Below, one piece after another: positions 1 through 64,000 of a stretch of 64,000 nt of DNA. Every line of letters begins with the position of its first letter. Positions within the stretch are counted from its first letter, which is position 1. Under the pieces are notes generated by a model. That model saw nothing but the letters and a program-made list of their open reading frames with translations. It did not search any database and was not told the DNA's origin. The stretch lies in assembly GCF_011762045.1 (NCBI RefSeq), contig NZ_JAASQS010000002.1, positions 124,001-188,000 on the forward strand, given 5' to 3'. Both the position numbers and the translations under genes were made by a program. Origin of the DNA: Rhizomicrobium electricum (GTDB taxonomy: Bacteria; Pseudomonadota; Alphaproteobacteria; Micropepsales; Micropepsaceae).

Positions 1-2
1 AA

Positions 3-419
3 TATGTTGACACGGGTAAAGTGCTCTACGTTTTCCGCGCCATTCCGCTCAATCCGGTGGATGGCGCCGTCGAAGCGATCGCGCGCAAGTGTTTGCCTGC
101 GGATAAGTACTTTCAGTTCCTTGACCTCATGTTTCGGAATCAGCCCAAATGGGACCCCGACGGATACAAGATTGATGACGTCGGCGGGGCTGTTAAGCAG
201 ATGGCCCGCATCATGGGCGTTTCGCCCGACGATGCCGACCGTTGCATGACCGACCAGAAGGAACTCGATCGCATCAATCAGGTCGGCGCCGAGGCCTATG
301 CCAAGTACAAGGTGGACCACACGCCGACCCTGATTATCAACGGTGTGACCGTTGACGATGCCGACATGTCGTGGCCCCAGCTCAAGGCCAAGTTGGATTC
401 CCTGCTGTCGAAGAAATAA
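3..419 (+). CDS. DsbA-family thiol oxidoreductase, C-terminal part (5' end outside window)
   Basis: The open frame runs in from the left edge, so about the last 138 residues are present and the N-terminal CxxC active site is not visible. What remains fits the DsbA/DsbG-like thioredoxin fold: a helical insertion with the segment KWDPDGYKID, then a HTPTLIING segment whose cis-proline (TP) packs against the active site in thioredoxins, and a final amphipathic helix. Such proteins act in the periplasm on disulfide bonds. It ends 27 bp before smc on the same strand, so the two may be co-transcribed; a thioredoxin-like gene just before smc is common in alphaproteobacteria. The exact substrate role cannot be judged from this fragment. 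Confidence 0.8.
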   Translation, partial: YVDTGKVLYVFRAIPLNPVDGAVEAIARKCLPADKYFQFLDLMFRNQPKWDPDGYKIDDVGGAVKQMARIMGVSPDDADRCMTDQKELDRINQVGAEAYAKYKVDHTPTLIINGVTVDDADMSWPQLKAKLDSLLSKK

Positions 420-446
420 GACGGCACAGCGTTAAGGTAGCCACTC

Positions 447-3400
447 GTGAAGTTCACACGCTTAAGGATTTCCGGCTTCAAATCGTTTGTGGAGCCAACG
501 GAACTCTATATCGAGCCCGGACTGACGGCCATCGTCGGCCCCAACGGCTGCGGCAAGTCCAACCTGTTCGACGCCCTGCGCTGGGTGATGGGCGAAAACC
601 GTCCGACCTCGGTGCGCGGCTCCGAAATGGACGACGTCATCTTCGCGGGTTCCGCCGGCCGTCCGCCGCGCAACGTCGCCGAAGTGACGCTCGCCATCGA
701 CAATTCCGACCGTTCCGCCAATCCTCCGTACCAGGACTTTGAGACCATCGAGGTGTCGCGCCGCATCGAGCGCGAAGCCGGTTCGGTCTATCGCATCAAC
801 GGCCGCGACGCGCGCCAGCGCGACGTGCAGATCTTCTTCGCCGACGCCTCGTCGGGCGCCTCCTCCACCGCGTTCGTGCGCCAAGGCATGATCGGCCAGC
901 TGGTCAGCCAGAAGCCGCTCGCCCGCCGCGCCATCCTGGAAGAAGCCGCCGGCATTTCCGGCCTGCATCAGCGCCGCCACGAAGCCGAACTGCGTTTGAA
1001 GGCCGCCGAAGGCAATCTTTCGCGCCTCGACGACGTCATCAAGGAAGTCGAGGGCCAGCTTGCCAGCTTGAAGCGTCAGGCGCGTCAGGCCTCGCGCTAC
1101 CGCAATCTGTCCGGCCACATCCGCCGCGCCGAATCCCTCGCGTTTTATCTGCGCTGGAGTGCGGCGCAGTTGAAGGCGACCGCCGCGCAGGAGGCCCTCA
1201 CCGCCGCCGTCGCCATCGTCGAGGAAGCGACCCAGCTCGCCGCCGTCGCCTCGACCGCGCAGGCCGCCGCCGCCGAAACGCTGCCGCCGCTGCGCGAAGT
1301 CGAAGCCGAACGCGCCGCCGCCCTCACCCGCCTGATCCGTCAGCGCGAGGAACTCGACGCCGAGGAGGCCCGCGCCCGCGAACTCGCCCAGTCGCTGCGT
1401 CTGCGCATCGCCCAGAACGGCGCCGACCTCGAACGCGAGCACACGCTGCACACCGATGCCGAGACCGCGCTCACCGCCCTCGTCGCCGAAGCCAACGATC
1501 TCGAAGCCGCGCAGGAACGCGCCGGCGTCGAACTCGCCGAAGCCGATCAGAAAAACGGCGAGATGAACGCGGCCCTCTACGAGGCCGAACGCCTGCTCGA
1601 AAAGCTGCAGGCCGATCTCGCCGAGCGCAACGCCAAGATCGCCAGCCTCGAACGCCAGCGCCGCGTCTCGAACGAACTGGCCGAGAACGCGTCGGTCCAG
1701 CTCCAGGCGGCCGAAAACCGTCTCACCGAAGCGAAGGCCAACGCCGCCGCCGATCCGGATGTCGGTGCCGCCGAAGCGGCCGTCGCCGAAGCCCGCCAGT
1801 TGGCGGACATGGCGGCCCAGCTTGCCGAAACCGCGCGCGCCGAATTCGCCGTGCTCGACGAAGCCGAACGCGCCGCCCGCGACAGTCTCGAAAACACCGA
1901 GAAGGAAGCCCGCGCGACCTTCGACACTGCCGAACGCGAAGCCCGCGAGCGCGCCGAAGCGGCCGAACGCGAAGCCCGCGCCGCACTCGAAGCCGTCGAC
2001 CGCGACGGCCGTGCCGCCATCGAAGCGGCCGAACGCGAAGGCCGCACTGCGCTCGAAACCGCCGAACGCGAAGGTCGCGCCGCGATCGAGAATGCCGACC
2101 GCGACGGCCGCGCCGCCGTCGAAAGTGCCGACCGCGAAGGCCGCGCCGCCATCGACGCGATCGACCGCGACGGCCGCGCCGCCATCGACACTATCGAGCG
2201 CGAAGGCCGCGCCGCCATCAATGCCATCGACAGCGAAGGCCGCGCCAAGCTCGATCTGATCGAACGCGAAGGCCGCGCCCGCATCGAAGAGGCCGACACC
2301 ACCGGCCGCGCCCGCATCGATCAAGCCGACCGTGAAGGCCGCGCCCGCATCGACGAGGCCGACACCAACGGCCGCGCCGCGCTCGAAACCATCGAACGCG
2401 AGAAGCGCACCGAGCTCGAAAATGCCGAGCGCGAGCTGACCCATCTCACCACCGAAGCGAGCGCCTTGAAGCGCATCCTCGCGGCCAGCGCCGAAAACAA
2501 GTGGCCGCCGCTGCTCGATGCCGTCAACGTGCAGTCGGGGTACGAAGGCGCCCTCGCCGCCGCGCTCGGCGACGAGCTGCAGGATCCGCTCGACGAAGCC
2601 AGCCCCCGTCATTGGCGCGATCTGGCGGATTACAGCGACGCTCCGGCCCTGCCCGTCGGCGCCCGTCCGCTCAGCTATTTCGTGTCCGGCCCGCATGCCA
2701 TGTCGCGCCGTCTCGCCATGACCGGCGTGGTGTTCCCCGATCAGGGCGCCGCGTTGCAGGCGGAGTTGAAGCCCGGCCAGCGTCTGGTGTCGCCGCGCGG
2801 CGACCTGTGGCGTTGGGACGGTTTCCGCGCCTCGGCCGATGCGCCGTCGGCATCCGCCGTCCGTCTCGAGCAGAAGAACCGCCTCGCCGAACTCGACGGC
2901 CTGATCGCGGTTGCGAAAGAGATCCGCGACGCTGCCGCCGAAGCCTATACGACCGCCAAGACCGAAGCCGAAGAAGCCTATCGCGCGGCCAAGGCTGCGG
3001 CCGTCGAAGCCCATCAGACCGCCAAGGCTGCGGCGGAAGAATCGCATCGCATCAACAAGACCGAAGCCGAACAGTCCTATCAGGCTGCCAAGGCCGAAGC
3101 CGAGCAGTCCTATCAGGCTGCCAAGGCCGAAGCCGAACAGTCTTATCTGTCCGCCAAGGCCGAAGCCGAGCAGTCCTACCAGGCCGCCAAGGCGGACGCC
3201 GAAGCGCGCCATGCCTCGGCCAAGGCCGCAGCGGAAGAAGCCTACAAGATCGCCAAGTCGGCCGCGGTCGAAAACTACGAAGCGGTCAAGGCCAAGGCGG
3301 AGGACTTCTACCTCACCTCGACCACGGAGGCGGAAGACGCTTTCCAGGCGGCGAAGGTCGCTGCCGAAGCCACCTATCAGGCCGCCAAAGCGAACGCCGA

Positions 3401-4958
3401 CGAAGCCTATCAGGCCGCCAAGCAGGCCGCGTTCGAGACCTATGAAACCGCCCGCACCGCGGCCGAACAGGTTTACGAAGCCGCCAAGGATAAGGCCGAA
3501 GTGGCGCGTCAGGCTCTGCGTGTGGCTGAGCAGGACGAACGCAACGCCGCTGCCGCCGTGATGGCGGCGCAGGATGCCGCCAACAAAGCCGCCAAGCAGG
3601 CGGCCGAGCGCGCCCAGCAGCTTGCCGCTCTAGAAGCCGAGATCACGCGCATCACCGAAGCGCGCGACGCCGCTCTCGAAACCGAGCGTCAGACGGCGCA
3701 ATCGCTCGAGGAATTGGGCGACGGCCACGAGCTGATCCAGTCGGTCGACAACGCCCGCGAAGCGGCCGGCGAAGCGCGCAATGCCGCCGCCAACGCCCGC
3801 GCCGTGCTCGAAAACCTCAAGCGCGACGGCGAAGCCCGCGAACGGCGCCTTGCCGTGATCGTCGAAGAACGCAGCCGCTGGGAGCAGCGCAACAGCGCCG
3901 CAGCGGAACACATCGCCGATCTCGAAAGCCGTCAGGCGCAGTTGGCCGAAGAGTTGACCGGCGCGGAAGCCGTGCCGGCCGCCATCGCCGACAAGCGCGG
4001 CGCCCTGCTCGACGCCATCGGCGTGGCCGAAGTCGCCCGCAAGGAAGCCGGCGATGCCCGCGCCGAAGCCGAGACCACGCTGGCCGAAGCCGACCGCGCG
4101 GCGCGCGATTGCGATCGCGCTCTTTCCGCCGCGCGCGAGGAACGCGCCCGCGCCGAAGCCGTGATGGAGGGCGATTCCGCCCGCCTGACCGAACTGTTGC
4201 AGCGCATCCGCGACGAACTCGATTGCGCGCCGGAAGAACTCGCCGAACGCGCCGAGATCAAGGAAGACGAAGAACTCCCGCCGATCGAAATCGCCGAAAA
4301 GAAGGTCGAGAAGCTGAAGCAGGAGCGCGAAGCCCTTGGCGGCGTCAACCTGCGTGCCGAAGAGGAAGCGGCGGAACTCGAAACCCGCCTTACCGGCCTC
4401 ACCACCGACCGCGACGACCTGATCGGCGCCATCGAACGTCTGCGCCGCGGCATCCAGAGCCTCAACCGCGAAGGCCGCGAGCGTCTCCTCGAAGCCTTCG
4501 AGAAGGTCAACACCAACTTCCAGATGCTGTTCTCGAAGCTGTTCGAAGGCGGCGAAGCCAAGCTGACCTTCACGGAATCGGAAGACCCGCTGGAAGCCGG
4601 CCTCGAAATCTTCGCCCGTCCGCCGGGCAAGCGTCTGCAGTCCCTCGGCCTGTTGTCGGGCGGCGAGCAGGCGTTGACGGCGATGAGCCTGATCTTCGCG
4701 GTGTTCCTGGTGAACCCGGCGCCGGTCTGCGTGCTCGACGAAGTGGACGCCCCGCTCGACGATGCCAACGTCGAACGCTTCTGCAACATGCTCGAAGAGA
4801 TGTGCAAGCTGACCGACACGCGCTTCCTGGTCATCACCCACCACGCGCTGACCATGTCGAAGATGCACCGTCTGTTCGGCGTCACGATGGCCGAACGCGG
4901 CGTGTCGCAGCTGGTCTCGGTGTCCCTGGCCGAAGCCGAACGGGTGGCCGCCGAGTAA
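447..4958 (+). CDS. smc: Chromosome segregation ATPase SMC with expanded coiled-coil arms
   Basis: SMC is the ATPase of bacterial condensin; with ScpA and ScpB (both at 29-31 kb) it compacts and segregates the chromosome. Visible parts: Walker A GPNGCGKS at residues 31-38, ABC signature LSGGEQ near 1403-1408, Walker B VLDE near 1429-1432, and a hinge at about 672-815. The start is GTG with AAGG eight bases upstream. At 1503 residues it is about 350 longer than typical bacterial SMC (about 1150-1190). The excess is in both arms: residues 474-671 before the hinge and 828-1025 after it are each about 18 eleven-residue repeats. The reading frame is intact and all ATPase motifs are present, so the protein should be functional. 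Confidence 0.97.
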   Translation: MKFTRLRISGFKSFVEPTELYIEPGLTAIVGPNGCGKSNLFDALRWVMGENRPTSVRGSEMDDVIFAGSAGRPPRNVAEVTLAIDNSDRSANPPYQDFETIEVSRRIEREAGSVYRINGRDARQRDVQIFFADASSGASSTAFVRQGMIGQLVSQKPLARRAILEEAAGISGLHQRRHEAELRLKAAEGNLSRLDDVIKEVEGQLASLKRQARQASRYRNLSGHIRRAESLAFYLRWSAAQLKATAAQEALTAAVAIVEEATQLAAVASTAQAAAAETLPPLREVEAERAAALTRLIRQREELDAEEARARELAQSLRLRIAQNGADLEREHTLHTDAETALTALVAEANDLEAAQERAGVELAEADQKNGEMNAALYEAERLLEKLQADLAERNAKIASLERQRRVSNELAENASVQLQAAENRLTEAKANAAADPDVGAAEAAVAEARQLADMAAQLAETARAEFAVLDEAERAARDSLENTEKEARATFDTAEREARERAEAAEREARAALEAVDRDGRAAIEAAEREGRTALETAEREGRAAIENADRDGRAAVESADREGRAAIDAIDRDGRAAIDTIEREGRAAINAIDSEGRAKLDLIEREGRARIEEADTTGRARIDQADREGRARIDEADTNGRAALETIEREKRTELENAERELTHLTTEASALKRILAASAENKWPPLLDAVNVQSGYEGALAAALGDELQDPLDEASPRHWRDLADYSDAPALPVGARPLSYFVSGPHAMSRRLAMTGVVFPDQGAALQAELKPGQRLVSPRGDLWRWDGFRASADAPSASAVRLEQKNRLAELDGLIAVAKEIRDAAAEAYTTAKTEAEEAYRAAKAAAVEAHQTAKAAAEESHRINKTEAEQSYQAAKAEAEQSYQAAKAEAEQSYLSAKAEAEQSYQAAKADAEARHASAKAAAEEAYKIAKSAAVENYEAVKAKAEDFYLTSTTEAEDAFQAAKVAAEATYQAAKANADEAYQAAKQAAFETYETARTAAEQVYEAAKDKAEVARQALRVAEQDERNAAAAVMAAQDAANKAAKQAAERAQQLAALEAEITRITEARDAALETERQTAQSLEELGDGHELIQSVDNAREAAGEARNAAANARAVLENLKRDGEARERRLAVIVEERSRWEQRNSAAAEHIADLESRQAQLAEELTGAEAVPAAIADKRGALLDAIGVAEVARKEAGDARAEAETTLAEADRAARDCDRALSAAREERARAEAVMEGDSARLTELLQRIRDELDCAPEELAERAEIKEDEELPPIEIAEKKVEKLKQEREALGGVNLRAEEEAAELETRLTGLTTDRDDLIGAIERLRRGIQSLNREGRERLLEAFEKVNTNFQMLFSKLFEGGEAKLTFTESEDPLEAGLEIFARPPGKRLQSLGLLSGGEQALTAMSLIFAVFLVNPAPVCVLDEVDAPLDDANVERFCNMLEEMCKLTDTRFLVITHHALTMSKMHRLFGVTMAERGVSQLVSVSLAEAERVAAE
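1866..2459 (+). repeat. Hendecad repeat array in the N-terminal SMC arm (33-bp imperfect repeats)
   Basis: Eighteen consecutive 11-residue units (SMC residues 474-671) with the pattern E/D-R-E/D-G-R-A-A-I/L-E/D-x-A. Most central units keep the glycine and the following arginine. At DNA level these are 33-bp imperfect tandem repeats. The array stops exactly at the start of the hinge. Eleven residues make three helical turns, so the array should form a nearly straight helix, unlike the heptad coil usual in SMC arms. Confidence 0.9.
2928..3521 (+). repeat. Hendecad repeat array in the C-terminal SMC arm (33-bp imperfect repeats)
   Basis: Eighteen consecutive 11-residue units (SMC residues 828-1025) with the pattern A-E-A-E-x-x-Y-x-A-A-K. 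An aromatic residue or histidine usually occupies the seventh position. The register and length match the array on the other arm, but the composition differs (Ala/Glu/Lys/Tyr rather than Arg/Glu/Gly). Four central units at 3060-3191 are almost identical at DNA level, suggesting recent tandem duplication. Confidence 0.9.
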
Positions 4959-4985
4959 GGCTGCCGCCTGTCCGCGCATCCCAAC

Positions 4986-5177
4986 CTGTCATTCCCGGCC
5001 GACCGTCCGGCGCTGCAACGCAGCGAAGGGCGGGAGGGGAAGGGAACCCAGGTCGTCGCACACCAAGACTGTTTCCGGGAAAGTCCTGCCCGACCGCAGC
5101 GGACCGGGCGGCGCAGCCACCTGGGTCCCCTTTCCTCGCGCGACCGCTCCGCGGCCGCCGCTCGCCCGGGATGACAG
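4986..5177. repeat. Fold-back interspersed repeat after smc
   Basis: Begins CTGTCATTCCCGGCC and ends CCCGGGATGACAG, which are inverted complements. Nested inside is a second inverted pair (AACCCAGGT near 5045 and ACCTGGGTCC near 5140), so the whole 192 bp can fold back on itself. Related TGTCATCCCGG-ended elements lie at 36556-36708. No reading frame is supported here. It may act as the smc terminator region. Confidence 0.65.
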
Positions 5178-5387
5178 TCGGGGCTAATCACAAGCGACCG
5201 ATTCTCTGTGTCCCTCTATTGGTCTTGGACCGAGGCAGATAACCTGGCCACCAGACCGGTTCAGTAAACGCCGAACCGGCGCCCAAGCCCCTGGTCCGGC
5301 ATGATTTGCCTAAAATTCGCCCTATCTATTTCGCCGCGGGATTGATTCGCCCTGCTTTTTCAGCCCCTTGTGCGCGTTTGCGCACGC

Positions 5388-5416
5388 TTGACGCCTTTCG
5401 AGACCGCCCCTATGGT
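5388..5416 (+). promoter_or_regulatory. Probable promoter of the Fo ATP synthase operon
   Basis: TTGACG (5388-5393), a 17-bp spacer and TATGGT (5411-5416) make a good sigma-70-type promoter about 40 bp before the atpI start. A GTGCGC-GTTT-GCGCAC palindrome sits just upstream at 5370-5385. From 5178 to 5387 I see no gene, only a CCGGTTC/GAACCGG hairpin near 5255. Confidence 0.5.
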
Positions 5417-5457
5417 CCGGCCGCTTTCGAACCACGCCGCGAGCCTAGGAGCGGTCC

Positions 5458-5781
5458 TTGCCGCCATCCGAACCCGAAGATTTAAAGCGACTTGGCGAAC
5501 GGATCGACGCCGCCGGCAAGAAGCACGCCGGGGAGGAACCACAGGCGCAGCCGGCCTCAGCGTACGGCATCGCCTTCCGCCTCGGGACTGAGCTTGTTTC
5601 GGCGGTATTCGTCGGCGCCGGTGTGGGATGGGGCATCGATTGGGCGGCCGAGCATTGGGCCTCCTTGCATACGCGGCCGGTGGGTCTGGTCGTGATGTTC
5701 TTACTGGGCGCCGCCGCGGGGATTCGAAACGTCATCCGCACCGCCCGCCAGATAAGCGCCGATATGGCGCCGAAGGAGTGA
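5458..5781 (+). CDS. atpI: ATP synthase accessory protein I (AtpI)
   Basis: 107 residues with two hydrophobic segments (about 45-65 and 73-90) separated by a short loop, the AtpI/gene 1 pattern. AtpI proteins help assemble the c-ring or load magnesium and are not part of the mature enzyme. The start is TTG, preceded by AGGAGC; no better ATG is in frame. The N-terminal third is polar and charged. It is the first gene of the Fo operon and ends 6 bp before atpB. Confidence 0.85.
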   Translation: MPPSEPEDLKRLGERIDAAGKKHAGEEPQAQPASAYGIAFRLGTELVSAVFVGAGVGWGIDWAAEHWASLHTRPVGLVVMFLLGAAAGIRNVIRTARQISADMAPKE

Positions 5782-5787
5782 AGCGCC

Positions 5788-6549
5788 GTGGCCATGAACC
5801 CCATGGAGCAATTCGAGGTGAAGCCGGTCATTTTCCATGACCCGCTTTTCAGCATTGCCGGCCATCCGATCTACTTCACCAATCAGGCTCTGTTCATGAT
5901 CGTCGCCGTGACGGTGGCGACGCTGTTCCTGACCTTGACGGTGTCGAAGAACCGGCTGGTGCCGAGCCGCGGCCAGTCGATGGCGGAACTCTCCTACGAG
6001 TTCGTCGCCAGCATGATCAATTCGACCATGGGCAGCGACGGGCTGAAGTTCTTCCCGCTGATTTTCACGATCTTCCTGTTCGTGCTGTTCAACAACTTCC
6101 TCGGCCTGATCCCGTGGACGTTCACCGCGACCAGCCAGATCGCCATCACCTTCACCCTCGCCAGCTTCGTGATCGTCACCATGGTGATCGTGGGCTTCAT
6201 GAAGCAGGGTCTGGGCTTCTTCAAACTCTTCGTCCCCTCGGCGCCGTGGTACCTGCTCATCCTGCTGGTGCCGATCGAGGTGATCTCGTTCCTGACGCGC
6301 CCCGTCAGCCTGTCGGTCCGTCTTTTCGCGAACATGCTCGCCGGGCACACGCTGCTCGCCGTGTTTGCGAGCTTCGTCGTTCTGATGATCGGCGCCGGCG
6401 GCATCATGTACGGGGTCGCGCTGGCGCCCTTCGCGCTGATCGTCTGCATCTACGCGCTCGAAATGCTGGTTGCGGCTCTGCAAGCCTACGTGTTTGCGAT
6501 CCTCACCTGCATCTATCTCAACGAAGCCATCCATCACGCCAATCACTGA
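5788..6549 (+). CDS. atpB: ATP synthase Fo subunit a
   Basis: Subunit a forms the two proton half-channels next to the c-ring in the inner membrane. The 253-residue protein has several transmembrane helices, and the family motif SLSVRLFANMLAGH around 172-185 carries the essential arginine. GTG is chosen as start because AAGGAG lies eight bases upstream; an in-frame ATG two codons later is the alternative. The gene lies between atpI and atpE. Confidence 0.96.
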   Translation: MAMNPMEQFEVKPVIFHDPLFSIAGHPIYFTNQALFMIVAVTVATLFLTLTVSKNRLVPSRGQSMAELSYEFVASMINSTMGSDGLKFFPLIFTIFLFVLFNNFLGLIPWTFTATSQIAITFTLASFVIVTMVIVGFMKQGLGFFKLFVPSAPWYLLILLVPIEVISFLTRPVSLSVRLFANMLAGHTLLAVFASFVVLMIGAGGIMYGVALAPFALIVCIYALEMLVAALQAYVFAILTCIYLNEAIHHANH

Positions 6550-6581
6550 CCTGCCAAAAAACTGTAGAAGGAAATACGACT

Positions 6582-6806
6582 ATGGAAGTTGCAGCCGCAA
6601 AAATGATCGGTGCCGGTCTGGCCTGCTTCGCGCTCGCTGGCGCGGGCGTCGGCATCGGTCTGGTGTTCGGTAACTATCTCGCCGGCGCCCTGCGCAATCC
6701 GGGTGCGGCCGCCAGCCAGACCGCGAACATGTTCCTGGGCTTCGCGCTGTGCGAAGCGACCGGCCTGTTCGGCCTCGTCATCGCCTTCATCATCCTGTTC
6801 GGTTGA
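6582..6806 (+). CDS. atpE: ATP synthase Fo subunit c
   Basis: A 74-residue proteolipid forming the rotating c-ring. It has two hydrophobic helices joined by the polar loop GALRNPGAA. The proton-carrying carboxylate is the glutamate in ALCEATGLFG in helix 2. AGAAGGAAA precedes the ATG. Its TGA stop overlaps the ATG of the b' gene (TGATG), so translation is probably coupled. Confidence 0.96.
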   Translation: MEVAAAKMIGAGLACFALAGAGVGIGLVFGNYLAGALRNPGAAASQTANMFLGFALCEATGLFGLVIAFIILFG

Positions 6807-7336
6807 TGAGCGAGCCCGCCGTCACGCATACCGGCACTGAGGCGCAGCACAGTGCCGGCTTTCCGCCGTTCAAGACGGAAAGCTTTCCGAGCCAGATTTT
6901 CTGGCTCGTGGTGACCTTTGTTGCGCTGTTCGTCATCCTGTGGCGGATCGCGGGTCCCCGCATCGCCGGCGTGATCGGCGCTCGCAAGGGCAAGATCGCG
7001 GACGACATCGCGCAAGCGGAGAAGCACAAGGCCGATGCCGAAGCGGCGCTCGCCGCCTACGAGTCGGCCCTCGCCTCTGCCCGTGCCAAGGCCCATGCCG
7101 AGGCGGACGCCAACCGCAAGGTGCTGGAAGCCGAGACCGAAAAGGCCAAGGCTGCTGCCGATGCCGAGGCGCATGCCGCGGCTGCCAAGGCGGACGCCGA
7201 AATCGCGGCCAAGCGGGCCGAGGCTGCAACACATGTCACAAAAGCCGCGCAGGATGCCGCTGCGGAGATTGTGAACCGGCTGATCGGGGTCACTGTACCC
7301 CCCGAAGAGGCGGAGGCCGCCGTCAAGGCCTTGTGA
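6806..7336 (+). CDS. atpF': ATP synthase Fo subunit b' (second b-type stalk subunit)
   Basis: A 176-residue peripheral stalk subunit: one N-terminal membrane helix (about 30-50) and a long Ala/Glu/Lys-rich coiled coil. Two different b-type genes in tandem are typical of alphaproteobacteria and phototrophs, where a b/b' heterodimer holds F1 to the membrane. It starts on the overlapping ATG after atpE and is followed 27 bp later by atpF. Some annotations call this gene atpG or atpX. Confidence 0.93.
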   Translation: MSEPAVTHTGTEAQHSAGFPPFKTESFPSQIFWLVVTFVALFVILWRIAGPRIAGVIGARKGKIADDIAQAEKHKADAEAALAAYESALASARAKAHAEADANRKVLEAETEKAKAAADAEAHAAAAKADAEIAAKRAEAATHVTKAAQDAAAEIVNRLIGVTVPPEEAEAAVKAL

Positions 7337-7363
7337 CCCTGACGCCATACCTGGAACGAGTCC

Positions 7364-7864
7364 ATGGACCTGTTTGAACTGCTCAAGGAATACGAAGTCT
7401 GGGTCGCGATCGGCCTTGTTGTGCTGATCGTCGCGTTCCTGATCCTTCGCGTGCCCTCCACGGTCGCCAAAATGCTCGACGCCCGTGCCGCCGGCATTGC
7501 CAAGGAACTGGAAGAGGCCAAGAAGCTGCGGGAAGAAGCCGCCGCCGTCCTGGCCGGTTATGTCCAGAAGGCCGCCCAGGCCGAGACGGAAGCGGCCCGG
7601 ATCGTCGCCGACGCCAAGGAGGAAGCCGAGCGCTTCGCCAAGGAGACCCGCGCCCAGCTCCGCCAGCAGATCGAACGCCGTGCCCAGATCGCGCGCGAAA
7701 AGATCGAGCAGGCCGAGACCGCCGCGCTGGACGAAATCCGGGCGCTCGCTGCCGACAAGGCCGCTGCTGCTGCCGAGACGCTGATTACCAAGCATCTCGA
7801 CCCCAGCCGCAGCGCCGCTCTGGTCGAACAGTCGATCAAGGACTTCTCGGCCAACACGCCGTAA
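7364..7864 (+). CDS. atpF: ATP synthase Fo subunit b
   Basis: A 166-residue b subunit. One membrane helix (about 13-30) is followed by a charged coiled coil rich in EEAKKLREEA-type heptads that dimerises with b' and reaches F1. It is the last gene of the operon; a terminator follows 24 bp after the stop. F1 genes are not in the window, in line with the split atp operons of alphaproteobacteria. Confidence 0.95.
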   Translation: MDLFELLKEYEVWVAIGLVVLIVAFLILRVPSTVAKMLDARAAGIAKELEEAKKLREEAAAVLAGYVQKAAQAETEAARIVADAKEEAERFAKETRAQLRQQIERRAQIAREKIEQAETAALDEIRALAADKAAAAAETLITKHLDPSRSAALVEQSIKDFSANTP

Positions 7865-7887
7865 GTCGTCCGACATTCAAGTTTGAC

Positions 7888-7920
7888 AACGCCCTGCTCC
7901 CTCCGAGCGGGGCGTTTTCG
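7888..7920 (+). terminator. Rho-independent terminator of the atp operon
   Basis: AACGCCC-T-GCTC pairs with GAGC-G-GGGCGTT around a CCTCC loop, followed by TTTT. It sits directly behind atpF. Confidence 0.85.
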
Positions 7921-7928
7921 TATGCATC

Positions 7929-7982
7929 ACCTCCCCCTTGCGGGGAGGTCGAAAAACTGCGCAGCAGTTTTCGGGTGGGGGG
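7929..7982. repeat. Palindromic interspersed repeat (ACCTCCCCC family)
   Basis: ACCTCCCCCTTGCGGGGAGG is a hairpin, followed by AAAACTGC-GCA-GCAGTTTT, a second perfect hairpin, and GGGTGGGGG. The outer parts recur at 47504-47597. Confidence 0.6.
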
Positions 7983-8051
7983 CCGTCGCGCGCCCCTGCT
8001 CGCCACCGACCACCTCTTCGCCTAAAATGCGCATACCTCGCGGAGGTCGTC

Positions 8052-8303
8052 ATGTGGAACCTCGCCATACCCTTGCTCATCGCGGCAGTCATTGGCGGCG
8101 GTATCGCGTGGCACCGCAAGCGCTGGTTCGCGAAGCATGCCGCCGATCCGAAATCCCCTGAGCCGATGATCGCAGCCGTTTCGCCGATCAGCGGGGCCAT
8201 CATCGCGACCGGCACCGAAGCACTTGCCGATGCATCCCATCTCGACGGCGACGGCTGCGGCCACTTCGGCGAAGCCTGCCACCACGACGGCACCGATTAC
8301 TGA
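8052..8303 (+). CDS. Small membrane protein with Cys/His-rich tail
   Basis: 83 residues: an N-terminal membrane helix (about 5-20), a basic stretch HRKRW, and an acidic C-terminus containing GCGH and ACHHDG, which could bind a metal ion. GGAGG five bases before the ATG supports the start. It stands alone between the atp terminator and a repeat. I do not recognise a family, and the metal idea rests only on the clustered Cys and His. Confidence 0.6.
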   Translation: MWNLAIPLLIAAVIGGGIAWHRKRWFAKHAADPKSPEPMIAAVSPISGAIIATGTEALADASHLDGDGCGHFGEACHHDGTDY

Positions 8304-8351
8304 TTGAAACTCAGTACCGCACCGCCGGTCAGCAGCATGCCTAGCCGTATT

Positions 8352-8548
8352 CTTTCCTCCCCTCGCGGATCTCCGCCCAATGAACCGCACGCCCTTACGA
8401 ATAGCGGGGGAGGTGCCGAACGCAGTGAGGCGGAGGGGGGATCGATCGCACGCCGGAGCATTCCCCCCTCCGGCGCTTTCAGCGCCACCTCCCCCGCTAT
8501 CTCAACGTGGTGCGTGCTTCGATGCCTCAACACCGCGAGGGAGGAAAG
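8352..8548. repeat. MITE-like element with CTTTCCTCCC terminal inverted repeats, copy 1
   Basis: It begins CTTTCCTCCC and ends GGGAGGAAAG. The interior has paired blocks such as GGGGGAGGTGCC and GGCGCCACCTCCCCC. A second copy of nearly the same length lies at 28485-28685 and a short 64-bp version at 14158-14221. No coding capacity is supported. Confidence 0.7.
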
Positions 8549-8554
8549 ACGAAC

Positions 8555-8971
8555 TCACATCATCCGCTGCTTCAGAAGCGTGAGTTCGGCCGAGCAGCCG
8601 GCCGTGCGGCAGGCCAGCCATTGCTCGGAACCGGCCTCGCCGCCCGACAAGCGGCCCATGTGATAGAGGTACGGCTGATTGCCCTCGGTGCAGAGCAGCA
8701 CGATCTTGGTCTGGCCGTTGGAGACCGCCTTCACTTCCGCCCATGCCTTGGTCTTGGCGCAGCGGCTATCCTTCGCCAGTGGCGGTCGCACATCCACAGC
8801 GGCGCCCGTATTATCGAGCCGCGGGCACGAGGACTGGGTCAGGCAGCGCACCGCATTGGCCTGCGCCGCGCGCACGAACCAGCTTTCGTGATTGCCGAAC
8901 ACCTTGACGACGAACACCCCCGCCGCCAGCAGCGCCGCAATCCCGAAGCCGAGACGGACGCTGCCGTGCAT
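8555..8971 (-). CDS. Membrane-anchored periplasmic protein of unknown function, coupled to aspS
   Basis: 138 residues with an N-terminal hydrophobic anchor (about 7-25) and a periplasmic domain with six cysteines, including RCLTQSSCPR and ACRTAGCSAE. The ATG overlaps the aspS stop (TGATG), so it is probably translated from the aspS message. No family is recognised. The even number of cysteines suggests disulfides. The product need not be functionally linked to tRNA charging. Confidence 0.75.
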   Translation of the reverse strand: MHGSVRLGFGIAALLAAGVFVVKVFGNHESWFVRAAQANAVRCLTQSSCPRLDNTGAAVDVRPPLAKDSRCAKTKAWAEVKAVSNGQTKIVLLCTEGNQPYLYHMGRLSGGEAGSEQWLACRTAGCSAELTLLKQRMM

Positions 8972-10776
8972 CACTCCTTCTCCGGCTTGACCACCCGGAT
9001 GTGCAGTTCGCGGAGCTGTTTCAGCGTCGCTTCCGATGGCGCGTTCATCATCAGGTCTTCGGCGCGCTGGTTCATCGGGAACAGGATGATCTCGCGCAGA
9101 TTGTCGACGCCCGCCAGCAGCATGACCATGCGGTCGATGCCCGGCGCGGTGCCGCCATGCGGCGGGGCGCCGTAGCGGAACGCATTCAGCATGCCGGCGA
9201 ACTTCACTTCCGTCTCTTCGCGCTTGTAGCCCGCGATCTCGAACGCCTTCAGCATCACGTCCGGATCGTGGTTGCGGATGGCGCCACTGGAGAGTTCGAT
9301 GCCGTTGCAGACGATGTCGTACTGGAACGCCTTGATGCCGAGAATGGTGTCCTGGTCGGCCGGATCGAGCGCCAGGAACTTCTCGCGGTCGAACTGGGGC
9401 ATCGAGAACGGGTTGTGCGAGAAGTCGATCTTCTTCTCGTCCTCGTTCCATTCGTACATCGGGAAATCGACGATCCAGCAGAACTCGAACTTGCTGTCGT
9501 CGATCAGGCCGAGGTCGCGGCCGAGCTTGATGCGGACCTGACCGGCCAGCGCGGCGGCGCGATCCTTCTTGGCGTTGGCGGAGAAGAACACCGCATCGCC
9601 CGCCTTGAGGCCGACGATCTTCGCCAGTTCGGCCTGCGCTTCCGGCGGCAGGAATTTCGCGATCGGGCCTTTACCGGTGAGGACGCCGTCCTTGTCTTCG
9701 AACACGATGTAGCCGAGGCCGGCGGCGCCTTGTTCGGTCTTCGCCCAGGCTTCGAGCTTGTCGTACCACGAGCGCGGCTGCGATGCGGCGCCCGGCGCCG
9801 GAACGGCGCGCACGGTCTTGTTCTTGAAGGCTTTAAAGGCCACGTCTTCGCGGTCAAAGACACTGCCAACATCGGCAATGATGAGCGGATTGCGCAGGTC
9901 CGGCTTGTCGACGCCGTATTTCAGCATCGATTCTTCGTAGGGGATACGCACGAACGGCGCCGGGCTGACTTTGCGCCCCTCGGCGAACTCTTCAAAGACT
10001 CCATGAAGAACCGGCTCGACGGCAGCAAAAACATCGTCTTGCGTGACGAAGCTCATCTCGATATCGAGCTGATAGAACTCGCCCGGCGAGCGGTCGGCGC
10101 GGGCATCTTCATCGCGAAAGCACGGCGCGATCTGGAAATAGCGGTCGAAGCCCGCGACCATCAGGAGCTGCTTGAACTGCTGCGGCGCCTGCGGCAGCGC
10201 GTAGAACTTGCCCGGATGCAGACGGCTCGGCACCAGGAAGTCGCGCGCGCCTTCCGGCGAGGAGGCCGTCAGGATCGGCGTCTGATATTCCATGAAGCCC
10301 TGGTCGATCATGCGGCGGCGGACCGACGAGATGATCTTCGAGCGCAGGATGATGTTCTTGTGCAGCTTCTCGCGCCTGAGGTCGAGGAAGCGGTATTTCA
10401 GCCGCGTCTCTTCCGGATATTCGAGATCGCCGAACACCGGCACCGGCAGGTCGCTGGCCGTACCCTGCACCGACGCTTCGTCGATCCTGAGTTCGATTTC
10501 GCCGGTCGGCATGTCCGGGTTGATGGTGTCCTCGGTACGCGCCTCGATATGGCCGGTGAAGGTCAGCACCCATTCCGAGCGCGCCTTGTCGACGGTGGCG
10601 AAAGCCGGGCTGTCGGGCTCCACCACGCATTGCGTGATGCCGTAATGATCGCGCAGGTCGATGAAGATCAGGCCGCCATGGTCGCGCCGGCGATTGACCC
10701 ACCCGGAAAGGCGGGCACGAGTGCCCACATCCTTCTTCCGCAGTTCGCCACAGGTATGGGTGCGATAGGCGTGCAT
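8971..10776 (-). CDS. aspS: Aspartate-tRNA ligase
   Basis: Class II aminoacyl-tRNA synthetase that attaches aspartate to tRNA(Asp) in the cytoplasm. 601 residues, as expected for bacterial AspRS with its GAD insertion. Visible parts: N-terminal OB-fold anticodon domain ([28 protein letters not shown]), motif 2 [15 protein letters not shown], and motif 3 [13 protein letters not shown] near the C-terminus. The start at [12 protein letters not shown] fits the family; longer in-frame starts add 80 unsupported residues. Whether it also charges tRNA(Asn) cannot be told from these motifs. Confidence 0.97.
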
Positions 10777-10960
10777 GACCAAGTCCTTAGAGTGCCGAAA
10801 ATCTAGGGGTATGTGGCGGTTCCGGGGGGCCGAGGTCAAGTATATTGCTGGAATTGCTGCAACTGTCGCAATCTTCGGCCAATCCCAAGCGAAATCCTGG
10901 GATTCCGGAGCAGCGGCCCCTGCCCCGGAGCCGCTAAACCGTCGGTTTCGAAAGGCCCTC

Positions 10961-12061
10961 TCAGCGGCTCGCGTACCGGCGCCCAAGCCAGGCCCGGACG
11001 GGCTTGTCGTAGGCATAGAGCAGCACCGTCGCCAGGACGATCACGAAGACGAAAACCCCGGCCGCTGCCCCATATTTCAGCGGATCGGCGGGATGGGTCG
11101 CCCAAGCCCAGTGGCCGAACAGAAATACGAACGGGTAATGCAGGATATAGAGCGGATAGGACAGCTCCCCGGTGAAGCGGCAGAGCGGACCCAGCGGCCC
11201 TTTCACATCGCGGATGCTGGCGCCGACCATCAGGATCACGGGAAATACTGCGATGATCATCGCCGCTTCGAGGAGCGTATTCCACACCCCCGGCAGGACC
11301 GGCACCGCCAGCACCGCCAGGACCAGTACCGAAGCGGTGAGATAAGGCACCGGCAGCCGGATTTTCCAGCCCATGCGGTAGACCAGAAGCCCGGCGAGGA
11401 ACGGGTACGCCAGGCGCACCGGCGCCACCCACAGAAGTTCATAGCCCCAGCCCCAGCCGAGCGAATGGCGGCCTGCCAGCAGGAACGCGGTGACGATCAG
11501 GGCCACGGCGCTGAGCCCCAAGAGCGCGCGATGCATGCCCTTGCCCACCCGGTGGAGCCAAACCACGTAGAACAGGTTGGCGATGTATTCCCAGAACAGC
11601 GTCCAGGTCGGCGCGTCGATGCAGTGGGTTTCGTCCCAGTGATTGGGCAGCGTCGGCGACGGCAACAGGAACAGGGTCAGCACATAGGCCAGCGCGATCG
11701 CGCCGAAGGACACCCCGACGCCGATATGCTGGGTGGTGCCGATATTGGGATCGTTGAGATAGCAGATCAGGCCCAGCGTGACGGCGACCGGCACCAGCGG
11801 ATGCAGCCGGATCAAGCGCCGCTTGATGAAGCCCCAGAAGCCAAGCCGTTCGGTTTCCGGCGTCAGAGGGCTCAGCCGGTTGTCGTAGGCATAGCCGAGC
11901 ACGAAGCCCGACAGAGCGTAGAAGAAATCCACCGCCAGATAGCCGTGCGGAAAAGGGTTATGAGCCCAGTCCGGCGTGATCAGTTCGAAGATATGGAAGA
12001 TGACAACGCTGATGGCGGCCGTGCCCCGCAGGCCGTCGAGAACTTCATAATGTGCTTTCAC
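10961..12061 (-). CDS. Membrane acyltransferase (acyltransferase 3 family, OafA/YrhL-like)
   Basis: A 366-residue multi-spanning inner-membrane protein beginning with [19 protein letters not shown], the family start motif with the conserved arginine and histidine. These enzymes O-acetylate or acylate sugars on cell-surface polymers. About ten membrane segments are visible, and it ends in a basic tail. It stands alone. Downstream (10870-10960) are two hairpins without a T-run. The substrate cannot be inferred. Confidence 0.85.
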
Positions 12062-12131
12062 GCGATATCACGCCGCCGTGGGCGCCCCCGTCCCCATCTT
12101 GGCGCGCTCCACCGCGAGCCTTTGTCATATT

Positions 12132-12147
12132 ATTAGGCTAACCTAAT
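12132..12147. promoter_or_regulatory. Palindromic operator-like site ATTAGG-CTAA-CCTAAT
   Basis: A 6-bp inverted repeat with a 4-bp centre in the gap between the divergent acyltransferase and phosphodiesterase genes. It resembles half of the TTAGGTTAGSCTAACCTAA iron box bound by DtxR/IdeR regulators. No regulator gene is adjacent, so the ligand is unknown. It is 70 bp from one start and 166 bp from the other. Confidence 0.35.
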
Positions 12148-12312
12148 GAGTTCTCTTCCGAAAACCACTCAAGTCTCCGTTACTGCCGGTACAGGCGGAA
12201 AAAGGTCTGGATAAAATCCGGGCCGCGGCTGAGAGACGGCTTTCGCCCCCGATTTTGCTTCAACTGTCGCACTCATGGGCTAAGGTCCGGCGGTCTTTTC
12301 TGGGGTCCCGCC

Positions 12313-14148
12313 ATGAAATTTGCCCGTCTCGCCGCCGCGGCCGCGCTGGCCGTTGCCGTTGCCGCTGCCCTGCCCGCGTCCGCCGGTTCTCAGCGCAATA
12401 TCGTGATCTTCGTCGCCGACGGGCTGCGTTACACCTCGGTGACCCCGGACACCGCCCCGACCATGGCCCAGATCCGGCGCGAGGGGGTGGATTTCACCAA
12501 CAGCCATTCCAGCTATCCGACCCTGACGACGGTCAACGCCGCGGTCATCGCCACCGGCCATTTCCCAGGCGACACTGGCAACTACGGCAACTCGCTGTGG
12601 GTGAATTTCCCGGTGCCCTGCCGCCTCAACGGGACCGTCACATTCGTCGAGGACGACTGCATTCTGCGCGACATCAAGGGGCACTATCCGAACGACTACA
12701 TCGCCCAGACCACCATCATCGAGGCCGCCCGCAAGGCCGGCTACAACACGGTGGTGATCGGCAAGAAGGGTCCGACGGCGATCCAGTTCCTGCCCGCGCT
12801 CGATTCCAAGAACGAGACCGTCGACGGCCCGCTCGGCCTCTTCATCGACGACTCCACCGGCACCCCCACCAATGCGGACGGCAGCCCGACCAAGTCGACC
12901 ATGCTCGGCAAGGATCTCGGCGCCGACATCGCCAAGGCCGCGGCCGGCATCCCGGTCCCGCCGCACGCCGGCACGCCCAACATCGTGCAGCAGGCGTGGC
13001 TGCGTCAGGCGGTGACCCAGGTCATCATTCCCCGTCTGAAGGAGTCGGGTAAGCCGTTCGCGATCCTGTTCTGGTCGCGCGATCCCGACACCACCCAGCA
13101 CGGCGCGCTCGACAGCGACGGCAAGCTCGTGCCCGGCATCAACTCGACCAGCGCCCGCGCCGCAATCCGCAACGCCGACGCCAGCTTGAAGGACATTGTT
13201 GAGACTCTGAAGCAATACGATCTCGCCGAGAACACCAACGTCTTCGTCACCGCCGACCACGGCTTTTCGACCATTGCGAAGTCCATTCCCGCGGCCGATG
13301 GCACCGTGGGACGTCCGACTCTGGCGCCCGGATTCCTGGCGCTCGATGTCGGCGGCTGGCTCGGCCAGAAGGTGTTCGATCCCGACCGCGAAGGCGCCGA
13401 ACTCGATCCCGCCTCCGGCGAACGTCCCGCCCAAGGCAACGGCCTGATCGGTCCTTCGGCCGCCGCCCCGCAGGCGATCGTCGTCAGCAACGGCCCGACC
13501 GGTTTCATCTATGTGCCTTCGGGCGACCGCGCCGTCGCCAAGACCGTCGTCGCCAAGCTGATCGAGCAGCCTTATGTCAGCGGCCTGTTCGTCAACGACG
13601 CCCTCCTCGCCGCCGGACCGAAATCCGACTTCGCCGGCGCCTTGCCGATGAGCGCGATCAATATGATCGGCTCCTCGAAAATGCCCCAGCCGGCGATCAT
13701 CGTCTCGATGCGCACTTTCCTGATCGGCGGCTGCCTCGAGGCCGAGCCGCAGATGTGCCAGGCCGAAATCATCGACGGCGGTCTGCATCAGGGTCAGGGC
13801 ATGCACGGCAGTTTCGGCCGCGGCGACACCCGCAACTTCATGGCCGCCATCGGTCCCGATTTCAAAAAGGGCTATGCCGACAAGGCGCCGGTCGGCAACG
13901 TCGACATCACGCCGACGCTGGCGCACATCCTCGGCCTCTCCCTCGCCGGTCCCGGCACCCTGAAAGGCCGCGTGATGGAAGAAGCCCTGGTCGGCGGCAA
14001 GGAGCCGAAGGTCGAGAAGCGCAACCTCGTCTCCGACAAAGCCGCCAACGGCTTCCACACCATCCTCAACCAGCAGCAGGTCGGCGACACCAAATACTTC
14101 GACGCTGCCGGCATGCCGGGACGGACCGTGGGATTGGTGGAGAAGTAG
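12313..14148 (+). CDS. Secreted alkaline-phosphatase-superfamily phosphodiesterase
   Basis: 611 residues with an AlaSerAla-type signal peptide (cleavage near 25). The core matches type I phosphodiesterase/nucleotide pyrophosphatase: metal-binding Asp in FVADGLR, a candidate Thr nucleophile in SYPTLTTVNA, metal ligands in WSRDPDTTQHG and TADHGFS, and a late histidine region GMHGSFGRGDTRN. It would hydrolyse phosphodiesters or phosphate esters in the periplasm. The palindrome at 12132 lies in its promoter region. Substrate unknown. Confidence 0.85.
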   Translation: MKFARLAAAAALAVAVAAALPASAGSQRNIVIFVADGLRYTSVTPDTAPTMAQIRREGVDFTNSHSSYPTLTTVNAAVIATGHFPGDTGNYGNSLWVNFPVPCRLNGTVTFVEDDCILRDIKGHYPNDYIAQTTIIEAARKAGYNTVVIGKKGPTAIQFLPALDSKNETVDGPLGLFIDDSTGTPTNADGSPTKSTMLGKDLGADIAKAAAGIPVPPHAGTPNIVQQAWLRQAVTQVIIPRLKESGKPFAILFWSRDPDTTQHGALDSDGKLVPGINSTSARAAIRNADASLKDIVETLKQYDLAENTNVFVTADHGFSTIAKSIPAADGTVGRPTLAPGFLALDVGGWLGQKVFDPDREGAELDPASGERPAQGNGLIGPSAAAPQAIVVSNGPTGFIYVPSGDRAVAKTVVAKLIEQPYVSGLFVNDALLAAGPKSDFAGALPMSAINMIGSSKMPQPAIIVSMRTFLIGGCLEAEPQMCQAEIIDGGLHQGQGMHGSFGRGDTRNFMAAIGPDFKKGYADKAPVGNVDITPTLAHILGLSLAGPGTLKGRVMEEALVGGKEPKVEKRNLVSDKAANGFHTILNQQQVGDTKYFDAAGMPGRTVGLVEK

Positions 14149-14157
14149 AAAGGCCCT

Positions 14158-14221
14158 CTTTCCTCCCCCGCTATTCGACCACCGTGCGGCTTGCAGGTCG
14201 CGACAACGCCTGGGAGGAAAG
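14158..14221. repeat. Short CTTTCCTCCC-ended inverted-repeat element, copy 3
   Basis: 64 bp bounded by CTTTCCTCCC and GGGAGGAAAG, the same ends as the 200-bp elements at 8352 and 28485 but with most of the interior missing. It lies between convergent genes. Confidence 0.6.
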
Positions 14222-14239
14222 ATGGATCGTCTCCGCGCG

Positions 14240-14884
14240 TCAGGCAGGAAGACGGCTGCGCGGCTTCGAAACACTCGCGATAATCAGCTCGCACAGGAGC
14301 AGCGGCACGAAGATCGCGACGAAGTAAAACGAGAAGTATCCCGCCCTATCGATCAATATCCTCAGCATGAAGCCGATGAAATCGACGTGGACGTGGGGGT
14401 AGCCTAAGGTGGCCTTCCAAGCGCCAACAAAAATTGAGACTTCCCAGCCCACTGGCCAGAGCCACAGGACCGTCGTCCGCAACAGCGTTTTCAGGAACGG
14501 CTTGCCGGGGGCCGTCCAGAAGCGCGCGATCGCGAGTTCCACAAGCCACAAAGTCGCGAACACGCCGCCATAAAACAGCGACAGGGCGGGCACCAGCAAA
14601 CCGACATAGCGCGGAGACCACCATATCAATCCGTGGATGGAGGCCGCCAAGGCCACAAACCCGGCCGCCGCACGCAGCAGCGATTTAGAGAATATCTGCA
14701 TCAGTTCGATCCTTTCGCGATAGCTCGCCCACACGCAGCCCACAGCCCAGGCAAGCGCTTCCCGGTCTTCCGGCATCGTGTCGAATTCGGCCCGCATGGC
14801 TTCCGCCCATTCGCTGAGCCTTTCCGGCATCACGGCCGCAGCATGATCGATCAAACGTTCGGCAAATCGGCGTGCGATGGTCAT
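14240..14884 (-). CDS. Polytopic membrane protein co-transcribed with PadR regulator
   Basis: 214 residues. The first 50 form a soluble helical domain (MPERLSEWAEAMRAEFDTMP) of the kind often found in PadR-linked membrane proteins, then about five membrane helices. Its ATG overlaps the padR stop by four bases (ATGA), so the two form a coupled operon. PadR partners of this type are usually envelope or transport proteins under ligand-dependent repression. The specific role is unknown. Confidence 0.75.
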   Translation of the reverse strand: MTIARRFAERLIDHAAAVMPERLSEWAEAMRAEFDTMPEDREALAWAVGCVWASYRERIELMQIFSKSLLRAAAGFVALAASIHGLIWWSPRYVGLLVPALSLFYGGVFATLWLVELAIARFWTAPGKPFLKTLLRTTVLWLWPVGWEVSIFVGAWKATLGYPHVHVDFIGFMLRILIDRAGYFSFYFVAIFVPLLLCELIIASVSKPRSRLPA

Positions 14885-15195
14885 GCCGGCTTCCCCGCCA
14901 GTTTGCCGCCCGGCGCAGCGCGCGTGCCCTTTTCCGCATCGAACGACAGAGCCAACGCCTTGCCGCTCGCCGTCAGGCGATAAGCATGCCGCGGCGGCCG
15001 TCCCGGCTCGGCCTCTTCCCATTTCGAGTCCAGCAAGCCTTGATCGGAAAGCCGGATCAGCAGCGGATAGAGCGTGCCCGATTTCAGTCCGGTGGCCTTC
15101 GACAAGTCATAGCCGTGCCGCCAGGACAGCGGCTTTTCGAGCAGTGCGCTCAAAACGGCGCGGGTCTGAAGCGATTGGTTCGGTTTCGGTGCCAT
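14881..15195 (-). CDS. PadR-family transcriptional repressor
   Basis: 104 residues with the winged-helix PadR pattern: LSALLEKPLSWRHGYDLSKATGLKSGTLYPLLIRL, then the wing EAEPGRPPRHAYRLTASG. It lacks the long C-terminal dimerisation helices of larger PadRs, as in the short PadR-s2 group. It precedes and overlaps the membrane protein gene. A perfect 14-bp palindrome 8 bp before its start is the likely autoregulatory operator. Confidence 0.92.
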   Translation of the reverse strand: MAPKPNQSLQTRAVLSALLEKPLSWRHGYDLSKATGLKSGTLYPLLIRLSDQGLLDSKWEEAEPGRPPRHAYRLTASGKALALSFDAEKGTRAAPGGKLAGKPA

Positions 15196-15203
15196 GACAA
15201 TAC

Positions 15204-15217
15204 TCTACATATGTAGA
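15204..15217. promoter_or_regulatory. Likely PadR operator
   Basis: TCTACATATGTAGA is a perfect 14-bp palindrome just upstream of padR. It contains the ATGT/ACAT half-sites commonly bound by PadR proteins, and would repress the padR-membrane protein operon. Confidence 0.65.
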
Positions 15218-15334
15218 CTATCGCCGTCAAGGGGCGTCCGCTCGCCGGAACGCGCAGGGATCACGCGACGGTGATTGTGCGTTGGCTGCATGTCGCGTTA
15301 CGACGAGTCCCCATCGACCGAATTGGGAAACGAA

Positions 15335-15820
15335 ATGATCGACGCTTTCTCGGTTGCGCCTTACGACGGCGAAAATCCGGACACCGTCTACGATCTGATC
15401 CTTCCGATTCAGCGCGAGGAATTCGGTGTCGCCATTACGCGCGAAGCACAGCCCGACCTCGCCGATATTTCGTCCTTCTATCAGCACGGCAACGGCAATT
15501 TCTGGCTGGCCGTCAGATCCGGCACGGTGATCGGCACGATTGCGTTGAAAGACATCGGCGGCGGCCAGGTCGCCTTGCGCAAGATGTTCGTCCGCCGGCA
15601 GGAGCGCGGCAGCGGCGTCGCCAAGGCGTTGCTCGACACCGCGCTGGCGTGGGCGCGCGCCCGCGGCGTGACGGACATTTTCCTCGGCACCACCGCGCTC
15701 TATCTGGCGGCACACCGGTTCTACGAGAAGAACGGCTTTGTCGAGATCGACAAGTCCGCGCTGCCGCAAGCGTTTCCGGTCATGTCGGTCGACACGAAGT
15801 TCTATCGTTATCGATTGTAG
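15335..15820 (+). CDS. GNAT-family N-acetyltransferase
   Basis: 161 residues with a GNAT core: the acetyl-CoA loop RRQERGSGVAKALLDTA and the late strand-helix FLGTTALYLAAHRFYEKNGF. The start at MIDAFSV is chosen for the nearby GGGAAA and normal family length; an upstream ATG at 15290 would add 15 residues. It is divergent from the PadR operon. The acceptor substrate cannot be inferred. Confidence 0.85.
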   Translation: MIDAFSVAPYDGENPDTVYDLILPIQREEFGVAITREAQPDLADISSFYQHGNGNFWLAVRSGTVIGTIALKDIGGGQVALRKMFVRRQERGSGVAKALLDTALAWARARGVTDIFLGTTALYLAAHRFYEKNGFVEIDKSALPQAFPVMSVDTKFYRYRL

Positions 15821-15956
15821 CTTCCTCGGCGCAGTTGCGCAGCGTCTATCGCGGCTCCGGCTCGGTCGGAGACCAGCTCGTCCGCGAAGGCCTCGCCCGC
15901 AAATGGGAAGGCCACCGCCGGTCGTGGTGCGAGTAGCCTCACCACGCCCCCCGACC

Positions 15957-15985
15957 TTGAAAAATGTATACCGAATGTGTATACA
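15957..15985 (+). promoter_or_regulatory. Promoter/operator of the DUF1778-GNAT toxin-antitoxin pair
   Basis: TTGAAA (15957-15962), a 17-bp spacer and TATACA (15980-15985) form a strong promoter. TGTATAC occurs at 15965 and again at 15978, the second copy overlapping the -10 box. Repeats 13 bp apart fit cooperative binding of ribbon-helix-helix antitoxin dimers and autorepression. Confidence 0.6.
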
Positions 15986-16010
15986 CGTCTCTGGCACAAC
16001 GGAGCCGCCC

Positions 16011-16307
16011 ATGGACGCCCCTGTCAGAAAGAAAGCCCGCGCCCGCCGCGAGACGGTGGTCAACCTACGCATGACCAAAGCGATGCGCGATGTGGTCGAC
16101 GATGCGGCGACGGCGGTCGGCAAGACGCGCACCGATTTCATTATCGAAAGCACGCATCAGCGCGCCACCGACATCCTGCTCGACCGGCGCCTGTTCGCTC
16201 TCGACGAGGCGCAATACGACGCCTTTGTGCGCTCGCTCGACGCGAGACCGGCACCCAATGCCAAGCTCAAAGCGCTGCTCGCGGCCAAAGCGCCATGGGA
16301 AAAGTAA
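16011..16307 (+). CDS. DUF1778 (TacA-like) ribbon-helix-helix antitoxin
   Basis: 98 residues. The basic N-terminus and RRETVVNLRMTKAMRDVVDDAATAVGKTRTDFIIESTHQRA form the ribbon-helix-helix DNA-binding part of DUF1778 proteins. The C-terminal half (FALDEAQYDAFVRSLD) is the toxin-neutralising segment. It overlaps the acetyltransferase toxin gene by 13 bp. Family members repress their own promoter with the toxin; the repeats at 15965 and 15978 fit this. Confidence 0.9.
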   Translation: MDAPVRKKARARRETVVNLRMTKAMRDVVDDAATAVGKTRTDFIIESTHQRATDILLDRRLFALDEAQYDAFVRSLDARPAPNAKLKALLAAKAPWEK

Positions 16308-16810
16308 GCGGCCGTTCGCCGGTCCTGAGCGGCCCCGCCCCGCTGACCGCCGCGCACTACCTCGGCGCATTCGACTGCGGCCGACCGGTGCTGAACGAGT
16401 GGCTGCGCACGCGGGCGCTGAAGAACGAAGGCCGCGGCGGCTCGCGGACCTATGTCGTTTGCACGGAAAACCAGGTCGCCGCCTTCTACGCCGTTGCCGC
16501 CGGTGCCGTTACCCGCGAACGCGCGCCCTCCGCGCTCGCCCGCAACATGCCGGACCCGCTGCCGGTTTTGATTATCGGACGGCTTGCGGTCGATACGCGG
16601 TACCAACGGATGCGCCTCGGCGCGGCGCTCCTCAAGGACGCGCTATTGCGATGCCTGAATGCGTCGCGCGAGATCGGCGCCACCGCCGTCCTCGTTCACG
16701 CGCTCGACGACGAAGCCGCCGCGTTCTACGCCCAATACGGCTTCAAACCCTTCCCGCAAGAACCCCGCACGCTCTATCTGCCGATGGCGTGGGTGGCGAA
16801 GGGTCTATGA
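16295..16810 (+). CDS. GNAT-family toxin of type II TA system (TacT-like)
   Basis: 171 residues. LTAAHYLGAFDCGRPVLNEWLRTRAL is the start typical of TacT/AtaT-like GNAT toxins; the acetyl-CoA loop is RYQRMRLGAALLKDAL and the catalytic-tyrosine region is FYAQYGFKPFP. Characterised relatives acetylate aminoacyl-tRNA and block translation. The upstream overlapping DUF1778 gene is the antitoxin. Both genes look intact. Confidence 0.9.
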   Translation: MGKVSGRSPVLSGPAPLTAAHYLGAFDCGRPVLNEWLRTRALKNEGRGGSRTYVVCTENQVAAFYAVAAGAVTRERAPSALARNMPDPLPVLIIGRLAVDTRYQRMRLGAALLKDALLRCLNASREIGATAVLVHALDDEAAAFYAQYGFKPFPQEPRTLYLPMAWVAKGL

Positions 16811-16840
16811 GAGCCGGTACGAATTCCGGCCTCGCATCAG

Positions 16841-16949
16841 GCGCGCGAAGAACACCTCCGGCGTGCCGACAAAATTGATGGTCGCACCCGGAGCGTTCCA
16901 CGGCATCGCCTCTTTCGCGCGCATCGGCAAGAAATTCACCGCCGCCTAG
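16841..16949 (+). pseudogene. Remnant of an alpha/beta-hydrolase C-terminus
   Basis: The short frame reads ...SGVPTKLMVAPGAFHGI..., which matches the end of carboxylesterase/acetyl-esterase proteins (usually AGVPTELHVYPGAFHGF), with the catalytic histidine in FHG. Nothing of the rest of the enzyme is present upstream, where the toxin gene ends at 16810. This looks like the stub of a gene replaced by the toxin-antitoxin pair. Confidence 0.5.
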
Positions 16950-17018
16950 CGCGGCGAACTCGCCGACCCGGCGGAGTAACGGATACGTAAAACGGGCGTC
17001 CCGTTTCACGAGCCTCTT

Positions 17019-17094
17019 TCTGCCCCCGCGGGCGCAAGATTCTCGTCACCGGTACAAAGACCGTGGGGGAAGTGCCCGCCAGGGCGAAGGGGGC
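17019..17094 (+). repeat. CTGCCCCCGCG/GAAGGGGGC palindromic repeat, copy a
   Basis: Starts CTGCCCCCGCGGGCGC and ends GCGAAGGGGGC, with a GCCC-GCCA-GGGC hairpin before the end. The first 50 bp match the complement of 55515-55585. Other copies lie at 54005-54320 and 54975-55058. It lies next to the OLD nuclease gene. Confidence 0.65.
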
Positions 17095-17155
17095 TCATGC
17101 TTCATTTCAAAGCGACACGATGCTTATCTCGTCATTGCAAGCGGACAATTCCGTG

Positions 17156-19120
17156 TCAGGCCCCCTTCTGTTTCCGCAGAGATAATATCCTATCTACAAT
17201 CGCGAGCACTGTATCTGGACCATGGCCAGCAGCGCTGGCCCTAGTGACGATTTCTGTTAGCACGAACGGGTTTTTCAGCGCGTGCTTGTCTTTCGGAATA
17301 CCATAGAAAGTCTTGCACTCAGTGAGAAGACCTTGAAACAGATCGGACCCGATCTCGCCTTGCAACGAACGCTCGAGTTTCACTTCAAAGCACGCGCATC
17401 GCTCTGAAACAAATGATGGCCAATCTTCTTCAGGTTGATTGAACAATCTCAGTAAGGTGCGATTTTGAGCTTCTGTGTTGTCAACTCCTTTATCACTGTC
17501 CCAAACGACATAAATGGGTATGTTAAGCTGAGAAAATATAGCAGCCGCGCGATCGAGATTACCTTTCCCATTGCAAGGAATTATCGCGCACCCTTGGCTT
17601 TCCAAGTCGATCCCGCGTAGCGCCTTTGCTACGCCTTTTATTGCCGCTCTATCCCCTTCACCCTCCACTAGTACAGCTACATCGGCAAAGAAGCCTTCAT
17701 TAGTCCATGGTGTCATGAGTGCGGTGACGCGAGGCTTAATTGACTCACCAGTGAATTTTTGCCCAGGTTCGCCGTTTGCCTTCCAAATCAACTCGGCAAT
17801 TTCATCCCACGTCGTTGCAGCGACGCTCGTGACTTTTGGTGCAGAGCTATCCAACTTGGTGCGGGTGCACCGCCGAACGTTATCGAAGCTGTCTATGCCA
17901 ACGAAAAGTGGTGAGTGAGTTGCATAGATCACTTGTGTAGATGATGCCACTCCCGGAATTTTCCCGGCTGCAAGCTCATATAGAACCCGAGCAAAATGCC
18001 GTTGCCGATTGGGGTGCTGGTAAAGTTCTGGCTCCTCAATTGCGAGGATGAGATTCAATTCGGGCGTTGAAGGCTCAGATAAAACACGATCTACGTCAGA
18101 TTGCCCTTCATTAGCTGTGCTTCGGACAACCGCAAGATGTTGAAGCAATGAAAGGATGAAAGCTCTCTGCAAACCATGACCAACCCTCGAAACTGGCAGG
18201 TGAAAATCGTCCTCAACCAAGCGAACGTCTGCTTTAGGAGGTGGTAAATTGACCCCTTCGGTTGGGAGCCAATTAAGCGCAACATCCGTATCCTGATAAT
18301 ACGTATGCAATGTGTCTCCGAGCGATGTTTCCAAGCTTCCCAGTTCGGGCAGACGCGCAGGGTCGGTGAGCTCTTGGTACCGCGTCTCGATTTCGCTGCG
18401 TAGGTTCTCAATTTCCTTATTTGTTGCAAGGGCGGCACGGACGACAAGGTCCATTAATTGCGTAATTGCTGATCCCCGTGTGTCGCGCGCATCGTCACCA
18501 GCATCCCGAACTGCTGGGATCATAATAAAGCGCGTCAAATCATTGAGATAACCTCTTGCTACGTTTTGAAAGCCGATGAACTGCCCATCGTCGCGCGCAA
18601 GCTCAAGCTTATCGGCATTTTTTGAGTCCGCCTCCCATTGCTCAAGAGCTTCAGCAACAGCAGCTTGCGAACGCGCTGGCGGCAATGATGACTCGTACGG
18701 TTCCCGGTTTCTAAGTTCGGCGTACTTATTAATCTGCTCTCGCCCAGACAGTGCTCTAACTTCGCTAAAGTCGGCATTCCTGTAAGCAAATCCGAAGTAC
18801 CGGCCATTGGTTTTCGGATTTAGTGAGAGCACCCTCACCACCGGTAACTCGCCTTCATGGACGCGAGTATAAAAACGTTTATTTTCGATCGTGGATAAAT
18901 TTTTGAAAGTGACCGCGATCTCAATATCTTCAGATGATTGGCGGTTATAGAAATCGTCCAAGGTAACAATTGGTGACGGGGAATAAAAAAGATCAAGAGC
19001 ATTGAGAAAACAGGACTTTCCAGCCCCGTTTGGCCCCACTAGTGCAGTAAGGTTATCACAAACAATTTTTGCATCTTTCAAAGAGCGGAAATTGGTCACG
19101 TGAACGGAACTGATTTTCAT
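17156..19120 (-). CDS. OLD-family ATP-dependent endonuclease (AAA + TOPRIM)
   Basis: 654 residues. N-terminal ABC-type ATPase: Walker A GPNGAGKS at 29-36, signature-like region SRVGHGLQRAFILSLL, Walker B LILAIEEPELYQHP near 355-365, and THSP switch region. C-terminal TOPRIM nuclease: VLVEGEGDRAAI near 487 and VVWDSDKG near 538. OLD nucleases act in anti-phage defence and recombination exclusion. There is no helicase (GajB) or reverse transcriptase partner, so it resembles solitary class 1 OLD proteins. Base composition is clearly lower in GC (near 50%) than its neighbours, which indicates transfer. Confidence 0.88.
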   Translation of the reverse strand: MKISSVHVTNFRSLKDAKIVCDNLTALVGPNGAGKSCFLNALDLFYSPSPIVTLDDFYNRQSSEDIEIAVTFKNLSTIENKRFYTRVHEGELPVVRVLSLNPKTNGRYFGFAYRNADFSEVRALSGREQINKYAELRNREPYESSLPPARSQAAVAEALEQWEADSKNADKLELARDDGQFIGFQNVARGYLNDLTRFIMIPAVRDAGDDARDTRGSAITQLMDLVVRAALATNKEIENLRSEIETRYQELTDPARLPELGSLETSLGDTLHTYYQDTDVALNWLPTEGVNLPPPKADVRLVEDDFHLPVSRVGHGLQRAFILSLLQHLAVVRSTANEGQSDVDRVLSEPSTPELNLILAIEEPELYQHPNRQRHFARVLYELAAGKIPGVASSTQVIYATHSPLFVGIDSFDNVRRCTRTKLDSSAPKVTSVAATTWDEIAELIWKANGEPGQKFTGESIKPRVTALMTPWTNEGFFADVAVLVEGEGDRAAIKGVAKALRGIDLESQGCAIIPCNGKGNLDRAAAIFSQLNIPIYVVWDSDKGVDNTEAQNRTLLRLFNQPEEDWPSFVSERCACFEVKLERSLQGEIGSDLFQGLLTECKTFYGIPKDKHALKNPFVLTEIVTRASAAGHGPDTVLAIVDRILSLRKQKGA

Positions 19121-19377
19121 GGCATACCCCCCTTGATTGGTTCGAATATAGAAGAAGTGGACTGCCGGGCAAAATTTGCTTCCTACACTCGCCTTTGCAC
19201 CCGCCTCTCACTCGCCGAAAAACGTGATAATTCTGTACGTTTGCTCTCTTGAACTCCGCTGCGCGGGTTCCCACGTCTATTCCTGCAATGACAGGAGTGA
19301 CGGCCATCAGGTGCGCGAGGACGATCATCGCGGCCGGTAATACAGTCCGAACGACAAGTGCATACAGAGGCTTCGAC

Positions 19378-19585
19378 GCGTGAGCTTGTGGCGCGCCATG
19401 CAGGGCCGATCCAGTGTTCCGGGGTGCCAGGGCCCCGCCGCGCGAGCGGACAATACATTGGCGGCCGAGCTGCGAACCTCGCTGAACCGGTCAGGTGCAG
19501 GCCCATTCGCCGTGACACGCGAATGCAAGACTTGCCGCCTCCAAGTCCGGAAAGAACGGCGGGGATAGGGTCCCGCCTTTTCTTT
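19378..19585 (+). ncRNA. Candidate structured RNA with terminator
   Basis: No gene is supported between the OLD start (19120) and 19595. The last 200 bp hold successive hairpins: GGGG...CCCC near 19420, CATTCGC/GCGAATG at 19504-19525 (perfect 7 bp), ACTTG/CAAGT at 19530-19546, then a terminator. The strand GAACCGGTCAGG near 19484 resembles part of bacterial SRP RNA, but the required GGAA-loop domain does not follow it, so I do not call it ffs. The 5' end is uncertain. Confidence 0.3.
19558..19585 (+). terminator. Rho-independent terminator
   Basis: GGCGGG pairs with CCCGCC around GATAGGGT, followed by TTTTCTTT. It has no coding gene upstream on this strand within 400 bp, which is the main reason for suspecting an RNA gene here. 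Confidence 0.65.
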
Positions 19586-19594
19586 ATGGCGCCG

Positions 19595-20377
19595 CTACTT
19601 CACCTTCCCCGCCGCGTTTTCCAGCACCACGTTGGACAGCACCGCGGTGTCGGCCTTGTCGGGCAGATGCGAGCAGAAACCGATGCCGACATAGAACGGC
19701 GCGTTCAGCTTGAGCGTGATCGGCGGGCCGAACTGGTGCATCGGTTCGCCTTCGAGGCTGATCCACAGCGTGAATTCGTCGCCGCGTTTTTCGATGCCGA
19801 TGCGTTTGGCGATCACCGGCACCAGATCGTCGGGCGACTTGCCGCCGGGGCGTCCGCGGCCGCCCATGCGGTATTCCATGTCCTTCACCCGCGCGCCCGT
19901 CGTCGGGCGCTCAGCCAAATGGACCATACCGCCGCCATGCAGCGCCACGATGGCTTCGGCGGAATCGTCGTCGAGGCTTTGGCGGATAATGAGAACCGCT
20001 TTGCGGTCGTCGTAGCCTTTCGGATCGGGATAGGCGATGTCGGCCGCCAGCGAGACGTCGCCGCTCATCTTTTTCCACAGGTAACGGAATTCGTCGCGCG
20101 AGTACCAGACGTTATAGCCCGCCGAGATGATCGTATAAGCACCGGTCGCCTTGTCGAACGAGGCGCTGCCCGGCACCACCGCGCTGCCGACATCGGACTG
20201 GCCGTCGAACACGCCGATGGGCGTATGGAAGGTCGTGGTGGCGCGATGGAAATCGGCCGGCGGCGCCACCTGGGTGCGGGTGGCCGAACCCGGCTGCGCC
20301 CAATCGGGGACCACCGGTTTGTCGGCGGCAACCGCGGCGGCGGCAGACAGAGCGAATACGAGCGCAAGGCGGAGCAT
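19595..20377 (-). CDS. Secreted protein with DUF1349-like fold
   Basis: 260 residues with a clear signal peptide ([18 protein letters not shown]). The body resembles DUF1349/concanavalin-type regions: [70 protein letters not shown]. Such domains are found in exported enzymes and in TolB-linked proteins. It is divergent from trpB and has no operon partner. Enzymatic function is not evident. Confidence 0.7.
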
Positions 20378-20545
20378 GGCGTTTCCCTCGGGTTTTGCCG
20401 CCACGATAGACGAGTCCGCACCCGCGCAGGAGCCGACATTGGTCGGACCCGCGCCCCGGCGTTTCGGCGCATTGACATTAATCTTCTTATCCCCGAACCA
20501 TCCCAGCACAAAAATTTCACTGGGAGCGGCAGCCGGCCGGCCATC

Positions 20546-21748
20546 ATGACGGATTCCAACCAGACGCAAATTCCTGACATCAATGGCTTTTTTGGCGAAT
20601 GGGGCGGGCGTTTCGTGCCGCCGCAGCTCGAGGCCGTCATCAAAGAGGTCGAACAGGCTTATCTCGCCATCCGTCAGGACCCGACCTTCTGGGAAGAATA
20701 TCGCTATCTTCTGAAGAACTACGTCGGCCGTCCCTCGCCGCTGTGGCGGGCGCAAAATCTCACCGCCAAGCTCGGCGGCGCCCAGATCTATCTCAAGCGC
20801 GAGGACCTCAATCACACCGGCGCGCACAAGATCAATCACTGCCTCGGCGAGGCGTTGCTGGCCAAGCGGATGGGCAAGAAGCGCGTCATCGCCGAGACCG
20901 GTGCCGGACAGCATGGCGTGGCGCTGGCGACCGCAGCGGCGCTGGTCGGGCTCAAATGCGAAATCCATATGGGCGCGATCGACATCGCCAAGCAGCATCC
21001 CAACGTCATCCGCATGAAGATGCTGGGCACCAAGGTGATTGAAGTCAGCCAGGGCGGCGCCTGTTTGAAAGACGCCGTCGACAGTGCCTTCACCGATTTC
21101 GTCACCAATCACGACGACACCTTCTTCGCCATTGGTTCCGTCGTCGGTCCGCATCCCTATCCGATGATGGTGCAGGACTTCCAATCCGTGGTCGGCCGCG
21201 AAGCGCGCGCGCAGATTCAGGAACAGGCCGGCCGCCTGCCCGATTATCTCGTCGCCTGCGTCGGCGGCGGCTCGAATGCGATGGGCTTATTCACCGCGTT
21301 CCTGGAAGACAAGGACGTCGCCATCATCGGCGTCGAACCGGCCGGCAAGGGTTCACAGCCCGGCGAGCACGCCGCGACGCTCACCTACGGCACGCCGGGT
21401 ACGCTGCACGGCATGAAGACGTATCTGTTGCAGGACGACAAAGGCGAACCGCTGCCGGTGCATTCGATCGCCTCGGGCCTCGATTATCCCGGCGTCGGAC
21501 CGCTGCATGCGTATCTCAAAGACATCGAGCGGGTGCAGTACGTCTCCGCCACCGATGCCGAGACCCTCGCCGCGTTCCAGGAGCTTTCTGAGGTGGAAGG
21601 CATCATCCCCGCCCTCGAAAGCGCCCACGCCGTGGCGCACGCGATCAAGCTCGCGCCCACGCTCGGCAAGGACAAGATCGTGGTGGTCAACCTCTCCGGC
21701 CGCGGCGACAAGGATATCGATTACGTCGCCGAAGTGCTGGGGATGTAA
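20546..21748 (+). CDS. trpB: Tryptophan synthase beta chain
   Basis: 400 residues. It joins indole and serine to make tryptophan with PLP. The PLP lysine lies in HTGAHKINH, the phosphate-binding loop is GGGSNAMG, and the C-terminal region LSGRGDKD is conserved. The start [11 protein letters not shown] gives normal family length. Unusually, no trpA or trpF is adjacent; the neighbours are a secreted protein and a GNAT gene. Residues around [17 protein letters not shown] differ from the common SRTLKDAMNEA form, so it may be a second, divergent copy. Confidence 0.93.
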
Positions 21749-21749
21749 C

Positions 21750-22268
21750 CTACCCTAGCACCTTCACCACCCGCGCGAACGGGTTGCCGAATTCGAGGCG
21801 GCGGGTGAAGCCGAGCTTTTCGACCAAGCTGAGGATCTTGCGGTTTTCACAATCGACCATGCCCCAGACTTCGTGCAGGCCGACGTCGTGCGCATAGTCG
21901 AGCAGCATCTTCTGCATCAGCATGCCGAGACCTTTGCGCTGCAGATCGCTGCGTACGATGATGGCGAACTCGGCGCTCTTGCGGCAGCTGTCGTGTACCA
22001 GGCGGGTGATGGCCATTAGATCGCCCTTCACGCCCTCGGCCACGAACGCCATCGTGCGGTCGTAGTCTACCTCGGTGAACTTGGCGATCAGCGCCTGCGA
22101 TACCTGCATGATCCCGGTCATCAGCCGGCGCCGGATGTCCTCGATGGTGCACAGTTTGGCGGCGGCGATGTAGCCGTCGGTGTCGTCTTTCCGCACCGGA
22201 CGGACCAGAAGCCGTTCGCCCTGCCACAGCACTTCGCGGACCAGATGGCTGGGATAGATCGAGGTCAT
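21750..22268 (-). CDS. GNAT-family N-acetyltransferase (Pat-like domain)
   Basis: 172 residues. ALIAKFTEVDYDRTMAFVA and SDLQRKGLGMLMQKMLLDYA match the GNAT domain found at the C-terminus of protein acetyltransferases of the Pat/YfiQ type, here without the acyl-CoA-synthetase-like part. It may acetylate a metabolic enzyme, but the substrate is unproven. It is convergent with trpB with one base between the stops. Confidence 0.85.
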   Translation of the reverse strand: MTSIYPSHLVREVLWQGERLLVRPVRKDDTDGYIAAAKLCTIEDIRRRLMTGIMQVSQALIAKFTEVDYDRTMAFVAEGVKGDLMAITRLVHDSCRKSAEFAIIVRSDLQRKGLGMLMQKMLLDYAHDVGLHEVWGMVDCENRKILSLVEKLGFTRRLEFGNPFARVVKVLG

Positions 22269-22455
22269 GCCTGCACCATAGCAGCAAGCCGGCCCCGCCG
22301 CTGCCCAAATACTTCCTGGGAGGAATTTTACGGATATAGCGCCTTACGCAACTATATTACAAGATTTAGCTGGGGAGCTGCTTTTTACGCTTGCACTGTC
22401 GTCGCGGGGCGTTTCGTCAGGCGCCAAGCAATTGCGAATCCGGTATCACGGCCGG

Positions 22456-23610
22456 ATGCGGATTATCGAAACCACCGCCGATCTTCAGAACCTCGCCCAG
22501 GAACTGGCGACGGCCCCTTATGTCGCCCTCGATACCGAGTTCATGCGGGACTCGACCTACTGGCCCAAGCTGTGCCTGATCCAGATTGCGGCGCCCGACG
22601 TCGCGGCGATCATCGATCCGATGGCGGAAGGGATCGACCTCACGCCGTTCTTCGAACTGATCGCCAAGCCCGAGATCATCAAGGTGCTGCATGCCGGCCG
22701 CCAGGACATCGAGATCTTCTGGCATACCGGCCGCGTCATTCCCGATCCGCTGTTCGACACCCAGATCGTCGCGATGGTTTGCGGTTTCGGCGAAGCGGCC
22801 TCCTACGAGACGTTGGCGCGTAAGCTCGCGCAGGCCGACGTCGACAAGTCGGCACGCTTCACCGATTGGGCGCGGCGCCCCCTCACCCGCCGCCAGCTCG
22901 AATACGCGCTCGCCGACGTGACGCATCTGCGCGTGGTCTATGAAAAGCTTTCGGCCGAACTCGCGCGCACGGGTCGCGCCAGTTGGGTGGCGGAAGAAAT
23001 CGCCGCGCTGAAGAGCGAAGAATTGTACGCGCTTGATCCGACGCTGGCCTGGAAACGGCTCAAGCCGCGCACCGCGAACAAGCGTTTCCTGACAGCGCTT
23101 GCCGCCGTAGCCGAATGGCGCGAACGCGAAGCCCAGGCGCGCGACGTGCCGCGCAACCGCGTGCTCAAGGACGAAGTCCTCTTGGAACTCGCCGCCAGTC
23201 CGCCGGAAGACGGCGATGCGCTGGAGCGGATCCGTGCCGTCCCGAAAGGCTTTGGTGCATCGAAGATGGGCAGGAGCCTGCTCGATGCCATTGCCGCCGC
23301 CAAGAACAATCCGCCGCCGGCGTTCGTGCCCGACATGAACCGCCACCGCCATCGCGATCCCTCGCCCGCTGCCGTCGATCTGTTGAAGACCCTGTTGCGG
23401 CTCAGGGCCGAGCACGCCCGCGTGGCGCCGCGCCTGATCGCCAACGCCGAGGACATCGAACGCCTCGCCGCCGGCGAAGACGAAGGTGTTGCCGCGCTCA
23501 CCGGCTGGCGCCGCGAAGTGTTCGGCAAGGACGCCATCGCGCTCCGCAACGGCCAGCTCGCCATCGCCCTCGAAAACAACGAGGCGGTTGTCGTGGAGTT
23601 GGAAGACTAG
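22456..23610 (+). CDS. rnd: Ribonuclease D
   Basis: 384 residues. It is a 3'-5' exonuclease that trims tRNA and other stable RNAs. The DEDD catalytic residues are visible: Asp and Glu in YVALDTEFMRD, Asp in HAGRQDIEIF, and the final Asp in YALADVTHL. A C-terminal HRDC domain follows (PAFVPDMNRH onward). The ATG at MRIIETTAD is chosen; a TTG eight codons earlier is the alternative. The end overlaps the histidine kinase stop by 4 bp. Confidence 0.95.
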   Translation: MRIIETTADLQNLAQELATAPYVALDTEFMRDSTYWPKLCLIQIAAPDVAAIIDPMAEGIDLTPFFELIAKPEIIKVLHAGRQDIEIFWHTGRVIPDPLFDTQIVAMVCGFGEAASYETLARKLAQADVDKSARFTDWARRPLTRRQLEYALADVTHLRVVYEKLSAELARTGRASWVAEEIAALKSEELYALDPTLAWKRLKPRTANKRFLTALAAVAEWREREAQARDVPRNRVLKDEVLLELAASPPEDGDALERIRAVPKGFGASKMGRSLLDAIAAAKNNPPPAFVPDMNRHRHRDPSPAAVDLLKTLLRLRAEHARVAPRLIANAEDIERLAAGEDEGVAALTGWRREVFGKDAIALRNGQLAIALENNEAVVVELED

Positions 23611-24944
23611 GCCAGCGGCAGTGCGATCTTCACGCGCAAGCCGCCGCCGTCGCGGTCTTCGAATGTCAGCGTGCCGCCCGCGACTTTCACCACTTCGCTG
23701 ACGATCGCGAGGCCAAGGCCGAAGCCGCGCTCGTTGAGATTGCGGGCATTGTCGCGGCGATAAAACGGTTCCAGCACCGCCGCGCGTTCCTCGGGCGGAA
23801 TACCGGGACCGCGATCTTCCACGACCAGCTCTGCCGTCGCACCCGATGATGACAGCCGCACGTCCGCTTCGCTACCGTATTTGAGGGCGTTGGAGATCAG
23901 ATTTCCCGCTGCCCGCGCGAATGCCGCCGGGGCGATACGGACCATCACCGGTGTTCCCGGCAGGAATTCCCGCACCGGCCCGCCCGTTTCCGCAAAACCG
24001 GCGATGACATTCTTCAGCAGCGGAGCGATATCGACCGGCGTATCGCCATCACCGTCGTGCTGCAGCTTGGCAAGCGCCAGCGTCTCTTGCATCAGCCCGT
24101 GCATGTCGTCGATGTCCCGGATCGCCCGTGCCCGCTGATCGGCGTCGGCGATATACTCCGCCCGCAAACGAAGTCGGGTGAGGTAGGTGCCGAGATCGTG
24201 TCCGACGGCGCTGATGATACGCGTGCGCCCGCGCACCAGATCGCCGATATTGGCCCGCAGCCGGTTAAAGGCGGCGATCAACTGGCGCAGTTCCATCGTG
24301 CCCTCTTCCTTGAGCGTCGAGGCTTCCAGCCGCGTGCCGAACTGCTCGACCGCCTTGGCCAATTGCTCCAGCGGCTTCATCTGGCGGTTCATGAACCACA
24401 GCGTGCCGAACCCGATCAGCAAAGTGACTGCCAGCGCCAGCACTCCGAGACGCACGCCGGTGAAACGCTGCGATGCCGGGCCCATCGCCTCGATCACCAG
24501 GAGTTTGCCGTTGCGCAACCCGATCACGATGCGCACCGGCGATGTTGCGCGCACCGTCTCGTTGCCAAGGCGGACATCCGGCGACCGATCGAGGCGGCGC
24601 AATCCTGCCATGATCGAAACGGGACGCCCGTCCATGGCGGCGAGATAAGCGCGTAACGCCACCGTCACGCCCGGCATCGCCAGTCCGCCGCGGGTCGCGG
24701 GCGGCGCATCGAGGACCGATACTTTGGTCGCCGGCGTACTGATCGCGGCGGTCGCCGTCGGCCATTGCGACGACGGCAGGTTTTCGATCAGGTCCGCCAT
24801 GGCAGCCGCCTGCCGCGGCAAGGGCAATACCACGCCGTAAACGCGTCCGGGCCGCTGCAACATGATGAACGTCAGCATCATCGCGCTGAACACCAGCGCC
24901 AATGCGGCAGCGACGATCAATCCGAGGCGCAACGACAATCGCAC
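23607..24944 (-). CDS. Sensor histidine kinase
   Basis: 445 residues: a membrane helix (about 8-28), a periplasmic sensor region (about 30-170), a second helix (about 172-190), a HAMP-like linker, then the kinase core. The H-box reads SAVGHDLGTYLTRLR, where the usual HDLRTPLTRLR has Arg and Pro; these are replaced by Gly and Tyr. The N-box NLISNALKYG, G1 EDRGPGIPP, F LEPFYR and G2 GFGLGLAIV are normal. It follows the response regulator by 3 bp and clearly pairs with it. The signal is unknown; the divergent secreted protein at 25785 is a likely target or partner. Confidence 0.92.
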   Translation of the reverse strand: MRLSLRLGLIVAAALALVFSAMMLTFIMLQRPGRVYGVVLPLPRQAAAMADLIENLPSSQWPTATAAISTPATKVSVLDAPPATRGGLAMPGVTVALRAYLAAMDGRPVSIMAGLRRLDRSPDVRLGNETVRATSPVRIVIGLRNGKLLVIEAMGPASQRFTGVRLGVLALAVTLLIGFGTLWFMNRQMKPLEQLAKAVEQFGTRLEASTLKEEGTMELRQLIAAFNRLRANIGDLVRGRTRIISAVGHDLGTYLTRLRLRAEYIADADQRARAIRDIDDMHGLMQETLALAKLQHDGDGDTPVDIAPLLKNVIAGFAETGGPVREFLPGTPVMVRIAPAAFARAAGNLISNALKYGSEADVRLSSSGATAELVVEDRGPGIPPEERAAVLEPFYRRDNARNLNERGFGLGLAIVSEVVKVAGGTLTFEDRDGGGLRVKIALPLA

Positions 24945-24947
24945 GGC

Positions 24948-25655
24948 TCAGTCCTTTCGCACCGCGGTTGCGAACATGTAGCCGGCATTGCGCACCGTCT
25001 TGATCAGCGCCGGTTTCGACGGGTCTGCTTCGATCTTCCGGCGCAAGCGCGACAGCGCGACATCGATCGAACGGTCGAACGCTTCCCAACTCCGTCCTTT
25101 GGTCAAATCCATCAACTGGTCGCGCGTCAGGACCCGCATCGGCCGCTCGACAAAGACCGCAAGCAGATCGTAATCGCCGGTCGACAGCGCGATCTCCTCG
25201 CCGCCGCGATGCAGCCGATGAGCATCGATATCGAATACGAAGTCCTCGAACCGCACCCGCCGCGATGACGTCGTCGCGGGAGCTGCCGCCGGCGCGGTCC
25301 GCCGCAACACGGCACGGATGCGCGCTACCAGTTCGCGCGGATTGAACGGCTTGGCGACATAGTCGTCGGCACCGACTTCGAGTCCGATGATGCGGTCGAT
25401 GTCGTCGGACTTCGCCGTCACCATGATGATCGGGATGTTGCCGTCCGCCCGCAGCCGCCGGCAAATCGACAGTCCGTCTTCGCCCGGCAGCATCAGATCC
25501 AGCAGAATGAGATCGGCGGGGCATTCCGCCAAGAGGCGATCCATCTCGGCGCCGTTCTCGGCCACGCGCGCAGAAAATCCTTCGCGTACCAAAAACGCGC
25601 TGACCAGTCCGGAGATTTCGCGATCGTCCTCGACGACCAGAATGGCTTGCCCCAT
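24948..25655 (-). CDS. OmpR-family response regulator
   Basis: 235 residues: receiver domain with acidic pocket EDD (9-11), phosphoacceptor D53 in LLDLMLPG and conserved lysine in VAKPFNPRE, and a winged-helix output domain ending DPSKPALIKTVRNAGYMFA. ATG at MGQAILV is preferred over a TTG two codons upstream. It is the first gene of a two-gene operon with the histidine kinase and is divergent from the small secreted protein at 25785, sharing a 129-bp intergenic region that probably contains its binding site. Confidence 0.95.
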   Translation of the reverse strand: MGQAILVVEDDREISGLVSAFLVREGFSARVAENGAEMDRLLAECPADLILLDLMLPGEDGLSICRRLRADGNIPIIMVTAKSDDIDRIIGLEVGADDYVAKPFNPRELVARIRAVLRRTAPAAAPATTSSRRVRFEDFVFDIDAHRLHRGGEEIALSTGDYDLLAVFVERPMRVLTRDQLMDLTKGRSWEAFDRSIDVALSRLRRKIEADPSKPALIKTVRNAGYMFATAVRKD

Positions 25656-25784
25656 GGCCAAGTTTTGCTCCGCGTCCGGCGCGACTGCAAGCGCCGTTAC
25701 ACGGCGTTACAAACCGTTTCCTCCCCGCAATCGTCCCGATACCGCACACGGCCATGGTCCTTCGCATCCAAGAGGACATCCCCC

Positions 25785-26198
25785 ATGAATGCGAAAAAAC
25801 TCTCATTTGCCGTCGCCGCCTTGGTCGCCGCGTTCTCGTTCTCCGCCACCACCGACGCCGCGATGGCAGGCCGTGGTTTCCACCGCTCGGTGCACGCCCA
25901 AGGCGCTTACGGCCGCGGCTACGACAAGCACGTCGACCGCTCTTGCGCCGGCGGCACTTGCACCGGCCACCGTTCGCTCCAGACCAATCGCGGTTACGGC
26001 TATACCTCCGACCGCTATCGCTCCTGCGCCAACGGATCGTGCAACAGTTCGACGACCGTTCGCGGCAACAACGGCAACACCTGGACCCGCGATCGCGGCG
26101 TCACCAACAGCGACGGCTCGTTGAACTGGTATTCGAACACCACCGGCCCCAACGGCTCGGCGTCCCGCAGTGGCACGTGGTCAGGCCCCCAAGACTGA
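25785..26198 (+). CDS. Small secreted Ser/Gly/Asn-rich protein
   Basis: 137 residues with a signal peptide (MNAKKLSFAVAALVAAFSFSATTDA) followed by a low-complexity mature part rich in Gly, Ser, Asn, Thr and Arg with two CxxGxC-like motifs (SCAGGTC, SCANGSC). AGAGGA precedes the ATG. Similar repetitive exported proteins are often controlled by an adjacent two-component system, and it is divergent from one here. No enzymatic motif is seen. Confidence 0.75.
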   Translation: MNAKKLSFAVAALVAAFSFSATTDAAMAGRGFHRSVHAQGAYGRGYDKHVDRSCAGGTCTGHRSLQTNRGYGYTSDRYRSCANGSCNSSTTVRGNNGNTWTRDRGVTNSDGSLNWYSNTTGPNGSASRSGTWSGPQD

Positions 26199-26262
26199 TC
26201 GCCGGCCTCGCCGGTCCGACTGTTCTCCGCCGGACCGGCTTTTCCTTCTACGATGGCTCGTC

Positions 26263-27363
26263 ATGAAAAAGCTCATTCCCATTCTCGCCGCGTCGTTCCT
26301 TCTCTCCGGCTGCGTGATGGCGGCTCGCCACGCCGCTCATCGCATCGGCACGGCCGTCGATCCGCCCGCCGTCCACGTCAGCGGTCCCGCGCCCAAAGCG
26401 CTGGTCGACAAACTCAACGATATCGCCCGCTCGGGTACACCGGTCACGGCGATCGTGATGAAGGACGGCAAGCTCCTCTATCGTGTTGATGTCGGAAAGA
26501 TCGACGCAAACACCCGCTACCCCGTCGCCTCGGCCAGCAAGTGGATGACCGCCGCACTGGTGATGACCGTGGTCGATGAGGGCAAACTGAATCTCGATGC
26601 GCCGATTTCGACGGTGCTGCCGGAGTTTCGCGGCGACGCCGGACGCATCACCTTGCGCATGTTGCTGGCCCAGACTGCCGGCCTCGGCAATCTCCGCGCA
26701 CGGGTGGATGTGCGTCAGGACCCGCGCATCACGCTGGCGCAATCGGCAGCCGACATCGCAGCGCGGCCGCTCGCCAACCCGCCCGGCGAAGTGTTCGAAT
26801 ACGGCGGACCGCAGTTTCAGGTCGCCGGCGCCATGGTCGAGAAAGTCACCGGCCGCCGCTGGTCGGACCTGTTCGAGGAACGCATTGCACGCCCGCTCGG
26901 TATGACGGCGACAGGATGGGAACACCTGCCTGCCCGTGGCGCCACACCGGCAGAGACGCTGAACCCGTTATTGCAAGGCGGCGCCGTCACCACTGCCGAC
27001 GATTATGCCAAGTTCCTCACCATGCTCGCCGCCAACGGACGGTTCGACGGCCGCCAGATCCTGTCCGAGCGCTCCCTACGCGAGATGGAATCCGTGCAGA
27101 CGCTCGGCCTCAAGAAAGGTTATCTGCCGCCCGGCGTTCCGTCCGGCTGGGAATACGCGCTCGGCAACTGGTGCGAACAGCTGGCAGCGGATCGCTCCTG
27201 CACCGTGGTCTCCAGCCCCGGCGCGTTCGGCACCCTGCCCTGGATCGACCGCCGTACCGGCGTCTACGGCGTCTTCTTCCTCAAGGACCTGTTGATCCGC
27301 AACAGCCGTGACCTGCGCGCAGCCCGCGCCGCGGCCATGGCGGCACCGGCGCCGGACGACTGA
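26263..27363 (+). CDS. Lipoprotein of the serine beta-lactamase/DD-peptidase-like family
   Basis: 366 residues with a lipobox (LLSGC, Cys near 18). The class C beta-lactamase fold is indicated by SASKWMT (catalytic Ser and Lys), EYGGPQF (Tyr of the YxN-like motif) and SSPGAFGTL in place of HTG. Most such proteins are esterases, D-amino-acid peptidases or of unknown function rather than true beta-lactamases, so resistance should not be assumed. It is anchored in the envelope. Confidence 0.85.
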   Translation: MKKLIPILAASFLLSGCVMAARHAAHRIGTAVDPPAVHVSGPAPKALVDKLNDIARSGTPVTAIVMKDGKLLYRVDVGKIDANTRYPVASASKWMTAALVMTVVDEGKLNLDAPISTVLPEFRGDAGRITLRMLLAQTAGLGNLRARVDVRQDPRITLAQSAADIAARPLANPPGEVFEYGGPQFQVAGAMVEKVTGRRWSDLFEERIARPLGMTATGWEHLPARGATPAETLNPLLQGGAVTTADDYAKFLTMLAANGRFDGRQILSERSLREMESVQTLGLKKGYLPPGVPSGWEYALGNWCEQLAADRSCTVVSSPGAFGTLPWIDRRTGVYGVFFLKDLLIRNSRDLRAARAAAMAAPAPDD

Positions 27364-27435
27364 AAGCCGAATTGCAGGTTGGCGTCCCTCTCCAAAAATC
27401 CCATATGGTGAGGGCACCAATCTGCGGAGAGTTCC

Positions 27436-28449
27436 ATGAAGGCCGTTGGCTACCAGATCCCTGGCAACATCGATCGCGAAGACGCTCTCGTCGACATCGA
27501 ACTGGAAAAACCAGCCGCCACGGGCCGCGATCTGCTGGTTGCCGTGGAGGCGATTTCGGTCAATCCGGTCGATACCAAGGTTCGCCGCGGTGCCGCTCCG
27601 GAACCCGGCCAGTGGAAGGTCCTCGGCTGGGACGTCGCCGGACGGGTCGTCGAGGTCGGCGATAAGGTGTCCCGCTTCAAGCCCGGTGACGAGGTTTTCT
27701 ATGCCGGCTCGATTACGCGTCCCGGCGCCAATAGCGAATTCCATCTGGTCGATGAACGCATCGTCGGCCGCAAACCGAAGCGGTTGTCGAACGCCGAGGC
27801 GGCCGCGCTGCCTCTGACCGCCATCACCGCCTGGGAGATGCTGTTCCACCGCCTCGACATCAACAAGCCGGTGCCCGGTGCGGCCAACGCCGTGCTTATC
27901 ATCGGCGGCGCCGGTGGCGTCGGATCGATTGCCGTTCAGCTCGTCCGCGCCCTCACCAACGTCATGGTGATCGCCACCGCCTCACGTCCCGAAACGCGGG
28001 AATGGGTGGAGGAACTCGGTGCCCATCATGTCATCGATCATTCCAAGCCGATGGCCGATCAGATCGCGGCGCTGAAGAACGGTGCGCCCGCCTTCGTGTT
28101 TTCGACCACCCAGACGGACCGCCACTTCGACGATATCGTCGCCCTGATCGCGCCGCAGGGCCGTTTCGGCCTGATCGACGATCCGGAAAAGCTCGATGTC
28201 ATGAGTTTCAAGCGCAAGGCGGTGTCCACCCATTGGGAGCTGATGTTCACCCGCGCGATGTTCGAGACCCCCGACATGGGGGAACAAGGCAAGCTACTCG
28301 ACACGGTGGCCGTGCTGGTCGAGGACGGCGACATCACCACCACGGTGACGGAGGTCCTGAAACCGATCAACGCCGCCAACCTGAAACTGGCCCATACCCG
28401 CATCGAAAGCGGTAAGACCAAAGGCAAGATCGTGCTGGAAGGGTTTTAG
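27436..28449 (+). CDS. Zinc-type alcohol dehydrogenase-like / quinone oxidoreductase family protein
   Basis: 337 residues of the MDR superfamily. GroES-like N-terminal domain (EAISVNPVDTKVRRG, GWDVAGRVVEVG) and a Rossmann NADPH domain with IIGGAGGVGSIAVQLVRAL. The catalytic-zinc cysteines are absent, so it belongs to the quinone-oxidoreductase-like branch. A GGAGAG ribosome site precedes the ATG. The substrate is unknown. Confidence 0.88.
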   Translation: MKAVGYQIPGNIDREDALVDIELEKPAATGRDLLVAVEAISVNPVDTKVRRGAAPEPGQWKVLGWDVAGRVVEVGDKVSRFKPGDEVFYAGSITRPGANSEFHLVDERIVGRKPKRLSNAEAAALPLTAITAWEMLFHRLDINKPVPGAANAVLIIGGAGGVGSIAVQLVRALTNVMVIATASRPETREWVEELGAHHVIDHSKPMADQIAALKNGAPAFVFSTTQTDRHFDDIVALIAPQGRFGLIDDPEKLDVMSFKRKAVSTHWELMFTRAMFETPDMGEQGKLLDTVAVLVEDGDITTTVTEVLKPINAANLKLAHTRIESGKTKGKIVLEGF

Positions 28450-28484
28450 GGAGAGACCGTCATCCCCGACGCGCCACGGCGCCT

Positions 28485-28685
28485 CTTTCCTCCCCCGCGG
28501 CATCGCGAACAACGACCCGCACTGTCTGAGGAAAGCGGAGGGTGCCGATCAAGCGCAGCGCGTGAGGCGGAGGGGGACCGAATAAGCGCCGGAGCAATCC
28601 CCCCTCCGTCGCCTTATGGCGCCACCTCCCCCGCTATCTCAACATTGTGCGTGCTTCCAAGGCACGGCACCGCGAGGGAGGAAAG
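28485..28685. repeat. MITE-like element with CTTTCCTCCC terminal inverted repeats, copy 2
   Basis: Same ends and interior blocks as the element at 8352-8548 (GTGAGGCGGAGGGGG, CGCCGGAGCA, CCCGCTATCTCAACNTNGTGCGTGCTTC). Length 201 bp. The two copies are diverged enough to be old insertions. No reading frame. Confidence 0.7.
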
Positions 28686-28696
28686 CGAGAGTGTGG

Positions 28697-29080
28697 TTAC
28701 TTCTTCTCCGGCGGCGCCCAACCGTCCTGGCGCGGCTGGTCGGCGGGGACGAAGGTGCCGAGCATGCACGGCGTGCCGCGGCGCAGAACGTAGAACACCT
28801 GCATGTTGGAGCAGACTTCGCCGCCCCAAATCTGCCAAGCGATGCCCTGCTCGAACTTCAGGCCCGGACATTCGCGCGGCAGCTCGTTGCGCCACACCTT
28901 CACCGGCCCGCCGTTCATGCGGAACAGAATGGTTCGGTTGTCCGGATAGGACATGCTGTTGATGTCCGAGGTCCGGATGCAAATCTGACGGGGCTTGGCA
29001 GGCTGAGCCGGATCGGCGGCGTTCGCAGCGGTCACGCCCGCGAGACCGGCGGCCAAGGCAAACAGGATCAGCTTCTTCAT
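28697..29080 (-). CDS. Small secreted protein of unknown function
   Basis: 127 residues with a typical signal peptide (MKKLILFALAAGLAGVTAANA). The mature part has four cysteines (QICIRT, RECPGL, EVCSNM, TPCMLG) and the stretch SYPDNRTILFRMNGGPVKVWRNELP. Proteins of this form with paired cysteines are widespread in alphaproteobacteria as small periplasmic proteins without known role. It lies 68 bp after scpB on the same strand. Confidence 0.75.
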   Translation of the reverse strand: MKKLILFALAAGLAGVTAANAADPAQPAKPRQICIRTSDINSMSYPDNRTILFRMNGGPVKVWRNELPRECPGLKFEQGIAWQIWGGEVCSNMQVFYVLRRGTPCMLGTFVPADQPRQDGWAPPEKK

Positions 29081-29148
29081 AGGTCACTCCCAGCAAAAGC
29101 GCGCGGCGGCTGGCACCGCGAGACTGCGCTCCGGCCGGGAGAATCCCA

Positions 29149-30036
29149 CTATTCGGATGAACCGGGCATGAACGGGTCGGCGCCGCCGGTTGCGAGTTCC
29201 GCCTCTTCCGGCCCTTCGTACGGATCCTCGTCCGGACCGAGCTGATCGGAGGGCGTCGGAACGTCGAGACCGTTCGGCGGCACGGCTTCGAGGAACCCGG
29301 CAGCCTTGAGTTCTTCCATTCCGGGAAGATGAGAGATGTTCTCCAGTCCGAACTGGACCAGGAAGGCCTCGGTCGTGCCGTAGGTCACCGGGCGGCCCGG
29401 CGTACGCTTGCGGCCGCGGATCTTGATCCAGCCGACTTCCATCAGCGTGTCGAGCGTACCCTTGGACAGCATGACGCCGCGGATGTCTTCGATTTCGGCG
29501 CGCGTCACCGGCTGATGGTAGGCGATGATGGCGAGCGTTTCGATCGCGGCGCGCGACAGCTTCTTCTGCTCGGGCTTTTCCTTGCGCAGCAGGAACGCCA
29601 GATCGGCGGCGGTACGGAACTGCCACTTCTCCGCGACGCGCACGAGATTTACGCCGCGGCCTTCATATTCCTTCTGAAGTTCGGCGATGATCGCCGCGAC
29701 ATTGGAACCTTCCGGCAGCGATGCCTTCAACGCCTCTTCCGACAAGGGTTCCGCCGACGCGAACAGCAGCGCTTCGCACATGCGCATATGCTCGGGATTG
29801 ATCCCTTCCTCGGCCGCCGGAGCCTCTTCCGACGCTTCGGCGACTGGCTCGCCGACCGCTTCGGCCGTCTCGGGCGCGGCTTCGGTCACTACTTCCAATG
29901 CGGGAGCGGTTTCTTCGGCGGGTTGATCCGAACTCGGCGGTACGCTTTCGTCTGACACGTTTTGTCCTTCACTGACCGGCATCGACACGTCCGTCTCTTC
30001 GGCAAGGTCTTCTTGCACCTTCAGAACGCCGTTCAT
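29149..30036 (-). CDS. scpB: Segregation and condensation protein B
   Basis: ScpB dimers bind ScpA in the SMC complex. The 295-residue protein has an acidic, low-complexity N-terminal extension (about 1-80, rich in Glu, Ala and Pro) absent from most ScpB, then the two winged-helix domains (MRMCEALLFASAEPLS; AIIAYHQPVTRAEIEDIRG; IRGRKRTPGRPVTYGTT). It overlaps the end of scpA by 4 bp. The acidic tail at both ends is common in alphaproteobacterial ScpB. Confidence 0.95.
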   Translation of the reverse strand: MNGVLKVQEDLAEETDVSMPVSEGQNVSDESVPPSSDQPAEETAPALEVVTEAAPETAEAVGEPVAEASEEAPAAEEGINPEHMRMCEALLFASAEPLSEEALKASLPEGSNVAAIIAELQKEYEGRGVNLVRVAEKWQFRTAADLAFLLRKEKPEQKKLSRAAIETLAIIAYHQPVTRAEIEDIRGVMLSKGTLDTLMEVGWIKIRGRKRTPGRPVTYGTTEAFLVQFGLENISHLPGMEELKAAGFLEAVPPNGLDVPTPSDQLGPDEDPYEGPEEAELATGGADPFMPGSSE

Positions 30037-30836
30037 GCGGATGCCTCTTTAGCAAGGTCTTTGATGAATAGGTCTTCGAACGGCGCCATCTGGCGCAGTT
30101 CGACACGGCCGTCACGGGCGGCTTCCAGGCAGGCCATGAACATGCTGGCCATGGCCGAACGCCGCCGCGGACCGCCGGTCCACCCCTCCGGCAGCAGCGA
30201 TGCCAGATTGCTCCAATCGGGGATTTTCCCCAACAGCCGTTCCAGCCGCTCGCGCGCCTGATCGATCAGCATCACCGGCGAAGCCCGGAGCTGATAGTTC
30301 TTGCCGCGCATCTTCTTGACCCGCTCGCCGGCATAGGCCGACAGCAGATCGTACATCGTGTCCTTGTAGGTCTTCAGCTTCACGACATTGACCGGCTCGG
30401 GCATGCCGCGGGCAAAGACTTCGCGCCCCAGACGGTCGCCGGCCATCAGGCGGGCCGCCGCTTCGCGCATCTGGTCGAGGCGCTGCAACCGCCAGCGCAG
30501 GCGCATCGCGAGTTCGTCGGGCGAGGGCTCGCCTTCCTTCTGCTCCGGCTGCGGCAGGATCAGGCGCGACTTGAGATAAGCCAGCCAAGCCGCCATGACG
30601 AGATAGTCGGCAGCCAGTTCCAGGTTCATCCGCTTGGCCTGCTCGATGAACTCGAGATACTGGTCGGCCAGCTTCAGGATCGAGATCTTGGCGAGGTCGA
30701 CCTTCTGGGTCCGCGCCAGCGACAGAAGAACGTCGAGCGGGCCTTCGAAGCCGTCGAGCGTAACGACGAGCTTCTCGTCCTCGGTTGCCGGCGGCAGCTC
30801 GATGGTCTCGAAAGTGTCGGCCAGTTCTTCGCTCAT
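30033..30836 (-). CDS. scpA: Segregation and condensation protein A (kleisin)
   Basis: 267 residues. ScpA bridges the SMC heads and binds ScpB. The N-terminal DGFEGPLDVLLSLARTQKVDLAKISI motif binds the SMC neck; the C-terminal winged helix binds the SMC cap. It is the middle of an overlapping chain nagZ-scpA-scpB (4-bp overlaps). The partner SMC is at 447 in this window and is unusually long. Confidence 0.97.
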   Translation of the reverse strand: MSEELADTFETIELPPATEDEKLVVTLDGFEGPLDVLLSLARTQKVDLAKISILKLADQYLEFIEQAKRMNLELAADYLVMAAWLAYLKSRLILPQPEQKEGEPSPDELAMRLRWRLQRLDQMREAAARLMAGDRLGREVFARGMPEPVNVVKLKTYKDTMYDLLSAYAGERVKKMRGKNYQLRASPVMLIDQARERLERLLGKIPDWSNLASLLPEGWTGGPRRRSAMASMFMACLEAARDGRVELRQMAPFEDLFIKDLAKEASA

Positions 30837-31840
30837 GCCACAAGCAACTCTTTGAGCCGCGCCTCGGCGGCAATACGATCAAATTCGACAGGCGTACGCA
30901 GATGGCCGAGGGCCGTTTCCGCACGTTTCAGCCACTCGCCTTCGAGCGGCTTGGCCTCGGTGGCCACGTCCTTCATTTCGTCCATGCCGCCGTTGCAGTG
31001 AAGCACGACATCGCAGCCTGCGAACAGCGCCGCCTTGGCGCGGGCCGAAAGCGGCCCGGAAAGCGCCTGCATGGACAGATCGTCGGTCATCAGGAGCCCT
31101 TGGTAACCAATTTCGCCCCGAATCACTTCGTGAACGACTCGAGGACTCAGGGTGCCCGGACGGTTCGGATCGATCGCCTCATAGACCACATGGGCGGTCA
31201 TGGCCATGGGACAATGGGCCAGGCTGCGGAAAGTCACGAAATCGGCTGCGGATAACTGCTCGCGGGACGCGGTGACGCGCGGCAGGTCCAGATGGGTGTC
31301 ACACCCCGCCCGGCCGTGACCGGGGGCATGCTTCATGACCGGCAGGACGCCGCCGTCCATCAGCCCGTCCATAACGGCCCGTCCAAGCTCGATGACCACA
31401 GTCGGATCGGTCGAAAAGGCGCGGTCGCCGATCACGTCATGGGCGCCCGGCACCGGCACATCGAGCACCGGCAGGCAGTCGACGTTTACGCCGATTTCCG
31501 CCAGATCGCAGGCAATCAACCGGGCGTTGAGATAAGCGGCATCGGCCGCGGTCTTGGCATGCTCGCGGTGGAGCGTGCCGAACACGCCCTGCGGCGGGCG
31601 GGCCGGCCACTCCGGCGGCCTCAGGCGGGCGACCCGGCCGCCTTCCTGGTCGATCAGGACCGGCGCTGCCGCATCGCCAACGGTCTCACGCAAAGAGTCT
31701 GTCAGAGCGCGGACTTGCTCGCGGTTCTTCACGTTCCGTCCGAACAGAATGAAGCCCCACGGCTGTACGTCGCGGAAGAAGTCCCGCTCACTCGGTTCGA
31801 GTACGGGCCCCGAACAGCCAAAGATCACGCGTCGACGCAT
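30833..31840 (-). CDS. nagZ: Beta-N-acetylhexosaminidase (peptidoglycan recycling)
   Basis: 335 residues of glycoside hydrolase family 3. It removes GlcNAc from cytoplasmic muropeptides during cell-wall recycling. Motifs: LIDQEGGRVARL, KHAPGHGR (His and Asp/His dyad loop with D in GCDTH), and nucleophile Asp in LLMTDDLSMQ. Position between the SPOR protein and scpA is conserved in alphaproteobacteria. Confidence 0.95.
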   Translation of the reverse strand: MRRRVIFGCSGPVLEPSERDFFRDVQPWGFILFGRNVKNREQVRALTDSLRETVGDAAAPVLIDQEGGRVARLRPPEWPARPPQGVFGTLHREHAKTAADAAYLNARLIACDLAEIGVNVDCLPVLDVPVPGAHDVIGDRAFSTDPTVVIELGRAVMDGLMDGGVLPVMKHAPGHGRAGCDTHLDLPRVTASREQLSAADFVTFRSLAHCPMAMTAHVVYEAIDPNRPGTLSPRVVHEVIRGEIGYQGLLMTDDLSMQALSGPLSARAKAALFAGCDVVLHCNGGMDEMKDVATEAKPLEGEWLKRAETALGHLRTPVEFDRIAAEARLKELLVA

Positions 31841-31843
31841 GGA

Positions 31844-32830
31844 CTATTTCGCCAGGAAGCAGGAGCCGCCTTGTGCCTTCAGACGATCGCATACCGCGAC
31901 CGCCGCATCCTTGTCGGCGAACGAAGCAATGCGCAGGCGGTACCAGGTGCCCTTATCGCCCAGATCTACTTTCTGAACGTCCGGTCCGAAGCCATTGAGA
32001 AGCGCCGCATGTTTGGACTGGTAGGCCTTCCACGCCGTGCGTGCTTCGGCATCCGATTTGAAGGCGCCGAGCTGCAACAGATAGCTGCCCGAGGCCGCGG
32101 ATTTCGCCGGTGCATCCACCGGCTTCATGGTTGCCGGTTTCAGCGGCGGCGGCGTGACGGGCTTGGCCGCGGCGGTCGCGGCCGGGGGGACTGCCGCGGG
32201 ATGGGCGCCACCGAGCTGGGCCGGCGGCTTGGTCGCCACCTGCGGCTTGGCCGGTTCGTCCGTCGCCGGTTGGGTATACGGCTTGGCGGCGGCAACCTGC
32301 TGCTGCGGCTTGGGCGGCGGCGCGGACTGGGCGAATGCCTTTGGGGCAACCTGCTGTTGCGGTGCCGGCTGGGCGGTTTTGGGTCCCATCAGCGGCGGCG
32401 GAGGCGGCACGGCGGCGGTCTGGGCCGGTTGGACCTGGGGAGCCGGAGTCTGCGGTCCGGGGGCCGGCTGGGTCTGAGCCGGCTGGGGCTGGGCTGGAGG
32501 CTGTGCGACCGGGGCCGTTGCGGCGGACTTCTGGGCTGCGCCGTCCTCTTCGGGGCCGGCGGACTGCTGGTAGACCTTGATCCCGCTGTCGTCGGCCTTG
32601 GTGGTGGCGGCGATGCGCACCGGACCGTCACTGCGGCCGCGGGCGACGCCCTGGTTATAGGCAAGCCAGACCACGCCGCCGAACGCCGCCAGCACCAGAA
32701 TGGCGATGATGATCACGACCGGAAGGTGCGAGCCCTCGTTGTCGTCCTCGTCGTTTCCGCCGTCATAGTCGCGTCCGTCCCGGTCGTCGTCCCGGTCCCG
32801 TGTGGCGCGGTCGAAATTCGCCATAGGCAT
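31844..32830 (-). CDS. SPOR-domain membrane protein
   Basis: 328 residues: acidic cytoplasmic N-terminus, one membrane helix (about 37-58), a long Pro/Ala/Gln-rich linker, and a C-terminal SPOR domain (SYLLQLGAFKSDAEARTAW ... GTWYRLRIASFADKDAA). SPOR domains bind denuded glycan strands at the septum, so it is likely a division-site protein. It ends 3 bp before nagZ. An alternative start two codons in (MANFDR) is equally possible. Confidence 0.93.
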   Translation of the reverse strand: MPMANFDRATRDRDDDRDGRDYDGGNDEDDNEGSHLPVVIIIAILVLAAFGGVVWLAYNQGVARGRSDGPVRIAATTKADDSGIKVYQQSAGPEEDGAAQKSAATAPVAQPPAQPQPAQTQPAPGPQTPAPQVQPAQTAAVPPPPPLMGPKTAQPAPQQQVAPKAFAQSAPPPKPQQQVAAAKPYTQPATDEPAKPQVATKPPAQLGGAHPAAVPPAATAAAKPVTPPPLKPATMKPVDAPAKSAASGSYLLQLGAFKSDAEARTAWKAYQSKHAALLNGFGPDVQKVDLGDKGTWYRLRIASFADKDAAVAVCDRLKAQGGSCFLAK

Positions 32831-32904
32831 GCTCCGAATCTCAGGACCTCGAAGCTAGCACCCCGGCAAGGCCGAATCACGGCGTGGTAAACCCCAGGGG
32901 GCTG

Positions 32905-34107
32905 CTAGAGCCGCACGTCCTTGTGGAAAATGCGTCTGTATTCCTGGATGGCGTAGCCGTCGGTCATGCCGGCAATGTAGTCGCGTACCACACCCTTGGT
33001 CACGGCGTCGGCGGGGGCGCCGCAGGTCGCGGCCCAGCCGGGCGGCAGCAGCGCCGGATTTACCGCCAAAACCCCGAACAATTCGGCGATCAGCGCCTTG
33101 GCCCGGTTGCGCGTCGCCGTGACCCGTTTGTGCCGATACATATGGACGAACAGGAAGTCCTTGAGCGCCTGCGCATCGGCCCCCATGCGTTCGGAGAACG
33201 AGGCCAGCGCCCTGCCCGCACCCCGCACCTCCGCCACCGAGCCGGGCTTGGCCGCCGCCAGCCGGGTCTGGGTCTCAGTCAGTAGATCGGCCACCATATC
33301 GCCGATCAGTCTACTGACGAGTTCGCCGATGAAGCGGCTGGCCTCGAGCTCGCCGTAGCGATCCATGATCTCTTTGGCGCGGGGACCGGCGAGCGGCGCC
33401 GTCAGCAGCTCGTCCACCGAGAACAACCCGGCGCGAAGCCCGTCGTCGATGTCGTGGGTGAGATAGGCGATGTCGTCCGACAGCGCCGCGACCTGCGCTT
33501 CCAGTCCCGGCCATGACGTCAGTTCGAGCGACCAGCGTGCATTGAAGCGGGCGATCGGCTCCGGGATGCGGCCGGTCAGCGGTCCGTTGTGTTTGACCAG
33601 TCCTTCCAGCGTCTCCCAGGTGAGGTTCAGGCCGTCGAAGCGGGCGTAGCGGTGCTCCAACCTGGCCACCAGCCGCAGCGCATGCGCGTTGTGATCGAAG
33701 CCGCCGATTTCTTCCGTGGCGGCATCCAACGCCTCCTCGCCCGTATGCCCGAACGGCGTATGGCCGAGGTCGTGCGCCAGCGCCACGGCTTCCGCAAGGT
33801 CTTCATCCAGCGCCAGCACCCGCGACGCCGAGCGGGCGATCTGGGCCACTTCCAGCGAATGGGTCATGCGGGTGCGGTAGTAGTCGCCCTCGTGCTCGAC
33901 GAAGACTTGCGTCTTGTGTTTCAGGCGCCGGAACGCCGTGGAATGCAGGATACGGTCGCGGTCGCGCTGATAGCAGGTCCGGGTGGCGCTTTCGGGCTCG
34001 GGAAACAGCCGTCCGCGGCTGTGGTCCGGAAAGGTGGCATAGGCCGCACGCCCCGGTGGATGAAACACCGGCCCCAGCCGTCCGGCGGGTTTGCTTGTAT
34101 CGGCCAT
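32905..34107 (-). CDS. dgt: Deoxyguanosinetriphosphate triphosphohydrolase-like protein
   Basis: 400 residues, HD superfamily. It splits dGTP/dNTPs into deoxynucleoside and triphosphate and so tunes the dNTP pool. Metal-binding residues: H in RMTHSLEVAQ, HD in ALAHDLGHTPFGHTGEEAL, and D in AALSDDIAYLTHDIDDG. Start at MADTSKPAG is chosen because a longer ATG start lies inside the palindromic repeat at 34129. First gene of the dgt-SPOR-nagZ-scpA-scpB cluster. Confidence 0.93.
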   Translation of the reverse strand: MADTSKPAGRLGPVFHPPGRAAYATFPDHSRGRLFPEPESATRTCYQRDRDRILHSTAFRRLKHKTQVFVEHEGDYYRTRMTHSLEVAQIARSASRVLALDEDLAEAVALAHDLGHTPFGHTGEEALDAATEEIGGFDHNAHALRLVARLEHRYARFDGLNLTWETLEGLVKHNGPLTGRIPEPIARFNARWSLELTSWPGLEAQVAALSDDIAYLTHDIDDGLRAGLFSVDELLTAPLAGPRAKEIMDRYGELEASRFIGELVSRLIGDMVADLLTETQTRLAAAKPGSVAEVRGAGRALASFSERMGADAQALKDFLFVHMYRHKRVTATRNRAKALIAELFGVLAVNPALLPPGWAATCGAPADAVTKGVVRDYIAGMTDGYAIQEYRRIFHKDVRL

Positions 34108-34128
34108 TTTCCTAGATTTTCCTTTTTC

Positions 34129-34173
34129 GCGCTTGCAGAACGGAAAACCGGTTCCCACTTTTCCTGCGAGCGC
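34129..34173. repeat. Palindrome GCGCTTGCAG / CTGCGAGCGC with AACCGGTT centre
   Basis: Arms of 10 bp with one mismatch flank an AAAACCGGTTCCCACTTTT core. Repeats with this AACCGGTTCCCACTTTTC core are common intergenic elements in alphaproteobacteria. It lies between the divergent dgt and erpA starts. Confidence 0.5.
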
Positions 34174-34202
34174 TTTGGACCAAGACTCGCTAGGATTATC
34201 GC

Positions 34203-34550
34203 ATGTCCGATATGACCACCGAAACCGCCCCCGTTGCCGTTACTGCCCGCGCCGCGCGCCAGATCGCCAAGATCATCGCCGCCGAGGGCTCGCCCAAAAT
34301 GCTCCGCCTGTCGGTCTCCGGCGGCGGTTGCTCCGGGTTCCAGTACCATTTCGACCTCGACGACAAACCGGCCGAAGACGACCTCATCATCGAGCGCGAC
34401 GGCGTCAAGGTACTGGTAGATGCGATATCGCTGGAGTTCCTTGAAGGTGCGGAACTCGATTACGTCGACGAACTGATCGGCGCCGCGTTCAAGGTCAACA
34501 ACCCCAACGCCCGCTCCTCCTGCGGCTGCGGCACGAGTTTTTCGATCTGA
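34203..34550 (+). CDS. erpA: Iron-sulfur cluster insertion protein (ErpA/IscA family)
   Basis: 115 residues of the A-type carrier family. The three cluster-binding cysteines are present: GGGCSGFQY and SSCGCGTSF. It delivers Fe-S clusters to apoproteins. The position next to dgt is common in alphaproteobacteria. ErpA rather than IscA is inferred from context; the fold and cysteines are seen directly. Confidence 0.92.
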   Translation: MSDMTTETAPVAVTARAARQIAKIIAAEGSPKMLRLSVSGGGCSGFQYHFDLDDKPAEDDLIIERDGVKVLVDAISLEFLEGAELDYVDELIGAAFKVNNPNARSSCGCGTSFSI

Positions 34551-34657
34551 GCCTTGCACACTTTGCGACAAAAGTAGCGATTTTGTCATGAAGCCGGCTT
34601 AAGTGCCGGTCGTTTCCGCAGCGTGGTACTCCCGTAGGGCACCCGCCTGGAACCGCT

Positions 34658-35245
34658 ATGGCGACAGCGTTTCGCGACCGCATTCCTGCGTTTCTGCTGG
34701 TGGCGCTGCTGCACGTCGCAGCGGCGATCGCCTTTCTCAACGCGCTCATTGTCGAGCGGGAACCGCAGAAACCGAAAGCCGAGGAACACGAAACCCAGAT
34801 CACGCTGGCGCCCGCACCGCCGCCGCTGCGGCTCGAACCGCGCAAACGCCGAATGCCGGCCGCCGGAGGCTCCAATACCATCACGGCACCTTATTTTAAT
34901 CCGTACACGTATAATGGACCGTCGTCTGGCGCGGGCACGGGCAACGGCATCGCACTGGCGCTGTCCGCCTGCGATCCCGGCCATTACGACCTTGCCTCGC
35001 GCGAAGTCCGCGCCATTTGCGATCGCATCGGCTTGGCGATGAGGAACGATCCGGGCCGCTTCGGCGTCGCGTCCGACGTTTCCGATCCTCAGCATTGGCA
35101 CCGCGAGCTCGCGCGCCGTGAATCGCCATATCTCGCGCCCTGCATGTCGCCGAACGGCCTCGATGTTCTCTACACGCTGTCGTGCCTCTACGAGAACGTG
35201 TTCATCGGCTACAAGCCCGAACACCGCCGACGCTATTCGGAGTAA
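34658..35245 (+). CDS. Membrane-anchored protein with proline-rich spacer, unknown function
   Basis: 195 residues: N-terminal membrane helix (about 10-27), a charged and Pro-rich spacer (EREPQKPKAEEHETQ, APAPPPLRLEPRKRR) like TonB-type periplasmic spacers, then a globular part with four cysteines (SACDPGHY, RAICDRIG, APCMSP, LSCLYEN). No TonB C-terminal domain is seen. Family not recognised. Confidence 0.7.
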   Translation: MATAFRDRIPAFLLVALLHVAAAIAFLNALIVEREPQKPKAEEHETQITLAPAPPPLRLEPRKRRMPAAGGSNTITAPYFNPYTYNGPSSGAGTGNGIALALSACDPGHYDLASREVRAICDRIGLAMRNDPGRFGVASDVSDPQHWHRELARRESPYLAPCMSPNGLDVLYTLSCLYENVFIGYKPEHRRRYSE

Positions 35246-35283
35246 CGGCCCAGGTGTATGCTCCCGTTCGCGGGAGGGGGCTC

Positions 35284-35640
35284 ATGCGCAAAACGTGGCT
35301 GAAGCCGGTTCTGACGGCCGTGCTGTTTCCGGTCGTGCTGCTGGCCAGTATTGCAGCGTTGGACGAGTTCTCCGGCAGCGACAGACTGCCGTGGACGAAA
35401 TCCCGGCATTCACGAGAACAAATCATAAGCCTTGCCGAAGCACAGTGCTTCCGCCGCTATCCCGACCACGAAAAATTCCGCCCGTGGCACGCAAAATTGT
35501 CCGACGGTCGTTGGCTGATTAGGGGCACGCGAAGCGGCCTGCCCTGGATTATCAGTGGGCACTTCGACACGGTCATGCTCGCGGTGATCGATGATCAAAA
35601 CGAAGTGATGTCGAGTTGCTCGGTATTTGCGTACGACTAA
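35284..35640 (+). CDS. Small membrane-anchored or secreted protein, unknown function
   Basis: 118 residues with an N-terminal hydrophobic segment (MRKTWLKPVLTAVLFPVVLLASIAA), followed by a soluble domain containing AQCFRRYPDHEKFRPWHAKLSDGRW. GGGAGGGGG precedes the ATG. Convergent with the three-repeat protein 5 bp downstream. Function unknown. Confidence 0.65.
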   Translation: MRKTWLKPVLTAVLFPVVLLASIAALDEFSGSDRLPWTKSRHSREQIISLAEAQCFRRYPDHEKFRPWHAKLSDGRWLIRGTRSGLPWIISGHFDTVMLAVIDDQNEVMSSCSVFAYD

Positions 35641-35644
35641 CGGC

Positions 35645-36457
35645 TTACTTCTTCTTCTCGTCCTTCACCGTGATCTTCACGCTCGGCGGCGGCACTGCGG
35701 GGACGGCGCGCCAGTCGCGGGCGCATTGCACCACGTAGGGCGAATATCCGCGCGGATTATCGCAGAAATACCAGTTGGCGGTTTGCGGCGGACCGGCCTG
35801 GGCCTTGCCCGGCGCAGTCACCGGGATCGACTCGAAGCCGGCCGGGCACGCCGTCACATACGGGAAGAACGCCTTCTTTTCCTCGCACCATTGCCAGTCG
35901 GAATAGCTCAGCGGTGTCACTGTGCCCGGCGGCGGCGGCGAGATCGGAATGCGCGTCCACTCGTGGCTGCACTCCTTCACATAGGGATAATACCCGTCCG
36001 GCGCATCGCAGTAGTTCCAATAGGCCGTGATGCCGACCGGCAGATCGCCCGGCACCACCAGTCCGCGCGTCGAGGTCGGCGGATAATCGTCGTCGCCATA
36101 GATGTTGTTGGGATAGTACTGCGGCGGGTACGGATAATAGTATTGCGAATACGGATACGGCGGATACGGCCACGTCATCGGCATCGGCGGATAGGGATAA
36201 AACGGCCCGCCCCAGATGTGGTCATCGCGATGGCGACGATGGTCGCCTTTGCCGTCGTGACCGCCCGGATGCATGCCGGGTTTCGGCATGCCGGGCTGGA
36301 CATTGCCGGGTGCGGTCGGCAACCCCGCATGTCCGAGCCGGGGGTTGAACGGCGGCGGCGCACCGTTCGGCGATGTCTGGTCCGACGGCTTGTCGGCCGC
36401 CACGGCGGCTGCCGACAAAAGCAGCAGGACGGCAAATCCGGAGAGAACTCTGCGCAT
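35645..36457 (-). CDS. Secreted protein with three 41-residue W-x2-C/PYV-x2-C repeats
   Basis: 270 residues: signal peptide (MRRVLSGFAVLLLLSAAAVAA), a His/Asp/Gly segment (about 60-82), a Pro/Tyr-rich segment (about 85-125), then three copies of W-x2-C-x5-G/A-[YF]-x-PYV-x2-C at about 147-171, 188-212 and 229-253. The cysteine pairs are 13 residues apart in every copy and the copies are exactly 41 residues apart (C150, C191, C232). A lysine tail follows. This looks like a small disulfide-stapled repeat domain in the periplasm or cell surface. I do not know a characterised homologue. Confidence 0.8.
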   Translation of the reverse strand: MRRVLSGFAVLLLLSAAAVAADKPSDQTSPNGAPPPFNPRLGHAGLPTAPGNVQPGMPKPGMHPGGHDGKGDHRRHRDDHIWGGPFYPYPPMPMTWPYPPYPYSQYYYPYPPQYYPNNIYGDDDYPPTSTRGLVVPGDLPVGITAYWNYCDAPDGYYPYVKECSHEWTRIPISPPPPGTVTPLSYSDWQWCEEKKAFFPYVTACPAGFESIPVTAPGKAQAGPPQTANWYFCDNPRGYSPYVVQCARDWRAVPAVPPPSVKITVKDEKKK

Positions 36458-36555
36458 GGCCCAAACCCTTCAAGTACCCTCAGTCTAGCCCGCCGCTGCG
36501 GCACGGTCACCTGCGCCAGCCCTTCACCCCGATTACATTCGCGTTACGCCACAGG

Positions 36556-36708
36556 TTGTCATCCCGGACGCGCCCGCGATGATGATGGCGCATGGCACAC
36601 GGGGCGCGATCCGGGATCCACTTTGAAATCTGGATTGTGTCCGTGTGGGTCCCGGCTCTGCGCACTCCCTTGCACTTCGTGCTCCGAAGGGCTTGGCCGG
36701 GATGACAA
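36556..36708. repeat. TTGTCATCCCGG ... CCGGGATGACAA inverted-repeat element
   Basis: 153 bp with complementary ends of 12 bp and internal palindromes such as GATCCGGGATC. Related to the element at 4986-5177 by its ends. It fills the gap between the repeat protein and xthA. Confidence 0.65.
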
Positions 36709-36759
36709 TCCAGTTGGTTAAGTCCTAGTCTCCCCCGGCAATCGAATCTCCCCTCGCCC

Positions 36760-37542
36760 ATGAAAATCGCCACCTGGAATGTGAACTCTGTGAAGGCACG
36801 GATCGACACCGTGACCCAATGGCTGAAAGACGCCGCGCCCGATGTCGTCTGCCTGCAGGAGATCAAATGCATGGACGACGCCTTTCCGCGCGGCGTGTTC
36901 GAGGACCTCGGCTACAATTGCGCGGTGCATGGCCAGAAGACCTATAACGGCGTCGCCATCCTGTCGAAGCGTCCGCTCGAAGACATCACCTGTGGTCTGC
37001 CGGGCGGCGAAGACGACATCCATGCCCGCTACATCGAAGCAGTGGTGAGCGGCGACAAAGGCGTGATCCGTATCGCCTCGGTCTATGCGCCGAACGGCAA
37101 CCCGCTCGGCTCGGAGAAATTCATCTATAAGCTCGGCTGGATGGAGCGGCTGCACGCCCGCGCAGCGGAAATCCTCACCTACGAAGAACCCGCGGCGCTG
37201 ATGGGCGATTTCAACGTCATCCCGACCGACGACGATTGTCACGACCCGGCCGTATGGCGGAACGACGCCTTGTTCCAGCCGCAGAGCCAGGCCGCGCTGC
37301 GCACCATCGAGCATCTCGGCTGGCAGGATGCCTTCCGCGCCTGCGATGCCACCCCGCACCGCTACACGTTCTGGGACTATCAGGCCGGCGCCTGGCAGAA
37401 GGATCACGGCATCCGCATCGACTTCGTGCTGCTCACGCCGCAAGCCACCGACCGGCTCAAAACCTGCTCCATCGACAAGCGCGTGCGCGCCTGGGACAAG
37501 CCCTCGGACCATGTGCCGGTGATCGCAGAGATCGACGTCTAG
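36760..37542 (+). CDS. xthA: Exodeoxyribonuclease III (AP endonuclease)
   Basis: 260 residues. It cuts at abasic sites and digests 3' ends in base excision repair. Motifs: WNVNSVKARID, CLQEIKC (metal Glu), ASVYAPNGNP, GDFNVIPTDDD, and the end SDHVPVIAEI with the catalytic His. Length normal. The stop overlaps the methyltransferase gene by 4 bp (convergent). Confidence 0.97.
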   Translation: MKIATWNVNSVKARIDTVTQWLKDAAPDVVCLQEIKCMDDAFPRGVFEDLGYNCAVHGQKTYNGVAILSKRPLEDITCGLPGGEDDIHARYIEAVVSGDKGVIRIASVYAPNGNPLGSEKFIYKLGWMERLHARAAEILTYEEPAALMGDFNVIPTDDDCHDPAVWRNDALFQPQSQAALRTIEHLGWQDAFRACDATPHRYTFWDYQAGAWQKDHGIRIDFVLLTPQATDRLKTCSIDKRVRAWDKPSDHVPVIAEIDV

Positions 37543-38153
37543 CGCTTCTTCGCCACCAGATCGATCAACGCCGACATGCCTTTGTGGCGCGAACCTTCGC
37601 TGACTTCGGTATCGTATTCGGCGAGGTGCAGGATATTCATGTCGGCGAATTCGCGTTCCAACAGATCGCGCGTGTACAGGTTCTCGACTTGCGATGGTCC
37701 GCCGGTGCCGTATTCGAGTTGCTTGGGACGGTAGCCTTCCAACAGCAGCAATCCGCCGGGCACCAGAACGTGCTTGATGTTGGCGAAGATACGCCCGCGC
37801 CACGCCGGATCGGCAAACTGGATGAAGATCGCAGCCACCACATCGAAACGCGGCACGCCCCACTCCCAATGGGCGAGATCGACGCATTCGGTTTTCAGCG
37901 TCACGCCCGCAGCGGCCGCCAGCTTCTCGGCCTTAGCCAGCGCCACCGGCGAAAAGTCGATCGACAGCACATCCAGCCCTTGCCGCGCTAGCCACACGCC
38001 GTTGCGCCCTTCGCCGTCCGCTACCGCGAGCGTCCGCATGCCCGGCTTCAATCGTTCGCGTTGCGTCGCAAGGAACGCGTTAGGCTCGGTGCCGAACAGA
38101 TAATCGTCGCCGGAAAACCGTTCGTTCCAAAAAGCGCGTTGGTCGTCCGCCAT
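37539..38153 (-). CDS. Class I SAM-dependent methyltransferase, TehB-like
   Basis: 204 residues. It starts AFWNERFSGDDYLFGTEPNAFL and has SAM motif I VADGEGRNGVWLARQG, post-I acidic SIDFS and motif III LVPGGLLLLEGY. This matches the small TehB/thiopurine-methyltransferase-like group. A TehA-family transporter lies 600 bp away, divergent, with one small secreted protein between. Substrate not proven. Confidence 0.88.
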   Translation of the reverse strand: MADDQRAFWNERFSGDDYLFGTEPNAFLATQRERLKPGMRTLAVADGEGRNGVWLARQGLDVLSIDFSPVALAKAEKLAAAAGVTLKTECVDLAHWEWGVPRFDVVAAIFIQFADPAWRGRIFANIKHVLVPGGLLLLEGYRPKQLEYGTGGPSQVENLYTRDLLEREFADMNILHLAEYDTEVSEGSRHKGMSALIDLVAKKR

Positions 38154-38266
38154 AATCGCCGTCCCGAAATTCGATCAATTGACGTCAGTATCATGGCAAT
38201 CGGGGCATCGCCACCGTCCTCAATTGCGCCGCATTAGCCACCTAACCACGCGCCATGGAGGCTTCG

Positions 38267-38680
38267 ATGCGCGCGTGCGCAATTCTTGCGTTTCTCGTTG
38301 TCTTTGCGGCAACCCCGGCCAGTGCGGAAAGCCTGATTTACCGCGTCGATTCCGCAACCGCCGTCATCTCCGGCAAGCACATGATCGTCACTGCCAAAGG
38401 CGCCGTGAAAACCGGCGGCTGGGAGAAACCACACCTTATCGTCAAGAAGAGTCACGAAGCGGGCGACCTCGATTTCGAGTTCGTTGCAGACCCGCCGGAG
38501 GATTCCGTAACCGTAGTCCAAGCGCTGATGCCGGTCAGCGTCCGGTACACGACGCGCCTGCCGAAAGACGACATCGCCGCAGTGCGCGTGACGGCGGCGA
38601 CCAACACGGTAACGGCGCAGATCATTCCAAAGACCGGCCCTGCCAGACCGGCACGCAAGCAGCGCGTTGCGCCGCATTGA
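38267..38680 (+). CDS. Small secreted protein, unknown function
   Basis: 137 residues with a signal peptide (MRACAILAFLVVFAATPASA). Mature part: ISGKHMIVTAKGAVKTGGWEKPHLIVKK and a basic end. GGAGG five bases upstream favours this ATG over one four codons earlier. Located between TehB-like and TehA-like genes. No family recognised. Confidence 0.7.
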   Translation: MRACAILAFLVVFAATPASAESLIYRVDSATAVISGKHMIVTAKGAVKTGGWEKPHLIVKKSHEAGDLDFEFVADPPEDSVTVVQALMPVSVRYTTRLPKDDIAAVRVTAATNTVTAQIIPKTGPARPARKQRVAPH

Positions 38681-38753
38681 CTTCGTCGCCTCCGCGGGAA
38701 ATACACACATTAACTGTACATCTTTTCCCGTCTGACGTCGTTCCGGAGCCTTC

Positions 38754-39725
38754 ATGGACGCCCTCGTCGCCAATCCGCAGGCGCCTTCTCGCAGCGGACG
38801 CTTGCCCGCCGCGCACTTCGGCATGGTGCTGGGACTGTCCGGTCTCGGCCAATCGTGGCGGTTGGCGGTCCAGTATTGGCATGTACCGGCGATGATCGGG
38901 GAAGCGATCCTTGCGCTGGCGGGTCTGGTGTGGGCGTCGCTGCTTGTCTTCTATGTCGTCCAAGCCATTTTGCGACCGGCACAGACGCGCGCCGAGTTCG
39001 CGCATCCCGTCCAGGGATCGACGCCGGCCTTGGTCGGCATTGCAACGCTGCTGATGACCCTCGCCGTGGCGCGCTACAGCATGCTGGCCGCGTGGACGTT
39101 CGCGCTCGCCGGAATCGGCTGGCATTTGTTTTTCGCATTGATGCACACCGGCGGGCTGTGGCGCGGCGGACGCGACATGCTGGATACGGCACCCAGCCTT
39201 TATCTGCCGACTGTCGCCGGCAACTTCACCAGCGCCGCCGCTCTCGGTGTACTCGGGCATTCCGATTGGGGCTGGCTGTTTCTCGGCGCCGGCGTGTTCT
39301 CGTGGTTGGCGCTGGAGTCGCTCATCGTCATGCGCCTGTGGCAGCCGGATGGTTTGCCCAAGCCGCAGCGCCCGCTGATCGGCATCCAGTTTGCGCCGCC
39401 GGTGGTCTGCGGCATGGCATGGCTCAATCTCGCGCCCGGCACGACCGATCACTGGCTGCTGATGCTGTGGGGCTACGGCCTGTTCCAGCTTCTGCTCGGC
39501 ATCCGGCTGTGGCGCTGGCTTGGCGAGACCCCGTTCGCGCCGTCATATTGGGCCTATACCTTCGGCATCGCCTCGACCACCGTGTGCGCGCTGAAACTCG
39601 CGCTCTCGGGCGTGCCTGTGGCGCAGACATTGGCGCTGCCGATCTTCCTCGGCGCCAATGCGTTCATCGGCACCTTAGCGGTGCGCACGGCGGTTCTGCT
39701 GATGCGGGGAAAACTGTTGGTCTAG
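38754..39725 (+). CDS. TDT/TehA-family (SLAC1-like) transporter
   Basis: 323 residues with ten predicted membrane helices. HFGMVLGLSGLGQSWR is the first-helix pattern of TehA/SLAC1 anion channels, and LYLPTVAGNFTSA and WGYGLFQLLLGIRLWRW match later helices. In other bacteria TehA works with TehB in tellurite resistance or as an anion exporter. The stop overlaps pleD by 4 bp. Confidence 0.88.
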   Translation: MDALVANPQAPSRSGRLPAAHFGMVLGLSGLGQSWRLAVQYWHVPAMIGEAILALAGLVWASLLVFYVVQAILRPAQTRAEFAHPVQGSTPALVGIATLLMTLAVARYSMLAAWTFALAGIGWHLFFALMHTGGLWRGGRDMLDTAPSLYLPTVAGNFTSAAALGVLGHSDWGWLFLGAGVFSWLALESLIVMRLWQPDGLPKPQRPLIGIQFAPPVVCGMAWLNLAPGTTDHWLLMLWGYGLFQLLLGIRLWRWLGETPFAPSYWAYTFGIASTTVCALKLALSGVPVAQTLALPIFLGANAFIGTLAVRTAVLLMRGKLLV

Positions 39726-41092
39726 GCCGCGTCGGCTACGACCCGGTTGCGGCCGGAGTTCTTGGCCGCATACAGCGCCTGATCGGCGCGGCGCAGCAGA
39801 CTGTCGGCGGAGTCCGCCGGCCCCATCGAACCGGCGATGCCGATCGACAGCGTGATGTTCAGTTTGTTCGGCGCGCGCGAGATCGCCACCGGCGTAGTCT
39901 CGATGCTCTTCCGCAGCCGTTCGGCGATGGTATAGGCGTACGCCACTTCGGTTTCCGGCATCACCACGACGAATTCCTCGCCGCCATAGCGGCAGGCGAG
40001 ATCGCAGCCGCGCACATTGGCGGTGATGCGGCGGGCCATTTCACGCAGCACTTCGTCGCCGATGTCGTGGCCGTGGTTGTCGTTGACCCGCTTGAAGAAG
40101 TCGATGTCCATGATGACGAACGACAGCTGCTTGCCGGTCTTGTGCGCCTGGGCCACGAGGTTATCGAGGTGGCGCGTCATGTAGCGGCGATTGTGCAGCC
40201 CCGTCAGGCCGTCGGTGATCGCCATTTCGAGGCTGAGCTGGACGTTGTGGCGGAGCCGGTCGGCGTAGCGCTTCTTGCGCAGCTGGGTGCGCACGCGGGC
40301 GACGAGTTCGTTGGTGTCGACCGGTCGCGTCAGGTAGTCGTTGACGCCCATTTCGAGCGCCTGATGCAGCTTGCGCTTGTCGCCGTCCGAGACCACCACC
40401 AGGATCGGCACGTGACGTCCCTCGGGGAGCGAACGCAACTGCGAGCAGAGGCGCAGGCCGTCGAAGCCGCGCATGCCGAGCGACACCAGGATGAGGTCGA
40501 AGTCCCCGCCGCGCACGCGCACCAGGGCCTCTTCGAAAGTGTCGACGCAAGCGACGTCGTTTTCCTTGCGCAGGGCGGTCGCGAACCAGTTGGCGGAATC
40601 CGGCCGGTCCTCGATCATCAGGATGCGTCCGGCGATGCCGCTTTCGATGAACGAGGTCGAAGGATCGATCAGCCCCATCGCCTGACCGGTGGTTTCGCGC
40701 ATGCGAAGCTCGTCGGTCATCATCTTGAGGCGGACCAGCGAGCGCACGCGGGCGAACAAGGCCGCGTCGTCGACCGGTTTGGTGAGAAAATCGTCGGCGC
40801 CCGCTTCCAGGCCGGTGACGCGGTCCGACGGCTGGTCGAGCGCCGTGACCATCACGACCGGAATATGGGCGGTGCGCGGATTGGCTTTGATGCGGCGGCA
40901 GACTTCGAATCCGTCCATGCCGGGCATCATGACGTCGAGCAGGACGATATCAGGATCGCTGGCTTCCATCTTGCCCAGCGCTTCAGCGCCCGAATACGCC
41001 GTGACGACTTCGAAATACTCGGCGGTCAGCCGGGCTTCGAGCAGCTTCACGTTGGCAAGAATGTCATCAACGACCAGGACTCGGGCCGTCAT
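39722..41092 (-). CDS. pleD: PleD diguanylate cyclase response regulator
   Basis: 456 residues: REC1 with D53 in VLLDVMMPG, a second receiver-like domain where the phospho-Asp is missing (DLILVSLGM), and a C-terminal GGDEF domain with active-site GGEEF. RGCD five residues earlier is the allosteric I-site, so feedback inhibition by c-di-GMP is expected. In Caulobacter PleD is phosphorylated by PleC/DivJ and localises to the stalked pole. It follows divK by 3 bp, as in other alphaproteobacteria. Confidence 0.97.
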   Translation of the reverse strand: MTARVLVVDDILANVKLLEARLTAEYFEVVTAYSGAEALGKMEASDPDIVLLDVMMPGMDGFEVCRRIKANPRTAHIPVVMVTALDQPSDRVTGLEAGADDFLTKPVDDAALFARVRSLVRLKMMTDELRMRETTGQAMGLIDPSTSFIESGIAGRILMIEDRPDSANWFATALRKENDVACVDTFEEALVRVRGGDFDLILVSLGMRGFDGLRLCSQLRSLPEGRHVPILVVVSDGDKRKLHQALEMGVNDYLTRPVDTNELVARVRTQLRKKRYADRLRHNVQLSLEMAITDGLTGLHNRRYMTRHLDNLVAQAHKTGKQLSFVIMDIDFFKRVNDNHGHDIGDEVLREMARRITANVRGCDLACRYGGEEFVVVMPETEVAYAYTIAERLRKSIETTPVAISRAPNKLNITLSIGIAGSMGPADSADSLLRRADQALYAAKNSGRNRVVADAA

Positions 41093-41095
41093 GGT

Positions 41096-41470
41096 TCACC
41101 CGATGAAACGGCGGACCGTATCCAGGAAGCTGGTCACGGAAATCGGCTTGGAAATGTACGCTTCGCAACCGCCCTGGCGGATGACTTCCTCGTCGCCCTT
41201 CATGGCGAACGCGGTCACCGCGACCACCGGGATCGCCTTCAGCGTATCGTCTTCCTTCAGCCACTTGGTGACTTCCAGTCCGGAAACTTCCGGCAGCTGG
41301 ATGTCCATCAGGATCAGGTCCGGGCGATGTTCGCGCGCGATATCGAGCGCTTCCATGCCGTCCTTGGTCTGCAGGATGTTGTAGCCGTGCGCGTCGAGCA
41401 GATCGTGAAAGAGCTTCATGTTCAGCTCATTGTCCTCGACGATGAGAACGGTCTTCGATTTCGCGTCCAT
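41096..41470 (-). CDS. divK: Single-domain response regulator DivK
   Basis: 124 residues, one receiver domain: acidic ED pocket at 12-13, D56 in [13 protein letters not shown], Thr in [14 protein letters not shown] and Lys in YISKPIS. DivK controls DivL-CckA-CtrA signalling in the alphaproteobacterial cell cycle. [13 protein letters not shown] is the start. First gene of the divK-pleD operon; a CtrA-like site lies about 105 bp upstream. Confidence 0.96.
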
Positions 41471-41574
41471 GAGAACTCTCCGGTCCACCCCTCCGGGCTG
41501 TCGCACACCACCTGGTTGCACGTACCTGACCCGACTCGATCGCAATCACATTGCGTAGTATTAGTTTGCGAGTA

Positions 41575-41589
41575 TTAACGCTCCCTTGA
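41575..41589. promoter_or_regulatory. Possible CtrA binding site upstream of divK
   Basis: TTAA-N7-TTGA (TTAACGCTCCCTTGA) differs by one base from the CtrA consensus TTAA-N7-TTAA. It lies in the gap between divergent divK and DUF3572. A GACTC (CcrM GANTC-type) site occurs at about 41533. In Caulobacter divK is transcribed under CtrA control, which supports the reading. Confidence 0.4.
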
Positions 41590-41635
41590 CGTTGACCGGT
41601 CCGGACATGCATTCCGGCCGGATTATCTGCGGTTA

Positions 41636-41941
41636 ATGTTTGAATTGGGTGGGAATTTGATCCGCGACAGGCTGACCAGGGAGCACGCCGAGACGATTGC
41701 CTTGAATGGACTGACTTTTTTAGCGGGCCGGGACGAGGACATCGAACGATTCTTGCGCAACACCGGAATCGACGCCGACGAGCTGCGCCGGCGGGCGGCC
41801 GACCCCGACATGTTGAGGGCCGTGCTGGAGTACATTCTGGCCGGCGACGCCACCACGACCGACTTTTGCGCGGAACAGAAGCTTGATCCACGTCAACTGC
41901 ACGCGGCCAACCATGTCTTGAGCGGCGCCCGTGAAGTGTGA
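41636..41941 (+). CDS. DUF3572-family protein
   Basis: 101 residues, all-helical. LTREHAETIALNGLTFLAGRDEDIERFLRNTGIDADELRRRA is the DUF3572 core, and FLAG is its mark. These proteins are found beside divK throughout alphaproteobacteria, divergent as here. Function unknown. The stop lies inside the next gene (11-bp overlap). Confidence 0.85.
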   Translation: MFELGGNLIRDRLTREHAETIALNGLTFLAGRDEDIERFLRNTGIDADELRRRAADPDMLRAVLEYILAGDATTTDFCAEQKLDPRQLHAANHVLSGAREV

Positions 41942-42587
41942 CCTGACCTCCGCCATTGCCGCCGTTCCGTCCGGCCGTCCCTTGGTCATCACCGACGCCG
42001 ATGGCGTGCTGCTGCAATTCACCGGCTGCTTCGGGCGCTGGCTGGCGGAGCGCGGCCTCTACCTCGACCTCACCTCCTATCAGCTCGAAGGCGGCATCCG
42101 GCGCCTGGACGACAATTCGCAGATCCTCGATGTCGAGTGCATTGCGCTGGTGGACGAGTATCGCGAAGACCTCGACGACCTTGATGCGGTCGAGGGCGCC
42201 TGCGAGGCGCTGGCCGAACTGTCGCAAGTGGCGAGCGTAGTGGTGCTGTCGAACGTCAATGCGATCCAGGCCAAGGCGCGGCTGAGGAATTTCGCGCGGC
42301 TCGGCATCGGCTATCCGCTGATCGCCAACGACTGCGGTGCCGGCTATCTCGCCGATAAAGGCGCCGCCGTCCGCGCTCTGGCGGCCCATGCACGGGCGCA
42401 GACTTTCTTCATCGACGATATCCCCTCCAATCTCGCCGACGTTGCCAAGGCCGCACCCGACGTGACGCTCGTGCACGTTGTCGAAAGCGAGCCGTTGCGC
42501 GTCCTGCTTGGCACCGGCTTCCCCGCCCACTGCCACGCCAAGGACTGGCGCGAGGTGCAGTCGTTTATCCTGGAGCGGCTGCCCTAG
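41931..42587 (+). CDS. HAD-superfamily hydrolase
   Basis: 218 residues. Motif I is DADGVLL (nucleophile Asp and acid Asp), motif II VVLSNVN, and the motif III/IV region contains DKGAAV followed by FIDDIPSNL. A cap domain sits between I and II. Start is GTG overlapping DUF3572, which suggests coupled translation. Likely a small phosphatase; substrate unknown. Confidence 0.85.
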   Translation: MKCDLTSAIAAVPSGRPLVITDADGVLLQFTGCFGRWLAERGLYLDLTSYQLEGGIRRLDDNSQILDVECIALVDEYREDLDDLDAVEGACEALAELSQVASVVVLSNVNAIQAKARLRNFARLGIGYPLIANDCGAGYLADKGAAVRALAAHARAQTFFIDDIPSNLADVAKAAPDVTLVHVVESEPLRVLLGTGFPAHCHAKDWREVQSFILERLP

Positions 42588-42693
42588 CGGCCATCCATTC
42601 CGTCACTTGCCTTGGTCCTCGATTTCGCGCACGAACACCGCCTGGATGGCTGGCTGGGCGGCCCGGCCGTAGCGCAGAACATGGAGGGCCCTT

Positions 42694-43620
42694 ATGCGTT
42701 TCGGCATTGATCTAGGCGGTACGAAAATCGAAATCATGGCGCTGGATACCGGCGGCCGGGAAATCCTGCGCGAGCGTGTCCCCACGCCCCGCGATAGCTA
42801 TGACTCCGCCGTCCGCGCCATTGTAGGATTGGTGGAAGCGACCGAGGCCAAGCTGGGCCGCAAAGGCAGCGTGGGGATCGGCATTCCCGGCGCCATCAGC
42901 CCCAAGACGGGGTTCGTCAAGAACGCCAATTCGGTGGTCCTGATCGGCCATCCGCTCGACAAGGACCTGTCGTCCGCCCTCGCCCGTCCGGTGCGGGTCG
43001 AGAACGACGCCAACTGCTTTGCGCTGTCGGAAGCTTCGGACGGCGCCGCCATGGGAGTGCGGGTGGTGTTCGGCGTGATTACCGGCACCGGTGTCGGCGG
43101 CGGCGTGGTGGTCGACGGCCGTGTGCTGACCGGCGCCCATGCGGTGGCCGGCGAATGGGGACACAACGCCCTGCCGCGCCCCAGCGTCGCCGAGGTGCAG
43201 CACGCTCAGGATTGCTACTGTGGCAAGAAAGGCTGCATCGAGACCTGGTGCAGCGGCCCGGCGCTGGCGCGGCTTTACGAGGCGCATACCGGCGTCGGCA
43301 AAGCCCTGCCCGATATCGTCAAGGCGGCGACACTCGGCGAACAGGCGGCTGTCACCGAACTCGAGAATTTCTACGACCGTCTGGCGCGGGCGTTGTCCGA
43401 GGTGGTCAACATCCTCGATCCCGACGTGATCGTGATGGGCGGCGGCCTGTCCAACATCGACGCTCTGTACACGGAGCTTCCCCCGCGGGTCGAGCACTAC
43501 GCCTTCACCACCGAAGCCCCGACGAAGATCGTCAGAAACAAGCACGGCGACTCGTCGGGCGTGCGCGGCGCCGCCTGGCTGTGGACCGAAGATGAAGTCG
43601 CTGCCGGCCTGGCGAGGTAA
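42694..43620 (+). CDS. ROK-family sugar kinase (fructokinase/NagK type)
   Basis: 308 residues. ATP loop GIDLGGTKIEIMALD, sugar-binding ENDANCFALSEA, catalytic Asp within that motif, zinc site CYCGKKGCIETWCSGPA, and GGGLSN. Zinc-containing ROK kinases of this length are fructokinases (Mak) or N-acetylglucosamine kinases (NagK); nagZ in the same window makes the second attractive but not proven. AGGGCCC precedes the ATG. Confidence 0.9.
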   Translation: MRFGIDLGGTKIEIMALDTGGREILRERVPTPRDSYDSAVRAIVGLVEATEAKLGRKGSVGIGIPGAISPKTGFVKNANSVVLIGHPLDKDLSSALARPVRVENDANCFALSEASDGAAMGVRVVFGVITGTGVGGGVVVDGRVLTGAHAVAGEWGHNALPRPSVAEVQHAQDCYCGKKGCIETWCSGPALARLYEAHTGVGKALPDIVKAATLGEQAAVTELENFYDRLARALSEVVNILDPDVIVMGGGLSNIDALYTELPPRVEHYAFTTEAPTKIVRNKHGDSSGVRGAAWLWTEDEVAAGLAR

Positions 43621-43631
43621 CCCACTCACCA

Positions 43632-43773
43632 TTGTCATGGCCGCCCCCGTACTACTTATCGTCATGGCCGGGCTACGACCCGGCCATCCAGGCGGAGGCA
43701 ACGTTTGGCACATCGGCAAAGATTGTGCGGGCTGCAAAATGGATGGCCGGCTCTGAGGCCGGCCATGACGAAA
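43632..43773. repeat. TTGTCATGGCC / GGCCATGAC inverted-repeat element
   Basis: Paired blocks include GTCATGGCCG with CGGCCATGAC, GGGCTACGACCCGGCC, and GGCCGGCTCTGAGGCCGGCC. It occupies the whole gap between the ROK kinase and the nitroreductase and could terminate both. Confidence 0.6.
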
Positions 43774-43780
43774 ATGGCGA

Positions 43781-44341
43781 TTACCCTATCCACTTCACCT
43801 CAGCCGGCTTGCGCGGCACCGGCGGCGGGAATTCGGCGGTATGTCCGACGATAATGGCGGCCACCGGCGTGCAATCCGGCGGCAGTCCGAGCGCCGCCTT
43901 GCCGTCGGCCGACGCGAGCCATGCCTGCGCCTGACCGATCCAGCAGGTGCCGAGACCGGCCGCACGCGCCGCCAGCATCAGGTTCTGCGCCGCTAGGCTG
44001 CAGTTCACCGCCGCCCACGGCCCGCTGCTGGCGCTGGCGATCACGATCAGCGCCGGCGCATTGTAGAGAATGTCGTAAGCCGGATTTTTCATCTTCTCGA
44101 CACGCTCGCTCGGTGCGCCGTTGGCGATCATGATCGCCAGGGTCGCCGCTTTACCGTCGCGCGAAACCCGTTTGAGAAGCTCCTTGTCGCGCACCACCGT
44201 GAACAGCCAGGGCTGCTCGTTCATCGCGCTCGGCGCCAGCGTCGCCGCATCGATCAGTTGCCGCAGAACACCGTCGCTGACGGGTTCGTCGGTATAGTGG
44301 CGCACGGCGCGCCGTTCGCGGATTGCAGTCTCGAGATCCAT
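43781..44341 (-). CDS. Nitroreductase-family FMN oxidoreductase
   Basis: 186 residues. IRERRAVRHYTDEPV is the FMN-binding start; further matches are APSAMNEQPW, AAQNLMLAARAAGLGTCWIG and LPPDCTPVAAIIVGH. Reduces nitro groups, quinones or flavins with NAD(P)H; physiological substrate unknown. Single gene. Confidence 0.92.
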   Translation of the reverse strand: MDLETAIRERRAVRHYTDEPVSDGVLRQLIDAATLAPSAMNEQPWLFTVVRDKELLKRVSRDGKAATLAIMIANGAPSERVEKMKNPAYDILYNAPALIVIASASSGPWAAVNCSLAAQNLMLAARAAGLGTCWIGQAQAWLASADGKAALGLPPDCTPVAAIIVGHTAEFPPPVPRKPAEVKWIG

Positions 44342-44483
44342 ATCGTCACCTGATTGCTTGTGCCGGAAATGACCGGTACCGCCGCGCAGACTAGCACCAC
44401 GGCACGCGCGTCACGCTGCGCCGTTTTGGCTCAAACGCAGCGCCATCCACCACAAATCAGGCTTGTATTACGCGCGTCGCGGG

Positions 44484-46682
44484 TCAGTAGCAGACCCGCC
44501 CCACTTCATAGAACACCTGTGTCGGATATCCGCTCGGATCATTCATGATGATACCGGAGATCATGCCCTGGTGCCCTGCGGCGCAACTGAACGCCGCGCC
44601 GTCTCTCAATTTCATCCACGGCGAGTTCGGCGAGAATATCGCGCGCTCGTTGGCGACTCTGAACGTGTAGACGTGATGCAACGCGTCCGGCGGGACGATC
44701 CGCCGTACTTCCACATTCGCCGTAGGAGCGAAGTCGATGATGTCGGCATGCGTTCCGGGCGGAATAATCAGGCTTCCGCCGCTCGGCTTGTTGCTGACGT
44801 CGTTCTGCGTCAGCGGATGCGACGAAACGGCCGGCGCAAAGGCTCCGTTGCCGTAGACGGTGATATTCCCGGATTGCGAGGGACCGGCGTAGGTCTTGGA
44901 TCCCCAAATTCCATTGATGGTCGAACTGTCGTCGACCGTCTTGTTTGGTTTGGTGCCGCCGAGCGTCCAATCCGCCGGTGTAAAAGAGTTCGGCGAAGCG
45001 TGAATGCACGGGTTCACGCCGCGAATGCGAAGACCACGCAGCGAATAGCCCGAAGCTTCGGCGTAATAGAGCATATCGTTGTCCCGCACCGTAACGCAGC
45101 CTACCTGCTCCATGCCGGGGGCACCGACATCCACGTACGTGGTGTCGGCATGCAGCGCGCCGCGAACATTGGAAAACGTGTTTCGCTCTATGACGGCATT
45201 ACGGGATGCGGCGCACGTATTGTCGATGTAGACCACGGCGTCGATCGAAAATTTACCGTCGTGGATATGGGTGCTGTTTCCGCAGTTGACGATCCCGGTC
45301 GTATCGACATTCTCGAAATAAGGCCGGACGTCGAGATTGTTGACTTTGGCCCGGACGCTGAGCCCGACATTGGCGTTGGCGAATTCGACGCCGTCGATCT
45401 TCCAGCCATCGGGAGCGCCCGTTCCGTCGCCGATCGCCGCACCGGTATAGAATCCTCGAATGGACCCGTGTTCCAGTTGCAGAAGCCCGATATTGTTTGT
45501 CGAGCCCACGACAAGGCCGGTTCCGGACCTGATCGATCCGACGGCGGAGCCGCCTTTGCCGCCGATATTGAAGTCGCGGAGTGTTGCACCTCCGGCATTG
45601 CCCAGCAGCACGCCGTCGCCGGTGCCGTTTTGTACGACGTACACCTCCGACATCGTTCTCCAGCCGCTGAATTCGTTGCTTTGAACGATCGGCTTCCCCC
45701 AACGGACGGTGAACGCACCCCCTCCCGGAGCCGTAAGCTGGAGTAGTGCGGGCTTTGGACCGGGATAGGTCACGCCGCCGGGATACCGCGAGATATTGGC
45801 CGTATTGCCTGCCGCGTTCACAACGTAATAGACGGTCGTCGCAAGCAGCGGGGCCGGCATCTTGCCGTCCGCCGAAAACGTGACAGGCGTTCCGTTCGCG
45901 GGCGCCCCACCGGGAAAGGTGAGCTCGGCCGGAGACGTTTTTGAGAAGGTCACGCCGGACCAAATTTGCGGGGTCGTGTTTCCCTCGAACGAGATCCCCC
46001 TGATGTCCCAGCCGCCGCTCGGCGAAGTCCCGTACATGACGCCGTCGACGAGCACCGTGCCGCCGGCGCTATTTACAATTCGGCAGGCCTGCCTCGCCCC
46101 GGCCCAGATCGCGGGGTTTGGGAAACCATCGCTGTAGAACGTGTACGATGTGCCCTGAAGGGCGGACTTGCCGTAATCCGCACTCGGTATGTAGAGCGGC
46201 TTGTCGATGACATACGGGGTCTGCGAAGGCGGACAGAACGTGTTGAGCCCATTCCGGATGGCGGCGGATATGGCGTTCTGAAATGCGCGGGCGGTTTCGG
46301 ATGGCGAACTCGACGGCGTCCACCCAAAATGCAAGGGGGAAAGCGCGCGGTTCTGTGGAACGCCGACCATGCAACCGGGCGAACACTGCGTCTGCCCGCG
46401 CGGCGGAATCAGGAAGCCGCCGTCCGCGACCAGCGGATTCCAGCCGTTTGCCTTGATCTTATCGGCCGTCATGTAAAGGAATGTGCGGCCGTCGGGTGGG
46501 CCTTCGGGTGCATCGCGATCGAGGACCACTGGCCCCGCCGACTGCATCTGAACCGCGGTAAGCCCTGTCAGAGCCATCGTCGTGGAGAGGTGCCGCGACG
46601 AAGTCTCGTTATCGGCGCCGTTCGCAGCCACTGTAGCGGCCGCCATTATCACCCACACGGAGCACTGCTTGAGGTTTCTCAT
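44484..46682 (-). CDS. Large secreted protein, probable right-handed beta-helix
   Basis: 732 residues from the ATG with a signal peptide (MRNLKQCSVWVIMAAATVAANGA); a GTG nine codons earlier is possible. After an N-terminal domain the protein shows many short strand-turn units with Asn/Gly ladders (GLLQLEHGSIRGFYTGAAIGD, WKIDGVEFANANVGLSVRA), typical of pectate-lyase-like beta-helices and of phage tailspikes. It ends in a compact C-terminal domain with SCAAGHQGM and GRVCY. It has no operon partner. Composition is somewhat less GC-rich than the neighbours. Catalytic residues cannot be assigned. Confidence 0.75.
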   Translation of the reverse strand: MRNLKQCSVWVIMAAATVAANGADNETSSRHLSTTMALTGLTAVQMQSAGPVVLDRDAPEGPPDGRTFLYMTADKIKANGWNPLVADGGFLIPPRGQTQCSPGCMVGVPQNRALSPLHFGWTPSSSPSETARAFQNAISAAIRNGLNTFCPPSQTPYVIDKPLYIPSADYGKSALQGTSYTFYSDGFPNPAIWAGARQACRIVNSAGGTVLVDGVMYGTSPSGGWDIRGISFEGNTTPQIWSGVTFSKTSPAELTFPGGAPANGTPVTFSADGKMPAPLLATTVYYVVNAAGNTANISRYPGGVTYPGPKPALLQLTAPGGGAFTVRWGKPIVQSNEFSGWRTMSEVYVVQNGTGDGVLLGNAGGATLRDFNIGGKGGSAVGSIRSGTGLVVGSTNNIGLLQLEHGSIRGFYTGAAIGDGTGAPDGWKIDGVEFANANVGLSVRAKVNNLDVRPYFENVDTTGIVNCGNSTHIHDGKFSIDAVVYIDNTCAASRNAVIERNTFSNVRGALHADTTYVDVGAPGMEQVGCVTVRDNDMLYYAEASGYSLRGLRIRGVNPCIHASPNSFTPADWTLGGTKPNKTVDDSSTINGIWGSKTYAGPSQSGNITVYGNGAFAPAVSSHPLTQNDVSNKPSGGSLIIPPGTHADIIDFAPTANVEVRRIVPPDALHHVYTFRVANERAIFSPNSPWMKLRDGAAFSCAAGHQGMISGIIMNDPSGYPTQVFYEVGRVCY

Positions 46683-46954
46683 CCATGACCTGCTTCGGGA
46701 AGCGCGCACGACTTGGCCCGCGATACGTGGAAAGCATTTCGCCCCACTCCCGACGCGGCGGCTAGTCTCCGGCTCATTAGTTTCAGTTAATTTTGGGAAC
46801 GCGGCAGCCGCGTAAGCTATTGCTTCGTGCGCAGCAATTTACACCCGTAGCCGGAGATGTGATCGGGGCCGCCTCGATTTCGGTGGTAATATCTCTCCAT
46901 CGATCGGCGAGAAATCTATAGCAATGAAACGCTATAGGAACCGACCGAAAGAAG

Positions 46955-46996
46955 TTGGAGGCCGCACTCTGGGAATGTGCGGCCTCCAATTTTTTT
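46955..46996 (+). terminator. Strong rho-independent terminator without an obvious gene
   Basis: TTGGAGGCCGCAC pairs perfectly with GTGCGGCCTCCAA (13 bp) around TCTGGGAAT, followed by seven T. The 270 bp before it on this strand contain no supported gene, so it may end a small RNA starting in the gap behind the beta-helix gene. Confidence 0.75.
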
Positions 46997-46999
46997 GCG

Positions 47000-47043
47000 C
47001 TTGTGTTTGCACGCAGACCACCTTGTGTTTGCACGTAGACCAC
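47000..47043. repeat. Two tandem 22-bp repeats
   Basis: CTTGTGTTTGCACGCAGACCAC is followed at once by the same sequence with one change (C to T). The pair lies between the terminator at 46996 and the inverted element at 47168. Too few copies to call a larger array. Confidence 0.8.
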
Positions 47044-47167
47044 ATTGTCAGTCCCGGAGCCGCAACTCGTTCTGACTATCTCGCACCGCTCGCGCACATG
47101 GACGGCAGCTAACGCAAAATCCGTGCTTAGCAGTGCATGTCGTTATCGCTGCAACATGCGGCCCCGA

Positions 47168-47500
47168 TGCGATTGCGAGTACTTGCAAACAAAGCAGCGT
47201 TTGTCGCAGCCCCTTGAAAGTTCCCCTTCCGTTCCCCACATGTCATTCGTGTTTTTTGACAACAGGAGTGGCTGGCAAACCAACGGCGGAAGGAAGTCGC
47301 GCGGACCTCTATATCCGCCAAGAGCGCGAAAGACATAGCGAGGGTTCGGTGTCTCAACTCGGGCGCACCATATGCCCTTCGAGGAAAGCAGACTGTGACC
47401 GGTCGTGTGCCGCTTGACTGCGGTACACGTCGGCGCCCTAGCTTTTGCCTCCATCCCTACCGCGTGCGGGCCCTTCAAGACGTTGAAGGGCCCGTTTTTT
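47168..47500 (+). ncRNA. Candidate structured RNA, copy A (inverted twin at 53517-53846)
   Basis: About 330 bp, roughly 96% identical to the reverse complement of 53517-53846. It ends with a rho-independent terminator. Inside are ACAAA/TTTGT, GGCGGA/TCCGCC and a 10-bp hairpin at 47404-47429. Differences between copies include a G-C to A-T double change that preserves the hairpin. About 90 bp in the centre is unchanged. No conserved reading frame survives the differences. From 46683 to 47621 there is otherwise no gene. Confidence 0.55.
47467..47500 (+). terminator. Terminator of element A
   Basis: CGGGCCCTTCAA pairs with TTGAAGGGCCCG (12 bp) around GACG and is followed by six T. The twin terminator in copy B is at 53517-53548 on the minus strand. 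Confidence 0.9.
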
Positions 47501-47503
47501 ATT

Positions 47504-47597
47504 ACCTCCCCCTTGTGGGGAGGTCGGAAAATCGCGAGCAGGAAAAGCGCCGAAGGAAAATCCGACGAACTCTGCGAGCGATTTTCTGGGTGGGGGC
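47504..47597. repeat. ACCTCCCCC-family palindromic repeat
   Basis: ACCTCCCCCTTGTGGGGAGG hairpin at the left and GGGTGGGGG at the right, as at 7929-7982, with a longer interior containing AAAATCGC...GCGATTTT arms. Confidence 0.6.
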
Positions 47598-47621
47598 GGT
47601 ACTCCCGAAAGATGAAGTCTT

Positions 47622-48485
47622 TCACCCGTGCCTTGTCAGTGCACCATACATCTCCGGCCGGCGGTCGCGGTAAAGGCCCCAGGACGCGCGCGCGGTGGCC
47701 AGTTCGTCGAGATCGAAGGATGCCGTGATAACGCCCTCCGCTGTGCGATCCATTTCCGCCGCCAAGGCGCCGTGCGCATCCGTGATGAACGACGAGCCGT
47801 AGAACGTCAGTTCGCCTGCCTCGCCTTTCTCGGCGCCGACACGGTTCGAGGCGATAACCGGCACGCCGTTGGCGGCGGCATGGCCTTGCATCACGCGGCG
47901 CCAGGCATCGCAGCTGTCGAACGGCGGCGCCGGCGGCGGCTCGGACCCGATGGCAGTCGGAAAGAAGATCGCTTCGGCGCCCATCAGCGCCATGCTGCGC
48001 GCGCACTCGGGAAACCACTGGTCCCAGCAGATCCCGGCGCCGAATGTTCCGTAGGCCGTCTTGAAGACGCGGAAGCCCGTGTCGCCCGGCGTGAAGTAAT
48101 ACTTCTCCTGGTAGCCGGGCCCGGCCGGAATATGCGTCTTGCGATAGAGGCCGAGCACGCGCCCGTCGGCATCGATCATGGCAAGGGAATTGAAATAGGC
48201 GTGACCGGCGCGCTCGAAGAAGCTCACCGGCAAGACCACCTTCAGCTCTTTCGCCAGGGTACTCATTTCCGCGAGCAACGGATTGCCTTCCATCGGCGCC
48301 GCCAGCTTGAAATGGTCCGGCGACTGGTCCTGGCAGAAATACGGAGTCTGGAACAGTTCCTGGAGCAGCACGACCTGCGCGCCCAGTTCGATGGCCTCCA
48401 CAACCAGATACTTTGCTTTTTCGATATTGGCCCGGATGTCCCAAGAACAAGCGAACTGCGTGGCGGCGAAATGGACGGTTCTCAT
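47622..48485 (-). CDS. aguB: N-carbamoylputrescine amidase
   Basis: 287 residues of the nitrilase superfamily. Catalytic Glu in LLQELFQTPYF, Lys in YRKTHIPAG, Cys in GAGICWDQWFPE. It hydrolyses N-carbamoylputrescine to putrescine, CO2 and ammonia. The start MRTVHFAATQ overlaps the aguA stop by 4 bp, so the two polyamine genes are translationally coupled. An upstream extension of the frame has no family support. Confidence 0.94.
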   Translation of the reverse strand: MRTVHFAATQFACSWDIRANIEKAKYLVVEAIELGAQVVLLQELFQTPYFCQDQSPDHFKLAAPMEGNPLLAEMSTLAKELKVVLPVSFFERAGHAYFNSLAMIDADGRVLGLYRKTHIPAGPGYQEKYYFTPGDTGFRVFKTAYGTFGAGICWDQWFPECARSMALMGAEAIFFPTAIGSEPPPAPPFDSCDAWRRVMQGHAAANGVPVIASNRVGAEKGEAGELTFYGSSFITDAHGALAAEMDRTAEGVITASFDLDELATARASWGLYRDRRPEMYGALTRHG

Positions 48486-49528
48486 GCCGCCGGTTCTCCC
48501 AGAGAAATGCAATGGATTCCACCGCCACCTTGCAGCAAATCGAGCACTTCTACCTGCAAAACGTCGCGGCCTGGGAAACAAGCTGCTAACACGGCCTCGG
48601 CTTTGTCGTCGTTGGGATCGTCGAACGACGGCATGACGATGCCGCCGTTGGCCAGATAAAAGTTGACATAACTTGTTTGCAGAATGCGTCCGCGCCAGTC
48701 AAAACGCACACGGCGCGGCTGCGGCAGCTCTACAACTTCTATGGCGCGTCCCCGCGCATCGCGCTCGTGCTGCAACCGGCGGATCGCCTCTTTCACCGGC
48801 GGCGCATCGGGCAGCGAGGACGACGAGGGGACACCGACGATGACGCGTCCCGGCGCGGCGAAACAGGCGATATTGTCGACATGGCCGTCGGTTTCGTCAT
48901 CGGAGAACCCGCTGCCGAGCCAGATCACCTTCTCGATACCGGCATAGCGCTTGAGGAGGAACTCGACCTCCTCCTTGCCGAGATGCGGATTGCGGTTGGG
49001 ATTGAGCAGGCACTGTTCGGTGGTAATCAGCGTGCCTTCGCCGTCGGTATGGATCGCTCCGCCCTCGCAGATGAGCGGCGCTTCCTGGACCTCGATCTCG
49101 GCATACTCCGCGATCCGCGTCGCCAGATCGGCATCGTCGGCATAAGGCCGGTATTTCTCGCCCCAAGCATTGAACTGCCACTGCACGGCGCCCCGCCGGC
49201 CATGGGAACCGACGAGGAATGTCGGTCCGGTGTCGCGCGCCCACGAGTCGTCGAGCGGCGTCTCGAACAGATGCACCTTGCCGGCGGTGGCGAGCTTGGC
49301 GGCGGGAACATCCTCGTGCCTCGCGGCCATGACCACGGGCTCGAAGGTGGATATCGCTCGGGCAATGCGCGCCGCCACCTGTTTGGCGTTGAGCATGGCC
49401 TCGTCGGAACCCCAGGTTTCCGAGCGGCAAGGCCAGCACATCCACGTACGCACATGCTCCGCCCAATCGGGGGTCATCGCCAAACCCTCGGATGGGCCCG
49501 GTATCTCGGCGTCGCGCGTCCGGCTCAT
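48482..49528 (-). CDS. aguA: Agmatine deiminase
   Basis: 348 residues, guanidino-modifying fold. It converts agmatine to N-carbamoylputrescine. Motifs: DDSWARDTGPTF, ICEGGAIHTDGEGT, DDETDGHVDN, and the catalytic Cys in GGGGIHCISL near the end. Start MSRTRDAE is used; a second ATG 17 codons later (MTPDWAEH) is also possible. First gene of the aguA-aguB operon. No arginine decarboxylase is in the window. Confidence 0.95.
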   Translation of the reverse strand: MSRTRDAEIPGPSEGLAMTPDWAEHVRTWMCWPCRSETWGSDEAMLNAKQVAARIARAISTFEPVVMAARHEDVPAAKLATAGKVHLFETPLDDSWARDTGPTFLVGSHGRRGAVQWQFNAWGEKYRPYADDADLATRIAEYAEIEVQEAPLICEGGAIHTDGEGTLITTEQCLLNPNRNPHLGKEEVEFLLKRYAGIEKVIWLGSGFSDDETDGHVDNIACFAAPGRVIVGVPSSSSLPDAPPVKEAIRRLQHERDARGRAIEVVELPQPRRVRFDWRGRILQTSYVNFYLANGGIVMPSFDDPNDDKAEAVLAACFPGRDVLQVEVLDLLQGGGGIHCISLGEPAA

Positions 49529-49622
49529 GATTCCTCTATAGCGCGCCGAAACCCTTTGAAGAAAGGACTTGAAACACGTTAAGTTCCACCTTTCGGGATC
49601 CGCCCCCCGCACGAGGATTGGT

Positions 49623-50090
49623 ATGACAGGCCGCATCGAGACACGATTGAAGGATTTGGGGATCAGCCTGCCCGCGCCGCCGGCGCCGGTGGCGAGTTAT
49701 GTGCCCACCGTGAAAACGGGAAACCTGGTGTTCGTTTCGGGGCAGATCCCCGCCGCCGCTGACGGGCTCAAATACGTCGGCATCGTCGGCCAGGACCTCT
49801 CGGTCGAAGACGGCAAGGCCGCCGCACGGCTGTGCGCCATCAACCTCCTCGCCCAGGCCAAGGCGGCCTGTGACGGCGACCTCGACCGGGTGACACGCTG
49901 CGTAAAATTGTCGGTATTCGTCAATGCCGTGCCCGGCTTCACCCAGCACCCGGAGATCGCCAATGGCGCCTCCGACCTGATGGTCGAAGTGTTCGGCGAT
50001 GCCGGCAAGCACGCCCGTGCCGCCGTCGGGTCAGGCTCGCTGCCCAGGAACGTCTCGGTCGAGGTGGAAGCCGTGTTCGAGATCGCGTGA
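49623..50090 (+). CDS. RidA-family enamine/imine deaminase-like protein
   Basis: 155 residues. Pattern of the RidA/YjgF superfamily: VKTGNLVFVSGQIP, AAARLCAINLLAQAKAA, LSVFVNAVPGFTQHPEIANGASDLMVEVFG and GSLPRNVSVEVEAVFEI. The key arginine (LPRN) is kept, as in the longer RidA-like group of proteins. It likely removes reactive imines. Stop overlaps the next GTG by 4 bp. Confidence 0.9.
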   Translation: MTGRIETRLKDLGISLPAPPAPVASYVPTVKTGNLVFVSGQIPAAADGLKYVGIVGQDLSVEDGKAAARLCAINLLAQAKAACDGDLDRVTRCVKLSVFVNAVPGFTQHPEIANGASDLMVEVFGDAGKHARAAVGSGSLPRNVSVEVEAVFEIA

Positions 50091-51250
50091 CGGAGGACGG
50101 GGTCACCGCGCGTCTATCCGGTCGTGCCGCCGATATCGGCGCGACGGCGTGGAATGCTTGCGCCAATCCATCCGGCCGCCCCGATCCCCATCCCTTCACC
50201 CGCTACGAATTCTTCGTCGCCTTGGAAGAGTCCAAGTCCGCCGTGCCGCGCACCGGCTGGCGGCCGGTCCATCTCGCCGTCGAACGGCATGGCCGCATCG
50301 AGGGTTTGATGCCGCTGTACGTCAAGCGGCACTCCCAAGGCGAATACGTCTTCGATCACGCCTGGGCCGATGCGCTGGAACGCATCGGCGGGCGCTATTA
50401 CCCCAAGCTGCAATCCGCGGTGCCGTTCACGCCCGTGACCGGCCGTCGAATGCTGATCGCCAACGGTGCCGATGAAACGGCAACACGTAACGCGCTGCTA
50501 AGTGCCGGGGCAGCGGCGGTAGAGCATCTCGATTGCTCGTCGCTGCACATCACCTTCCCGATCGAGGAGGAATGGCGTGCGGCGGAGGCGATGGGCTATC
50601 TGCTCCGTACCGATCGCCAGTTCCATTGGCTGAACCAAGGCTACGACAGCTTCGATACGTTCCTGGCGGAGCTGTCTTCCTCTAAGCGCAAGAACCTGCG
50701 CAAGGAGCGCGCGGCGATCCAGGCCGAAGGCATCGCGTTTGATTGGCTCACCGGCTCCGACATCACCGAGGCGCATTGGGATGCGTTCTTCGAGTTCTAT
50801 ATGGACACGGGCGGGCGCAAATGGGGACATCCCTATCTGACGCGTGAATTCTTCAGCCGCATCGGTCAAGACATGGCAGACCAGGTCTTGCTGATCCTGG
50901 CGCGGCGGGGCAAAAAGTACATCGCCGGCGCGCTGAATCTGTTCGGCGAAGGCGTGCTTTACGGACGCAACTGGGGCTGCACCGAGTACGTGCCCTTCCT
51001 GCACTTCGAGGCTTGCTATTACCAGGCCATCGACTTCGCCATCGCCAAGGGCCTTGCCAAAGTCGAAGCCGGCGCGCAGGGCGAACACAAGCTGCTCCGG
51101 GGCTACAACCCTGTGCCCACCTACTCCGCGCACTTCATCGCCCATCCGGGCCTGCGCACGGCCGTGGCGAACTACCTTAAGGCCGAGCGTGACGCGATTG
51201 CCGAGGACATCGAAGACTTATCCGCCGCATCGCCGTTCAAGAAGGGATAA
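50087..51250 (+). CDS. FemAB-like (DUF482) GNAT-fold protein
   Basis: 387 residues. PF04339-type peptidogalycan protein: ERHGRIEGLMPLYVKRHSQGEYVFDHAWADALE, SSKRKNLRKERAAIQAEG, FFEFYMDTGGRKWGHPYLTREFF, and the end KLLRGYNPVPTYSAHF. It is proposed to transfer amino acids or acyl groups in the FemAB manner, but no substrate is known. GTG start overlapping the RidA gene. Followed by the HIT gene. Confidence 0.88.
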   Translation: MTEDGVTARLSGRAADIGATAWNACANPSGRPDPHPFTRYEFFVALEESKSAVPRTGWRPVHLAVERHGRIEGLMPLYVKRHSQGEYVFDHAWADALERIGGRYYPKLQSAVPFTPVTGRRMLIANGADETATRNALLSAGAAAVEHLDCSSLHITFPIEEEWRAAEAMGYLLRTDRQFHWLNQGYDSFDTFLAELSSSKRKNLRKERAAIQAEGIAFDWLTGSDITEAHWDAFFEFYMDTGGRKWGHPYLTREFFSRIGQDMADQVLLILARRGKKYIAGALNLFGEGVLYGRNWGCTEYVPFLHFEACYYQAIDFAIAKGLAKVEAGAQGEHKLLRGYNPVPTYSAHFIAHPGLRTAVANYLKAERDAIAEDIEDLSAASPFKKG

Positions 51251-51313
51251 AACCCATTCACCTAGCCCCTAGCGGTTGCTAAAAAGGGAGTCGAAATCCG
51301 TCCGCGAGGAACC

Positions 51314-51730
51314 ATGCCCTACGATCGCTCCAATATCTTCGCGAAGATCCTGCGCGGCGAGATTCCGTGCGTGAAGATCTATGAAGACGACAAGACCTTC
51401 GCCTTCATGGACGTCATGCCCCAGGCCGAGGGCCACACGCTGGTGGTGCCGAAGGAAGAGGCCGAGAACATCTTCGAGCTGTCGCCCGAAGGTGCCGCCG
51501 CACTGATCCAAACGGCGCAGAAGATCGCTGCCGCCGTCAAGAAGGCCACCGGGGCGCCGGGCATCATGCTGGTCCAGCTCAACGGGCGGCCAGCCGGCCA
51601 GAGCGTTTTCCACATCCACATGCACATCATTCCGCGCCACGCCGGCATCGATCTCGAATTCCACGAGCGCAACATGGTCCCGGCGGCGGAGCTGGAGCCG
51701 CTCGCCGAGAAGATCCGGGCGGCGCTTTAG
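51314..51730 (+). CDS. HIT-family purine nucleotide hydrolase (HinT-like)
   Basis: 138 residues. HIT triad GQSVFHIHMHIIPR close to the C-terminus, and IFAKILRGEIPCVKIYEDDKTFAFMDVMPQAEGHTLVVPK at the N-terminus. These proteins hydrolyse AMP-lysyl or AMP-amide bonds. It lacks the Cx2C zinc motif of some relatives. Single-domain. Confidence 0.95.
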   Translation: MPYDRSNIFAKILRGEIPCVKIYEDDKTFAFMDVMPQAEGHTLVVPKEEAENIFELSPEGAAALIQTAQKIAAAVKKATGAPGIMLVQLNGRPAGQSVFHIHMHIIPRHAGIDLEFHERNMVPAAELEPLAEKIRAAL

Positions 51731-51846
51731 GCGGTTCGCTAGTTTGCAGAGGCTGCCGCAAGGGATGCCTCCCATGCAGACAGTACATATCCAGACACCC
51801 CGTATGCCCGCATCTATGGTCGGGATAGTTTGCATATGGGGTTGCC

Positions 51847-53508
51847 ATGAAATGGTTATTGACGTTCGCCTCGGTCTGCGCCGTGACCGCGGCCGCATGG
51901 GCTGATCCGGTCACGCAGCGCCTCGACGCCGCAACGGACACCGCAAAGGCTCTGGCGGCGAAAGAGGATTATCGCGGGGCGGCCGAAGCCATCGGCAAGC
52001 TGGAGAGCGACCATCTCGTCACCGGTGTGACCGGCTGGCCGGACGCTCAGCTCGAGCATGCGCGTTATCTGGCGAAGTTGGGCGATGCGGATAAGGCGAT
52101 GGCCACGCTGACCCAGGCCGTCGCGCTTGGGGCCATGGTCAAAGCCAATGACCTCGCCAAGGATGCCGCCTTCACCGCACTGCGCGATCGACCGGCCTTC
52201 AAGGCGCTGCAGACCAAGCTGGAACAGAGAAACCGCCTCTGGCAGGACAGCCCGGCCATCGCCACACCGTACAAGCCGGTGCTGAGCGATGAGGAGAAGG
52301 CAGCGGGGGTGTCCAAGATCTGGGCCGAAGCGCGCTTCAACTTCCCGTTCTTCGACCGCATCCCCGACCTCGATTGGGACGTCGCCTATGTCGCGGCACT
52401 GGCCGACGCGCGCGCCGCCAAAACCACCGAAGACTATTACCGTGCGCTGACGCGCTTCATGGGGCAGCTCAAGGACGGGCACTCGCGCGTGCTGCCGCCC
52501 ACCGAACTGCAGGACCGCATGAACGGCGTCACGGCCGTCGACACCCGCCTGATCGAAGGCAAGATCATCGTCACCGGCGTTTCCGATCCCGCCCTGACGG
52601 CGAAGGGAGTCCGCGTCGGTTCGGAGATCGTACGCATCGATGGCGAGCCGGCGCTCGAGTACGCCAAAACGAAGGTCGCTCCGAATATCTCCGGATACAC
52701 CCAACAGGATCGCGATGTCTGGCAATACGGCTTCCAGCTTCTGCGCGGACCGGTCGATAAACCGGCCCAGGTGGTGCTCAAGGATGCGCAAGGCAAGACG
52801 GTCACTGTCGACCTGCCGCGCAAGCACAATGACGGCCCGTTCGGCTTCCTGCCCAAGATCGAGCGCACGGCCTCGTTCAAGATCCTGCCGGGCGACGTCG
52901 CCTATCTCGAAGTCAATTGGTTCATGGACGATGCGGGCATCAAGACGCTGAAGGAAAACTTCGCAGCCGCCTCCGCCGCCAAGGGTCTCATCATCGACAT
53001 CCGCCAGAACGGCGGCGGCAATAGCGATTACGCCGATGCCCTCGCCCGCGCCTTGGCCGACAAGCCCTATCTCGGATCGCGCTGGCGCGGCGTCGACTAC
53101 AGGGCGACGTACCGCTCCTGGAACCGGCCGATCGGCTGGGTGCGCGGGACGGCGCCGACCTTCACGCCCGATCCGAACCTGCACTATGCCAAGCCTGTCG
53201 TCGTGCTGGTGAGCGGACGAACCTACTCCGCGGCTGAGGATTTCCTGGTGGCGTATGTCTCTTCCGGACGCGGCAAGCTGGTCGGCGAAACCAGTGGCGG
53301 TTCGACCGGCAATCCTTTGCTGTTCAAGCTGCCCGGCGGCGGCATGGCGTTCATCTGCGCCAAGGATGACTCGTTCGGCGACGGCCGCATCTTCGAAGGC
53401 GTCGGCATTGCGCCGGACGTGACGGTGAAACCGACCATCGCGGATATCCGGCAGGGTCGCGATCCGGTGCTGGAAAAAGCGGTCGCGATCATCAAAGCGT
53501 CCCGCTAA
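51847..53508 (+). CDS. Secreted S41-family (C-terminal processing) peptidase
   Basis: 553 residues. Signal peptide MKWLLTFASVCAVTAAAWA, an N-terminal helical repeat-like region (about 25-120), a PDZ-like segment (SEIVRIDGEPALEYA), and the tail-specific protease core: LIIDIRQNGGGN, GRTYSAAEDFLVAY (catalytic Ser), GKLVGETSGGSTGNP. The catalytic Lys cannot be placed with certainty. Works in the periplasm. Ends 8 bp before inverted element B. Confidence 0.85.
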   Translation: MKWLLTFASVCAVTAAAWADPVTQRLDAATDTAKALAAKEDYRGAAEAIGKLESDHLVTGVTGWPDAQLEHARYLAKLGDADKAMATLTQAVALGAMVKANDLAKDAAFTALRDRPAFKALQTKLEQRNRLWQDSPAIATPYKPVLSDEEKAAGVSKIWAEARFNFPFFDRIPDLDWDVAYVAALADARAAKTTEDYYRALTRFMGQLKDGHSRVLPPTELQDRMNGVTAVDTRLIEGKIIVTGVSDPALTAKGVRVGSEIVRIDGEPALEYAKTKVAPNISGYTQQDRDVWQYGFQLLRGPVDKPAQVVLKDAQGKTVTVDLPRKHNDGPFGFLPKIERTASFKILPGDVAYLEVNWFMDDAGIKTLKENFAAASAAKGLIIDIRQNGGGNSDYADALARALADKPYLGSRWRGVDYRATYRSWNRPIGWVRGTAPTFTPDPNLHYAKPVVVLVSGRTYSAAEDFLVAYVSSGRGKLVGETSGGSTGNPLLFKLPGGGMAFICAKDDSFGDGRIFEGVGIAPDVTVKPTIADIRQGRDPVLEKAVAIIKASR

Positions 53509-53516
53509 CCCATAAT

Positions 53517-53846
53517 AAAACGGGCCCTTCAACGTCTTGAAGGGCCCGCACGCGGTAGGGATGGAGGCAAAAGCTAGGGCGCCGACATGGACCGCACTCA
53601 AGCGGCACATGACCGGTCACAGTCTGCTTTCCTCGAAGGGCATATGGTGCGCCCGAGTTGAGACACCGAACCCTCGCTATGTCTTTCGCGCTCTTGGCGG
53701 ATACAGAGGTCCGCGCGACTTCCTTCCGCCGTTGGTTTGCCAGCCACTCCCGTTGTCAAAAAACACGAATGACATGTGGGGAACGGAAGGAGAACTTTCA
53801 AGGGGTGCGACAAACGCTGCTTTGTTTGCAAGTACTCGCAATCGCA
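53517..53846 (-). ncRNA. Candidate structured RNA, copy B (inverted twin of 47168-47500)
   Basis: Reads in the minus direction and ends with the same 12-bp terminator stem. Compared with copy A there are about a dozen base differences and one single-base indel. The conserved hairpin has CA...TG where copy A has CG...CG. The terminator faces the S41 peptidase gene, so it also ends that gene's messages if it works both ways. Upstream similarity extends patchily to 53863 (ACGGATTTTGCG). Confidence 0.55.
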
Positions 53847-54004
53847 ACATGAACGGATTTTGCGGGCGCGAGCGATGTGCAACGCGAAGCCAGCGTCTGC
53901 CTGAGTTATCTTCCGTCCATGTGCGCGGGTGTTCGGAACCAGTCGCGGGAGAGGTATTAAGGTTAGTCGTGGGCGATAATCCGTAGACGGATTATTCTAC
54001 GAGA

Positions 54005-54320
54005 TGAGCCCTCCTTCCCGGCTTTGCCGGACTTCCCTCCGCGGTCTGAATGCCGATGGCATGAGCGTCGCGCCCGCGGGGGGCAGAAAAGGTGGTGCGA
54101 GCCGAAACGGCGCGCCCGCGGAGAGCAGAAAAGGGGAGCACACATTGCTAAGCTCTGCCCCCGCGCTCGGCGTTGACACCACCCCAAGGGAACCCCTTCC
54201 GCCTTACGGCGGGTTTCCCAACGGTCCATGTGCTGGTCGAAAAAGTTTTGCGCCCGCGGGGGCAGAGAAATGTGGCGTTCTCTGCTAAGTTCTGCGAACT
54301 GGGGACGCGCCGAAGGGGGC
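54005..54320. repeat. Cluster of CTGCCCCCGCG/GAAGGGG palindromic repeats
   Basis: Two minus-strand copies (54005-54088 and 54182-54268), a fragment at 54100-54135 and a plus-strand end CGAAGGGGGC at 54311-54320. The minus copies carry hairpins CCGGC-AAA-GCCGG and CCGCC-GTAA-GGCGG where the plus copies have other stems. Together with element B this fills 53509-54324, in which I see no gene. Confidence 0.65.
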
Positions 54321-54324
54321 AGCC

Positions 54325-54963
54325 GTGGCGTACGATCAGTTGGAGCAAAGCGCGGTGCGCCGTGCGGCTGATGGGGGGCTGGCGCTTGTCATGGCGCTGC
54401 TCGAAGCCGTCGCGTTCGCGGCCGTCATTGGCGCCCTCGTCTATCTCCTGCCGGGTAAACTCTCCGTCCTGGTGCTGAGCCTTTACGGACTGATCTGCAT
54501 CGGCTTACTGCAAGCCGCCGCGGTGCTGGTTCTGGCGATCATGGCCCTGCGCCTGCTGTTCACCGCCACGCTGCCGCGCGAGGATTGGCGGGCGGTGATG
54601 CTGTGCGGCGGCTTCCTGGCCGTGATCGCGCTTTGCAACGGCTATATCCTCGCACTCGGACATTTGTGGGGAAAGGATTTCGGGTTCGCGGTGAACGATA
54701 TCGTGATGACCCGCTTCTTCTCGGTCGACCAGCGCGCGTTCGATATCGTGGCGGCGGTTCTTGCCGTGCTGGGCGATTTCCTCGATCACGTCACCATGGC
54801 CGTGTTCCACCTCTCCCAGGCGCCGCTGGCGCACGCTCTCGGCGTGCTTTCCGCCTGGACCGCCCACGCCATACCGGCAGATGCCGTAACGCGGACCGGT
54901 GAGTTCGGACTGATCTCTGGGATCGTCTTCGCGGGATGGAGAGCAGTCGCGCGAGGCGGATGA
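54325..54963 (+). CDS. Polytopic membrane protein, unknown function
   Basis: 212 residues with about four membrane helices (about 25-45, 48-80, 92-112 and 138-160). GTG start; the ribosome site GAAGGGGG belongs to the preceding palindromic repeat. Contains DRLLSVDQ-like loop text MTRFFSVDQRAFDIVAA. No family recognised and no operon partner. Confidence 0.65.
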   Translation: MAYDQLEQSAVRRAADGGLALVMALLEAVAFAAVIGALVYLLPGKLSVLVLSLYGLICIGLLQAAAVLVLAIMALRLLFTATLPREDWRAVMLCGGFLAVIALCNGYILALGHLWGKDFGFAVNDIVMTRFFSVDQRAFDIVAAVLAVLGDFLDHVTMAVFHLSQAPLAHALGVLSAWTAHAIPADAVTRTGEFGLISGIVFAGWRAVARGG

Positions 54964-54974
54964 TGACGTTATCC

Positions 54975-55058
54975 TCTGCCCCCGCGAGCGTTTGCGGCGC
55001 GCGGTAGCGCGCCAGAAAACGCGAAGTGGGGGAAGTGGCGCGAAGCGCCGAAGGGGGC
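54975..55058 (+). repeat. CTGCCCCCGCG/GAAGGGGGC palindromic repeat, copy d
   Basis: CTCTGCCCCCGCGAGCG start, an inner GGCGCGC-GGTA-GCGCGCC hairpin, a second GGCGC-GAA-GCGCC hairpin, and end CGAAGGGGGC at 55049-55058. The end is followed within 6 bp by a GTG start. Confidence 0.7.
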
Positions 55059-55063
55059 CGGCC

Positions 55064-55528
55064 GTGGCGTATTGCCAACCGAAATCGCTGGGCCATGCGC
55101 GCGCAATGCGCAAGCAATTGACTCATGCCGAAATCATCTTGTGGTCACGATTACGCCGTGGCGAACAAGGCGGGTTCCGCTTCCGCAAGCAACATCCCAT
55201 CGGACCGTACATCGCGGATTTCGCCTGCAGCGCGGCCAAGCTTATTGTCGAAGTCGATGGCGAGACGCATGGATCCGATGAAGAGATCCGGCACGATCAG
55301 CGACGCGACGCGTATATGCGAACGCTTGGCTGGCGCGTATTCCGGGTGACCAACGAGGATGTCTACAAGCGGCTCGACGTTGTGCTCGACGGAATTGCGC
55401 GGATTCTGCAGGGCACGATGGAGCCGCCTCCGGTTCGGCGCGAGCGCTCACAGCGGAGGGAGAACGAGCCCCCTACCCCTGCTTACGCGCGGGTCTACGC
55501 TGTCGCTACCCGCTCCCCCACGGTCTGA
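55064..55528 (+). CDS. DUF559 (Vsr-like PD-(D/E)XK) endonuclease-domain protein
   Basis: 154 residues. LTHAEIILWSRLRRGEQGGFRFRKQHPIGPYIADFACSAAKLIVEVDGETH is the DUF559 signature, with likely metal residues Asp in ADFAC and Glu/Asp in VEVDG; YMRTLGWRVFRVTNEDVYKRLDVVLDGI follows. Related to very-short-patch repair nucleases, target unknown. Starts on GTG directly behind a palindromic repeat and ends in another. A longer in-frame start would lie within the repeat. Confidence 0.85.
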   Translation: MAYCQPKSLGHARAMRKQLTHAEIILWSRLRRGEQGGFRFRKQHPIGPYIADFACSAAKLIVEVDGETHGSDEEIRHDQRRDAYMRTLGWRVFRVTNEDVYKRLDVVLDGIARILQGTMEPPPVRRERSQRRENEPPTPAYARVYAVATRSPTV

Positions 55529-55585
55529 GTGCAGGTGACGAGAATTTTGCGCCCGCGGGGGCAGATAAGCACCCGCGGGGCAGAG
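55515..55585 (-). repeat. CTGCCCCCGCG palindromic repeat, copy e (partial)
   Basis: On the minus strand it reads CTGCCCCCGCGGGCGCAAAATTCTCGTCACC and AGACCGTGGGGG, nearly the same as 17019-17070. It overlaps the end of the DUF559 gene. Confidence 0.65.
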
Positions 55586-55587
55586 GG

Positions 55588-57906
55588 CTACACGTTCTCT
55601 TCGCTCTTTTCCGGCGGCGGAAGCTGTTTCGGCTTGGCGTCGTCGGTGATGAACTCGAACACCAGCTTGTCGGCATCGCGATCCAGGAGCACGCGGACGG
55701 TGCCGCCATTCTGCAGCTTGCCGAACAGAATCTCGTCGGCCAGCGGCTTCTTGATGTTGTCCTGGATGACGCGCGCCAGCGGCCGGGCGCCGAAGGCATC
55801 GTCGTAGCCCTTCTCGCCGAGCCAGCGGGTCGCTTCCGGCGTGAGATCGAAGGTCACGTCACGGTCGATCAACTGGGCTTCGAGTTCGAGCACGAACTTC
55901 TCGACCACACGGTCGATGGTCTGGCGGCCGAGCGCCGCAAACGCGATGGTCGCGTCGAGACGGTTGCGGAATTCCGGCGTAAACAGCTTCTTGATCGCCT
56001 CTTCGTCCTCGCCTTCGCGCTTGCCGCGGCCGAAACCGATGGCCTCCTTGGCGGCATCCGACGCGCCCGCGTTGGTGGTCATGATGAGGACAACGTTGCG
56101 GAAGTCGATCTTCTTGCCGTTATGGTCGGTGAGCTTGCCGTGATCCATCACCTGCAACAGGATGTTGAACAGGTCCTGATGCGCCTTCTCGATTTCGTCG
56201 AGCAACAGCACGCAATGCGGATGCTGGTCGACGCCATCGGTCAAGAGGCCGCCCTGGTCGAAACCGACATAACCCGGCGGCGCGCCGATCAACCGGCTGA
56301 CGGTGTGACGCTCCATGTATTCCGACATGTCGAAGCGCAAGAGTTCCACGCCGAGGATCGACGCGAGCTGCTTGGCGACTTCGGTCTTGCCGACGCCGGT
56401 AGGACCGGAGAACAGATAACAGCCGATCGGCTTATCCGGCGAACGCAAACCGGCACGCGCCAGCTTGATCGCGCTCGACAGCGCGGCAATCGCCTTGTCC
56501 TGACCGAACACGACGCGCTTGAGATCGTCTTCCAGGCTGCGCAGCGCCTCGGCATCGGTCTTCGACACCGACTTGGGAGGAATGCGCGCCATCTTGGCGA
56601 TAACCTCTTCCACCTCTTTGACGCCGATCTGCTTCTTGCGCTTGTGCTCGGGCAGCAGCATCTGAGAGGCGCCGACTTCGTCGATCACGTCGATGGCCTT
56701 GTCGGGCAGCTTGCGGTCGTTGATGTATTTCGCCGCCAACTCCACCGCCGCCTTGATCGCATCGGCGGTATAGCGGACCTTGTGATACTCCTCGAAATAC
56801 GGCTTGAGGCCCTTCAGAATCTTGATCGTGTCCGGAACGGTCGGCTCGGCGACGTCGATCTTCTGGAAGCGGCGGACCAGCGCGCGATCCTTTTCGAAAT
56901 ACTGGCGGTATTCCTTATAGGTCGTGGAACCGATGCAGCGCAGCGATCCGGCCTGCAGTGCGGGCTTCAAGAGGTTCGACGCGTCCATGGCGCCGCCGCT
57001 CGTTGCGCCGGCACCGATCACGGTGTGGATTTCGTCGATGAACAGGATCGCACCTGCAAGGCCTTCGAGTTCCTTGACGACCGACTTGAGCCGTTCCTCG
57101 AAATCGCCGCGATAGCGCGTGCCGGCGATCAGCGCGCCCATGTCGAGGGCATAGATCGTACACGGACGAAGGACTTCGGGCACCTCGCCTTTGACGATCT
57201 TGCGCGCCAGGCCTTCGGCGATGGCGGTCTTGCCGACGCCGGGATCGCCGACATAGAGCGGATTGTTCTTCTGACGGCGGCAAAGAATCTGGATGGTGCG
57301 TTCGACTTCGGCATCGCGGCCGATCAACGGATCGATGCGGCCCTGGCGCGCCTTGTCGTTGAGATTGACGCAATAGTTCTCGAGCGCGCCGCCGCCCTTC
57401 TGCGACGGACGGTCGGTCTCTTCCTCTTCCTCGTTGCCGCGCACGTTCTTCTGCTGGCTCATGCCGGGGCGCTTGGCGATGCCGTGGCTGATGTAGCTCA
57501 CCGCATCGAGCCGCGTCATGTTCTGCTCTTGCAGGAAGTAGACGGCGTGGCTCTCGCGCTCGGTGAACAAGGCGACCAGCACGTTCGCGCCCGTCACCTC
57601 TTCGCGGCCGGAATTCTGCACATGAAGAACCGCACGCTGCACGACGCGCTGGAAGCCGGTGGTCGGCTTGGCATCCTCGCCGTCCTCGATCACCAGCGTG
57701 AGCAGCTCGTCGTCGATATAGCGCAGCAGCGATTGGCGCAGCGCCTCGACATCGACATTGCACGCCTTCATCACCTGCGCCGCATCGGAATCGTCGGTCA
57801 GCGCAAGCAGGAGATGTTCAAGGGTTGCGTATTCGTGATGCCGGTCGGAGGCGAGCTTGATCGCGCGGTGTAGTGCCTGTTCGAGACTGCGGGACAATGA
57901 CGGCAA
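55588..57906 (-). CDS. clpA: ATP-dependent Clp protease ATP-binding subunit ClpA
   Basis: 772 residues. Unfoldase that feeds ClpP. N-domain double repeat (1-150), D1 with Walker [16 protein letters not shown], a short middle region without the ClpB coiled coil, D2 with Walker [16 protein letters not shown], and Walker [12 protein letters not shown]. Follows clpS by 3 bp. Normal length. A low-complexity, charged stretch near 150-175 separates the N-domain. Confidence 0.97.
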
Positions 57907-57909
57907 TGG

Positions 57910-58254
57910 CTATTCCTTTTCCATCGTGCACTGCAAAGGATGCTCGTGGCGGCGGGCGAATTCAATCACCTGCGCGACTTTTGTTTCGGCCACCTCGAAC
58001 GTGAAGACGCCGCAAACACCGACGCCATGCCGATGAACGTGCAGCATGATCTGGACCGCCTCTTCCCGGTTCTTGTTAAAAATGCGTTCCAGAATGTGAA
58101 CGACGAACTCCATCGGCGTGTAGTCGTCGTTGAGCAGCAGAACCTTGTAGAGCGACGGCTTCTTGGTTTTCGGCCGCGTTTTGGTAACGACGCCGGTCCC
58201 TGGTCCCGTGCCGTTGCCGTTGCCGTCCTGATTGTCGTCGCGTCCGTCTCTCAT
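57910..58254 (-). CDS. clpS: ClpS adaptor (N-end rule)
   Basis: 114 residues. [25 protein letters not shown] and [24 protein letters not shown] form the ClpS core that binds N-degrons and ClpA's N-domain. Asn and Asp of the pocket (LNDDYTPM) and the histidine HVHRHG are present. N-terminal 30 residues are a Gly/Thr/Asn-rich flexible tail. Operon clpS-clpA. Confidence 0.97.
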
Positions 58255-58710
58255 GAGCCGCTCTTGCTGCCGAATATTATAAAGGGATTAACCAGCGATT
58301 TCGCAACTGGTCTTAAGCGCCAGGGTTTACGTTTCGGGGATTTAAATCCGTTCCGCAGCGATGTTGCCGCTGCTGCCCATCAAAACGCGCGGCTGCCCGT
58401 CCGGCAATAGCGGCAAAGCACATACACGTTTTCCCTGAGGCACCAGCCGCCGGCGGCCCTGGCCGCGAAGCAGTGCTTAGCGACTCATTGTGCATCGCAA
58501 TACCCATGTTGTGCAACGCAGAATCGCTCCGGGCCGATGTGGCCGGCGGATGCCCCAAGAGCTTCCATTCGCCACACACGCCCCATTTGAGAAATTCGCG
58601 TTAAGGGCCGGGAAGCAAATGCTGAAATCCCGAACTTGACTTGCAGAAGTCGCAACTATTTGGTCCTATTGTGATAAGCGAGGGACCCACGAGTGCTTGG
58701 GGCTGAGTGC
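58255..58710. other. Intergenic region between clpS and the D,D-carboxypeptidase
   Basis: 456 bp without a supported gene. It must hold both divergent promoters. A TTGACT at 58637 is a possible -35 element for the plus-strand gene, but no well-spaced -10 is obvious. A minus-strand frame at 58313-58579 has no recognisable domain and is not called. Confidence 0.5.
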
Positions 58711-60336
58711 ATGACTGAACCATTGCGGTGCCGGAGGCGTGTCGGGCTCGTCGGAGTCCTGGCACTGCTGACCTCCTTGGCCATCGCCTTCGCGACACCG
58801 GCCGATGCGCGCCGCCACAAGGTGGTGCGCCATTCCGGTCGCGCGGTCGCGTCGAGCCCGACCGATCCCTCGAAAGATGCCGCCCTCATCATCGACGGCA
58901 CGACCGGCAAGGTCCTCTACGCCCGCAATCATCTGCAGGAGCGTCATCCGGCGTCCCTGACCAAGATGATGACGCTGTATCTCCTGTTCGACGCGATGAA
59001 GCGCGGACAGGTGAACCTCAACACCACGATCCCGATTTCCGCGCACGCTGCCGCGCAGAAGCCGACCAACCTGCATCTGCGCAACGGCGACCAGATCACC
59101 GTGGACATCGCCATCAAGGCGCTGGTGATCCGCTCGGCCAACGACGTCGCCGCGGCGGTTGCCGAATATCTCGGCGGCACCGAAGGCCATTTCGCCGAAC
59201 TGATGACCGCCAAGGCGCGGGCGCTCGGCATGCGCAACACGTTCTACCATAACGCGTCCGGCCTGCCCGACGATCTGCAGATCACCACGGCGGAGGATCT
59301 CAGCGTTCTGGCGCGCCACCTCGCCTACGATTTCCCGCAGTATTATCACTATTTCGCGACGCCCTCGTTCAGCTTCCGCGGCGTGGAATATCCCACCCAC
59401 GACAACCTGATCGGACGCTATCGCGGCGCCGACGGCATCAAGACCGGCTATACCGGCGCCTCGGGCTTCAACCTGGTTTCGAGCGTCGTGCGCGACAACG
59501 CCCACATCATCGGTGTGGTCATGGGCGGACGCACGGCGGTCAAGCGCGATCGCGAGATGATGCGGCTGCTCGACCTCGCCTTCAACGCCGCCCGGAACGA
59601 CAACAAGCTGGTGGCCCGAGCCCAGGTGCCGTGGCAGGTGGCGCTCAACACTGCGCCCAATCCGGCGCTCGCCAATTCCGGCTCGTATATCGCGTTGCCG
59701 GGTGGGCCGTCCGAAGGCGACGACGAAGACACTGCCGAACGTCGCGCCGACGCCGAAGAGATCGACGACACGCGTCCGACGCCGCCGCCGCCTTCACTGC
59801 CGAAACCGCAGGGCAAGTCGCCAGTGGTTGCGGCTCTGGCGCTGCCGAAAGCACCCATTCCGACGCCGGCACCGAGCCAGCCGCGGACGATCCCGACCAC
59901 GACGCAGCGCCCGTCCACGGTGGCGATGCTGCCGCCAGCCCCGCGCCCCAATCCCTCGCCGATTCCGTCGGCCGCGCCGCGGACTCAGGTCGCCAGCGCC
60001 GCTCCCAAGCCCGCCATGCGCCCGGTGATTCTGGGCGAAGGCGATGTCGGCGACAGCGGCTCGCTGCGCCAGACCCTCGGCCTGCACGACTGGACCATCC
60101 AGATCGGCGCCTTCGCCGATCTGAACCTCGCCCGCGCCCAGCTCGCCGCCTACGCGGAAAAGGCCATGGACGTGCTCGGACAGGCTCAGCGCATCGTGGT
60201 GCCGTTCCAGTCGGTCGACGGTCACACCCTGTACCGCGCCCGTTTCGGCCCCTTCGCCGAACGGGAAGCCCGCCAGATCTGCGCCCGCCTTACGGAACGC
60301 GGCCAGACCTGCTTCGCCGCGATTTCCAGCCGCTAA
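58711..60336 (+). CDS. D-alanyl-D-alanine carboxypeptidase (S11) with C-terminal SPOR domain
   Basis: 541 residues. Signal peptide, then PBP5-type domain: SLTKMMT (catalytic Ser, Lys), SANDVAAA (SxN), GIKTGYTGASG (KTG). A long Pro/Ala/Thr linker (about 330-460) leads to a SPOR domain (WTIQIGAFADLNLARAQL ... YRARFGPFAEREARQ). It trims peptidoglycan pentapeptides and the SPOR domain would target it to septal glycan. A GTG six codons upstream is an alternative start. Confidence 0.94.
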   Translation: MTEPLRCRRRVGLVGVLALLTSLAIAFATPADARRHKVVRHSGRAVASSPTDPSKDAALIIDGTTGKVLYARNHLQERHPASLTKMMTLYLLFDAMKRGQVNLNTTIPISAHAAAQKPTNLHLRNGDQITVDIAIKALVIRSANDVAAAVAEYLGGTEGHFAELMTAKARALGMRNTFYHNASGLPDDLQITTAEDLSVLARHLAYDFPQYYHYFATPSFSFRGVEYPTHDNLIGRYRGADGIKTGYTGASGFNLVSSVVRDNAHIIGVVMGGRTAVKRDREMMRLLDLAFNAARNDNKLVARAQVPWQVALNTAPNPALANSGSYIALPGGPSEGDDEDTAERRADAEEIDDTRPTPPPPSLPKPQGKSPVVAALALPKAPIPTPAPSQPRTIPTTTQRPSTVAMLPPAPRPNPSPIPSAAPRTQVASAAPKPAMRPVILGEGDVGDSGSLRQTLGLHDWTIQIGAFADLNLARAQLAAYAEKAMDVLGQAQRIVVPFQSVDGHTLYRARFGPFAEREARQICARLTERGQTCFAAISSR

Positions 60337-60354
60337 CCCTCCGATTTTGGAGGT

Positions 60355-60406
60355 GTGTCAAGCACGCTTGACACGTGCGCCCACTTATGTCATGTTTGCT
60401 TGACAT
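60355..60406. promoter_or_regulatory. Two operator palindromes upstream of the CPBP-XRE operon
   Basis: GTGTCAAG-CACG-CTTGACAC (60355-60374) is a perfect inverted repeat. ATGTCATG-TTTG-CTTGACAT (60387-60406) is a second copy with one mismatch. Centres are 32 bp apart, about three turns of DNA. Each contains TTGACA. The XRE repressor at 61673 is the likely ligand. Confidence 0.65.
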
Positions 60407-60429
60407 TTGGACAAGGGTACACGACAGAC

Positions 60430-61212
60430 ATGAGCGATCTGGGCCGCCTCGAAGCAAAACCGCAAATCCGCCTGCGCGACACCGTCTCGGCCTTCCTGAC
60501 CTGGATTGCCGCCGACGCCGTGGCGGGCCTCGCCATTCTCGCGGCCGCCTTTGTGGTGATGCGCAAGAACGGTCACCTCACGCCCCAACAGATCGTGGAG
60601 ATCCTGCCCGGCGATTTCACGTTCGTGGTCACCTCCACCACGGTGGCCGCGGTGGTCGCTCTCTCGGTCCTGTGGCGCTACACCAAACGCATCCATCCGA
60701 ATTCCTTCGCCGCTTACCTGCCGGCCGTTCCGGGCCGTGTGCTGATGTGGGCTGCGCTGAGTGGCATCGCCGTGATGGTGATCGAATTCACCATCGAAAA
60801 CGGTCTCAAGCTCGGGCTCGGCATCTCCTTGCCGATTTCGGTGACGGAACAGGCGATCAATCCCAAAAGCTGGATTCAACTCGCCGTTGGAATCGTCTGC
60901 CTGAGCGTCATCGTTCCGTTCTTCGAAGAAGTGCTGTTCCGCGGCTATCTGTTCGGATGGCTGCGGCGCGTAATGCCGCTGTGGCCGGCGATCCTCGTCA
61001 GTGCGGCGGTGTTCGCAGCGGTCCACGGACTGTATGTCGCCCGCGGCGGCTTCTCGGGCTGGTTCGGCACTGTCGAGATTTTCGGGATCGGCATCCTGTT
61101 GGCATGGTGGGTCGCCCGCACGGGCTCACTGCGACCGTCCTATGCCGCGCACGCCGTGATCAATGCGGTGTCATTCGCACTCGGCTTTTTCCTGCCCGCC
61201 TTTTATCCTTGA
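60430..61212 (+). CDS. CPBP-family intramembrane glutamic endopeptidase
   Basis: 260 residues, about eight membrane helices. CPBP/ABI motifs: FFEEVLFRGYLFG (EExxxR), FAAVHGLY (His) and HAVINAVSF. Relatives process prenylated proteins or give bacteriocin self-immunity. First gene of an operon with a small membrane protein and an XRE regulator, behind two operators. The substrate is unknown. Confidence 0.88.
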   Translation: MSDLGRLEAKPQIRLRDTVSAFLTWIAADAVAGLAILAAAFVVMRKNGHLTPQQIVEILPGDFTFVVTSTTVAAVVALSVLWRYTKRIHPNSFAAYLPAVPGRVLMWAALSGIAVMVIEFTIENGLKLGLGISLPISVTEQAINPKSWIQLAVGIVCLSVIVPFFEEVLFRGYLFGWLRRVMPLWPAILVSAAVFAAVHGLYVARGGFSGWFGTVEIFGIGILLAWWVARTGSLRPSYAAHAVINAVSFALGFFLPAFYP

Positions 61213-61250
61213 ACCGGCCGTCGGCCCTGTTGTCAGAAAGGAACTCTGCC

Positions 61251-61676
61251 ATGCGGTATTCCAAAGCAGGCTTTTGGGGGCGTCAGATTGCGGCCATGGG
61301 CGTGATGGCGCTCGGTCTCGTCGTCATCGTGCTGGTCCCGCCTCATGGACCGTCCATCCCGAAGGCCATCGCCCTTTCCGTGCTGACGGTCTGCTGTGTC
61401 GGCCTGACGCTGACGTGCTATCGCAACGCCGATGAGGTCATCATTCACCAGCACAAGACGGCGTGGTTCTGGGGATCGATGACGGCGCTGGGCGCAATCG
61501 TGCCGCTGGTGATCGCGGTGACATGGCACCTGTTCGACATCAACGGCTTGTTGCCGTTCGTCCACCCGACACCGGAGGAGTACTTCGTCAACGGCGTCCT
61601 CAGCGTGTTGTTGCTGCAATTGATCGGCTATGCGGTATTCCGCTTCGTCGGCAAATTCCGGAACGGTGCGCTGTGA
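61251..61676 (+). CDS. Four-helix membrane protein, unknown function
   Basis: 141 residues with four membrane helices (about 12-30, 38-55, 72-92, 112-130) and short polar loops. Membrane proteins of this size preceding a YozG-like XRE regulator are common (DUF2178-like). Its stop overlaps the GTG of the regulator (GTGA), so both are made together. Starts behind AGAAAGGAACT. Confidence 0.8.
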   Translation: MRYSKAGFWGRQIAAMGVMALGLVVIVLVPPHGPSIPKAIALSVLTVCCVGLTLTCYRNADEVIIHQHKTAWFWGSMTALGAIVPLVIAVTWHLFDINGLLPFVHPTPEEYFVNGVLSVLLLQLIGYAVFRFVGKFRNGAL

Positions 61677-61873
61677 AAAACCGATTGCGCGTCCTGCGGG
61701 CCGAACGCGGCTGGAGCCAAGCCGATCTTGCCGAACGTCTCGGCGTCGCGCGCCAGAGCGTCAACGCCATCGAGACCGGCAAGTTCGATCCGTCGCTGCC
61801 GCTGGCCTTCCGCATCGGCCGTCTGTTCGGTCTCAAAGTGGAAGACGTTTTCGAAGACGAAGGCGATCAGTAA
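61673..61873 (+). CDS. Small XRE-family transcriptional regulator
   Basis: 66 residues, only a Cro/C1 helix-turn-helix: LRVLRAERGWSQADLAERLGVARQSVNAIETGKFDPSLPLAFRIGRLFGLKVEDVF. YozG/PlcR-like short regulators of this type repress their own operon. GTG start overlapping the membrane protein stop. Overlaps the convergent DUF6165 gene by 7 bp. Confidence 0.94.
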   Translation: MKNRLRVLRAERGWSQADLAERLGVARQSVNAIETGKFDPSLPLAFRIGRLFGLKVEDVFEDEGDQ

Positions 61874-62244
61874 GGCGCGTAGGATTTCACTTCGGTGAGG
61901 GCGCTGCCCGCGGCGTCGTTTATCTGCTGCTTCAGGGCGCAGCGCCGGTCGTTGTGGCGATAGACCGAACGCGCCAGCTCGATGAAGCGCGGGCCGAAAT
62001 CCCCGACCCGCTCAAGATCGCGAAGGTCGTCTTCCACCTGCCACAGCTCGGCGTTGACCGCCTTCAAGGCCGCCCGCAACGGCACAAGCCCCGGTATCGG
62101 CGCTGCGGCCGCGAGCGCCGCGCTGAGCTTTTCGTGTTCCAGCCGCACCGGGCCGAGCTTCGCAGGATCTGCGATCTTCTCGAGCTTCAGTTCCAGAATG
62201 GTCACCCGGTCGATCACTTCTCCCGGCGCAGTCTCGATCAGCAT
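61867..62244 (-). CDS. DUF6165-family protein
   Basis: 125 residues. APGEVIDRVTILELKLEKI, AVNAELWQVEDDLRDLE, FIELARSVYRHNDRRCALKQQINDAAGS and VKSYAPY are the conserved blocks of this family. All-helical, soluble. Related proteins occur near tetratricopeptide and glycosyltransferase genes, but function is unknown. Located 34 bp downstream of putA on the same strand. Confidence 0.8.
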   Translation of the reverse strand: MLIETAPGEVIDRVTILELKLEKIADPAKLGPVRLEHEKLSAALAAAAPIPGLVPLRAALKAVNAELWQVEDDLRDLERVGDFGPRFIELARSVYRHNDRRCALKQQINDAAGSALTEVKSYAPY

Positions 62245-62278
62245 GGTACGGCCTTTCCCGGCCGCACTATCCCATGCT

Positions 62279-64000
62279 TCAGCTCGAACTCAACAGCGCC
62301 GCATTGCCGCCGGAGGCCGTGGTGTTCACCGTAAAGGTGCGTTCCAGCGCCATGCGTTGCAGATAATGCGGCCCGCCCGCCTTGGGCCCCGTTCCCGACA
62401 AACCCTCGCCGCCGAACGGCTGCACGCCCACCACCGCCCCGATCTGATTGCGGTTGACGTAAACGTTGCCGACCTTGACGCGGTCGCGGATGAACGCCGC
62501 GGTGGACTCGATGCGGGTATGGATGCCCAGCGTCAGGCCGTAGCCGGTGGCGTTGATCGCCTCGCAGACCTTGTCGAGATGACCGGCGGAATAGCGCACC
62601 ACATGCAGGATCGGTCCGAACACCTCGCGTTCGAGAACGGAAATGGACTCGATCGCGAAGACATGCGGCGGGAAGAAAACGCCGTTCTTGTGCTCGGGGC
62701 GGAGCGGCAGCTTCTTCAGCAGCTTGGCCTGCCGGGTCATTTTCTCGGCATGCTGTTCGAGGGTTTCGCGGGCGGACTCGTTGATGACCGGGCCGACGTC
62801 GGTGGCGAGGTCGAAGGGATCGCCGAGGCGCAGCTCGTCGGCGGCGCCCAGCACCATGTCCAGCATCTTGTCGGCGACGTCATCCTGAAGGAACAAGACG
62901 CGCAAGGCCGAGCAACGCTGACCGGCACTGTCGAAGGCGGAGGTCACGGCATCGCGCGCAACCTGTTCCGGCAGCGCCGTGGAGTCGACGATCATGGCGT
63001 TCTGGCCGCCGGTCTCGGCAATCACCGTCGCGATGGGCCCGTCGCGGGCGGCAAGTGCGCGGTTGATGACGGTGGCGGCTTCGGTCGAGCCGGTCAGCAC
63101 GATGCCGGCGAGCCGCGGGTCGGGGAAAATGGCGGCCCCGATCTTCGATCCCGAGCCGGGCAACAGATGCAGCACGTCGACCGGCACCCCCGCTTGATGC
63201 AGCAGACGAACGGCGGCCGCGGCGATCAGCGGCGTCGGCGCGGCAGGCTTGGCCAGCACCGCATTGCCCGCAGCGAGCGCGCCCGCGACCTGCCCCGTGA
63301 AAATCGCCAGCGGGAAATTCCACGGCGAGATGCAGGCGAACACGCCTTTGCCGTGCAGCGTCAGTTCGTTGGATTCGCCGGTCGGACCGGGCATCGCTTG
63401 CGGCGCGAAGTTTTTCCGCGCTTCGGAGGCGTAGTAGCGCAGGAAATCGACCGCCTCGCGCAGTTCGGAGATCGCGGTGGGTAGCGTCTTGCCGCCTTCG
63501 CGCACGATCAGCGCCATCAGGGAGGCCCGGTTCTGCTCGAACAGATCGGCAGCGTGCTCGAGAATTTTGGCACGGCCGTCGCCGCCCAAACGATCCCAGT
63601 CGCCTTGTGCCTTGTAGGCGAGATCGAGCGCTTCCTTGGCTTCGGCCGGGCCAGCCAGGGCCACCTGCCCGATCACACGCGTGCGATCCGAAGGATCGGT
63701 CACCGGCGCCGGAAGGTCGGCCTTCTCCCTGCCGCCGATGATAGGAGCCGCCAGCGGCAAACGCTCCAGCGATTTCTTCATCTCCGCCAAAAGCGGTTCG
63801 GCGCGCGGCGGGTCGCTCCACAACAGTCCTTGCGAGTTGACGCGGTTGCCGAGCATGTCGCGCGGCAGCGGAATGCGCGGATTGCGCTTGGGCGTCATCT
63901 CGGCAAGCGCCGCGACCGGATCGGCGACCAGCGTATCGAGCGAGGCTTCCGCGTCGGCCATACGATTGACGAACGAGGAGTTGGCGCCGTTCTCAAGCAG
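62279..64000 (-). CDS. putA: Bifunctional proline dehydrogenase/glutamate-semialdehyde dehydrogenase PutA, C-terminal part
   Basis: The frame continues past the right edge (LLENGANSSFVNRM precedes the first visible Met), so the proline dehydrogenase domain lies outside. The visible 573 residues are the P5C dehydrogenase: substrate/NAD region CISPWNFPLAIFTGQVAGALAAGN, catalytic Glu in IAETGGQNAMIVDS, catalytic Cys in AGQRCSALRVLF and PFGGEGLSGTGPKAGGPHYL. The protein oxidises proline to glutamate. The C-terminus ends with the conserved tail without an extra domain. Confidence 0.96.
   Translation of the reverse strand: MLENGANSSFVNRMADAEASLDTLVADPVAALAEMTPKRNPRIPLPRDMLGNRVNSQGLLWSDPPRAEPLLAEMKKSLERLPLAAPIIGGREKADLPAPVTDPSDRTRVIGQVALAGPAEAKEALDLAYKAQGDWDRLGGDGRAKILEHAADLFEQNRASLMALIVREGGKTLPTAISELREAVDFLRYYASEARKNFAPQAMPGPTGESNELTLHGKGVFACISPWNFPLAIFTGQVAGALAAGNAVLAKPAAPTPLIAAAAVRLLHQAGVPVDVLHLLPGSGSKIGAAIFPDPRLAGIVLTGSTEAATVINRALAARDGPIATVIAETGGQNAMIVDSTALPEQVARDAVTSAFDSAGQRCSALRVLFLQDDVADKMLDMVLGAADELRLGDPFDLATDVGPVINESARETLEQHAEKMTRQAKLLKKLPLRPEHKNGVFFPPHVFAIESISVLEREVFGPILHVVRYSAGHLDKVCEAINATGYGLTLGIHTRIESTAAFIRDRVKVGNVYVNRNQIGAVVGVQPFGGEGLSGTGPKAGGPHYLQRMALERTFTVNTTASGGNAALLSSS

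Follow-up and report, generated by a model that had tools for sequence, protein, structure and literature searches.

The window, a 64,000-nt stretch of the genome of Rhizomicrobium electricum (G000 in our numbering of genomes), carries two inverted copies, A and B, of a unit of about 335 bp. Between them lies a block of six genes, aguB, aguA and genes of the RidA, GNAT, HIT and S41 types, with aguB and S41 assigned by Pfam. The inverted arms fall into two pairs, 47210-47498 / 53517-53805 (289 nt, 98% complementary) and 47151-47212 / 53802-53863 (62 nt, 87% complementary). With copy A as the query, copy B was matched at 97% identity over 335 positions (E 9.6e-160), a similarity far beyond chance and in agreement with the two inverted copies of about 330 bp and about 96% identity noted before. 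The central stretch of about 90 bp that had been called unchanged was recovered as about 90 nt between two substitutions in the A/B alignment, and the terminators were indeed found to point into the block, their stems having 13 pairs where 12 bp had been given. The features of the locus are as follows.

47168-47208, + strand: conserved upstream module of copy A, 41 bp, TGCGATTGC ... TTTGTCGCA (5' module alignment)
47214-47242, + strand: putative promoter of copy A, TTGAAA, 17 bp, CACATG (read from alignments)
47220-47234, + strand: LexA-box-like GTTC-N7-GTTC of copy A, within the promoter spacer
47248-47501, + strand: RNA gene of copy A, predicted transcript of about 250 nt, start estimated (promoter and terminator positions, family models)
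47285-47319, + strand: 5' hairpin of copy A, GGCGGA ... TCCGCC (single fold; covariation among 33 copies)
47380-47503, + strand: 3' module of copy A, a rod-like hairpin followed by the terminator (model R1 90.4 bits, R2 86.1 bits; covariation)
47414-47419, + strand: loop TTGACT of the 3' module of copy A
47466-47495, + strand: terminator stem-loop of copy A, followed by a T run (terminator scan)
47622-48485, - strand: aguB (CN_hydrolase), convergent neighbour of copy A, stop codon 118 bp from the RNA end
51847-53508, + strand: S41 peptidase gene, convergent neighbour of copy B, stop codon 3 bp from the RNA end
53512-53635, - strand: 3' module of copy B (R1 87.3 bits, R2 80.0 bits)
53513-53767, - strand: RNA gene of copy B, predicted transcript extent, start estimated (promoter and terminator positions, family models)
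53549-53520, - strand: terminator stem-loop of copy B (terminator scan)
53773-53801, - strand: putative promoter of copy B, TTGAAA, 17 bp, CACATG (read from alignments)
53781-53795, - strand: LexA-box-like GTTCTCCTTCCGTTC of copy B (motif search)

According to the 5' module alignment, the 41-bp upstream module is present in many relatives, not in all. A simple sigma-70 scan reported no promoter in A or B. Terminator-like sites are not in excess in the region (6 versus 6.5 in shuffles); among the sites listed, those of A and B have the longest stems, with T-rich tails. The 3' parts of A and B fold better than shuffled sequences (z -6.6 and -4.8).

Distribution of the family and structure of its RNA

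The earlier note had called for a genome-wide search for further copies and had suggested a structured non-coding RNA in two copies. Covariance models matched the 3' module at 21 places in the R. electricum genome, so that the number two did not stand; the RNA part of the proposal is supported by covariation, G-U excess, the layout of promoter and terminator and places common to several species, as set out below. The copies include type I (ten in this genome) and a second subtype. Of the 69 genomes of the genus, 14 gave family matches at E<=0.01 and 10 below 1e-5. Model R1 recovered G061 (E 3e-9) and model R2 recovered G021, G026 and G082, all of them genomes outside the respective training sets. 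At class level, R1 and R3 matched only 3 and 2 of 385 genomes, respectively, outside the genus at E<=0.01, which is about chance level, and no ATACAGG-type motif was seen in the DNA examined around the two R3 matches. One viral contig and sequences from Pseudomonas, Tardiphaga, Achromobacter, Acidobacteria and Anaerolineaceae reached 10-11 bits with R2 on a 14-nt hairpin alone and were taken as chance matches. A blastn search of phages and plasmids gave no match to the family. A composite motif drawn from a set of copies is present at eight places, seven of which are not independent of it because it was derived from those same sequences; the eighth, the accC site of G021, was spotted by eye and subsequently received E 4.3e-7 from R3, a model trained without it.

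Rfam 15 gave no match at gathering score in the whole 64,000-nt window, and relaxed thresholds yielded for copy A and its relatives weak matches only, far below the cut-offs. ARAGORN found no tmRNA in ten loci with copies. Our literature search returned no paper that we recognized as describing the RNA. The best reading of these results is that the family is undescribed and belongs to one alphaproteobacterial genus.

Double-change cells were more frequent than in shuffles both in the 5' hairpin (58 versus 22.5; 33 copies) and in the 3' module (47 versus 11.9; in a second test 101 versus 26.1). In the 47-cell test the terminator stem accounts for 38 of the 47 cells. The number of base pairs with a double change was not unusual, being reached by 79 of 500 shuffles for the 3' module (47-cell test) and by 68 of 500 for the 5' hairpin. 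RNAalifold returned no structure for the 5' alignment, and the 5' hairpin was therefore drawn by hand from single folds, after the sequences had been seen. As to the samples, alignment A1 comprises 32 3' modules and leaves out G000_C4_253, G007_C4_13, the degenerate G007_C6b, G000_C5_205, G033_C31, the G061 copies and the second subtype; A3 comprises 33 of 34 copies, G000_C2_426 having been dropped since its body is identical to C2_419; A2 and A4 include one probable false match, L187, on the opposite strand. Within these limits, compensatory changes exceed the controls, as is characteristic of a structured non-coding RNA. G-U outnumbered A-C combinations (76 versus 10 and 37 versus 17), and the strand ending in the terminator is therefore favoured.

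A further question is whether the repeat is a small protein gene or a chance repeat instead of an RNA gene. A frame of about 53 codons with a non-ATG start is present in A and B; however, the 34 copies have no start or length in common, and hence the statement that no reading frame is conserved holds. Since covariation and homology across species also speak against it, we consider this explanation highly improbable. A type I toxin-antitoxin system was rejected as well, no small toxin frame being kept among the 34 copies.

Placement of the copies and orientation of the blocks

Each of the ten type I copies in this genome lies tail-to-tail with a convergent gene bearing a Pfam domain, and their RNA ends, placed manually a few bases beyond the terminator stem, are found -7 to +118 bp from the neighbouring stop codons. 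Twelve further convergent open reading frames were recorded, four of them without a Pfam domain; for two copies the facing gene may be codirectional. The convergent neighbours include accC and citrate synthase, and in G007 also ftsZ; that one G007 copy borders ftsZ is in itself no evidence of regulation. A copy lies 3' of accC, at an orthologous place, in G000, G033, G007 and G021.

This arrangement would suit a device acting mainly in cis on the convergent neighbour, either as a shared terminator or, upon induction, through interference with transcription or antisense read-through. However, the neighbours have no obvious function in common, and in nine of the ten type I cases the drawn RNA stops before the coding region of the neighbour. 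Moreover, a mere terminator needs neither a covarying 5' hairpin 200 nt upstream nor a sequence homogenised among loci. We therefore regard an action in cis as quite unlikely.

The earlier note had also proposed that A and B recombine as inverted repeats and flip the six-gene segment. The repeats are long and nearly identical, and similar pairs flank other blocks, but this proposal found no support: relative to the flanking genes, block 1 is oriented alike in G000, in ten genomes without a detected copy there and, as judged by one flank, in G007, and block 2 has one orientation in all 12 loci, as far as the flanks are covered. The G033 contig with block 1 is without flanks. The convergent pair of G061 was considered as a further instance of block 2, but aroQ of G061 is located elsewhere and the pair thus represents a third block. 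The blocks are ancestral and keep this orientation in genomes where no copies were detected; no inversion was seen in the assemblies compared. Where a block has two outward-facing 3' ends, tail-to-tail placement by itself already yields a convergent inverted pair. Flipping is accordingly very hard to credit, and A and B look like working RNA genes, not like a flipping device.

Putative promoters, the LexA-type box and homogenisation

Full copies have the layout of a transcription unit, with a putative promoter of the TTGAAA-17-CACATG type, a predicted RNA of about 250-400 nt and a terminator. The spacer of this promoter contains an exact GTTC-N7-GTTC in 26 of 31 copies from G000, G007, G019 and G033, neither the three G061 copies nor fragments at contig ends being counted. 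Among copies the half-sites are near-fixed and the centre is variable; in this genome, nine of the ten type I copies carry the box. The same motif precedes lexA (5/5) and recA (4/4) within the genus, and the published Caulobacter LexA motif was counted in support of reading it as a LexA box. LexA thus most likely represses these promoters in the clade of this genome, where the family is probably SOS-induced. The box was not found in the three G061 copies, is intact in only two of the eight copies with a readable promoter in one further alignment set, lies in G030 8 bp further from the -35 element than in copy A, and is missing from most second-subtype copies. LexA control can therefore not cover the whole family. 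The G000 genome contains 142 GTTCN7GTTC sites versus 107 for the reversed control, and ten of them belong to the RNA family; in nine regions with other such sites, two nhmmer profiles detected no copy.

Some copies within a genome are homogenised. Over 264 nt the two block-2 copies of this genome do not differ at all, in G033 unlinked copies are more alike (96.4%) than the linked pair (94.9%), and in G007 even the promoters are homogenised. At the C13 site, on the other hand, orthologues (96.2%) are more alike than paralogues within this genome (89.8%). The overall picture is thus mixed; gene conversion would be the simplest process.

A non-autonomous mobile element, for which an unseen enzyme would insert the unit of promoter, RNA and terminator at gene 3' ends, with the RNA structure serving mobility or carried as cargo, has to be weighed because the copies occur in large number, with a patchy distribution and some homogenisation. 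Many dispersed copies occur in few genomes and none were detected in most of the genus; the GGT/NTPase site of G019 has no copy; there is a preference for gene 3' ends; and the position of the copy, directly after the HIT gene in G007 and after the extra S41 gene in G000, gives the impression of a site chosen anew. The likeness among the G007 copies, promoters included, points the same way. Against this stand the compensatory changes in both end regions, the regulatory box that is kept though its centre drifts, and the same places occupied in several species, including accC in G021. Phages and plasmids, moreover, are without a match, and no terminal repeats or target duplications were noticed, one filled/empty site (GGT/NTPase, G019) having been compared by eye. 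Taken together, we consider a mobile element rather unlikely.

Interpretation and comparison with known systems

On balance, we think it probable that the genes A and B belong to an undescribed multicopy family of structured RNAs whose members each have their own promoter and terminator, are most likely controlled by LexA in this clade and probably act as regulators in trans. Each copy would be transcribed from its own promoter and stop at its own terminator, giving an RNA of about 250 nt, or up to about 400 nt where relatives have a longer middle, whose end would usually be only tens of bases away from the oncoming gene's stop codon. LexA would act through the box between -35 and -10, and about ten copies would consequently be activated jointly by DNA damage. 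Regulation in trans would probably rely on the conserved loop and on single-stranded segments, and the copies would be kept partly alike, most simply via gene conversion. A more speculative variant, which we deem unlikely, is a new class of RNA, induced by damage, that would act as a regulator and also spread itself: LexA cleavage would activate at least ten loci simultaneously, RNA bodies would be copied between loci into gene 3' ends during SOS recombination, the dispersed family would thereby stay alike, and individual promoters could diverge. If the favoured reading of a LexA-controlled RNA family is true, non-coding RNA would make up a large part of the damage regulon (ten exact GTTCN7GTTC sites in one genome), and the family offers a natural test of how similarity persists among dispersed bacterial RNA genes.

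Among known systems, Qrr and LhrC are multicopy sRNA families in which several loci, each equipped with a promoter and a terminator, produce near-identical structured RNAs. The A/B family appears to share this organization and is set apart by its dispersal against gene 3' ends, up to about 10-20 copies per genome, partial homogenisation and the LexA-type box of many copies. REP sequences and MITEs are likewise dispersed intergenic repeats with hairpins, some at gene 3' ends; in contrast to these, the copies studied here are 250-400 nt long, have their own putative promoter and covarying helices and occupy places common to several species. In IstR/TisB, which includes the LexA-linked RNA IstR, as in SymR/SymE and AgrAB/DinQ, antisense or type I toxin RNAs are tied to the SOS response. 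The A/B family resembles these systems in its probably SOS-linked RNA genes; however, they pair with a toxin gene at the same locus, and no toxin frame is kept here. DinR of Klebsiella pneumoniae is an sRNA tied to LexA and DNA damage that pairs with ftsZ mRNA and is a single RNA processed from dinI mRNA (PMC10907235). Like DinR, the A/B family is a non-coding RNA linked to LexA and DNA damage, here by the sequence of the box; unlike DinR, it comprises about ten box-bearing stand-alone genes per genome, each with its own putative promoter and terminator.

The inverted pair and its relatives

The two inverted copies of the proposed RNA gene enclose the genes aguB-aguA-RidA-GNAT-HIT-S41 (block 1):

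47168..47503, + strand: copy A, conserved upstream module to 3' module
47214-47242, + strand: predicted promoter of A (TTGAAA - 17 bp - CACATG), upstream of the RNA, read off alignments
53512..53801, - strand: copy B, predicted promoter to 3' module

The near identity and the terminator stems pointing into the block, both claimed in the earlier note, were borne out. A and B share 97% identity across 335 positions of the full unit, and their inverted arms (47210-47498 and 53517-53805) match at 98% over 289 nt, with an outward extension of 62 nt at 87%. At the end of either copy stands a terminator-like stem of 13 pairs whose T-rich tail is directed into block 1, and folding of the 3' parts is more stable than that of dinucleotide-shuffled sequence (z -6.6 and -4.8).

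The earlier note had considered a structured RNA in two copies, a number that does not hold genome-wide. A DNA query on the window's own genome, G000, returned a third long copy at 84% plus partial copies, and DNA searches of the genus found clear relatives in genomes G033, G007 and G019. R1, a covariance model of the 3' module built from 32 sequences, matched 11 of 69 genomes of the genus at E<=0.1, weak matches included, and recovered G061 at E 3e-9 although this genome lay outside its training set. With the wider model R2 (51 sequences; G021, G026 and G082 left out), 14 of 69 genomes had matches at E<=0.01 and ten below 1e-5; G000 had 21, G033 20, G007 17 (one overlapping another on the opposite strand), G019 seven and G061 three. 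Among 385 genomes of the class, covariance matches outside the genus were only near chance. CCTTGA, ATACAGG and a GCAAAGGTGC-like string follow one another in that order in copies of G021, G026, G082, G064, G030 and G002 (upstream DNA included), a composite motif derived from the very sequences it was scored on and without a match in reversed sequence. The family comprises two subtypes: type I, with A and B, has ten copies in G000, and the remaining 11 matches there mostly form a second subtype, which is uniform and has a degraded promoter box (see below); one of them, C3:444780, has an intact GTTCN7GTTC upstream.

As to a known RNA family, for which the earlier note had suggested a search, no Rfam family reached cut-off in the window or the RNA copies, and the literature, chiefly outside subscription journals, yielded no recognised description of this one. 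At L261:78-136 in G064, the Brucella sRNA family BASRCI408 was matched in fragmentary form (27.4 bits, far below cut-off).

Paired changes were counted in a structure-blind MAFFT alignment of 33 copies for a 5' hairpin drawn up by hand from single folds; RNAalifold unaided did not recover it. Fifty-eight cells were changed on both sides yet paired; shuffles gave 22.5 (sd 3.5) and slid structures 3-17. As related sequences are not independent, shuffle counts should not be read as probabilities. Double changes occur in all seven inner pairs and in eight pairs overall, a number reached by 68 of 500 shuffles. The 3' module had 47 such cells versus 11.9 in shuffles, 38 of them in the terminator stem; on wider, model-fitted alignments totals were 90 versus 23.5 and 101 versus 26.1, and its inner hairpin varied on both sides in five of six pairs. 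G-U exceeded A-C (76 to 10, and 37 to 17), as expected if the transcribed strand is that ending in the terminator. We consider it highly probable that these are structured RNA genes.

Several other repeats were observed in the window. A strong hairpin GGAGGCCGCAC ... GTGCGGCCTCC followed by a T run (46957-47048), spotted by eye and absent from the terminator scan, precedes a 22-bp tandem repeat and may mark where a different transcript, upstream of A, stops. A distinct short intergenic repeat (CCTCCCCCTTGTGGGGAGG ...; 47499-47600), with further matches in G000 and several relatives, separates A from aguB and accounts for the wider gap there. A dispersed palindromic intergenic repeat with GCCCGCGGGGGCAGA lies at 17019-17092, 54193-54269 and 55514-55568, and two arrays of 33-bp repeats in register (1815-2408 and 2924-3517) probably encode 11-residue repeats.

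Predicted promoters and the LexA-type box

A simple sigma-70 scan found no site in the region of the copies. The promoter spacer is an exact GTTC-N7-GTTC in 26 of 31 copies from G000, G007, G019 and G033, its eight outer bases near-fixed and its seven inner bases variable. This matches the LexA motif GTTCN7GTTC published for Caulobacter. With other inner bases, it also stands upstream of lexA in five of five genomes and of recA in four of four, recA not having been found in G019. G000 holds 142 such sites versus 107 in the reversed control, ten of them at RNA copies. The box is missing from all three G061 copies, although lexA and recA of G061 have it; among eight copies of the wider relatives (G021, G026, G082, G064, G030, G002) for which the sequence covers the promoter, only two carry it exactly, a G064 copy and a G030 copy, and in the G030 copy it is shifted 8 bp downstream relative to A. 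The copies of G061 and most of those of the wider relatives speak against a family-wide rule. For this clade, LexA control of the RNA promoters is predicted and likely.

In both G000 (L170, C5:205725) and G033 (L171, C31:30685), about 5.6 kb separate lexA from the copy next to citrate synthase. A 20-bp palindrome, ATAATCCGTCTACGGATTAT, precedes the promoter by about 150-170 bp in B and two further copies, L075 and L091.

Convergent neighbours and block orientation

The RNA end lies near the stop codon of an oppositely oriented gene. All ten type I copies of G000 face a convergent gene with a Pfam domain, its stop codon -7 to +118 bp from the RNA end:

Convergent genes of the G000 type I copies (Pfam)
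CN_hydrolase (aguB), S41, gamma-glutamyltranspeptidase, biotin carboxylase (AccC), C13 peptidase
flavin reductase, His_Phos, GNAT, GH3, citrate synthase

Among the convergent ORFs examined for another 12 copies, of type I or from G061, eight had a Pfam domain (FtsZ included) and four did not. For three of 40 type I and G061 copies no convergent ORF was seen, and one of these three sits at the end of a contig; for copies G007_C16_275 and G019_C368 the neighbouring ORF may be codirectional. Block 1 and block 2 (gamma-glutamyltranspeptidase to accC) have outward-facing 3' ends at both start and finish, which explains the inverted arrangement of the copies. G061 has a third convergent pair around other genes. 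Random placement of ten copies gave two adjacent pairs within 8 kb in 0.8% of cases, or 15% if all 21 are counted.

Gene maps point to both blocks being ancestral and did not bear out the proposed inversion of the six-gene segment. Where no copy was detected at block 1, aguA-RidA-GNAT-HIT lies between ROK/HAD genes and clpA, together with aguB except in G010; block 2 reads gamma-glutamyltranspeptidase-M48-DsbA-M24-aroQ-accB-accC ahead of MFS/aat, and both blocks are oriented as in G000. This holds wherever flanks are comparable, including ten genomes without a detected copy at block 1 (both flanks in eight, one in two) and G007 (one flank); the block-1 contig of G033 ends inside the repeats, which leaves this locus outside the comparison. 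An RNA copy occupies the site after accC in G000, G033 and G007, and also in G021 (model R3, E 4.3e-7, a match absent from every model's training). The block-map profiles missed this last copy, so a site without a detected copy may still have one. The gamma-glutamyltranspeptidase/NTPase site of G019 has no copy. Of 13 block-1 loci, those of G000 and G033 alone have the S41 gene (51847-53508), which lies between HIT and B; the RNA gene of G007 directly follows HIT, without S41. A 741-codon ORF (44484-46709) has no counterpart in the other 12 loci.

Likeness of copies, proposed action and nearest known system

Over 264 nt the two RNA bodies of G000 block 2 show no difference, and the preceding 70 bp align at 75%, a length at which unrelated DNA also reaches about 70%. 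Bodies and upstream parts match at 94.9% and 82.5% in the G033 pair and at 90.7% and 77.9% in the G061 pair; A and B are alike in both (97.9% and 97.1%). In G007, likeness is 90.8-95.5% for one copy together with four unlinked copies and extends to their promoters (79.7-98.6%); the set includes the citrate synthase-site copy, only 74.2% like its G000 counterpart. Gene conversion is the simplest reading of this likeness; copying by mobility is possible. A simple homogenisation rule is opposed by the unlinked G033 copies C68_19 and C63 (96.4%, closer than the linked pair), by the C13-peptidase site, where G000/G033 orthologues (96.2%) exceed G000 paralogues (89.8%), and by promoters, for which shared position goes with the better match in several comparisons (84.8%, 85.7%, 85.1%) and not in another (76.9%).

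Most likely, LexA cleavage would free about ten promoters; a structured RNA of ~250-400 nt would then accumulate and, putatively, regulate other RNAs or a protein via its conserved loops. We give such trans-acting regulation an even chance. The nearest system in working is DinR of Klebsiella, one RNA that arises by processing of an mRNA; unlike it, the present family consists of stand-alone genes in many copies that are partly homogenised.
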